Shown here piece by piece: positions 1 through 37,131 of a stretch of 37,131 nucleotides of DNA (the first letter of the stretch is position 1; every line of letters begins with the position of its first letter). Source of the DNA: an uncultured Nitrospira sp. Its GTDB lineage: Bacteria > Nitrospirota > Nitrospiria > Nitrospirales > Nitrospiraceae. The notes beneath the pieces are model-generated. The model did no database searches. It was not told the origin of the DNA and saw only the letters and a list, made by a program, of their open reading frames with translations. The stretch is from the NCBI GenBank assembly GCA_902500775.1, contig CABVRZ010000036.1, positions 1 through 37,131 on the forward strand, given 5' to 3'. The translations under genes were made by a program, and so were the position numbers.

Positions 1-404
1 GCCCGATCGGCTATTGAACCAGTGTGGTTGCGCTCATCGTGAATAATGCAGGCTAATACCCGATTATTTTCATCACTCACCGACTCATCGCGTTGTTTAA
101 ACTTCTCCCTCTGGACCAAGTCTTGCTGTCAGAAAAAGCATTTTAGTTTGTCACACGTGTCAGTGGTCAATATTATTACGGTAGCTTTCCCATGAGCCAA
201 CCCCAAAGCAACCTCAGGTATCAATTGAGAAGGGGACCTGATAGTGCCCTGAGAGTTGCTCCTGGATAGCGGGGAACATTCACACGCGATTGACTGGATC
301 AGTCTGGGGTAGGGTGAGCGATCGCTCATGGCGTAAGTATTTATTGCATCAAACTGACGCTCCCTTGTTGGTAAATCATTTGCGAGATGCTCGGAGTTCA
401 GTGA
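1..404. other. Intergenic region upstream of the flippase gene
   Basis: No convincing gene is seen. The only open frame here (129-329, minus) is 66 codons, resembles no family I know and has no good ribosome binding site. The stretch is AT-richer by eye than the metabolic genes further right. It holds a perfect 14-base palindrome (315-328) about 76 bases before the flippase start and probably contains the promoter of the first polysaccharide gene, but I cannot fix a -35/-10 pair. Confidence 0.5.
315..328. promoter_or_regulatory. Perfect 14-base palindrome, possible operator
   Basis: The sequence tgagcgatcgctca equals its own reverse complement and lies in the leader of the flippase gene at 405. 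The GCGATCGC core recalls a motif that is over-represented in some genomes, so it could be chance or genome-wide. A dimeric regulator site is only one option. Confidence 0.25.
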
Positions 405-1967
405 ATGGGTGAGAAAGGCCGCATTGCGACTAACGCTGTATCATCAGTGGTTCAGATCGTCATCTCTGGCCTGACACTGGTAGTCCTCTATCGATATTTA
501 CTGGAGACGATCGGTGTCGAGAAATTAGGAGTCTGGTCGTTGGTCTTGGCAACAAGTTCAATGATTCAAGTCGCAAATTTCGGATTGACGGGAAGTATCG
601 TAAAGCACATTGCGGACTGCGATGCAAGAGGCGACAAACAGTCGCTGGCCCTTGCGGTCGAAACCGCAATCGTTACAGTGACGTTTTTAAGTTTGCTGTT
701 AATAATTTGTGCATATCCAGCCGCCACCTACTATCTTTCCTTTGCCATCGATGGTCAGTTGTGTCGTGAGGCGCTAGACATCCTGCCGATAGCGTTGGTT
801 GCATTCGCGCTACTGATGATCACGAGCGTCTATCAGTCAGGGTTGTACGGGTGTCAGCTCATTGTGCAGAGAAATGGTCTCTTGATTGGGGAGTCGTTTT
901 CTCACCTGGCACTGTGCCTGTTCCTGGCACCTCGATATGGGTTGCTGGGTCTCGCGTACGCGAGGGCGGCTCAAAATCTCATGACGCTGACGGCGTCTGC
1001 TGCGTTTCTGAAACGCAATGTATCGTCACTCTCATTATTTCCTTATCGGTGGGATAAGGACCAGTTCAAGCAGATGGTCGGTTATGCGGCGAGTTTCCAG
1101 ATTATCTCAGTCCTGGTGATGCTCTCTGATCCCATCACCAAGGCGCTTTTGGGCAGGCTGGGTGGGGTGTCTATGGTCGGCTATTATGAGATGGCTAATA
1201 AACTGGTGCAGTTGTTTCGATCACTCATCGTCAATGCAAACCAAGTTCTTGTTCCTGCATTTGCTAACCTCGGACAGTTGCAGCCATGGAGGGTGTCCGA
1301 ACTGTACCTGAAATCGTATCGCATAGTAATTTATCTCGCGCTTCCAGGGTTTGGCCTTATGACCGTTTGCATACCGTTGATCTCGGAGCTCTGGATTGGA
1401 CGGATCGAATCCGTCTTTGTCTGGTCAATGGTTCTACTGTGTGCTGGATGGTTTGCCAACACCCTGGCAGTACCGGCGTACTTTGCCAGTCTGGGCACAG
1501 GGGAGATGCGCATTAATGTCACATCTCATGTCGTCATGACGGTTACCAATATTGTTCTCGGGGTGTCCTTAGGGCAGGCTATCGGGGGGCTCGGAGTTAT
1601 CGCGGGGTGGGCGATTGCGTTGACCATTGGAGGCTTGTCGCTAAACCTCCTCTACTATCATCGAAAGTCCATTGCCCTCGGTCACCTATGTTCTCACGAT
1701 GATCGCATTCTTGGATTGCGCGTTGTCCTTGCCCTGGGGGCATCCTGCCTTGCTTGGCAAGTGTTCCCGAGCGCATGGGACGTATCGCTGCCGGCACTAG
1801 GTGTTTCAGGCAAGTGGGGAACGATGTTGACGAGCGTCGTAACAATCGTAGGCTATCTTGGAATCCTGACTCTGCAAGTATGGAAGCATTCTATAAGAAA
1901 TGATGTGCAAGGATGGCTTATCGGTGCATTTGCAAGGAAACCAGCAGTGCACGCTCGTATTGACTGA
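405..1967 (+). CDS. Wzx-type polysaccharide flippase (MOP superfamily)
   Basis: The 520-residue protein is hydrophobic throughout, with roughly 12-14 membrane segments. Its N-terminus has the look of Polysacc_synt/MVF flippases, with a first helix near residues 10-30 and a loop near LGVWSLVLATS. Such proteins turn undecaprenyl-linked sugar repeat units across the inner membrane. The ATG at 405 follows a CGGAG ribosome binding site at 392-396. It is the first gene of a plus-strand run ending at 7928 that also has a Wzy-like protein and glycosyltransferases, which supports the flippase call. The polar C-terminal tail (from about 500) is short. Family confidence is high; the substrate is unknown. 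Confidence 0.88.
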   Translation: MGEKGRIATNAVSSVVQIVISGLTLVVLYRYLLETIGVEKLGVWSLVLATSSMIQVANFGLTGSIVKHIADCDARGDKQSLALAVETAIVTVTFLSLLLIICAYPAATYYLSFAIDGQLCREALDILPIALVAFALLMITSVYQSGLYGCQLIVQRNGLLIGESFSHLALCLFLAPRYGLLGLAYARAAQNLMTLTASAAFLKRNVSSLSLFPYRWDKDQFKQMVGYAASFQIISVLVMLSDPITKALLGRLGGVSMVGYYEMANKLVQLFRSLIVNANQVLVPAFANLGQLQPWRVSELYLKSYRIVIYLALPGFGLMTVCIPLISELWIGRIESVFVWSMVLLCAGWFANTLAVPAYFASLGTGEMRINVTSHVVMTVTNIVLGVSLGQAIGGLGVIAGWAIALTIGGLSLNLLYYHRKSIALGHLCSHDDRILGLRVVLALGASCLAWQVFPSAWDVSLPALGVSGKWGTMLTSVVTIVGYLGILTLQVWKHSIRNDVQGWLIGAFARKPAVHARID

Positions 1968-1996
1968 ATAAGGCCATTGATATGGGAGGCGTTGGT

Positions 1997-2713
1997 ATGT
2001 TGCGTACTGAAGTGAAGAATGGGCTGAGGAAACTGGGTTATGTCGCGTCCCGATATGATCATAGACGCGATCCGTTTGCAGTCAGGAAACACTTTTTTGA
2101 AATGTGTGGTATCAACCTCGTGTTTGACATCGGTGCGAACAGCGGACAATTTGCCCAGCAGTTACTTGAGTCAGGCTATAGGGGGAAAATCGTCTCTTTT
2201 GAACCGCTGTCTGCGGCGTTTGAAAAGCTCTCCGAAGCTGCCCAAAAGCATTCTGACTGGAACGCCGTGCATTGTGCACTAGGGCATGAAGAGGGTTCAG
2301 CAGAGATCAACGTCGCGGCGAACTCGTGGAGCAGCTCGCTTCTCACAATGCTTCCCGCTCATCTGGAGTCCGCCCCAAACTCAGTCTACATCGCTACAGA
2401 GACGATACAGATTAAGACTCTTGATGCACTGTACCCAAGTTATCGCTCGAACGACAGTCATGCGTTTCTCAAAATAGATACTCAGGGCTTCACGATGAAG
2501 GTTCTCGAAGGAGGGAGTCAGACGCTTGAGGAGATTCCTGGGCTTCAAGTCGAGATGTCGTTGGTACCACTGTATGAAGGAGAGCCGCTAATCGCCGAAG
2601 TCATGTCATTTTTGCAAGGAAGGGGGTTTACTCCGATCGCCATATTCCCTGAATTTTTTGATGACCGCACGGGCCAACAGTTACAAGTTAACGGTCTTTT
2701 TTTTCGTCTCTGA
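1997..2713 (+). CDS. FkbM family SAM-dependent methyltransferase
   Basis: The protein carries an N-terminal class I methyltransferase motif I (LVFDIGANSGQFAQ) followed by an acidic beta-2 end (IVSFEPLS) and the late FLKIDTQGFTMKVLEGG segment typical of the FkbM family, which O-methylates sugars and other metabolites. In this setting a methyl group on the exopolysaccharide is the likely product. The ATG at 1997 is chosen because GGGAGG lies seven bases upstream. An in-frame ATG at 1982 with a weaker AAGG would add five residues. It begins about 30 bases after the flippase stop, so the two are probably co-transcribed. The sugar and position methylated cannot be read from sequence. Confidence 0.88.
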   Translation: MLRTEVKNGLRKLGYVASRYDHRRDPFAVRKHFFEMCGINLVFDIGANSGQFAQQLLESGYRGKIVSFEPLSAAFEKLSEAAQKHSDWNAVHCALGHEEGSAEINVAANSWSSSLLTMLPAHLESAPNSVYIATETIQIKTLDALYPSYRSNDSHAFLKIDTQGFTMKVLEGGSQTLEEIPGLQVEMSLVPLYEGEPLIAEVMSFLQGRGFTPIAIFPEFFDDRTGQQLQVNGLFFRL

Positions 2714-2727
2714 ATCGTTAAGGTGCC

Positions 2728-4161
2728 ATGCTGTATTACACCATTGCTGGCGGTGCTCTCTGTCTGATTGGATTTTGCCTGCTGCCTCCAAGAGTCAAGG
2801 TGCTTATTGCGTTCTTCGTGATGACCTCCTGTTTTGATCTCGTGCCGAGAAGTTTCTTCAGAATTGACGTATGGGACGTCGGCGCGATCCTTCTGCTGAT
2901 CGCATGGTTTCAGTTGTCATTACGGAAAACCACAGTGCCAGTATCGACAATAGGCTATGTGGTCTGGCTCAGAATAATTCTAGGTTGGATGACTCTGTGT
3001 CTCTTGTGGTCGGTTCTGATCTATGAGTACCCGGGACTGAATAGCGTAAAAGCCTCACGGCAAATGATCATCGGTCTCCTCTCATTCTTTGTTTTCAAGG
3101 AACTCTTCGCGCTGGATAAAGGCGCCTACGAATTCTTTAACCGTGCTCTGTACGTCGCTACGTTTATTCTGTTGCCGGTCTGTCTGGTTCAGTTTGTTCT
3201 GCATAAGCCGTTATTGTTCGGTCTATACAGAGAATACGGTGATGTCACCAGATCTTTGCCGGTATTTCTTCCAGTAGTGCTTTTATACATGTGGATGATT
3301 ACCTCAAAAGTCCTCACGGCAACCAAGATCGCGATGCACGAGGTATTGTATGCCGGAATGGCTATCGCTGTAACCCTGCTTACCTTTACCAGAGGAATTT
3401 ACCTTGTGGTGCTCTGTGTCTTTGGTATCCTGATCGTCACGCTTGCGCTGAGGAACAGTTCCGGGGACATAAAACTCAATTGGGTTGCGGTGCCGGTGTT
3501 GTTCATCCTGTTCACGCTATGTGGGGCTGGTCTCTATGTCAGCGGATACGCAGATAAGGTTATTGAACGATTCACCAGCGCCATGGAGCTCGTCCTAGAG
3601 CAAAAAGCAAAAACAAATAAGGACAATGAAGATACGTATACCGGAAGATTGGGCATTGCCAAAGAACGATTCATGCTTGTCCTGGCGCATAACCCCATCA
3701 TTGGATACGGGTTCATTCATGAAGACGATGTGCCAAGGGCACTGAGGACCAAGCTCAAATATGGATCAGTCATATACACTCCTCAATACATTGAGCGATA
3801 CCAGGCAGGTTATCCCTACGTCCTGGCGCTTCATTCAGCGGATATTGGATGGGCTGATATCATGATTAATACGGGTTTTGTGGGATTGGCTCTGTGGATA
3901 GTACTGTTTGCTGTCGTTGTAATTAATTTCTATACAACAGCCAGACGAACGTCAGCGACCTATTACCATGCTCGCTTGGCACACTTTCTGCAGTTTATTT
4001 TCGGCATATTGCTCATGTTTGAGAGCAATACGTTTGTCACTCTGGTTCAGATTCCAGCGTTCATACTGGCGGGATACTGGTATTGCTCAAGCGGTCAGAC
4101 GGAGCTGCAATCAGAGGGCGCGTTAGCCGCATCAATGGAAATTGCTCCTGTGACAGCATGA
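2728..4161 (+). CDS. Wzy/O-antigen ligase-like polysaccharide polymerase
   Basis: The 477-residue protein has about 10-12 membrane helices and one large soluble loop (about residues 285-375) that contains ETYTGRLGIAKER and NPIIGYGF. This is the layout of Wzy_C/O-antigen ligase proteins, where conserved loop arginines act on undecaprenyl-linked donors. It would polymerise repeat units at the periplasmic face of the inner membrane. The ATG follows AAGGTG and lies 14 bases after the methyltransferase stop. Primary sequence is poorly conserved in this family, so polymerase rather than ligase is inferred from the adjacent flippase. Confidence 0.78.
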   Translation: MLYYTIAGGALCLIGFCLLPPRVKVLIAFFVMTSCFDLVPRSFFRIDVWDVGAILLLIAWFQLSLRKTTVPVSTIGYVVWLRIILGWMTLCLLWSVLIYEYPGLNSVKASRQMIIGLLSFFVFKELFALDKGAYEFFNRALYVATFILLPVCLVQFVLHKPLLFGLYREYGDVTRSLPVFLPVVLLYMWMITSKVLTATKIAMHEVLYAGMAIAVTLLTFTRGIYLVVLCVFGILIVTLALRNSSGDIKLNWVAVPVLFILFTLCGAGLYVSGYADKVIERFTSAMELVLEQKAKTNKDNEDTYTGRLGIAKERFMLVLAHNPIIGYGFIHEDDVPRALRTKLKYGSVIYTPQYIERYQAGYPYVLALHSADIGWADIMINTGFVGLALWIVLFAVVVINFYTTARRTSATYYHARLAHFLQFIFGILLMFESNTFVTLVQIPAFILAGYWYCSSGQTELQSEGALAASMEIAPVTA

Positions 4162-4287
4162 AATGACGGGTGGTTGTTATCGGACCGGCATGTTTGGCGG
4201 GATTACGAATCGTCGTCTTTGAGACGGCGATTTCAGACCAGCCCAAGACTCGCCGTGCTGGGGTGGATGCATAGGAGAGAACAAAGC

Positions 4288-5964
4288 ATGCGACTTGAGA
4301 CCCTCCGGGCGATAGCCGTGATCGTGCTCTCTGTTGTGATCGCTGCATGTGCAAATAACGACGGAGTCGAGAGCCCCAATACCACTGTGAACACTCCCGG
4401 ACCCATCTTCTATATTGATCCGACGTGCATGGATAATGGAGATGGTACTACGACAACGTGTGGTGAGCATGGGCCATTCAACAGCTGGAGGAACATTGCA
4501 TCTTGGATCCCAGGCGCTATCTATGCAGGAAAAGGCGGCGAGTCGGAAACACTGACTAATTTCATTATGAGGCAAAGTGGATCTCCGGGGAAGCCCATTA
4601 CGGTCACTTCGTTCGGCAATGGCCGGTTTACCTTCAAGAGCACAAGCTCTTATGCGCTCGCTGCGCTCAATGCGAGTTACATTACATGGGACAATGTTGG
4701 ATTCGAAAGCACGGTCACACATTGTCTCTACCTAGCCTCGACCGGGCGTCATCTTATCGTGCAGAGAAGCACCTTTACCCGATGTGGGCAGAATGGAATC
4801 GCGACCCATGGAGTTGAGTTTGCACAGGGGCCTACGACTGATTTCGATGATATTGCCATCATAGACAACACGTTCACAGATGTGACGGGATCTGCAGTCA
4901 ATGGGGATCTTGATGTCGCATCCAGTCAGAATTGGGATACCATCACCATCTGGAATAACACCATTACTGGAGCTGGATCACAATCCTCCGCACCTGCGAT
5001 TGATTTTGTTGCCATTGCTGGTACAGCAGCTTCAATTTCCAATATTGATATTTCGGGGAATGTGATCACGAATAGTAATGTGGGATGGGAGCCTGCCTCC
5101 TCACTAATTCGTGTCTTTCGTAACCTGACGAGGTTCCCCCATGAGAACCGCTTTCTAGGGATTCGAGTTACGAACAACACCCTCTCGAATAGCCGAGGCG
5201 GCATTTTTGTTTCGCATGTGGGTTTGTTGCCAGGAGTGCAAAATTGCATTTGTAACAATACGCTCTCAAATCTAGTCACCAATGCGGGAATTGCGCCTTG
5301 GGCTACCACTGACATGCTCGTGGAGGACAATACGATCACCGGTTTGATCCCCGGCATAACCGGTATTGACGGGATGGGAATTGACGCTGAGCGAAATACC
5401 GCCCCTCGCCCACATCATGTGATTATTCGACGCAACATCATTCGCGACAATCTTGGGGGGCATGGAAACCCTACCGGGCAGGGAATCTATCTGTGGGGAA
5501 GTGCGTCGACCGATGTCTATGCCAATTTGGTTGTCCATTGTCATACCGGTCTGTTGATTGATGGGGGAGAAAATTCCGATGAGAACTTTATCGGGAATAA
5601 TACGATTGTCGATTCAACCCAAGACGGTATCTGGGCCAGTTTTTCTGAGACGCAAATCAGTCAGTTCACGAATAACATCGTCGTGGGTAGCGGGCGATAT
5701 GGCTTCTACAGATTCGGAGTATCAGACCAGATCTTGGCAAGAAATCTTTTCTTTGGAAATCAAGGTGGTGATTATTTTCGGCAAGCTTCTCATCCTACGG
5801 ATATCGTAGGAACTGACCCGTTATTTGTCGCTCCCAATGACTACCGACTTCACGCCATGTCACCGGCGAGAGGAGTTGGTGTCGATTGGGGGAGTCAGTG
5901 TGCGGACTTACTTAGCCGTCCTTGTTTACCCGGACACATCAATCTCGGTGCGTATCAGAATTAG
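4288..5964 (+). CDS. Secreted right-handed beta-helix repeat lipoprotein
   Basis: The frame stays open upstream from a TTG at 4174, but the ATG at 4288 is preceded by AGGAGAG and begins a lipoprotein signal with lipobox VIAAC (Cys21), so 558 residues is the better model. The mature part consists of many short turns rich in NNT, GNVIT, DNTIT and NNTLS, the pattern of parallel beta-helix proteins (PbH1 repeats) such as polysaccharide lyases, epimerases and surface adhesins. I see no catalytic signature that chooses between these. Its place between the polymerase and a glycosyltransferase suggests binding, cutting or epimerising the polymer in the periplasm or at the outer membrane. The fold is well supported; the activity is not. 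Confidence 0.78.
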   Translation: MRLETLRAIAVIVLSVVIAACANNDGVESPNTTVNTPGPIFYIDPTCMDNGDGTTTTCGEHGPFNSWRNIASWIPGAIYAGKGGESETLTNFIMRQSGSPGKPITVTSFGNGRFTFKSTSSYALAALNASYITWDNVGFESTVTHCLYLASTGRHLIVQRSTFTRCGQNGIATHGVEFAQGPTTDFDDIAIIDNTFTDVTGSAVNGDLDVASSQNWDTITIWNNTITGAGSQSSAPAIDFVAIAGTAASISNIDISGNVITNSNVGWEPASSLIRVFRNLTRFPHENRFLGIRVTNNTLSNSRGGIFVSHVGLLPGVQNCICNNTLSNLVTNAGIAPWATTDMLVEDNTITGLIPGITGIDGMGIDAERNTAPRPHHVIIRRNIIRDNLGGHGNPTGQGIYLWGSASTDVYANLVVHCHTGLLIDGGENSDENFIGNNTIVDSTQDGIWASFSETQISQFTNNIVVGSGRYGFYRFGVSDQILARNLFFGNQGGDYFRQASHPTDIVGTDPLFVAPNDYRLHAMSPARGVGVDWGSQCADLLSRPCLPGHINLGAYQN

Positions 5965-5976
5965 GAGGGAAGGAGT

Positions 5977-6873
5977 GTGGGAACTTCTCACAGTCATGAT
6001 CCGCTGGAATCAACAGCGATGAATAGCACGAACGCGCTCACGAACCGTATGGCTCATCCGTTGAAATTGACGATCATTACGCCTTCGTTTAATCAGGTGC
6101 CTTACATCGAACAGACCATTCGCTCCGTGCTGGGGCAAGATTATCCCTATGTAGAGCATATCGTCATTGATGGAGGCTCAACTGATTGTACGGTCGATGT
6201 GCTCAAGAAGTATCCGCATCTCCGGTGGGTGTCGGAGAAAGATCGAGGGCAAGCGGATGCGTTGAACAAAGGGCTGGCCAAAGCAAGCGGCGATATCATT
6301 GGTTGGATCAACTCCGACGACTATTATGAGCCTAAGATATTTGGATCGATCGTGAAGTGCTTCGAAGATCCGGATGTCATGTGGGTAACCGGGCATCTCA
6401 CCTTCCTATGGGACCAAACTGGGGAGTTGGTCGCCAAGAAGAGTCCTCCCATCAGTTATGCTCGGCTCCTCAACAACCCAGACATTGTCCGCCAACCAGC
6501 GACATTTTTTCGGAAGAGCTTCATCGAACAAGCCGGAGGATGGAGTTCGTGTTTTTTTATGGCGATGGACTTCGATCTCTGGGTTCGCCTTGCGAAGATA
6601 TCCTCGCCCCAAATGATCGATAAGAATCTGGCGTACTTCCGTATCCATGCTCTACAGAAAACGTCTCATGCGAATACGCTTCGCCAGAAACGTGAGATTC
6701 TAACTATTTTAACTCGTGAGAATGTTTCTTGGACCATCAGGGCTAGAGTCAGCATGCAGAAAAACTGGGCCACACTGAAAGGGCGAGTTAAGGAAATCCT
6801 ACTTAGGCTCAAAATAATCTCCCAGAAAGGACCGACTCGCCAACTTCGAGCAGATGCTGGAATGAAGGGATGA
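5977..6873 (+). CDS. Glycosyltransferase family 2
   Basis: The N-terminal GT-A domain shows LTIITPSFNQVPYIEQTIRS, then IVIDGGSTD, then the acidic NSDDYYEP site (residues 112-119, in place of the canonical DXD) that binds the metal and nucleotide sugar. The later MAMDFDLWVRLAK segment (about 196-208) fits the acceptor-side region of this WcaA-like group. It is a cytosolic enzyme that adds one sugar to the lipid-linked repeat unit. The start is a GTG at 5977 directly after a very strong GGAGGGAAGGAG stretch that overlaps the preceding stop codon. An ATG at 6019 is the alternative. Donor and linkage are unknown. Confidence 0.88.
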   Translation: MGTSHSHDPLESTAMNSTNALTNRMAHPLKLTIITPSFNQVPYIEQTIRSVLGQDYPYVEHIVIDGGSTDCTVDVLKKYPHLRWVSEKDRGQADALNKGLAKASGDIIGWINSDDYYEPKIFGSIVKCFEDPDVMWVTGHLTFLWDQTGELVAKKSPPISYARLLNNPDIVRQPATFFRKSFIEQAGGWSSCFFMAMDFDLWVRLAKISSPQMIDKNLAYFRIHALQKTSHANTLRQKREILTILTRENVSWTIRARVSMQKNWATLKGRVKEILLRLKIISQKGPTRQLRADAGMKG

Positions 6874-7928
6874 AAGTTGCTCATTTAATTTGGAGCTTCA
6901 AGGCTGGGGGCTCGGAAACCATGTTGGTGGATATTGCCAATGAGCAAGCCTTATCCAATGATGTGGCGATATTTATCGGAAACACTGACGTCGATGAGGT
7001 TGTCCTGAAATCGCTGAACGAAAGGGTCAAAGTGGAATTGATTGGTAGACCTCCTGCCAGTCAGAACCTCTGGTACATCGTTAAGCTCATCCGAGCACTC
7101 ATGGCTTTCGATCCCGATATCGTTCATGCTCATCAGGAAAGTTTCATTAAGTTTCTCAGGCTGCTTTCTTTTCATAAGGTGATGACTGTCCATGATACGA
7201 ACCAGAGGTTGAAAAATGTGCAAGGATATGATGCCATTTTCAGCATATCAGAGGCGGTGAGGGACGATATCCAAGTAAAGCAGCCTGGCATTCGCTCAAC
7301 CGTCATACCCAATGGCATTTGTTTTTCAGCAGTTAAGGCCAAGACCAGCTATGGCCAGCTGCCGTTTCGGATTGTGCAAGTCGGACGACTTGATCACCAA
7401 ATCAAAGGCCAGGATATTCTTCTGAGAGCCTTGCAATCAGTGTCGCAGTTATTCGAAGGCAGGAGCATTGTGATTGACTTTATTGGAGTGGGACCTTCTA
7501 AAGAATACCTGAGCATCCTTGCTGAGGAGTTAGGATTAGCAGAACAGTGCCGATTTGTAGGTGGGCAATCGAGGAAGACTATCTATGAGCAATTGCATAC
7601 CTATGATCTGCTCGTGCAACCGTCTCGATATGAAGGCTTTGGGCTCACAGTAGTTGAGGCCATGGCTGCACGAGTACCAGTCCTCGTTTCAAACAGACAG
7701 GGTCCTATGGAAATCATTGAAAACGGGAAACATGGCTACTTCTTCACAGCAGAAAATCACGTGGATTGTGGCCAGAAAATAGTCTCCATCATCAAGGACT
7801 CACAAAAAGAGAATTTCCCTGAAAAGCTTATTGCACATGCTGAATATGCGAAGAAGCAATTCGATATTGCAAATACTGCACATCAATATCTTGATGCATA
7901 CGCCAGGGTAATATCAGCCAAATCGTAA
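6870..7928 (+). CDS. Glycosyltransferase family 4 (GT-B)
   Basis: The 352-residue protein has the two-domain GT-B plan. The N-terminal half has an AGGSETMLVDIA loop and IVHAHQES. The C-terminal half has VGRLDHQIKGQD (Arg173, Lys179) and PSRYEGFGLTVVEAMA, the EX7E motif with Glu255 and Glu263. It is a retaining transferase that extends the lipid-linked oligosaccharide. Its ATG overlaps the stop of the GT2 gene by four bases (ATGA), so the two are translationally coupled. It is the last plus-strand gene before two minus-strand genes, and no clear terminator follows. Confidence 0.9.
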   Translation: MKVAHLIWSFKAGGSETMLVDIANEQALSNDVAIFIGNTDVDEVVLKSLNERVKVELIGRPPASQNLWYIVKLIRALMAFDPDIVHAHQESFIKFLRLLSFHKVMTVHDTNQRLKNVQGYDAIFSISEAVRDDIQVKQPGIRSTVIPNGICFSAVKAKTSYGQLPFRIVQVGRLDHQIKGQDILLRALQSVSQLFEGRSIVIDFIGVGPSKEYLSILAEELGLAEQCRFVGGQSRKTIYEQLHTYDLLVQPSRYEGFGLTVVEAMAARVPVLVSNRQGPMEIIENGKHGYFFTAENHVDCGQKIVSIIKDSQKENFPEKLIAHAEYAKKQFDIANTAHQYLDAYARVISAKS

Positions 7929-8073
7929 ACGCAGCAGCATAGTCTCGCGTCAGGCCCAAACACCACACTCTAATCGCAACCATCGCCCATCGATCTCTGA
8001 TACGAACAACTTGAGGTCGGTTGCCGAATCGCGCCTAGAAAGGCAACGGTTCATGCGTTCAGATACCAGCGAC

Positions 8074-8622
8074 TCAAACGATAAATCCGATCCTAGTGGC
8101 CATTTTGGCATTCATCTCATTCCTCATCGACTGCGTGATAGCGTGGCGGACTGAGTACTCCTCACAAAAGCACGGGCCGGCTTTCAATTCCCGACCTCGC
8201 TTCTCCACCCATTGCTCGACAGAACTAGTAGTCCGGGCGGGATTTCCACAAGCGACCACATTGTCGGGAACATCCCGAGAAACGACGCTAACTGCTCCTA
8301 TTACGACGTTATTACCTATTCGCACTCCGGGAAGCACGATTGACCCTGCCCCGATAAATACGCGATTGCCGATATCTACCTTGCCAATTCTGACGTAGCC
8401 CAAGTGAGACTGCGTACTAGCGTCATGAGCCAAAATGTGCACGTTTGGAGCCATTGTGACATGAGCTCCAATCGTAATGTGGTGACAATGACTCCAATCG
8501 ATAATTACGCCTTTCATCATCTTAAAGTTTGCTCCGACTATTAGACCTCGCCTCTTGAGTTCGCTAACAAGATCGGGTTCAAGCCAGCGGCGATAGATGT
8601 AACGAAAAATCTGGTGCAGCAT
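8074..8622 (-). CDS. Hexapeptide-repeat (left-handed beta-helix) acyltransferase
   Basis: The 182-residue protein consists of hexapeptide repeats, such as VRIGKVDIGNRVFIGAGS and VRIGNNVVIGAVSVV, and ends its core with CGNPAR. This matches WcaF/NodL/maltose-acetyltransferase-type enzymes that transfer acetyl from acetyl-CoA to sugars as trimers. A histidine within HHITIGAHV lies near the usual active region, but the catalytic residue is not assigned. The ATG follows GGGAGGG with six bases between. The gene lies about 100 bases downstream of the large minus-strand gene and converges with the GT4 gene at 6870. It probably O-acetylates the exopolysaccharide. Confidence 0.85.
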   Translation of the reverse strand: MLHQIFRYIYRRWLEPDLVSELKRRGLIVGANFKMMKGVIIDWSHCHHITIGAHVTMAPNVHILAHDASTQSHLGYVRIGKVDIGNRVFIGAGSIVLPGVRIGNNVVIGAVSVVSRDVPDNVVACGNPARTTSSVEQWVEKRGRELKAGPCFCEEYSVRHAITQSMRNEMNAKMATRIGFIV

Positions 8623-8726
8623 TTATAGCCCTCCCATGTCGTGCCGGTCTTTTACATGAGTAGACCTTGACTGATACTATGCCGTGATAGCGCCATTCAC
8701 CTCCCGGCGGCTTCAATCACAAGGGG

Positions 8727-11249
8727 CTACTCTCCATCAAGGACGTAGACTTTACACTCAAATGGACGGAACACATCCTGGACGCGCCCATTCATTACGG
8801 AAACCTTTTCCGTTCCGAAGACATTCTTTACGTGAAGCGTTTGATTGATAAAGAACGGTGCAGCTTCATAGCTGAAAGTTTCTGTCTCATTTCCGTTATG
8901 AGCTACGATCAAGAAAATCTGTTGCCCTCGCTTCCATACGGAAAAGAGGAAATTGCCTTTGGTGCTGGGATAAAGGATCTCCTGAGCGTCAGGATTAAAA
9001 AATAGCTCCTCAGAAAGAGATGTTACTTCTCGGTTTACTGTGGGAAGGCGGGCCCACGTGTCCTTGGAATTGGACTTCGTGTCCCAATAACTTATGTAGC
9101 CACCATATATGAGATTGAGGTACACCATATAGGTGAGTTCATCGCCTGTGGGCTCTCGCCACGCATCCATCCCTCCATATAACTGAATCCATGAATGGGA
9201 CGGCTTCTTGCTGATTCGAGCTGTTGATAATGCTCGGAGGGAAGTGCTGGTGAAGCCTTCCATGCTATGCCCCTGGCCGGCAAACGGATAGTAATCGCTT
9301 GAATAGATGTCGGTGGACTGAAGCGTCCCGCGCGGGTCCTGGCCGATCACCATTGGGATTCCATCGTATGCCCAGTTGATGAACACAAGCCGATAGGGGT
9401 CGAGACGCTTGAGTGCATCGTGAACCTCCATTATCTCCTCGTCCCGCCACGTATGAGCTGCAGGTTCATCTACGGGATACCATCCGATCACAGTCGGGCT
9501 ATCCTTGAATCTGGAGGTGAGTCTTGAGAAACCAGCGAGACGCTCGCGCCAGTTCGGTGTTTTTGCACCTGCCAGGGGAATCCCGATCATGACTTTAAGA
9601 CCGTGACGCGCGGCGCCAGAAATAAAACCTTCGACATCATGAACGTCGTACTCCCCATTCTTATCAGGCGGACGAGTGTAGAATACCGTGTTAATTCCAT
9701 GTGTCGCGAGGTCATTGAAGTACCAATCAGGGGGTGATTTCCAACTGCCCACTCCCATACCGATGATGTGAAATGGTCTCTCATTGATGTTGATGACCCG
9801 CCGCAGCCGGTTTATCCGTACCTCAGTGTTGCTTGGTGGTAGTTTAATCAGCTTTGCCGATGAGGCCATGTGCTTCGTGTGGTCGGAATGAGGGGCCACG
9901 CTACACGTGTATTCACCGGAAGGGAGGTCGTGAATAGGCACATCCACGGTAGTATGAGAGTCTCTTCGAACCACGCTGTGGTCGCGAATTGGTATTGATA
10001 GATTCCGGTTTCTTCCATCAGTACACCGTATCTGCATTTGAAGGTGGGACTCCGGTGCTGTCGTCAAGATCAGGTGGGCTATCCGTTGAGATGTATAGTA
10101 GTTGTATTCAAAATAGGCTGAAATAGTGGCTTGCTGGGAGTTGGCGAATGTGTTGCTCAACGTCGTCAGAAGGTTCTTTAGTTGTTCTTTCGATGAAATG
10201 CTTGTGTGTGTATATATCTCATCTTCGATGGAGGGGTGAAACTCCGTAGATGAACTTCCTCGTTCGAGTTGAGGTGCCGTGACGTAGTACGTTCCCTTGC
10301 TGGGGAAAAACATGATTGGCTGGAGCGTGTCGGAGTTGGTCTTTGATATTCGGAAAGTCGTGGAATAGCGTTCCCAATTCGTTGTGAGCTTGTGCGTCAC
10401 AGGTTCTCCCTGTCCCCAGGCAGGAGAGATCTTGTATTCCATGCCGTTATTGCTGGATTTTAGGTATACGGAAAATGTGTACTGTCCATCCGGCAGATCA
10501 GAGAAGAATCTCCGCGGCATCAGGTTCAAGTGCGAGAACCCAACTTCACTATTCTGCACCCTCAAAACTGTTGTTTCTGAGACCGGCGATGGCATGCTCT
10601 CGTCAATGCCATATTGGTCATGCAGATTTGGCATACTCAGAGCTGCAACATGGTGCAGGTCCCAATAATCGGGGAGTGAGGGATTCGTACGTCCGCGAAA
10701 ATTCGAATTGCGAAGAAGGTTCGGGCCGACCCTACGGCCATTCGTCAAGAGTGGCGTGAGCTTGAAGTCGTACTGGGTCTCGATCGTCTTAATGACACCT
10801 TCCCACACGACTTCCTTTTGTTTGTTGAGAACAAGAATCCTGGCCGGGCTAATCCGATCCTTGCAGCAGTCTGTTCTATTGAACACACTGATTGCGGTGA
10901 TGGTGTGCTCAGCACCGAGGTCGAGTTCCCACCATGGACTGGATTGAGTCGCAGTACTTGTCACCGAGCGACCGAAAAACTCTCCACCAGAGTTGCCATC
11001 AATGGCTCGTGAGGCACGCGCATCAGAAAATGTGCTGGCCTGCGTGGCCTTTCCGGTGAGTGCAATGTTCTCTTGGCCGCTATAAACTTTGATCTCTGCC
11101 AGCGACAGGGTTCGCTCCGTACCCGGTAATTCTATTCGGACGTATTGCGCGTTCACCTGTTGGGCTTCAAGAATCGAAGGCGACCAACCAAAAAACGTTA
11201 TCAGCAGGAGTGTCGAACCCAGCGTTGTGAATGGGTATGGGGTGTTCAT
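8727..11249 (-). CDS. Secreted F5/8-type C (discoidin) plus glycoside-hydrolase-like protein
   Basis: The 840-residue protein starts with a Sec signal (about 1-29, likely cut after LEA). A discoidin/F5/8C sugar-binding domain follows at about 30-165 (SLAEIKVYSG, RAIDGN, WWELDLGAEHTI). A second jelly-roll, CBM4/9-like module (about 175-335, starting PNLLRNSNF) and a linker beta domain come next. From about 490 there is a TIM-barrel-like region with GWYPVDEPAA, in which Glu595 is in the place of the acid/base of clan GH-A hydrolases. It is probably an outer or secreted enzyme that binds and trims polysaccharide. Substrate and CAZy family are not resolved. It lies on the opposite strand from its neighbours and its start has only a weak ribosome binding site. 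Confidence 0.75.
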   Translation of the reverse strand: MNTPYPFTTLGSTLLLITFFGWSPSILEAQQVNAQYVRIELPGTERTLSLAEIKVYSGQENIALTGKATQASTFSDARASRAIDGNSGGEFFGRSVTSTATQSSPWWELDLGAEHTITAISVFNRTDCCKDRISPARILVLNKQKEVVWEGVIKTIETQYDFKLTPLLTNGRRVGPNLLRNSNFRGRTNPSLPDYWDLHHVAALSMPNLHDQYGIDESMPSPVSETTVLRVQNSEVGFSHLNLMPRRFFSDLPDGQYTFSVYLKSSNNGMEYKISPAWGQGEPVTHKLTTNWERYSTTFRISKTNSDTLQPIMFFPSKGTYYVTAPQLERGSSSTEFHPSIEDEIYTHTSISSKEQLKNLLTTLSNTFANSQQATISAYFEYNYYTSQRIAHLILTTAPESHLQMQIRCTDGRNRNLSIPIRDHSVVRRDSHTTVDVPIHDLPSGEYTCSVAPHSDHTKHMASSAKLIKLPPSNTEVRINRLRRVININERPFHIIGMGVGSWKSPPDWYFNDLATHGINTVFYTRPPDKNGEYDVHDVEGFISGAARHGLKVMIGIPLAGAKTPNWRERLAGFSRLTSRFKDSPTVIGWYPVDEPAAHTWRDEEIMEVHDALKRLDPYRLVFINWAYDGIPMVIGQDPRGTLQSTDIYSSDYYPFAGQGHSMEGFTSTSLRALSTARISKKPSHSWIQLYGGMDAWREPTGDELTYMVYLNLIYGGYISYWDTKSNSKDTWARLPTVNREVTSLSEELFFNPDAQEILYPSTKGNFLFSVWKRGQQIFLIVAHNGNETETFSYEAAPFFINQTLHVKNVFGTEKVSVMNGRVQDVFRPFECKVYVLDGE

Positions 11250-11873
11250 TGCGATGCGTGACTCACAGGCGAAGGCGCTGATTGATCATTCATATGCTTT
11301 TCAGGGTGAACGGTAAAGAAAATTCATCAAAGTGTAAGAGCCCGTCCGTGGTGTCTCAACCCGCATGATTCATGACTGCTCGTGTCGAAAGCGCTTAGCT
11401 GTTTGCTGAAAAACTCTTCATTCATCCGGTTCGATGAACTCACCGCAGGCTTCGAGAGCCTCAGGATGAACGGGTCGCTCGTTCAAACTATTGAGGTTTT
11501 CCGTTCGTGCTGAGCTGGTCGAAGCACACAGAATGAGTTTTCCGCAGACTGCTAGCCGCGTCGTGAGACCGGCACGCGAAGCCCGGAGGCCCTGAGGCGT
11601 ACTCGTGCAGTACGTCGAAGGTCTGAGGGGCGAGCCAGCTGGCCGCAGGCTTGTCGCAACAACGGATCGGCGATTTCAGCAGAAGAGTGATGAATCATGC
11701 GGGTTAAGGGACGCCGAGTTCTGGTCAGCGTGTCGTTGCGTTCGAATATGCTCGGCAGAACCGAGTATGTGGTCGGCTTCCAATACGGTTTCCCAAAATC
11801 GATTTTGATGGACGAATAGCCAAAAAGATGTGATGAGGACTAGACCATTACTAAAAATAGATGCTGAGTAGTC
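11250..11873. other. Intergenic region with a repeat element, between divergent genes
   Basis: No convincing gene lies in these 624 bases. Small open frames near 11605-11882 resemble nothing and overlap repeat sequence. The stretch holds the inverted-repeat element at 11397-11553 and, just beyond it, a short hairpin (arms 11598-11603 and 11609-11614, five-base loop). A second hairpin with two G-T pairs lies at 11747-11769. Promoters for both flanking divergent genes must lie here or within the genes, but I cannot pick them out. Confidence 0.5.
11397..11553. repeat. Dispersed inverted-repeat element, copy A (MITE/REP-like)
   Basis: The two ends are imperfect inverted repeats of about 20 bases (11397-11417 against 11535-11553, roughly 16 of 19 matching). 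Inside lie two further arms (11450-11472 and 11502-11524) that match in opposite orientation at 17 of 23 positions. The whole could fold into a long hairpin. A second copy lies inverted at 35734-35867, and 30 bases (11501-11530) are identical there. It encodes no protein. It is either a non-autonomous mobile element or a genome-wide palindromic repeat. Confidence 0.7.
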
Positions 11874-13034
11874 ATGTCGCAATATGGGGCAGCTCTGGAC
11901 GGCTATGTGTGGGGAAAGAAACGAATCGTGATGATTGGTCCGTCACCGAACTCGCACGGTGGCATTGCCTCAGTAGTGTCAAGCTGGAAAAACGTGGGTC
12001 TCTTTGAGAGATGGCCTATCACCTATCTTGAAACGCAAGTCGAAGGGAGCAAGATAGGGAAACTGCGTGTCGGATTGTCGGCCTTCTGTAGGTTTTTGCA
12101 GCTTCTGACTTCAAAGCGGGTTGCCTGCGTACACATACATGTTGCGAGGCGAAGGAGCTTTTGGCGAAAAACTATTTTTGCGTTGGCTGCGTTTGCATCT
12201 CGTTGTCCGGTACTGCTTCATTTGCATAGCGGGGGTTTTGCGAGGTTTTATCATCGCGAATGCAATCATTTGCAAAAAAGAGTGGTCAGATTTGTGTTGG
12301 ACCACGCTGCTCAGCTCGTTGTTTTATCAAAAGGGTGGCATGAGATTCTACGCCCGATATCAACCAACTCTAATATCACGGTTGTCGCAAACTTTCTTGA
12401 GCCATCTGTTCATGCTCCTATAAGAGAGGAGCGTGATAAAGACACGATCCTTTTCTTGGGCCTCTTAAATAAAGATAAAGGCTTCTATGATCTTCTTGAG
12501 TCTATGCCAGTGCTGTGTCGGGAATTCCCGCGCCTCGTCCTGGTGTGTGGAGGCAAGGGTGAGCATGGTCAAATTACAGCGCGTATCAAGCAGTTGCAGA
12601 TTGAGCAGTACGTGAAGCTGGCAGGTTGGCTCTCAGGTGATGCGAAGGACCGCTGGCTCTCGCGAGCTTCTATCTTTGTGTTGCCATCCTATGTGGAAAA
12701 TATGCCGATGGGCATTCTGGAAGCTATGAGGTCGGGCATGCCGATCGTATCGACCAAGGTGGGGTGTATACCGGACATCATTGAGCATGGGCGCGAAGGT
12801 CTTCTCGTCGATCATGGAGATACCGCTGCATTACAGACAGCCATCCGTCGCTTACTCCTGAACGATGATGAACGGAGAATCATGGGGCGAGCGGCTCGTC
12901 GGCGAATCGATCTCGAGTTGGCGCCTCAGGTCGTCGTCCCGATTCTAGACACCTTGTACTCCAAGTACCTTGCTAGGAGTGGACAGCAAGCCGGAATGCC
13001 TCATCCACACGATGAAGAGGTTCGATGCGTATGA
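11874..13034 (+). CDS. Glycosyltransferase family 4 (GT-B)
   Basis: The 386-residue protein has the N-terminal glycine loop MIGPSPNSHGGIASVV and LLHLHSGGFARFY. In its C-terminal domain it has ILFLGLLNKDKGFYDLL and PSYVENMPMGILEAM, the EX7E motif with Glu275 and Glu283. It would add a sugar in the cytosol to the lipid-linked unit. The start at 11874 has little ribosome binding sequence. An internal ATG at 11931 sits close to GGGGAAAG but would cut into the first beta strand, so the longer form is kept. Its end overlaps the next gene, which suggests coupling to the WecG-type transferase. Confidence 0.87.
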   Translation: MSQYGAALDGYVWGKKRIVMIGPSPNSHGGIASVVSSWKNVGLFERWPITYLETQVEGSKIGKLRVGLSAFCRFLQLLTSKRVACVHIHVARRRSFWRKTIFALAAFASRCPVLLHLHSGGFARFYHRECNHLQKRVVRFVLDHAAQLVVLSKGWHEILRPISTNSNITVVANFLEPSVHAPIREERDKDTILFLGLLNKDKGFYDLLESMPVLCREFPRLVLVCGGKGEHGQITARIKQLQIEQYVKLAGWLSGDAKDRWLSRASIFVLPSYVENMPMGILEAMRSGMPIVSTKVGCIPDIIEHGREGLLVDHGDTAALQTAIRRLLLNDDERRIMGRAARRRIDLELAPQVVVPILDTLYSKYLARSGQQAGMPHPHDEEVRCV

Positions 13035-13861
13035 AGCGAGTCGAGGTACTTGGCGTCCCCGTCGACTGCATTACTGAAACGGAAGCCGTCACCTGTGTTG
13101 AATCAGCTATGCTGGGGCAAAGGCCGTGCTCGATCCTCGCAGTGAATCCTGAAAAAGTACTCCGGGCACAGCGCGATCCGGCATTACTTGAGGGCCTCCG
13201 TAGTGCGGGGTTGCTCATTCCTGACGGGATCGGTGTCGTGTTTGCCGTACATCTGCTTCAGCTTGGGCACATGAGTCGGATACCTGGTTCAGAATTAATG
13301 CCGACGATTTGTGAGCACGCCGCCAAACAGGGGAGGGGAATATTTCTTTTTGGGGCAAGCCCAGAGGTCAATGAAGAGGTTGGCCGCATTCTGCCCGAGC
13401 GGTATCCGGGATTGAAAATAGCCGGTCGACAGCATGGTTATGTGAAGGAAGACGACATGCCGGGACTCATTGAGGCCATCAACGTCTCGCGGGCTGATAT
13501 TCTTTTCGTTGCGCTGGGAAGTCCGAAGCAGGAGTACTGGATAAATCGCTATCTCCCACATCTCAAGGTAAAGGTCTGCCAGGGCGTCGGTGGAACATTT
13601 GATGTTATCGCTGGTCGGGTGAAGCGAGCGCCGCTTTTATTCAGGCTCATACACCTAGAATGGTTCTATCGATTACTCTCACAGCCCAGTCGCATTTTTC
13701 GGCAAACAGCGCTCCCGATGTTTGCCTACCAAGTTCTGAAAAGTAAGTTTACGAAGAGGCCAGCTCTGCAATCTGCCTTGTCTATTCCACCGGTTTCAGT
13801 ATCACGAGATGATTCTGATTTAGGTAAGTCGTCTGACCATCATCAGGAAAAAGTTGCCTAG
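13025..13861 (+). CDS. WecG/TagA/CpsF family glycosyltransferase (GT26)
   Basis: The 278-residue protein shows the family core: ILAVNPEKV, LIPDGIGVV (Asp67 is in the place of the catalytic aspartate), GIFLFGASPEV, ILFVALGSPKQEYW and GVGGTFDVIAGRVKRAP. Known members add N-acetylmannosamine or its uronic acid to lipid-linked GlcNAc at the membrane surface. A WecA/MraY-like enzyme is encoded at 16632, so a GlcNAc-ManNAc(A)-type first step is a reasonable guess. Two start codons (13025 and 13031) are possible. The second overlaps the preceding stop as ATGA. The C-terminal tail after about 245 is polar and not conserved. Confidence 0.9.
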   Translation: MRMKRVEVLGVPVDCITETEAVTCVESAMLGQRPCSILAVNPEKVLRAQRDPALLEGLRSAGLLIPDGIGVVFAVHLLQLGHMSRIPGSELMPTICEHAAKQGRGIFLFGASPEVNEEVGRILPERYPGLKIAGRQHGYVKEDDMPGLIEAINVSRADILFVALGSPKQEYWINRYLPHLKVKVCQGVGGTFDVIAGRVKRAPLLFRLIHLEWFYRLLSQPSRIFRQTALPMFAYQVLKSKFTKRPALQSALSIPPVSVSRDDSDLGKSSDHHQEKVA

Positions 13862-13998
13862 ATGGGACTTCGTTTAAATTTCTTATTATTCATCTGCGAT
13901 TCGTGTCATGAGATGTATTTCAAGCTGGCTTCTGCCCTTTCCTCCGTATCTTGTTACATATTTGAACGCTGTTGCAGGAATGTTGACACAGTTGCGAT

Positions 13999-14014
13999 CG
14001 GAGGCGCCCCTCCG
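13999..14014 (+). promoter_or_regulatory. Short GC-rich hairpin between WecG-type gene and sorting-tail gene
   Basis: The arms cggagg and cctccg are exact complements around a cgcc loop, about 138 bases after the preceding stop and 124 before the next start. A loose T-rich run follows (tagtttt), so it may be a weak terminator, or it may matter in the leader of the next gene. Nothing else is recognised in 13862-14137. The short TTGACA match at 13983 has no fitting -10. Confidence 0.3.
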
Positions 14015-14137
14015 CTGCCTTAGTTTTCAGAGACATAGGAGATTCACGGATTGGTCCAAGGTTTGCTAGTCAATGTATCTATTCATACGTGTCCCTAACA
14101 GATGAAGCATTCGACAACCTTTAGCAGGAGTGGTGGT

Positions 14138-14842
14138 ATGCAGATGATGAAACGATGGTTGAAGAGAGGATTGATCATGCCGGCTGCTGTGATCTGTGCC
14201 ATCTCGGTTCCGATCACGACCGTCCAGGCAGCTCCGGTGACCTACTCGTTCACCGGAAACTTTGACAACGATCCCGTGAATCAGTACTCCGTTTCCGGCC
14301 ACTTTACCTTCGACAACGCAACGAGTGGGAGTGGTGGGGTCTACAATAATGCGGTCAAGGACTTCAGCTGGAATTTGAGTGTCAACGGAACGCACGAGTA
14401 CACGTCGTCGTTTACTCTGGGCTCCAATGCCGTGACGATTGCGAATGACAAACCGTTGCTGTTTGGGGGCAGTGTCGATCGCTGGGCCCTGGTCACCGAG
14501 GCTACAAGTAATCAGCTGCTGCCCCAGGGTGACCCACCTGTCGACCATATCCCGTTCAGATTTGACCTTCGGTTCGACCGCATGGGAGGGGGATTGTTTG
14601 ATGATACGAGCCTGCAAGATCCACCAAGTTTGGCAAGTCTGGGCATTCCAGACCAGGGTAGTGCGAGATGGCGGCTCTTTTTCGAGGATGCGAATGGCAA
14701 TCCCGCCGCATTTGTCGGATCGATTACCAATTTGACAGCGGTCCCATTGCCGACGGCGGTGCTGCTGTTCGGTGCAGGGTTGATTTCGTTGGTGGGACTG
14801 GGCGCTGGAGGATTAAGAAATCTTCACACATCCAAGGTCTAG
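14138..14842 (+). CDS. Secreted protein with PEP-CTERM/VPLP-type sorting tail
   Basis: The 234-residue protein has a Sec signal (KRWLKRGLIM, then a hydrophobic core, cut near VQA-APV). Its middle is rich in Ser, Gly, Asn and Thr and probably all-beta (about 35-195). The last 30 residues hold the tripartite sorting tail: VPLPTAVLLFGAGLISLVG, a glycine-rich helix, then a few basic residues (RNLHTSK). Exosortase systems recognise such tails and release or anchor the protein at the surface. ATG 14138 is chosen because AGGAG lies seven bases upstream; the frame is also open to an ATG at 14102. The proline after VPL differs from classical VPEP and resembles the VPLPA variant. A terminator follows directly, so it is its own transcript beside the exosortase gene. 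Confidence 0.87.
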   Translation: MQMMKRWLKRGLIMPAAVICAISVPITTVQAAPVTYSFTGNFDNDPVNQYSVSGHFTFDNATSGSGGVYNNAVKDFSWNLSVNGTHEYTSSFTLGSNAVTIANDKPLLFGGSVDRWALVTEATSNQLLPQGDPPVDHIPFRFDLRFDRMGGGLFDDTSLQDPPSLASLGIPDQGSARWRLFFEDANGNPAAFVGSITNLTAVPLPTAVLLFGAGLISLVGLGAGGLRNLHTSKV

Positions 14843-14867
14843 GTAACTTCCCCATTTCTCGTACGTA

Positions 14868-14909
14868 GGGCTTGGTATCTCGGCAGAGGTATCAAGCCCG
14901 TTCTTTCTC
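14868..14909 (+). terminator. Intrinsic terminator of the sorting-tail gene
   Basis: A 12-base stem (14868-14879 with 14888-14899, including two G-T pairs) with an eight-base loop is followed by a T-rich run (gttctttctc). It begins 26 bases after the stop codon. This separates the sorting-tail gene from the exosortase operon. Confidence 0.78.
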
Positions 14910-15025
14910 CGAAATCAATCGACAGAGAGACGGTTCCGATAGACAATCAGGTTTCGCCCCCGCTTGTTCGGATCGGCGTTGCTTGTTTGCGCTATTCCTC
15001 ATCATTCATTGAGTGAATCTGTCCT

Positions 15026-16600
15026 ATGGCCAGCATACGTGTTCTCTTAGTCTCATCGGTCCTGATCATCGTCCTTTTGGTCTGTCTCTATGCGGACAGT
15101 CTTGTGTTTCTGTTTAGCCGTTGGTTTGGGAGTGAGGACTACAGCCACGGGCTGTTCGTTCCGCTCATTTCGGGGTTCCTCATTTGGCAGGCCCGGCAGC
15201 AGTTGTCTCATCTTCCTAGAAACCAATCATGGTGGGGCCTGGCTGTTATCGGTCTCGGGCTCCTTCTCTATGGGGTAGGTGAACTCTCCACGCTCTATCT
15301 CGTCTTGCACATTTCGTTATGGATTGTACTGGTCGGACTGGCCATTACGCTTGTTGGGATCCGTGGGATGAAGGTGATCGCATTTCCACTCGGCTATCTC
15401 CTGACGGCGATCCCACTGCCCACTTTTTTTTATGCGAACCTGTCGAGTCAACTTCAATTGTGGTCGTCCTCGCTCGGGGTCGGTTGTCTACAGCTCGTCG
15501 GGGTAATGGCGTTTCGTGAAGGCAATGTTATCGATCTGGGACCGGTTCAACTGCAAGTTGTCGAAGCGTGCAGCGGGATCCGCTATTTGCTCCCCCTGAC
15601 GTCTCTTGCGTTACTCTGCGCCTATCTGTTTAAGGACGCGATGTGGAAGCGAGTCGTTCTGGTCCTGTCATCGATCCCCATCTCAATCCTGATTAACGGT
15701 TTCCGCATTGGCGTGATCGGGGTGTTGGTTGAGTTCTATGGAAAGGGAGCCGCAGAGGGGTTCTATCATCTCTTTGAGGGATGGGTCATTTTTATGGTGA
15801 GTTTTGGGTTGCTGATCCTGGAAATGGTGTGGTTAGGACGGCTTGGCGCTGGGAGCCTACGGAAATCCTTGCGTGAGTATTTGCGATGGACCAATCACGA
15901 AGTTGATACCGTTGCTCATGGTGAGGTGATTGCCATATCCAACCGCCTCTTTTCTCCAGGACCAGCTTATTTGTGCAGTGTGGCGCTGTTTGCGCCATGT
16001 GCACTCCTTGGAACTCTGTTCCTGGATCGTGACGAACATCCGCCTGCACGAATGGCCTTTGTGGATTTCCCGATGCAGATACATGAATGGCGCGGCCACA
16101 CCTTCTCTCTTGAGCAGCGCTATCTCGATACCCTTCGGTTTGATGATTACATTCTCGCCGACTATCAAGCGGAGGGGCAACAGCACGTGAATTTCTACGC
16201 CGCGTACTATCGTTCCCAGCGAAAAGGGCAGTCCGCGCACTCGCCGCAGAGCTGTCTTCCTGCTGGAGGGTGGGAAATCGCTTCTCTCACGCAGACCATG
16301 ATCCCATCGCCACAGGCGATGCAGCAACCGATCCTGGTGAATCGGGCCGTGATTCAGAAAGGTGATCAAAAGCAGATCGTGTTGTACTGGTTTAAGCAGC
16401 GTGAGCGACATCTCACGGACGAGTATCTCGTCAAGTTCTACTTATTGTGGGACGCGTTATCCCGACAACGAACAGATGGCGCATTGGTCAGGCTGGCATC
16501 GCCTGTCGGTCCAGCAGAATCCGAAGCGGTGGTCGATTACCGGCTGCAAGAGTTTGCGATCGAGGTCGTGGGGGAAATGACCCGGTTTGTTCCCGATTGA
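15026..16600 (+). CDS. Exosortase with fused C-terminal EpsI domain (XrtA/XrtD group)
   Basis: The N-terminal half (about 1-275) is a polytopic membrane exosortase. It carries the catalytic triad of the family: Cys182 in VVEACSGIRY, Arg227 in INGFRIG and His248 in GFYHLFEGW. The C-terminal half (about 315-515) is an EpsI-type periplasmic domain (PMQIHEWRG, FYAAYYRSQ, HSPQSCLPAGGWEI). Exosortases cleave PEP-CTERM-like tails by a sortase-like cysteine mechanism in the inner membrane. The protein encoded at 14138 is the obvious local substrate. Fusion to EpsI and a VPLP-type substrate favour the XrtD-like class, whereas the downstream gene set resembles XrtA loci, so the subclass is left open. 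The ATG has a weak ribosome binding site. It is the first gene of a nine-gene operon. Confidence 0.92.
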   Translation: MASIRVLLVSSVLIIVLLVCLYADSLVFLFSRWFGSEDYSHGLFVPLISGFLIWQARQQLSHLPRNQSWWGLAVIGLGLLLYGVGELSTLYLVLHISLWIVLVGLAITLVGIRGMKVIAFPLGYLLTAIPLPTFFYANLSSQLQLWSSSLGVGCLQLVGVMAFREGNVIDLGPVQLQVVEACSGIRYLLPLTSLALLCAYLFKDAMWKRVVLVLSSIPISILINGFRIGVIGVLVEFYGKGAAEGFYHLFEGWVIFMVSFGLLILEMVWLGRLGAGSLRKSLREYLRWTNHEVDTVAHGEVIAISNRLFSPGPAYLCSVALFAPCALLGTLFLDRDEHPPARMAFVDFPMQIHEWRGHTFSLEQRYLDTLRFDDYILADYQAEGQQHVNFYAAYYRSQRKGQSAHSPQSCLPAGGWEIASLTQTMIPSPQAMQQPILVNRAVIQKGDQKQIVLYWFKQRERHLTDEYLVKFYLLWDALSRQRTDGALVRLASPVGPAESEAVVDYRLQEFAIEVVGEMTRFVPD

Positions 16601-16631
16601 CTGTCACGGCGAGTGCACGGTGAGGCTCATT

Positions 16632-18266
16632 ATGATGAACGAGCTTTTCTTTAGTTGTATGACGGCGTTGTTATTGTGCATGGCACTGATTCCGATTTTG
16701 CGAGTGGTCGCCGAGCGGTTTCAGATCATGGATCAACCCGGAGACCGAAAAGTTCATGAACACCCGGTGCCACGGATCGGTGGGATTGCGTTTGCGATTG
16801 GCGCCTGCGCCTCGATCGCATGGTGGGGGCCTCACGATCTGACCACCCTGTCGGCGTTGGCGGGATGCCTGGTGATCGTGGTGTTTGGGGTTTGGGACGA
16901 TCGTGTCAATCTTGGCTACCGGCCCAAGCTTATTGGTCAACTGATCGCTGCCTTTGTCGTTGTCTGGGGGGGGGGCATCTGGTTTACCACGCTGCCCTTT
17001 GGTTCTGATCTTGAGGTGCCGGCGTGGCTGGGGATGTTGGTGACGATTGTGTTTCTAGTCGGCGTATCGAACGCCGTGAATCTGACGGATGGATTAGACG
17101 GCCTGGCTGGTGGCCTCTCGTTCTTGACGATGAGCGGGATTGCGTATTTGGCCTACCTTTCCAACGACTCGACGGTGTTGCTGCTCACGGTTCCGTTTCT
17201 TGGGGCGATCTTGGGGTTCTTACGATATAACACCTATCCGGCACGTATCTTCATGGGGGACGGTGGCAGCCAACTCTTGGGATTCATGATGGGCGTGTTG
17301 GCCGTCTTGTTAACGGACTCATCGCGTGGGCCATTCACTCCGAGTCTGGCTCTATTTCTCTTGGGGCTTCCGTTCTTGGACACGCTTGGAGTCACCGGTC
17401 AACGGCTAGCCGAGGGACGGTCACCATTCGTTGGGGATCGAGCCCATATCCATCATAAGCTGCTCAAAGTGGGACTGACACACTATGAAGCCGTGAGCGT
17501 GATTTATCTGGTTCAAGTGAGCATGCTGGGGGTCACCTATCTGCTCCGATGGCAGTCAGATGCGGTGATCTTACCACTCTATCTTCTGCTGGCTTTTGCG
17601 GTGTTGATGTTATTTGTCGCCGCTGGGCGAGGACTATTTCCAGCGGTCACGGCACAACGTGGGCACTTTCTCCCCAATGGGACGGTGGCCCGGTTGATGA
17701 ATGGTCCGTGGCTTACTGAATTGCCGATCCAGTTTTTGGCGGTGGCCGTTCCACTGTTTCTGATTGCGCTCGTATTTCTTCCGGCGACGGTCCCCAACGA
17801 TGTGGGGTATGTCTCGATCGTGCTATTCGCAGTGGTGCTGACCGGCCTCTTCTGCTCTTCGCGGGTCGCGCCGTATTTTGTGCGAGGAGGACTCTATGTG
17901 GGAACCACATTCTTGCTCTACGTCTGTGAAGGAACTCGGTCAGGTGCGATTGAAGTCGTTACGATGGCAGATAATATATTTTTTGCCGTGGTGGCCGTCA
18001 TGGTGCTCCTTAGTCTTCGATTCAATCAGGACAACCGGTTTCAAACAACGCCACTGGACTATTTGATGATCTTCTTGGCCGTCACGTTTCCATTACTGCC
18101 TGAGGTCCACGCAGATCTCTCGCATCTTGGCCTCTTTGCTGCGAAGCTGGTGGTGCTCTTTTTCTCCTTTGAGCTGCTGCTGCACACATTTTCTACCCGC
18201 GTGAGGCAGTTGGGGCTTGTCTCGCTCTGGATTCTCTTTGGGTTAGGAATTCGGATTTTGTTGTAG
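16632..18266 (+). CDS. WecA/MraY-like undecaprenyl-phosphate sugar-1-phosphate transferase with C-terminal extension
   Basis: The 544-residue membrane protein has the family signatures in order: DQPGDRKVHEHPVPRIGG (35-51), VWDDR (Asp89, Asp90), NAVNLTDGLDGLAGG (147-161), ARIFMGDGGSQ (204-214) and AHIHHKLL (271-278). These catalyse transfer of a sugar-1-phosphate, typically GlcNAc-1-P, to undecaprenyl phosphate, the first committed step. Family members are usually about 320-380 residues. Here about 200 extra, strongly hydrophobic residues follow. ATG 16632 is chosen for GGTGAGG six bases upstream; a TTG at 16587 would overlap the exosortase gene. A WecG-type transferase is at 13025. Confidence 0.9.
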   Translation: MMNELFFSCMTALLLCMALIPILRVVAERFQIMDQPGDRKVHEHPVPRIGGIAFAIGACASIAWWGPHDLTTLSALAGCLVIVVFGVWDDRVNLGYRPKLIGQLIAAFVVVWGGGIWFTTLPFGSDLEVPAWLGMLVTIVFLVGVSNAVNLTDGLDGLAGGLSFLTMSGIAYLAYLSNDSTVLLLTVPFLGAILGFLRYNTYPARIFMGDGGSQLLGFMMGVLAVLLTDSSRGPFTPSLALFLLGLPFLDTLGVTGQRLAEGRSPFVGDRAHIHHKLLKVGLTHYEAVSVIYLVQVSMLGVTYLLRWQSDAVILPLYLLLAFAVLMLFVAAGRGLFPAVTAQRGHFLPNGTVARLMNGPWLTELPIQFLAVAVPLFLIALVFLPATVPNDVGYVSIVLFAVVLTGLFCSSRVAPYFVRGGLYVGTTFLLYVCEGTRSGAIEVVTMADNIFFAVVAVMVLLSLRFNQDNRFQTTPLDYLMIFLAVTFPLLPEVHADLSHLGLFAAKLVVLFFSFELLLHTFSTRVRQLGLVSLWILFGLGIRILL

Positions 18267-18295
18267 CGAACGAAGTTACGTAATAACCTACAAGT

Positions 18296-20728
18296 ATGGA
18301 TGCACAAGTTGCACAGAGGTTCCCGCGACGCATGCTCGAAGGACTTGGCACAATCAGTGCTGTGCTATTGATGACTGTGGTATGGACGGCGTGTGGAGGG
18401 CCTGAGGAAAGAAAAGCAAAGTACTTCGCTCGTGCTACTGAGTACATCGATGTCGCCAACTATCCCAAAGCACGGGTGGCCCTGAGAAATGTGCTGAAAA
18501 TTGATCCCAAGGATGCCGATGCCTATGTGCTCTTTGCTCGCGTTGAGGAGAAGGAAAGGAATTGGCGCAACGCCGTGCAACTCTATCAGGAGGCCGTACG
18601 GCTAAATCCGACCCATACCGCTGCGTTACTGAGTTTGGGAAAATATTACCTGGAAGCTCGATTAACTGATCATGCGGTAGAAGCGGCGGAGACGGTGCTC
18701 AAACGAGATCCGCATCATGCACAGGCCCGTGCCCTGAAAATTGCCGCACAGGTAGTCACGGATGCGGCCGTACTTGAGGCGATTCCACGGGCGGAAGCAC
18801 TGGCCAAGGACTTTCCGGTAGAACCGGACGTCACGATTCTCCTTGCGACATTATATAGCCAACGTCAACGATATCGTGAGGCTCAGGACACCCTGCGACG
18901 TGCCTTGGACGCACATCCCAAGGATCTGGATCTCCTGAATAGCTTGAACGCGGTCTTTACGAAAGCCAACGATCTGGCTGGTGCGGAGCGCGTGGCCCGC
19001 CAGATGATCGATGTTGAGCCAGAGTCACTCGATCATCGACTGAGATTGGCTCATCTGTATGTTCAACAGAAGACCTATGATCGGGCCGAAACCGTGCTTC
19101 GCGATGCGGTCGCACGGGATCGGAACAGTGAGCGGCGCTGGTTTGTCCTCGCCGATTTCTTTGCGAGTCGGAACGATCTGACATCTGCCGAGCAAGTTCT
19201 GCTGGAAGCGACGGCACAGTTGCCGTATTCGAGCCAACTACAATTTGGAATCGCCATGCTCCATAGGAAGATGGGGCAGGAGGATAAAGCACGTGAACGA
19301 TATGATGCGTTGATCCGTGAACATCGTGAAAAGCCAGTTGGATTGGAAGCCAAGGTGAAGTTGGCAGAGATGGATTTTCAGGCCGGCAAGCAGATTGAAG
19401 CGGAACGTCAGGTGCAGGAGGTGTTGAAGGAGAATCCTCGATCGACCGAAGGCTTGATCCTTGCCGGGCGAATGGCCTTGACCAAGAAAAACGCGAAGGA
19501 TGCGGTGCAGGCGTTTCGGACCGTCCTGCATGATCAGCCAGAGTTAGCCGCTGTCCATTATCTGCTTGGTCAGGCGTATCAGGCTGATGGTGACATTAGT
19601 CTGGCAAAAGACAGTTTGGAGCGCGCGGTGGCTCTGTATCCAGACCAGATCGATGCAAAGCGATCCCTAGCATTGCTGGAGACTCAGAGTGGACGGCATC
19701 AGCAGGCGCGTGCGCGGCTCGAGGAGCTCTTGAAGCAGCGCCCAGATGATCTCACAGCGCTGGAGATACTGATGGCGTTGGATGTGGTGACGAAGAATTG
19801 GCAGAGAGCAGAACACACCCTGGCCCGACTTCGTCAGGTGTCAGGTGGCCGTCAGTCTGTGGCGCTGCTGGCTGAGGGGCGGTTCTACGAGGCGCAGCGC
19901 CGCCTGCGTGAGGCGAGTCTGGCCTACGAGCGTGCAGCTGAGATTGCTCCAAACGAACCGGAACCGCTCTTGTCGCTTGTGAAGATGGAAGTGGCGTTGG
20001 GGCAGGGCAGTCGCTCTCAAGCGAGGCTGGAGGCCATTTTGGCTTCTCGCAAGGATCATCCCTTTGCACATGGACTTCTGGGTGAGGTCTTGTCGCGTTC
20101 ACAGCAGTATGAAAAGGCTACGCTCCATTATCAGGAAGCAACTCGAATCAATCCCAAGTGGATGACCCCTTGGCTCAACTGGGGCACGGTATTGTTGTCC
20201 CTGAAGCAGCCGAACGTGACGGTACAGATCGTCCAAGAGGCGCTCAAGGCCAACCCCCAGAGCGAGGAGTTATACATGCTGTTGGCTTCTGCGCATTCTG
20301 AGCTAGGGCAACGGGATCCTGCTATCAGTGCCTATGAGACGACCTTGCAGTTGAATCCAAAGAATCTGCTGGCGGCAAACAACCTGGCCGTCTTGCTCGT
20401 TGATCATAAGGGGGATCCTGCCAGCTTGCAGAAAGCCTTCAGCTTGAGCAGAGAGTTTGAGAAGGATGCGCCACATCCGTTGTTCCTCGATACGCTGGCA
20501 TGGGTTCGATTCAAAATGGGGCAACCGGAAGAAGCAATCCGTCTCATGAAGGACGCAGTGGCCAAGTCTCCAGAACTGTCTGTCCTGAACTATCACCTTG
20601 GGATCGCATTCTTTCAGTCTGGTAAACGAGCTGAGGCTCGCACCTATCTTTCCAAAGCACTCAAGAGTCCCGAAGCATTTGAAGGGCGACGAGAGGCCGA
20701 GCAGGTCCTCGCACAGCTAAGGGGGTAA
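18296..20728 (+). CDS. prsT: PrsT-type TPR lipoprotein of exosortase systems
   Basis: The 810-residue protein starts with a lipoprotein-like signal ending in TAC (Cys33). Some twenty tetratricopeptide repeats follow without a break (for example YPKARVALRNVLKIDPKDADAY and NWRNAVQLYQEAVRLNPTHTAALLSLG). Length, N-terminus and position beside the exosortase and export genes match PrsT/TIGR02917, a hallmark of PEP-CTERM loci. It probably sits in the periplasm on a membrane and acts as a scaffold for export or assembly; its exact role is not known. The lipobox has a tryptophan at -3, which is unusual, and an internal ATG at 18332 would give a shorter signal. Only 29 bases separate it from the previous gene. 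Confidence 0.9.
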   Translation: MDAQVAQRFPRRMLEGLGTISAVLLMTVVWTACGGPEERKAKYFARATEYIDVANYPKARVALRNVLKIDPKDADAYVLFARVEEKERNWRNAVQLYQEAVRLNPTHTAALLSLGKYYLEARLTDHAVEAAETVLKRDPHHAQARALKIAAQVVTDAAVLEAIPRAEALAKDFPVEPDVTILLATLYSQRQRYREAQDTLRRALDAHPKDLDLLNSLNAVFTKANDLAGAERVARQMIDVEPESLDHRLRLAHLYVQQKTYDRAETVLRDAVARDRNSERRWFVLADFFASRNDLTSAEQVLLEATAQLPYSSQLQFGIAMLHRKMGQEDKARERYDALIREHREKPVGLEAKVKLAEMDFQAGKQIEAERQVQEVLKENPRSTEGLILAGRMALTKKNAKDAVQAFRTVLHDQPELAAVHYLLGQAYQADGDISLAKDSLERAVALYPDQIDAKRSLALLETQSGRHQQARARLEELLKQRPDDLTALEILMALDVVTKNWQRAEHTLARLRQVSGGRQSVALLAEGRFYEAQRRLREASLAYERAAEIAPNEPEPLLSLVKMEVALGQGSRSQARLEAILASRKDHPFAHGLLGEVLSRSQQYEKATLHYQEATRINPKWMTPWLNWGTVLLSLKQPNVTVQIVQEALKANPQSEELYMLLASAHSELGQRDPAISAYETTLQLNPKNLLAANNLAVLLVDHKGDPASLQKAFSLSREFEKDAPHPLFLDTLAWVRFKMGQPEEAIRLMKDAVAKSPELSVLNYHLGIAFFQSGKRAEARTYLSKALKSPEAFEGRREAEQVLAQLRG

Positions 20729-20737
20729 GAAGAAGCC

Positions 20738-21340
20738 ATGGTGCGTTCAGTGCGATCAATGTTCAGTATGGGACTGGTGGCGATGGGGCTCACGATGGTG
20801 ATGATGCCAGCGTATGCTGAAGATACGCTGCCAGCTTCCCTGGTAACACAGCTTGAGCCAGGATATCGACTTGGCGCGGAAGATATCTTGCTAGTGTCAG
20901 TGTGGAAAGATGAGCAGCTCACGCGTGAGGTCGTGGTGCGCCCGGATGGGATGTTCTCGTTTCCCCTCGTCGGCGACATCCAGGCGGAGAATCAAACGGT
21001 CGAGGACATTCGTGGAGAGTTGGTTAAGCGCCTGACGAAGTATATCCCGAATCCAAATGTGTCGGTGGCTGTGACGAAAGTCGCTAGCTACAAAGTATAT
21101 GTCGTCGGGCGGGTCAATAAACCAGGTGAATACGTGATCGGCCATTATGCCGATGTGCTGCAGGCGCTCAGTCTTGCCGGAGGACTGACACCGTTTGCCG
21201 GAGAAAACGACATCAAGGTGATGCGTCGTGTGAGGGGGGAGCAGCGAGCCATTCCCTTTCGGTATGGAGATATTCGAAAAGGGCGGGATTTAGAGCAGAA
21301 TATCCTTCTCCAGCGCGGTGACGTCGTCATGGTGCCGTAA
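20738..21340 (+). CDS. Wza-like polysaccharide export protein (Poly_export plus SLBB)
   Basis: The 200-residue protein has a signal peptide (cut near AYA-EDT). The Poly_export domain is about 45-125 (YRLGAEDILLVSVWKDEQLTREVVVRPDG, then IPNPNVSVAV), and one SLBB domain lies at about 126-180 (VYVVGRVNKPGEYVI). It should form the periplasmic or outer-membrane channel for the polymer. It lacks the N-terminal lipid cysteine of Wza and is only about half as long, which is typical of the short export proteins of exosortase loci (TIGR03027 group). It lies nine bases after prsT and four before the barrel gene, so co-translation is likely. Confidence 0.92.
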   Translation: MVRSVRSMFSMGLVAMGLTMVMMPAYAEDTLPASLVTQLEPGYRLGAEDILLVSVWKDEQLTREVVVRPDGMFSFPLVGDIQAENQTVEDIRGELVKRLTKYIPNPNVSVAVTKVASYKVYVVGRVNKPGEYVIGHYADVLQALSLAGGLTPFAGENDIKVMRRVRGEQRAIPFRYGDIRKGRDLEQNILLQRGDVVMVP

Positions 21341-21343
21341 CCA

Positions 21344-22570
21344 ATGCATGAGAGGTGTCAGGTTGGAGGTCGTGAGCTATGTCGATACGTCAAAATTGTG
21401 GGGCAGTTCATGGTGTTGCTCTGGGGCTTCGGATATGGAATGACGAATTACAGCGAGGCGGCAGAATGGTCACTGGCTCCGTCTATTGGGACAAAGGGAG
21501 TCTATAACAGTAACTTACTGTTGACGCCGCTCCCTCATCACGACACCTATGGCTATTGGGTCACACCGGCGACAGAAATATCAGGCAAGACCGAGCGTCT
21601 GGATGTCAGCAGCAAGCTGGCTGCTGATGTCGTCGGATATTTCGGGGGAGAGGACCGGCAATTTACGAACGTCTTCGCTCCCTTGTCGATGCGCTATCGA
21701 ACAGAGCAGGATCTCTTCGGATTCAACGGAGGATTCACCCGCGACAATACGTTACTCAGTGAACTGCAGGCCACGGGGGTTGTCCTGCAATTTGCTCAGC
21801 GTAATCAGTGGACATTTAATCCGACGTGGACGCGAAGCCTGACTGAAAATCTATCATTTCAATCATCGGTGCAGTTCTCTGACACGACGTATGAGAGTGC
21901 CAGATTGGTTGATCATCGAGTCGTCGGTGGGTCTGGTGGATTTCAATACCAGGTGACGGAGCGCGATCATATTCAGCTATCAGGATCGTACGTTGACTTT
22001 CAAACAATCGACTCGTCATTTCCTTTTCGCGCCAACTATCCGGGAATCAGTATGAGTCTGACACATGCCTTTAATGAGTCACTTACCGGAACCGTCTACG
22101 GTGGGCCCAGGTTCTTATCATCGACGACACACACGTCGTTTGGCGGCATTAGCGCTAGGGAGACCGTGTGGCTGGCAGGAGCCCATATGATGAAGAAGTT
22201 CGAGCGGGCCACGGTGCAGATGTCGTTCGTTCGTGATCTTGCCCCAAGTGGATTTGGACTCTTGATTCAGACCAATCGAGGCGAAGTTTCTGGATCGTAT
22301 GATCTATCAGAAACCCTTTCGTGCTCTCTTAATGTAGTCGGCATGCTCACGAGCGGAAAGGCAAGTGCGGCCAGCGGTGAAGGTTTTCCTGATAGCAGCT
22401 ATGTCAGTGTGACACCGCAATTATCCTGGCAATTGTTCGAGTGGTGGAGGGCAGAGGTGTCCTACATGTTTCGCTGGCGCGATACCGATATCGCCATTAG
22501 TTCGGCGGAGTCTCATGCGACCATGTTGATGGTGACCTATGCTCCGCAAAAATTATCGTTTTCTTACTAA
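21344..22570 (+). CDS. Outer-membrane beta-barrel protein of the exosortase/EPS locus
   Basis: The 408-residue protein has a hydrophobic N-terminus (about 15-40, cut near SEA-AEW). The rest alternates polar and aromatic residues in strands (for example FNPTWTRSLTENLSFQSSVQF, GFQYQVTERDHIQLSGSYV) and ends in an aromatic (KLSFSY), the sign of a BamA-inserted barrel. Its place between export and chain-length genes agrees with the TIGR03016-type barrels of PEP-CTERM loci, thought to help polymer cross the outer membrane. The start at 21344 is not secure: an ATG at 21410 has GGGG upstream and would leave a shorter signal. No enzymatic motif is seen. Confidence 0.8.
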   Translation: MHERCQVGGRELCRYVKIVGQFMVLLWGFGYGMTNYSEAAEWSLAPSIGTKGVYNSNLLLTPLPHHDTYGYWVTPATEISGKTERLDVSSKLAADVVGYFGGEDRQFTNVFAPLSMRYRTEQDLFGFNGGFTRDNTLLSELQATGVVLQFAQRNQWTFNPTWTRSLTENLSFQSSVQFSDTTYESARLVDHRVVGGSGGFQYQVTERDHIQLSGSYVDFQTIDSSFPFRANYPGISMSLTHAFNESLTGTVYGGPRFLSSTTHTSFGGISARETVWLAGAHMMKKFERATVQMSFVRDLAPSGFGLLIQTNRGEVSGSYDLSETLSCSLNVVGMLTSGKASAASGEGFPDSSYVSVTPQLSWQLFEWWRAEVSYMFRWRDTDIAISSAESHATMLMVTYAPQKLSFSY

Positions 22571-22588
22571 CTGACGACGTAGAGGGCC

Positions 22589-24340
22589 ATGCATACTACC
22601 GAGCGAACCATGAGCGCGAAGGACTATATAGCGACCTTTTCGAGACGCCGAAAACTTATCCTCCTAACGGGGGTGGGGGTTCTGGCGATGTCTCTCACGG
22701 TGGCGTTTCTCTGGCCGCCGACTTACAAATCTACTGCGACGATATTGATTGAAGAACAGGAGATTCCATCTGATCTTGTACGATCGACCATTACCAGCTA
22801 TGCCGATCAACGGATTGAAACCATCAAACAACAGGTGATGAGTCGAACGACGCTCTGGAAAGTGGTAGAGCAGTTTGGTCTGTATCAGGATCTCCAAAAG
22901 AACAGTCCGGCCGAGGAGATTGTGAAGCGGTTCATCAAAGATATTGAAGTTGAGGTGATCAGCGCGGATGTCGTGGATAAGCGTACCCAACATGCCACCA
23001 AGGCAACCATCGCGTTTACCGTGTCGTATCAGAATCGCTCTCCCGAATCGGCACAGAAGGTGGCGAATGAGCTCACCAGTTTGTTTTTGGGAGAAAACTT
23101 GAAGAGCCGCGAACGACAAGCACAAGAAGCCACCTCCTTTCTGCAGCAGGAAGCGGAGAACCTCGCTCGGCATATTAGTGAGATCGATGAAAAGATTGCT
23201 ACATTTAAGCAGCGTGCTAAAGGGGCGCTGCCGGAGTTGATGCCCTTGAATCAGCAGTTGATGAACCAAGCTGAACGTGAGTTGATGGATGTCGATCAGC
23301 AGGTGCGTGGCTTAGAAGAACGGAAAACGTATCTCGAGGGTGAGTTGGCGACCGTCAAACCGAATACGCCGATTATTTCCGTGACTGGAGCGCGTATTCT
23401 TGATTCAAACGAACGGCTGCGCGTCTTACGGGCGGAGTATGCCGGAGTTGCTGCCAATTTGTCACCGGATCACCCCGATGTAATGAAGATGAAACAGGAG
23501 ATCGATGCACTGGTCAAAGAGACCGGAGAAAGTCCGGATTCCGAGGAGGTGTCGAAGCGGCTCGTTGAGGCACGCACGGCGTTGGCCACGGACTTGGAGC
23601 GACTCGGGCCTGAGCATCCCGATGTTCTGCAAGCCCGTCGAAAAATAGTGGGTCTCGAGCAAGAAGTGCAGGTACTCAAGGGGACGTCGAGGAAAGTTGC
23701 CAGTCAGCGGCCGGAAAATCCGGCCTATATCAACCTGCAAGCCCAGCTCAACTCCGTCACGTCGTCATTGGAGGCGTTTCGCACTACCCGCGCGGATATC
23801 AAGCGGCGATTGCAAGGGTATGCGACACGTCTGGAACGGGGGCCAGAGATTGAGCCAGAGTATCTGGTGCTGACGCGAGACCGTGATACGTCCGGGCAAA
23901 AATATCAGGACATCCGATCAAGATTGCTGGAAGCAAGGGTAGCCGAAGGCTTGGAGGTCCAACGAAAAGGAGAGCGGTTCTCGCTCATTGATCCTCCCAG
24001 TCTCCCCGAGAAGCCGTATAAACCCAATCGGTTTGCTATCGTTCTTCTGGGATTCCTTCTCGCGATGGGCGGGGGAATAGGTGTGGGAGCGGTTGCGGAA
24101 TCATTCGATCATTCTATTCGAACTCCCGATCAGCTCGTAGTTCTCACGCAGCAGTTCCCGCTTGCCATCATTCCGTTTATGCCCAACGAAGAAGACTTAT
24201 CGCAGATGCAGCTAAAGCGGCGCGTCATACAAACGGCGGGAGTTGGGTGTTTTGCGACGGCCATTGTACTGGTGCACATCTTTGTGATCCCGTTAGACGT
24301 GCTGTGGTTTTCAACATTGCGACGGTTTTGGACGGAATAA
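22589..24340 (+). CDS. Wzz/GNVR chain-length determinant protein
   Basis: The 583-residue protein has a cytosolic N-terminus, a membrane helix near 26-45, then a long periplasmic coiled-coil part (about 55-450, EREL, Q- and K-rich) with the GNVR-like segment ending in NRFAIVLLGF. A second helix (about 466-488) and a third near 553-575 follow. Such proteins set polymer length with a tyrosine kinase. The kinase domain is on the separate gene that follows, as in XrtA-type loci (TIGR03007 group). GAGGG precedes the ATG; a second ATG lies at 22610. The extra third membrane helix at the C-terminus puts the tail on the opposite side from usual and could matter for kinase docking. Confidence 0.88.
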   Translation: MHTTERTMSAKDYIATFSRRRKLILLTGVGVLAMSLTVAFLWPPTYKSTATILIEEQEIPSDLVRSTITSYADQRIETIKQQVMSRTTLWKVVEQFGLYQDLQKNSPAEEIVKRFIKDIEVEVISADVVDKRTQHATKATIAFTVSYQNRSPESAQKVANELTSLFLGENLKSRERQAQEATSFLQQEAENLARHISEIDEKIATFKQRAKGALPELMPLNQQLMNQAERELMDVDQQVRGLEERKTYLEGELATVKPNTPIISVTGARILDSNERLRVLRAEYAGVAANLSPDHPDVMKMKQEIDALVKETGESPDSEEVSKRLVEARTALATDLERLGPEHPDVLQARRKIVGLEQEVQVLKGTSRKVASQRPENPAYINLQAQLNSVTSSLEAFRTTRADIKRRLQGYATRLERGPEIEPEYLVLTRDRDTSGQKYQDIRSRLLEARVAEGLEVQRKGERFSLIDPPSLPEKPYKPNRFAIVLLGFLLAMGGGIGVGAVAESFDHSIRTPDQLVVLTQQFPLAIIPFMPNEEDLSQMQLKRRVIQTAGVGCFATAIVLVHIFVIPLDVLWFSTLRRFWTE

Positions 24341-24354
24341 TCGATAGGACTATT

Positions 24355-25182
24355 ATGGATCGTATTCGTACTGCGCTTGAGCTGTATAAGGATGTTAAAC
24401 GTGCTTCTGCCACCGCGGAAGACTCGATACGGACTACGACGCAGGCGATTCCGTCCGAGATCACGTACACAAAAACTCGATCGACCAGTGTCTCTCGTGC
24501 CATCTTGCGCGAGCACCGCGTTATGGCCGCGCACACCAAAGGGCCGTTCGTCGATGCATACAAAATTCTCCGAACGCAGGTCACCCGGCGCCTTCGTGAG
24601 AATGGTTGGAATGTCGTGGGGATCACGAGTCCCGGCTATGGAGAGGGCAAAACGCTGACCGCCGTGAATCTGGCCGTCAGCCTTGCCATGGAAACCACTC
24701 AGACGGTTCTGTTGGTTGATTCGGACCTTCAAGATCCCACCGTACATCAGGTGTTCGGTGTGAAGGACTGTCTTGGGCTTGCTGACTATTTGTTGGATGA
24801 TCAGCCGGTTGAGGATTTGCTTCTGCACCCCGGGATTGGGCGGTTCGTTCTGTTACCAGGAGGCCGGGCGATCTCGAATTCAACCGAGATTTTGACCTCG
24901 CCCAAGATGGTGGCGTTGGTTGAAGAGTTGAAGCATCGATACCCTTCTCGCGTCGTCATCTTCGATCTTCCCCCGTTGCTTCATACGGCAGACGTATTGG
25001 CCTTCTCCCCTTACACCGATGCGTTGCTCCTCGTGGTTGAGGAGGGGAAGACGACAGGCGAGGAGCTGCAGCGGGCCTTGGCGTTGGTCAAGAATTCTCG
25101 CCCGGTCTTGGGCACGGTGCTGAACAAGGCTGGTCGATCGTCCCTGACGCTTCCAGAAATGAAAGCCATGTTGGCGATGTAG
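24355..25182 (+). CDS. CpsD/CapB-like BY-kinase family ATPase
   Basis: The 275-residue protein has Walker A (SPGYGEGKTL, Lys99), Walker A' (VLLVDSDLQDPT, about 118-129) and Walker B (VVIFDLPPLL, about 200-209), the set of bacterial tyrosine kinases that partner Wzz proteins. ATG 24355 follows AGGA; the frame is open further up, inside the Wzz gene, but without a start signal. Canonical BY-kinases end in a tyrosine cluster. Here the C-terminus (LTLPEMKAMLAM) has none, so it may phosphorylate partners or act as an ATP switch. The N-terminal 60 residues are polar and probably dock to the Wzz cytosolic tail. The gap to the Wzz stop is 14 bases. Confidence 0.88.
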   Translation: MDRIRTALELYKDVKRASATAEDSIRTTTQAIPSEITYTKTRSTSVSRAILREHRVMAAHTKGPFVDAYKILRTQVTRRLRENGWNVVGITSPGYGEGKTLTAVNLAVSLAMETTQTVLLVDSDLQDPTVHQVFGVKDCLGLADYLLDDQPVEDLLLHPGIGRFVLLPGGRAISNSTEILTSPKMVALVEELKHRYPSRVVIFDLPPLLHTADVLAFSPYTDALLLVVEEGKTTGEELQRALALVKNSRPVLGTVLNKAGRSSLTLPEMKAMLAM

Positions 25183-25213
25183 CCGACACGGCTCAGCTGA
25201 GTACGGCGTCTCG

Positions 25214-26620
25214 ATGTACGAAACATTCTATCATTTCACAACCAAACCGTTTGCGCTCTTGCCAGACTGCAGCTTTCTGTATCCTGGCTCAGAGCATCAA
25301 GCCGCTTATAGTCTCTTGGAATATGGAATCCTGAGTGAGGCCCCATTCATGGTGCTCACCGGCGATCCTGGGGTAGGGAAGACCTCCCTCCTCCAGAAGC
25401 TCATCGCTGAGCACGGGAGCCAGCACAAAATCGGGTTGGTGACCAATGCGCGGTATGATATCGAGCAACTCCTACCGTGGATCCTGTTGGCACTTGGATT
25501 AAGCACAAAGCGACTTGACCCTATTGAAGCCTATCACCTCTTTTCAGAGTTTCTGTCGCAAGAGTCCCAACGAGCACGACGGGTCATTCTCGTCATTGAT
25601 GAAGCCCAAAGTCTGGGTGCGGAGCTGCTCGAAGAGCTGCGACTTTTGTCGAATATGAATGACGGGCGGACATTAAAGTTGCAGATCATCCTCTCTGGTC
25701 AACCCGATCTCTATACGTTGCTTCAGCGGATCGATATGTCTCAGTTCGCGCAGCGGATTGTTGTGGACTACCATCTCAAACCACTGTCTGAAACAGAGAC
25801 ACTCAACTGTATTCGCCATCGGTTGCAAGTGGCAGGAGGGCGTCCGACGCTTTTTACCGATCAGGCCTGCGCGCTTGTGCATCGGTTGAGCCAGGGGAAT
25901 CCACGACTGATTAATCAGGTGGCAGACATTACCTTGACCTATGGGTATGCCGAGCAAGCAAGAACCATTACAGCGAAACTCGTTGCCCAGGCCGCCCTTG
26001 ATCGGATCAAAGGTAGAATTCTTCCCCTGGTGGAGACGGAAGAATTGCTCGAACGTGCGTCTGCCCCGGATGAGCGATTGGAATACCAAGGAGCCTGCTG
26101 GACGCCCTCATCGGAGCTGGTCGCCGACGAACCGACCGAGGCTGATATGGCTCATTCTCCGGAAGAAGAATATGCACGAGCGATGGTTCTCAAAGGACAA
26201 GGGCGGTTCAAAGAAGCCATAGAACTCTTCCATGCAGCGGTCAAGGACAAGTCCTTCTGGTTCAAGGCCTATGCACAGGTCGGCTACTGTTATATCAAGA
26301 TGCGCGAACCTCAGGCGGCGATCCAAGCGTTTCGCACGGCCCTGGATGATTCGACTGCGGAGCCAACCGAGATGATGGACGTTCTCTATTGTTTGGCTCG
26401 CAGTCTTGAATCGGTTGGAAAGGTCGATCAAGCAAGAGAGGTGTACGAGCAGATCAATCAAGCGACTCCCCCGTTCAGAGATGTTGCCCAAAGGTTACAG
26501 CAACTGAGTAGGTCTCCGAAGCCCTTAGTAAACGGTGATGCACAACCCACAGAAACCCACTCGTGGTTGAGCGGAATGATTGGCAATGTTCAACGGTTTC
26601 TCATCGGCAGCCAGAAGTAA
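25214..26620 (+). CDS. ExeA-like AAA ATPase of exosortase loci with C-terminal TPR domain
   Basis: The 468-residue protein starts with MYETFYHFTTKPFALLPD, the mark of the TIGR03015/ExeA group. Walker A is GDPGVGKT (50-57), Walker B VILVIDEAQ (124-132), and a SGQPDL sensor and an LSQGNPRLIN lid follow, then about 40 linker residues. The last part (about 315-430) is a TPR domain. Such ATPases lie in most PEP-CTERM/EPS loci and probably power or gate export at the inner membrane. The tail is a paralogue of the whole protein encoded at 26659. It follows the kinase gene by about 30 bases. Confidence 0.9.
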   Translation: MYETFYHFTTKPFALLPDCSFLYPGSEHQAAYSLLEYGILSEAPFMVLTGDPGVGKTSLLQKLIAEHGSQHKIGLVTNARYDIEQLLPWILLALGLSTKRLDPIEAYHLFSEFLSQESQRARRVILVIDEAQSLGAELLEELRLLSNMNDGRTLKLQIILSGQPDLYTLLQRIDMSQFAQRIVVDYHLKPLSETETLNCIRHRLQVAGGRPTLFTDQACALVHRLSQGNPRLINQVADITLTYGYAEQARTITAKLVAQAALDRIKGRILPLVETEELLERASAPDERLEYQGACWTPSSELVADEPTEADMAHSPEEEYARAMVLKGQGRFKEAIELFHAAVKDKSFWFKAYAQVGYCYIKMREPQAAIQAFRTALDDSTAEPTEMMDVLYCLARSLESVGKVDQAREVYEQINQATPPFRDVAQRLQQLSRSPKPLVNGDAQPTETHSWLSGMIGNVQRFLIGSQK

Positions 26621-26658
26621 CGCGTGTCTACCATTCATGGTGATGCACGAGCGCCATC

Positions 26659-27087
26659 ATGTCTGATCCGTCACCGCGCATCTCCGATCCGTCTATCAGT
26701 CCCGCGGAACGCTATGAGCGGGGACTTGCGCTGAAACAGACGGGACTCCATAAGGCCGCGATCGACCAATTTGAAATGGCTGCCGTTGAGACATCATTGG
26801 CCGTGAAGGCATATGCCCAGATTGGGCTGTGCTATAAGATGGCTGGTCGTTATGAGGAGGCTGTTCCAGCTCTTCAAAAGGCACTCAATGTGACGACGGC
26901 TTCCGCTAAGGAAACTGTCCAGATCCTCTACGTCCTCGGTCGCACGCTTGAGTCATTAGGTCGTGGTGCGGAGGCACTTGAGGCCTATCGGTGGATTAGA
27001 CGAGAAGATCCCGGCTATCGAGATGTCGCGGAAAGAATTGAGCGAGTGAGCACCAAGCGGCCAGCTGTTGGCGTCAAAAAGCCTTAG
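26659..27087 (+). CDS. Free-standing TPR protein, paralogue of the ATPase tail
   Basis: The 142-residue protein has no signal peptide or membrane helix. It carries about three TPR units (residues 14-130). It aligns along its length with the C-terminal domain of the preceding ATPase: PAERYERGLALKQTG against PEEEYARAMVLKGQG, KAYAQIGLCY against KAYAQVGYCY, LESLG against LESVG, and YRDVAERIERVS against FRDVAQRLQQLS. This points to a domain duplication. It could compete for, or extend, the partner bound by the ATPase tail. It starts about 40 bases after the ATPase and is probably the last gene of the operon. Confidence 0.82.
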   Translation: MSDPSPRISDPSISPAERYERGLALKQTGLHKAAIDQFEMAAVETSLAVKAYAQIGLCYKMAGRYEEAVPALQKALNVTTASAKETVQILYVLGRTLESLGRGAEALEAYRWIRREDPGYRDVAERIERVSTKRPAVGVKKP

Positions 27088-27098
27088 GGATTCAGCGC

Positions 27099-27302
27099 CT
27101 AGGTGAGCGGTAACACGGCTTGCAGTTCGTACTCGAATCCTCGCCGATGCAAGCGGATGAGTTCTCGCCGGCTGAGTTCATCGACGAGCGAGAAGACTTG
27201 ATTCCAGGTTAACTCGGGCAAGCAGGAAAGAAGTTCCTCCAGCTGGATTTGCTGTCGTTCTTCTAGGATCCTGAGTACTGTCGACGAAGCCTGCCGAGTC
27301 AT
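27099..27302 (-). CDS. Small winged-helix-like protein
   Basis: The 67-residue frame is preceded by a very strong purine-rich ribosome binding site (GGAGGAGAGG just before the ATG), which argues that it is real. Its helical N-terminus (TVLRILEERQQIQLEELLSCLP), a second helix (TWNQVFSLVDELSRREL) and a short beta pair (IRLHRRGFEYEL) fit a minimal winged helix such as small transcriptional regulators. It has no known partner or ligand domain. It converges on the exosortase operon with only 11 bases between stops, so it might be a local regulator. No target is shown. Confidence 0.6.
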   Translation of the reverse strand: MTRQASSTVLRILEERQQIQLEELLSCLPELTWNQVFSLVDELSRRELIRLHRRGFEYELQAVLPLT

Positions 27303-27658
27303 GGCCTCTCCTCCTTGATTCTCTCAATCAGCCTGAAGGATGTGTGGTGTTTCTCTCCCCTGGGAGGCACGAGCGAGAACTCACCGAACGATCGCGATTC
27401 GATATAATGGTCTCGCTGATATGGTTTTATCACGGAGCAGCCTGTCCAAAAACTATTTATGCAGTTCCATCATCGTCCCTGATTGAGAGTGGATTGCACA
27501 CTGGCAGAAGAAACGTCATGGACGTATTGTAGGGACGGGCGAGTCTATTCCTGTCAGGGGGGAGGAGTGTTCGCTAAGGGTTTCAAAACAGTCGTGGTTG
27601 TGCAATCGTTCGGAGTGTTCGTATCTGAGGCTCACCGATCACGCTGGGGAGGTTGTGT
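27303..27658. other. Intergenic region between divergent small genes
   Basis: I find no convincing gene in 356 bases. The small frames (27344-27532, 27483-27695) have no family resemblance and no good start. There is a perfect TATAAT at 27403-27408 on the plus strand, but the region 17 bases upstream is not a good -35, so a promoter is only possible. The 3' end carries GGGGAGG at 27646-27652, the ribosome binding site of the SixA-type gene. Confidence 0.45.
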
Positions 27659-28183
27659 ATGGAGTGCATTCTGTTTCGTCATGGCATTGCGATAGAGCCA
27701 GATCAGTGGGAGGGGGCGGAGGAGAATCGCCCGTTGACAGAAAAAGGGAAGAGGCGCACCAGGCAGGCGGCGCAAGGATTGTCTGCGCTGGGCTGCCAGC
27801 TCACACATCTGTTCACCAGTCCCTTCGTGCGCGCCTACGACACGGCACGACTCGTGCGTACAGCGGTCTGTCCGACGCTGAAAATCGAGACACGGGAGGA
27901 ATTGGCGGTTGGAACAACACCCGAGCAACTCGTGGTGTTTCTTCGCACACTTCCCTCCGATGCGGTTGTCCTGTGCGTAGGGCATGAACCCATGCTGGGT
28001 GAAGTCGCGAGCCTCTTACTCTGTGGGAAAGGGCTTCCCAATTTTCCACTCAAGAAGGCCGGGGCTGTCGGCCTCGAACTGTCGGGTGGCGTCAAATCAG
28101 GACAAGCTCGGTTGCTCTGGTGGCTGCAGCCGGGACAGTTGCGGATGCTTGGGAAATGTGCGTTCGGCAAGGATGAAGAGTGA
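27659..28183 (+). CDS. sixA: SixA-type phosphohistidine phosphatase
   Basis: The 174-residue protein is a histidine-phosphatase superfamily member: LFRHGIA (Arg7, His8), TSPFVRAYDTA (Arg58) and VGHEPML (His109). Length and the SPFVRAYDTA segment match SixA, which removes phosphate from phosphohistidine on phosphotransfer proteins. The ATG at 27659 is set by GGGGAGG six bases upstream; a TTG at 27653 is not needed. It converges with the kinase/Ppx genes, leaving six bases between stops. SixA-like genes often neighbour polyphosphate genes, and here Ppx/GppA is close, so a role in phosphate or polyphosphate control is possible. Confidence 0.88.
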   Translation: MECILFRHGIAIEPDQWEGAEENRPLTEKGKRRTRQAAQGLSALGCQLTHLFTSPFVRAYDTARLVRTAVCPTLKIETREELAVGTTPEQLVVFLRTLPSDAVVLCVGHEPMLGEVASLLLCGKGLPNFPLKKAGAVGLELSGGVKSGQARLLWWLQPGQLRMLGKCAFGKDEE

Positions 28184-28189
28184 GAATAT

Positions 28190-28912
28190 TCAGGAAGGCA
28201 TGGCTTCGGCACTGGCCGGAGGTTTATGGTTCTGGAGCACGGGAAGAATATGTCCTCGCAACTCGTCTTGGATCTCTTCGGGAGATTTCCTGGCATCCAC
28301 GACCGTGAACCCAAATTCCATCGCCATCTTGTCGAATTCTTCGATCAACAGTGATTGGTATTTCTTGAAACTCTCGTAGAGATCGTTCCCCAGCCTGAGA
28401 TCCATGCCGGATTCCCAATAGTTCATGCCGGTGGTTTCAATCACTCGAAGGGCGAGTGTCTCGACATCGATCCGGAGATAGCAGACCAGGTCGGGGATCA
28501 AGGAGAATCCGAACACATCGCGAATCCACTTGCGGTCAGCACTTCGGACAAAGTCACGCGCGAAGGCAGTGTAAATATAGCGATCGGCTAAGACCACGAA
28601 TCCTGAACGGAGTGCCGGAATAATCTGATGCTCAAGACGATCGGCAAAATCAGTCGCATAGAGTAAGCTGAGTGACCACCGGTCGAGAATATTACCAGCT
28701 TTGGCCATCTCGATCGTCTTGGACATGAGGTTGGAGCGGGTCCAGCCAGTGGTGACGACCCCATACCCTTGTACCTCTAACCATTCCTGTAACATCTCGA
28801 TGTGCGTTGAGCGACCGACGCCGTCGGTTCCCTCGATGGCGATGAGCTTGCCCTTCAGATCACTCTGACTTATGTACTTCAAACCGTCGCCAAAAAAGCG
28901 TGCGTCGGCCAT
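28190..28912 (-). CDS. Thymidylate-kinase-like protein with a degenerate P-loop
   Basis: The 240-residue protein aligns over its length with the canonical neighbour, sharing the LADRYxYTAFARD segment, the ESGMDL region and the C-terminal helix. In its P-loop the invariant lysine is an arginine (EGTDGVGRSTH, Arg34, codon CGC; I checked the bases). This lysine holds ATP phosphates in P-loop kinases, so activity may be lost or changed, or it may regulate its partner. ATG 28912 follows GACGAGG and overlaps the partner gene by 53 bases. A longer frame reaches 29002 without a good start site. The protein may be inactive, bind nucleotide only, or form a heterodimer. Confidence 0.85.
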   Translation of the reverse strand: MADARFFGDGLKYISQSDLKGKLIAIEGTDGVGRSTHIEMLQEWLEVQGYGVVTTGWTRSNLMSKTIEMAKAGNILDRWSLSLLYATDFADRLEHQIIPALRSGFVVLADRYIYTAFARDFVRSADRKWIRDVFGFSLIPDLVCYLRIDVETLALRVIETTGMNYWESGMDLRLGNDLYESFKKYQSLLIEEFDKMAMEFGFTVVDARKSPEEIQDELRGHILPVLQNHKPPASAEAMPS

Positions 28913-29609
28913 AGGTGCCTCGTCGTGGTTTGTAACCGATGAGCGCATGTTCCACCAGCGCCCGCATCTGTTCCTGCTGCAGTTCAATGTCTTGGGTCGC
29001 ATCCATCGTCAAGAGGCCAAATTCCTCCACAATCTTGGCGTACTCGTCCAGAATACGGGATTGAAAGATGTGGAAACTTTCGGTGATGTCCGGACTGAGA
29101 TTCATGTCCATGCCGGCTTCATAGTATTTGAATTGGCCACGAGTCCCGCCCAACAGTCTGGAAACGGCGACTTCAATCGGGACGTTGTAATAAAACGCCA
29201 TATCGGGCTTGATGGCGAAGGCGTACAGTTTCCTGACCCACTCGTGGGCGACGCCACGGACCACATCGCGGGCAAAGGCCGTGTACATGTATCGATCGGC
29301 TAAGACGATCATCCCGGCCTTCAGCGGAGGCAGAATGTGGTGATAGAGTCGGCTGGCAAAGTCCGTGGCATGGAGCAAGCTGAAGGTTGTCGGGGTCAGG
29401 CGTTTCGACTTTTTCCCGCGCTTGGTGGTCTCCTTCACGAGTTCAGAGGAGTTCCATTCCGTAAAAAACACCTTGTGGCCTTTGGACTCAAGCCACTTGT
29501 GCAGCAATTGCAGTTGGGTGCTTTTCCCAGATCCATCGATACCCTCGACAATGATGAGCTTGCCTGGATACGGGTGAGGCACCGTTTTGATCACATGCGA
29601 TTCGGTCAT
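28860..29609 (-). CDS. Thymidylate-kinase-like nucleotide kinase, canonical P-loop
   Basis: The 249-residue protein has an intact P-loop (EGIDGSGKST, Lys29). It also has a thymidylate-kinase DR motif (VLADRYMYTAFARD, in place of DRFxxS), a likely lid region near LLGGTRGQFKYYEAG, and a C-terminal helix. It would phosphorylate dTMP or a related (d)NMP with ATP in the cytosol. It is longer than usual thymidylate kinases (about 205-215) and the DR motif has Thr instead of Ser, so the substrate may differ and another tmk may exist elsewhere. Its start overlaps the end of the Ppx/GppA gene by four bases, and its end overlaps the paralogue, so all three genes are co-translated. Confidence 0.85.
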   Translation of the reverse strand: MTESHVIKTVPHPYPGKLIIVEGIDGSGKSTQLQLLHKWLESKGHKVFFTEWNSSELVKETTKRGKKSKRLTPTTFSLLHATDFASRLYHHILPPLKAGMIVLADRYMYTAFARDVVRGVAHEWVRKLYAFAIKPDMAFYYNVPIEVAVSRLLGGTRGQFKYYEAGMDMNLSPDITESFHIFQSRILDEYAKIVEEFGLLTMDATQDIELQQEQMRALVEHALIGYKPRRGTYGRRTLFWRRFEVHKSE

Positions 29610-31165
29610 GAGTGGTCCGGTTCAGGTTGCAATGGCACGCCGGAGAATTGGACGCGTCGACGAAAGACCTGTTCAAAGAGATCGGCTCGGTTTTTTGCAG
29701 CCCAGAGTTCCATCTCCGCGTCACCCGTGAGGTGCACGTCGATGGTAATCAGCTTCCCAAGTTTCACCTGCACACGGTGAATCAGGGAGAAATGGGTCCG
29801 GTCCAGCCCATCTGCGATTCGCAACAGCGACGCAAGGATCTTGACGGTGCGTTGTAGGCGAGGCGGTAGGCTATTGAACTCCTCGTGTTTGAGCCCTGGC
29901 AAGGCTCGTCGATGATAACGGGCGATGTTGGCGACTACATCGATATCTTCAGCCGTCAACCCACCGAGATCGCTATGCTTGATCAGGTAGTACGCGTGTT
30001 TGTGGTGCTGCCTGGGGTTGATCAGGTAACCCACATCATGCAGGATGGCGGCATATTCCAGCCAGGTTCGTTCTTGATCGCCTAAGTGATGCTCTCGCTT
30101 GGTCTGGTCGAACAGCTGTAAGGCTAAATTGGCCACGTGCAGGGAATGGCTTTCCGGTGCTTGGCAGCGCCGCGCCAGACCGATCACGTTCCGACGGCGG
30201 ACGTCAGGGATATCCTGCTCGGCTTTGAGCCCTTCTCGATGGCGAACGATAAAATCGTAGATGACCCCCTCTCGAACGGCTTTGTCGCAGAGTGTGATCT
30301 CCTGAAGGCCGGAGAGTTCGAGGAGGCAGCGCAGGACGACGGTCGTCGGCAGCAAGGTATCGACGCGTTTGGGATTCAGACCGGGGATGGCCAGGCGATC
30401 CTTGATCGAGGAACGCGCTAATTCAGCTTCAAGGCTTTGGATATGCTTGATGGGAACGGTTGCCAGATTGTGTTGTGGCAGCGGTCGACCCGTTTGACGG
30501 AGATGCACAATCTCGCCCACATTGCCAGCCATGCCTGAGGTGGCAACCAGAGAGTGAAACTTTTTCACCTTGCAGGATCTGAGGGCATCACGGAGGTGAG
30601 TCGTGACGACCGTTTCCAGCTCGTGCATCATGGACTCAGACGGTGGAGTCTTCGGGAGACATTGCTCGGTGAGACGGATGGCTCCCAGTTTGAGGCTGGT
30701 GCCGTGCATGAGGCCATCTCGATTTCCCACGATCAACTCGACCGATCCGCCGCCGATGTCCACGACCAATGTCGGTCCGTCCGGGAGGGCGATACTATTC
30801 TTGACGCCGAGAAAGATCAGTCGAGCTTCCTCCACCCCGCTGATGACACGTACCTTTAACCCGATCTCTTCCAAGATCATCGCAACGAACTCACCACCGT
30901 TTTGGGCTTCACGTACTGCGCTGGTCGCCACGGCGATGATGCGCTCAAATCCCTTGTTCCGAGCGAGTGTGACCAACGTCTTCAGCACAGTCATCGCACG
31001 GGCCATGGATTCCTCGGACAGGCGTCTGGTGGCGAAGACACCGTTGCCCAAGCGGGTGATGTCTTTGAACCGATCCAGAATCTTAAAGCTGGCATCGGGC
31101 AGAATCTCTGCCAGCACCATGTGAATGGAGTTCGTTCCGATATCGATGATGGCTAGTTTGGACAC
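29606..31165 (-). CDS. ppx: Ppx/GppA phosphatase with HD domain
   Basis: The 519-residue protein has the ASKHA phosphate loops AIIDIGTNSIHM (5-16) and VVDIGGGSVEL (134-144), the catalytic glutamate region ISGVEEARLI (Glu112/Glu113) and NPKRVDTLLPT. A C-terminal HD region has HSLHVANLALQ (about 340-350) and LHDVGY (His376, Asp377). It hydrolyses polyphosphate and/or pppGpp; which one cannot be told from sequence. The start is GTG with a weak ribosome binding site. It is the first gene of the three-gene minus-strand set with the two kinases, which suggests nucleotide or polyphosphate metabolism. Length is typical of two-domain family members. Confidence 0.92.
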   Translation of the reverse strand: MSKLAIIDIGTNSIHMVLAEILPDASFKILDRFKDITRLGNGVFATRRLSEESMARAMTVLKTLVTLARNKGFERIIAVATSAVREAQNGGEFVAMILEEIGLKVRVISGVEEARLIFLGVKNSIALPDGPTLVVDIGGGSVELIVGNRDGLMHGTSLKLGAIRLTEQCLPKTPPSESMMHELETVVTTHLRDALRSCKVKKFHSLVATSGMAGNVGEIVHLRQTGRPLPQHNLATVPIKHIQSLEAELARSSIKDRLAIPGLNPKRVDTLLPTTVVLRCLLELSGLQEITLCDKAVREGVIYDFIVRHREGLKAEQDIPDVRRRNVIGLARRCQAPESHSLHVANLALQLFDQTKREHHLGDQERTWLEYAAILHDVGYLINPRQHHKHAYYLIKHSDLGGLTAEDIDVVANIARYHRRALPGLKHEEFNSLPPRLQRTVKILASLLRIADGLDRTHFSLIHRVQVKLGKLITIDVHLTGDAEMELWAAKNRADLFEQVFRRRVQFSGVPLQPEPDHS

Positions 31166-31345
31166 GACGCTACTTTCAAGCCAACAGTATTCTTGACCGG
31201 GTCCACTTCAATTGCTGATAGGTCGCCATGACAGAGTCTCTCGTTCGTCATTCGTGTAGTGCCGAGATAATGGGCTGTACAACGTTTGCTTCACGAGAAA
31301 CGCGACTCCGGCGGTTTTATCACGAATGGTCATGAAGGATGCGGT

Positions 31346-31912
31346 CTAGGGGATGACCAGGTGAACACTTCGATTTTTTTGTCGGCAGTCGCTGGTGTAC
31401 TCAAAGCAGAGCGGGCGGTCTTTCCCATAGCTGGTTGTCGTGACGTCAACGGCGAGTCCTCGTTGTCGAAGTGAGGCCTGGACACTTTTCGCCCGACGTT
31501 CTCCAAGGACCAGATTGTAGGCGGACGTTCCGAGGTCGTCACCACGTCCTTCCAAGAGGAGGTGGGCGACCTTGTCGTGCTGCAGCCGTTGGATATTCGA
31601 ATCCAAGACCTGCATCGCTTCTGTTCCGATCACGTCTTGATCAAAGTCAAACAAGACGTCGGTCAGCATTCCGGAATCCAGCCCGGTGGCGTTTCGCGTT
31701 GACAGTTCTGATTGCATGGCGGGGCTGGTGCGTGTGCCTGTGAGATGGAGGTCGCTGGGTGGAATCTCCTTAATCGTCTGTTCAGCCACCCGTTCTTCTT
31801 GCCCGCGCAGGTCTTGCCCAATGAGGGACCCGGATTTGGAGTTACACCCAGGTGTCAGAAGAGCGGTGAGGATCAAGAGGCTGAAAAAGGTCACACTGTG
31901 TACTGGTATCAT
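31346..31912 (-). CDS. OmpA/Pal-like lipoprotein
   Basis: The frame is open from 31975, but ATG 31912 starts a lipoprotein signal (lipobox LTPGC, Cys23) and has GAGG eight bases upstream. The result is 188 residues and leaves 34 bases after the stop of the large upstream gene. The C-terminal half (about 85-188) is an OmpA domain: VLFDFDQDVIG, LEGRGDDLG, YNLVLGERRAKSVQASL and NRSVHLVI. It should bind peptidoglycan from the outer membrane. A DLG is found where Pal has TDxxG, so the peptidoglycan-binding aspartate is somewhat displaced. The role is envelope anchoring, not otherwise known. Confidence 0.85.
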   Translation of the reverse strand: MIPVHSVTFFSLLILTALLTPGCNSKSGSLIGQDLRGQEERVAEQTIKEIPPSDLHLTGTRTSPAMQSELSTRNATGLDSGMLTDVLFDFDQDVIGTEAMQVLDSNIQRLQHDKVAHLLLEGRGDDLGTSAYNLVLGERRAKSVQASLRQRGLAVDVTTTSYGKDRPLCFEYTSDCRQKNRSVHLVIP

Positions 31913-31946
31913 TAGCTCTGCCTCTGCGTGAAGAGCCTGCCGGCCA

Positions 31947-34900
31947 TCACTGAAGGAGTGACTGGGCTGCTTCATAGATCGGCTGAGTCTTGCTGATCGG
32001 TGTCCAGCTCAAGATCGCCAACGAATCCTCAACATATTTTGGTGTTCGCATTCCGTTTAAGACGCAAGTGACTCCCGGCGTACTGCTGAGTATCCAGCAC
32101 ATCTGCTGAGAAAGAGAGGTGGCGCGATACGCGTCTGGCAAGAGCGGACTGATGGCGCGTGTGATCCGTTCGGTTTGGGCACGGCTCCGCATAGTGGCCT
32201 CGTGCCTACATGCACGGAGCAGACTCAACAGCTCCGGAATGTATCGTTGTCGCCAGTGCTCCCACTGTTCCGCCATTGTCCCGGAGAGCTGGCGTGACAG
32301 TAACTGGAGGACCTGATTGACTCGGGGCGCCACCATATGGTGCTCGATCTGTTCCCACTGTTCAAGCCCTTGGATCTGCGGCTGGACGCGGCGTAGTTCA
32401 GCAGACCAATTGAAGTAGTCGCTTGGAGCGGTCTCAGTTCCGGTCGAATGGATCTGTGGAGCCAGGGAGGTCCGGTATTCTTGCTCAAGGGTGTCGACGG
32501 TGTGCAGTTGCTGATCAAGGTCGATGGACGTGTCTTCGATCGGGAGTTCTGCGAGCCGTACCATCTGGTTACGTCCCACCATCGCGTTGAGTGGCCGGTT
32601 CACGAGCACGGCGATGTTGTGCTCACGTGCATAGTCAAGCACGGTCTGTGCACATGAGGGACCGGTATTGGCGTTTGTGGCTGGCCCGGACTCGAAGAGA
32701 TTCATCGGGCATTGCAGAACTTGGAAGTGATGGGTAGGGGATCCGACGGATCGTGCTGCCGTTTCAGCTGCTTGCACCATACGCGAAAGGGATGTCCCTT
32801 CTGGGTCATCAGCGGACAATGCGACCGTGTTCGAGGATACACCATAATATTGGAGCCGTCCAGCCGACACCTGTGTCTCAAAGTAGGCAAAGGCTCGCTG
32901 AAGACGATCGTAGAAATCCGTGCGCAGTTGTTCAAGATTTGGCGTGCCGCGATGTCGAGCGTCCAAGAGAACATATTCCGGGTTATGGAGCAGGCAGATG
33001 TCCAAGGTTGTGAGCCCAAGCCGATCCAAGGACAATGCCAGCTGGTCCGCCAAGAACTCAGGATGCATGCAATGCCAAATTCCGTCCCCGTATTTCACCA
33101 GCTCTGGGTAGGGATGTCCCGAGCGTTCTTTGGCTTCGGCGAGTTTGAGATTCTGCCCTTGGATGTAGCCGATTTTAGACACGATGATGAGTTCATCTCG
33201 TCGAATCTCACCGGACGCCACAAGGTTGTGCAGAACGGATCCGACCAATCGTTCACTGTCGCCGTCCGTGTAGTTTGTGGACGTGTCGATGAGGTTGCAG
33301 GATGTGCGTATGGCCTGTGTGAGTGCCGCGCGATGTTCAGCATGCTGGGTGTCGACCCGATAGGTGCCGAATCCGATGCGTGTGGTGGTGAGGCCGGTTG
33401 TCCCGAGCGCGGTCAGCCCTTGTGCTAGGCTAGCCTGTCCGATTCGCGCCAGCATGCGAGATGCATAGGTTGCCGTACCCTGTACGGTCGCCTGGCCCGA
33501 CAGCAGCCTTCCGCTCAGCAGCCTGGGTTCGCGGGGCACATTCAAAGCGCTGGACTGATCGGTCTGTAAGGCCTCCGCAATAGCACGAGGGTCCGTAATC
33601 GGCTGTTGGCAGGTATAATTCCGACAAATGTAGAGGGTGGGCAGACCGGACACGGCTGGTCTATCCTTCAAGAGAGGAAGAGACGACGGCGTCGACGGTG
33701 GGTCTGTCGCAATGACGCGGTTGGGCAGGTAACATTGTGCCACGGCTTGTCGGATCGAACCAAGCGCGTCCTTCGTGAAGTCACCGACAATCGCCAGTTC
33801 CACCGGGCCCTCAGTCAAAAAGTCGACGACCGCGAGACTCTTGGCAAAGGCGCGGGGGTAGCGAATCGTCTGCCGACCGTAGGCGCGTACTGCGGCTGTT
33901 GCCGCACGCCGCCAATCATCTCGATCATAGTGGAAGGACAGCCGAGCGAGGGCTGAAGCGGCCACGGCATTGGCGCTCGGTGTTGCTCCGTCTGTGCCTT
34001 CGCGGTGACGCAGGAGGAGGGCTTCATGCTGTTTCGCAGTCGTGAAGAATCCGCCCTGTTCCTCGTCCAGGAAGTCTGTGATCAGGTAGTCGGCTAGTCG
34101 TGCAGCGGCGTGGAGATAGGACTCAGCCGCGCCGGCTTCATAGAGATCGACCAGCCCTTCAGCCAGGTAGGCATAGTCTTCCAGATAGGCGTCGAGATGC
34201 GCGCGACCGGCTCGTGACGTGCGGAATAAACGTCCATCAGGTTTGGCATGGTGCCGCAGCAAGTAATCAGTAGTTCGTGAGGCCTGCTGGAGGTATCGGT
34301 CGTCGTCAAAGACGCGTGCGGCTTCAGCCATGGCGGACAGCATCATGCCGTTCCAGGAGGTGATGATCTTGTCATCAAGCCCAGGAGGAATACGCTTCCG
34401 CCTGGCTTCATACAGCAGGGGTTTCGCTCGGGAAGCGCTGTCCAGCAACTCGTTGGTGGTCAGATTCAGCTGTCTCGCTACTTCTTCGATTGGGCGCAGC
34501 CGATTGGGAATATTGGTGTGTTCCCAATTGCCTGCTTCCGTGATGTCGTACAGCGCACAGAATCGTCGCGTGTCTTCGTCGTTCTGGAGGATCTCCCGGA
34601 CCTGGGTCGGTGTCCAGACGAAGAACTTGCCTTCGACGCCTTCTGAGTCGGCATCGGTCGAGGAGTAGAATCCGCCTTCAGGACCGGTCATCTCGCGGCA
34701 GATATAGTCGAGCACATCAGTTGCCACATGGCGATAGAGGGGCGACTTGGTGACCTGATAGGCCTCAACATACACGCGTGCCAGCAGTGCGTTGTCATAG
34801 AGCATTTTTTCAAAATGGGGAACCAACCATCGGGCGTCCGTCGAGTAGCGCGCGAACCCACCACCGATATGGTCGTAGATGCCGCCTGCCGCCATCATGT

Positions 34901-35627
34901 CGAGAGTCTTGGTCACCATATTGAGAGTCTGTGAGTCTCCCGATCGCCGGTGACTGCGGAGCAAAAACGACAAACCCATCGCCGGTGGAAACTTCGGTGC
35001 CGTACCGAACCCACCATGGGTTTCGTCGAAGTCGTCCTTGAATTGGGAGACGGCTTCCGTCAGCACCGATTCGCTGATGGAGATCGGAGAGAGCGGTTGC
35101 TTCGTGCCTTGTAGTTGCCCGGTCAGCTCCTTGGCTTGCTCACGGACGTCCGAAGATCGTGTGTCCCAATAGTCGGCAATCTTCTTGAGGACGGAGCCGA
35201 AACCTGGCCGGCCCCAGCGATCTTCAGGAGGGAAATACGTCCCGGCGAAGAATGGTTCCTGTTCCGGTGTCAGGAAGACGGTCATCGGCCACCCACCCTG
35301 ACCATGGTTCATGGCGATGGTGGCAGCCATATAGATCTCATCAAGGTCAGGGCGTTCTTCGCGATCGACCTTGATACAGATGAACCAGCGATTCATCAGC
35401 TCAGCGATGGCCTGGTTCTCGAACGATTCCCGTTCCATGACATGGCACCAGTGGCAGGCGGAATAGCCGATGGAGAGCAAGATAGGCCGCTGTGTTTCTT
35501 TTGCGAGCTGCAGCGCGTCCGGTCCCCAGGGGTACCAGTCGACGGGGTTGTAGGCATGTTGCAGCAGATAGGGACTGGTTTCGTGGAGGAGCCGATTTGG
35601 TTTGCCGGTTGTGGAGGTTGATGACAT
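31947..35627 (-). CDS. DUF255 thioredoxin/glycosidase-fold protein fused to an aldo/keto reductase
   Basis: The 1226-residue protein has three parts. Residues 1-180 are a DUF255 thioredoxin-like domain (NPVDWYPWG, then the CHWC motif at Cys58-Cys61). Residues about 190-690 are an (alpha/alpha)6-barrel like that of SPATA20/YyaL. Residues about 745-1226 are an aldo/keto reductase with all four catalytic residues: Asp781, Tyr786 (STNY), Lys818 (VSKIG) and His881 (CLLHNPEY). YyaL-type proteins normally stop near residue 690, so the reductase is an addition. Neither function is known in detail; the fusion suggests a redox or carbonyl-handling job. No signal peptide is seen. It probably shares a transcript with the OmpA-like gene. 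Confidence 0.85.
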
Positions 35628-36327
35628 AGGCTCAACCTAGCATCGGAACAAGAAGAGCGTCAACGCCACGAGATAGTGAACGTGCCACGCAGATGGTCGC
35701 AGGAGAGGATGGCGGGAGGACTACTCTATTCTGAGAGTCCGCTGAACAACTCAAGATGTGTGCTTCGACCAGCTCAGCACGAACGGGAAACCCTGATAGC
35801 TTCACTACCCTTCTCGTTCATCCTGAAGCTCTCGAAGGATGATCCGAGCGTTTTTCAGTAGACTGCTCAAGGCAAATCTCGAAGAAGGAGTCTTCTGTTA
35901 AGTTGCAACGACAATTGCACCTGTAATGACCCACGTAAGGTGGATTCGACCCAGTCTCTTCCTTCCTCAAGACAACAAACAGGAAAGCGGTCCTCTGGCA
36001 GTTCAGAAGTCAATGAGGTAAATGGCGCCGTGAAATAGGGCCACATAGATCTATGCAGGTATACCATACACCCTTATTCTTAAGATGTATCGCGCAGCAT
36101 GTGGTGTGGTGCTAAGGTCCCGCTGCCGGAAGGGGCGAAGAAGTCATTCCTGATGGTGAGATGTGCAGGGTTTGCTTCCTCAAAGAGTGAGTCGGTGAGC
36201 AACTCGAAAAGATGACGGACTGGTCCCAGCGTTGCTTTGGCCTGGCGATCGGTCGAGGGCGATGGTCATGCGGAATTTTCTTTCATGGGGATAAACAGGA
36301 GCATTTAACCGTTACAGAGGAGACAAC
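35628..36327. other. Intergenic region between divergent genes, with a repeat
   Basis: About 700 bases with no convincing gene. The minus-strand frame at 35867-36067 and the plus-strand frame starting 36212 lack good start signals, and the latter runs into the RTX gene in a wrong frame. The inverted-repeat element copy B lies at 35734-35867. The last bases hold AGAGGAGA (36315-36322), the ribosome binding site of the RTX gene. Promoters for the two divergent genes should be here, but I cannot place them. Confidence 0.5.
35734..35867. repeat. Dispersed inverted-repeat element, copy B
   Basis: This is the inverted counterpart of the element at 11397-11553. Thirty bases (35757-35786) are the exact reverse complement of 11501-11530. 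The second inner arm (about 35811-35836) and both ends (AGTCCGCTGAAC, TTTTTCAGTAGACTGCT) are also alignable. It lacks about 30 bases near the right end. It encodes nothing. Confidence 0.65.
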
Positions 36328-37131
36328 ATGGCAATCTTCACAGGCACAGCCGCCAGCGAAACAATCACCCCCGCCGCAGTTTCAGGCACGGTCACCCGTA
36401 ATCCACTCGGCAGTCTTCCTTCAGCTGTTAATGACACCATTTATGGCAATGGAGGTACTGACACCCTCGATGGTGGTGGTGGGAACGACACGATCTACGG
36501 TGGGAGCGGGAATGACACAATCTCGGGTGGTACGGGTGATGATTATATTGATGCGGGCACTGGCAACAATACGATTGATGGCGGGACGGGCGCGAACCGG
36601 CTGTATAGTGGCGCGGGCATCGACCTCATTACAGGTGGTGATGGTGCGGACGACATACGGAGTGGCGCTGGGGCTGACACCATCACAGGAGGGTTGGGCA
36701 ACGACTATATCGATGCGGGGACGGGGGCGAACAAGGTGGATGCGGGCGCGGGGGATGACCGGATTATTATGAGCACGGAGTATGTCAGTGTGGTTGGCGG
36801 GGTAGGGACGGATCAGCTCACGCTCACCGGGACGAACGCAAACGCGATCAATCTGACGACCGTTGGTATCGAGTGGATTTCCGCTGGGGATGGCAATGAC
36901 AACATTGATGGGTCGGGTCAACTCGTGGCGCTGACGATAGACGGTAATGACGGTGATGATGTACTCAAGGGAGGGACGGCCAGCGATACTATTTATGGTG
37001 CTGAGGGGGATAATACGGTATCGGGTAATGCCGGGAATGACTTTCTGTATGCGGGAAGTGGCAATGATACGATTTTGGGTGGTACGGGTGATGATTATAT
37101 TGATGCGGGCACTGGCAACAATACGATTGAT
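36328..37131 (+). CDS. RTX-type calcium-binding repeat protein, partial (runs off the window)
   Basis: ATG 36328 follows AGAGGAGA with five bases between, and the frame stays open to the window end (268 codons, no stop). After a short start (MAIFTGTAASETIT) the protein is almost wholly nonapeptide-like GGxGxDxxx repeats (GNDTIYGGS, GGTGDDYIDAGTG, GADTITGGLGNDY), the calcium-binding beta-roll of RTX/hemolysin-type secreted proteins. No Sec signal is seen; such proteins usually leave by a type I secretion system using a C-terminal signal that would lie past the window. A degenerate stretch (about residues 150-200) breaks the repeats. It could be a matrix, adhesion or S-layer-like protein. The remainder is not visible. 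Confidence 0.85.
   Translation, partial: MAIFTGTAASETITPAAVSGTVTRNPLGSLPSAVNDTIYGNGGTDTLDGGGGNDTIYGGSGNDTISGGTGDDYIDAGTGNNTIDGGTGANRLYSGAGIDLITGGDGADDIRSGAGADTITGGLGNDYIDAGTGANKVDAGAGDDRIIMSTEYVSVVGGVGTDQLTLTGTNANAINLTTVGIEWISAGDGNDNIDGSGQLVALTIDGNDGDDVLKGGTASDTIYGAEGDNTVSGNAGNDFLYAGSGNDTILGGTGDDYIDAGTGNNTID
36525..37131 (+). repeat. Exact 55-base direct repeat pair inside the RTX gene
   Basis: Bases 36525-36579 and 37077-37131 are identical. The copies are 552 bases (184 codons) apart, so the frame is kept. The window ends inside or at the end of the second copy, so the true repeat may be longer. The identity at DNA level points to recent duplication or gene conversion within the repeat array. 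Confidence 0.9.

Follow-up and report, generated by a model that had tools for sequence, protein, structure and literature searches.

The window, by which we mean the whole 37,131-nucleotide stretch that was analyzed, comes from a Nitrospira genome and has three genes in a row on the minus strand (ppx/gppA, then A, then B) whose ends overlap. The first (29606-31165) encodes an exopolyphosphatase of the Ppx/GppA family with an HD domain (Pfam Ppx-GppA, E = 1.8e-61; domain III, E = 1.3e-29; HD, E = 3.2e-10). Its stop codon and the start codon of gene A (28860-29609) overlap as ATGA. Gene A encodes a 249-amino-acid protein with a thymidylate-kinase fold (Pfam Thymidylate_kin, 79.5 bits; cut-off 27), and gene B (28190-28912) encodes a 240-amino-acid paralog of A (66.4 bits for the same family and cut-off). 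The longest open frame for B begins at 29002. We set its start at 28912 because relatives align from the methionine there, with GAGG five bases upstream. The real span of B is probably 28190-28912, so that the end of A and the start of B share 53 bases (28860-28912). In the listed relatives with coordinates, A and B likewise overlap or abut. These overlaps suggest that ppx/gppA, A, and B are translated together. A translationally coupled "Thymidylate kinase" cluster (100 genes, 25 genera) has been described (PMC3711429), which may or may not be the same as the A-B pair.

On the plus strand, and convergent with B, is a gene for a SixA-like histidine phosphatase (27653-28183; His_Phos_1, E = 1.6e-8). 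It scores 73.5 bits against the sixA equivalog, slightly below the cut-off of 74.5. Elsewhere in the window, an open frame of 1226 amino acids (31947-35627, minus strand) appears by eye to combine a thioredoxin-like DUF255 part with an aldo-keto-reductase-like C-terminal part. We also note that the 3' end of A (28860-28935, minus strand) encodes a basic FWRRF-like tail that is conserved in Nitrospirota and in some alignment rows from Omnitrophota and Myxococcota. The rows from Acidobacteria lack this tail, and the tail region is poorly modeled.

A first-pass annotation of this DNA had described A and B as overlapping paralogs with different P-loops (EGIDGSGKST in A and EGTDGVGRST in B), and this is what we find. 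The lysine of the P-loop of A is Lys29 (codon AAA, 29523-29525, minus strand), and the corresponding arginine of B is Arg34 (codon CGC, 28811-28813, minus strand). Across the source genome and its relatives in Nitrospirales, B has the arginine at 27 of 27 loci, and A has the lysine in all 26 cases that we saw. Among the named loci from GTDB (the best 80 of at least 569 matches, from genomes that partly overlap with the Nitrospirales set), B has the arginine at 80 of 80. The named loci were found with the patterns YWESGMD and LLYATDFA, and the P-loop lies outside both patterns. The arginine is also present in B at 9 of 9 loci from Acidobacteria, three of which are from genomes that are already in the 80-locus set. 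Even the most divergent pairs from Acidobacteria (L133-L136) and a distant pair from Nitrospirota (L163) have lysine in A and arginine in B. The first-pass annotation had allowed that the arginine might be a local mutation if orthologs carried lysine. Lysine is absent from every B-clade sequence that we read, and the counts of 27/27 and 80/80 rule out a local mutation. As judged from these sequences, the arginine is ancient and fixed.

B has a second lesion that adds to the one in the P-loop. In A, four residues (K29, R106, R157, and K161) are invariant over 46 alignment rows, and two of these, Arg157 (codon CGT, 29139-29141, minus strand) and Lys161, are in the LID. The equivalent stretch of B has no conserved arginine and has a GMNYWESGMD-like motif instead. 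The rest of B is well kept, with many positions that do not vary over 46 rows, among them Arg34, DRY, and the acidic residue of the P-loop. (The structure work drew on 46 of the 61 available alignment rows for B and 46 of the 60 for A.) B also has TGWTRS with an invariant arginine (Arg59), versus TEWNSS with an invariant NSS in A.

The pair is widespread. In Nitrospirales, 57 of 59 genomes contain a match to A, which in the weak cases is at the level of the canonical tmk. The A-B pair is in 27 of the 59. (Two of these are fragmentary, in G020 and G053; short fragments in G004 and G027 were left out.) In Nitrospirota as a whole, 85 of 395 genomes match the pair, with at least two hits each. The 80 named loci, chosen as the best among at least 569 matches, are biased towards Nitrospira. 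They come from Nitrospirota, Acidobacteriota, Omnitrophota, Planctomycetota, Myxococcota, Bacteroidota, and Ignavibacteriota, and the last four of these phyla are represented by just one or two loci each, from metagenome bins. An A with the P-loop lysine adjoins B at 75 of these 80 loci. The five exceptions have an A that is truncated at the contig start (L064 and L066), spread over two frames (L049 and L062), or missing its N-terminal half (L051). In our trees, A and B each form a clade (support of 94/84 and 89/91 for A; 95/92 and 100/99 for B), each clade includes all of the phyla that we sampled, and the canonical Tmk proteins are on a very long branch away from both. The simplest reading of these trees is that the split between A and B predates the pair's spread among phyla and that the two genes traveled together.

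Several other arrangements turned up in these surveys. Genomes of the class around G091 (Acidobacteria) contain a third thymidylate-kinase-like family (L119-L132), which is unpaired, has the P-loop lysine (EGPDGSGKTT or similar) and a YEAGQDV-like motif, and forms its own clade in the tree. By eye, we recognized no Ppx near the five of these loci that have listed neighbors. In G387 (L165 and L166), one contig carries A and B with about 38 kb between them, and B lacks the P-loop part; A is still next to ppx and B is next to a SixA-like gene. One Nitrospira genome has two copies of B about 15 kb apart (JABMDK010000006.1; L037 and L051), and only the C-terminal half of A precedes the second copy (L051). 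An apparent fusion of Ppx and A in G546 (an open frame of 699 codons) was rejected, as ppx sits in another frame. No fusion of A to B was noticed among the loci that we read.

The most unexpected part of this material is that the B side appears to have two different lesions. A deep family within Nitrospirota (f22; 17 genomes, of which we read 10) also has a tandem pair, and the B-like gene comes first at 10 of 10 loci. This B-like protein groups with B (support of 99/96). In all 10 it has the P-loop lysine, with EQY in place of the DRY of A. The loss of function on the B side thus seems to have come about by two separate routes. The companion gene falls outside the A clade, so the pairing in f22 may have a separate origin. 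Ppx/GppA is nearby at 5 of the 10 f22 loci (L153-L162) and not at the other 5. These data bear on whether B could itself be an active phosphotransferase, with Arg34 in place of the lysine, that acts on a different substrate or in the direction opposite to A. In favor of this reading, B is invariant at many positions, Arg34, DRY, and the acidic residue of its P-loop among them, as an active site would be, and the invariant Arg59 of TGWTRS, versus the invariant NSS of A, might suit such a role. However, changing the P-loop lysine to arginine usually abolishes turnover in P-loop enzymes. B also lacks a conserved LID arginine, and the partner in the sister clade f22 has a different lesion. We consider an active B unlikely.

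B could instead be a decaying pseudogene, since it lost the P-loop lysine and since the B of G387, 38 kb from its A, lacks the P-loop part. To the contrary, the constraint on B matches or exceeds that on A. Across 18 loci from Nitrospira (153 pairs, of which those with saturated or very small dS were dropped), the median dN/dS is 0.027 for B (133 pairs) and 0.033 for A (138 pairs); the two ranges overlap, and these values are rough because the median dS is 1.3-1.4, which is near saturation. Median identities within the genus are 94% (B) and 90% (A) over 18 loci, compared to 74% for the canonical Tmk (six genomes). B is not decaying, because its dN/dS is low and its sequence is strongly kept apart from the lesions. 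The first-pass annotation had argued that B is not a fully decayed copy, and the low dN/dS and the fixation of the arginine across phyla bear this out. Given these two results, a pseudogene is almost certainly the wrong explanation.

We considered whether A and B might supply dTDP. The source genome contains a separate, canonical tmk on a different contig (G000:C18:31666-32235). At 168.2 bits, it is a stronger match than A or B, so neither of them is the sole tmk candidate in this genome. With a canonical tmk elsewhere, neither A nor B looks necessary for dTDP supply, and it is unlikely that they are this genome's genuine dTMP kinases. Against the NCBI equivalog TIGR00041 (cut-off 83.25), A scores 88.6, which is above the cut-off, and B scores 71.4, which is below it. 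We also compared the two proteins to known structures, as the first-pass annotation had suggested. Both AlphaFold models have thymidylate-kinase folds (mean pLDDT 75.1 and pTM 0.70 for A; mean pLDDT 83.9 and pTM 0.83 for B), and the nearest solved structure is ST1543 from Sulfolobus tokodaii. ST1543 is the best PDB match for A (E = 1.5e-19) and for B (Z = 27.1, rmsd of 1.6 over 204 residues). It is annotated as a dTMP kinase, and our trees leave its place relative to A and B ambiguous.

The pair might therefore be an accessory kinase for dTMP or another dNMP, whose proximity to ppx is unrelated to polyphosphate. This would fit the fold, the best structural matches (to dTMP kinases), and the thymidylate kinase annotation-type matches, including A's score above the TIGR00041 cut-off. 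But a canonical tmk is already present in the genome, a very long branch separates the pair from true Tmks, and the pair is repeatedly linked to Ppx, SixA, and CHAD across phyla. We believe that an accessory nucleotide kinase is very unlikely.

The genes around the pair suggest a link to polyphosphate. Within 1.7 kb of the pair, there is a Ppx gene at 67 of the 80 named loci, including 18 of the 25 outside of Nitrospirota. A SixA-like phosphatase is near the pair at 51 of the 80 loci, CHAD at 11, and PPK2 at 2. (All of these are raw counts. Neighbors were clustered by BLAST similarity, and the clusters were named from the genes in the window and from 10 proteins that we checked with Pfam.) PhoU, an ABC transporter ATPase, or a response regulator is also beside some of the pairs. 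CHAD is described as a polyphosphate-binding domain (PMC6537752). We saw no Ppx in the vicinity of the four most divergent pairs from Acidobacteria.

The close association with Ppx at 67 of the 80 loci, the overlapping genes, and the apparent death of one subunit are what we might see if the pair were a sensor that binds nucleotides or polyphosphate and controls Ppx/GppA, SixA, and CHAD, and that neither makes nor uses polyphosphate. We think that a pure sensor is quite unlikely, since the catalytic motifs of A are intact and invariant across phyla. Also, Ppx is missing near some pairs, and a distinct polyphosphate kinase has been reported from a related archaeal lineage.

If the pair is a polyphosphate kinase, then it might take the place of known ones. 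In the source genome, a whole-genome search found two PPK2 genes and no match to PPK1 or CHAD. G024, a genome in one contig, has ppx and the pair and no match to PPK1, PPK2, or CHAD. Our control genome, from Sulfolobus acidocaldarius, also had no match to any of the three. In the class around G091 (Acidobacteria), PPK1 is present in 5 of 36 genomes with the pair versus 113 of 157 other genomes (p = 1.3e-10; as with all of our association tests for PPK1 and PPK2, this p value is not corrected for shared descent). The 36 genomes were counted by eye from B-type hits, and a fragment in G143 was treated as pair-less. In the 59 genomes from Nitrospirales, PPK1 is present in 8 of 27 genomes with the pair versus 20 of 32 without it (p = 0.018). 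Within the genus Nitrospira, the difference is not significant (8 of 19 versus 10 of 16, p = 0.31), and across the 395 genomes from Nitrospirota, it is in the opposite direction (24 of 85 versus 56 of 310, p = 0.047). PPK2 showed no significant link to the pair in the 59 genomes from Nitrospirales (17 of 27 versus 25 of 32). For 49 of the 80 named loci, we also checked the genomes, which partly repeat those of the first survey: PPK1 is in 5 and PPK2 is in 35. Taken together, the distribution of PPK1 offers mixed support. Given the lack of a significant association within the genus and the reversed trend in Nitrospirota, we do not propose that the pair generally excludes PPK1. The pair may replace PPK1 in some genomes, and such replacement is not obligatory.

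We propose that A and B likely form a bacterial polyphosphate kinase of the heteromeric type known as PPK3, with A as the catalytic subunit and B as a noncatalytic, regulatory subunit. A would move phosphate reversibly between polyphosphate and ADP/ATP, with the P-loop Lys29 and the Arg157 and Lys161 of the LID holding the phosphoryl groups. B would be unable to catalyze this reaction because the lysine of its P-loop and the arginine of its LID are both lost. B keeps its fold and DRY, and its P-loop would probably still bind phosphate or nucleotide. B would pair with A, probably by the dimer face of thymidylate kinases, and would activate or regulate it.

The first-pass annotation had suggested that B is a pseudokinase partner that binds nucleotide and regulates A. 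That B is a conserved and catalytically compromised partner of an active-looking A is well supported, because the arginine is fixed, the LID arginine is lost, dN/dS is low, and A is adjacent at nearly every locus. Our data show the sequences, the fixed lesions of B, its constraint, the pairing and surroundings of the two genes, and the folds as predicted. That the two form a heteromer, that polyphosphate is the substrate, and that B regulates A is what we infer. The same annotation had raised an enzyme with a new substrate as an alternative, and this idea is supported as well: the neighbors and the literature favor polyphosphate over dTMP.

A broader version of our proposal is quite possible, although we would not yet bet on it. 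Heteromeric polyphosphate kinases with the thymidylate-kinase fold might be widespread in several bacterial phyla and able to replace PPK1. They might need a dead subunit, which can be disabled in various ways, and its dead site might be a conserved sensor that responds to nucleotide or polyphosphate and so determines which way the reversible reaction runs. If the proposal is correct, then the "thymidylate kinase" matches in Nitrospirota, Acidobacteriota, Omnitrophota, and other groups are misnamed, and nitrite oxidizers that lack PPK1 gain a candidate polyphosphate kinase. The fixed arginine in the Walker A motif, together with the different lesion in the sister clade, would also provide a clean natural test of the purpose of a dead kinase subunit.

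How does the pair compare to known systems? The canonical bacterial dTMP kinase (TIGR00041) has the fold, the P-loop, and the DR motifs in common with A; it differs in having its own gene in the source genome and in lying on a very long branch away from A and B. PPK2 (PF03976) is likewise a family of polyphosphate-using P-loop kinases, and it is in the same cluster as the pair at one locus (L104), but neither A nor B has a Pfam match to PPK2 or to PPK1 (PF02503), which rules out membership in these families. The best sequence match for both proteins (E = 3.1e-63 for A and 1.9e-50 for B) is ST1543, a "probable thymidylate kinase" (PDB 2plr, 4nzy, 4rzx, and 5h70). It shares TEWNSS, LTPLTFSLIHATDF, DRYIYTAYARD, and the LID arginine with A, and it differs from B in having the P-loop lysine and the LID arginine.

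The known system that most resembles the pair is PPK3 from S. acidocaldarius, whose genes are said to be Saci_2019 and Saci_2020. Hofmann et al. reportedly found a heteromer encoded by two neighboring "thymidylate kinase" genes downstream of ppx, with a catalytic subunit and a second subunit that has no activity by itself and stimulates its partner. Adjacent genes of the thymidylate-kinase family that are linked to ppx, which is reportedly the arrangement in S. acidocaldarius, are found at our locus and at 67 of the 80 named loci. A subunit whose motifs are intact and a partner that is presumed to be noncatalytic would also agree with what is said of PPK3. A and B fit this description closely.

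A conserved context of SixA, PPX, dTMP kinase, and CHAD is described for biomining archaea of the Sulfolobales (PMC10892726), and Sulfolobales are reported to accumulate polyphosphate even though PPK1 and PPK2 are absent (PMC6864096, PMC7831078). The enzyme that Hofmann et al. characterized from S. acidocaldarius is referred to as a distinct or "family 3" polyphosphate kinase (PMC11677633, PMC13318637; the sources for PPK3 are a 2024 preprint, 10.1101/2024.08.28.610084, and J Biol Chem 2026 302:111283). Among the papers listed by our literature searches, none was on the bacterial A-B pair. Hofmann et al. may report bacterial homologs. The archaeal system thus resembles the pair in having SixA and CHAD nearby in biomining archaea, and it comes from a lineage without PPK1 or PPK2. 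It differs in that A and B are bacterial and in that many of the genomes with the pair have PPK2 and some have PPK1. By this analogy, the system that we describe very probably belongs to an enzyme class that was already known, the archaeal PPK3, which the first-pass annotation had missed.
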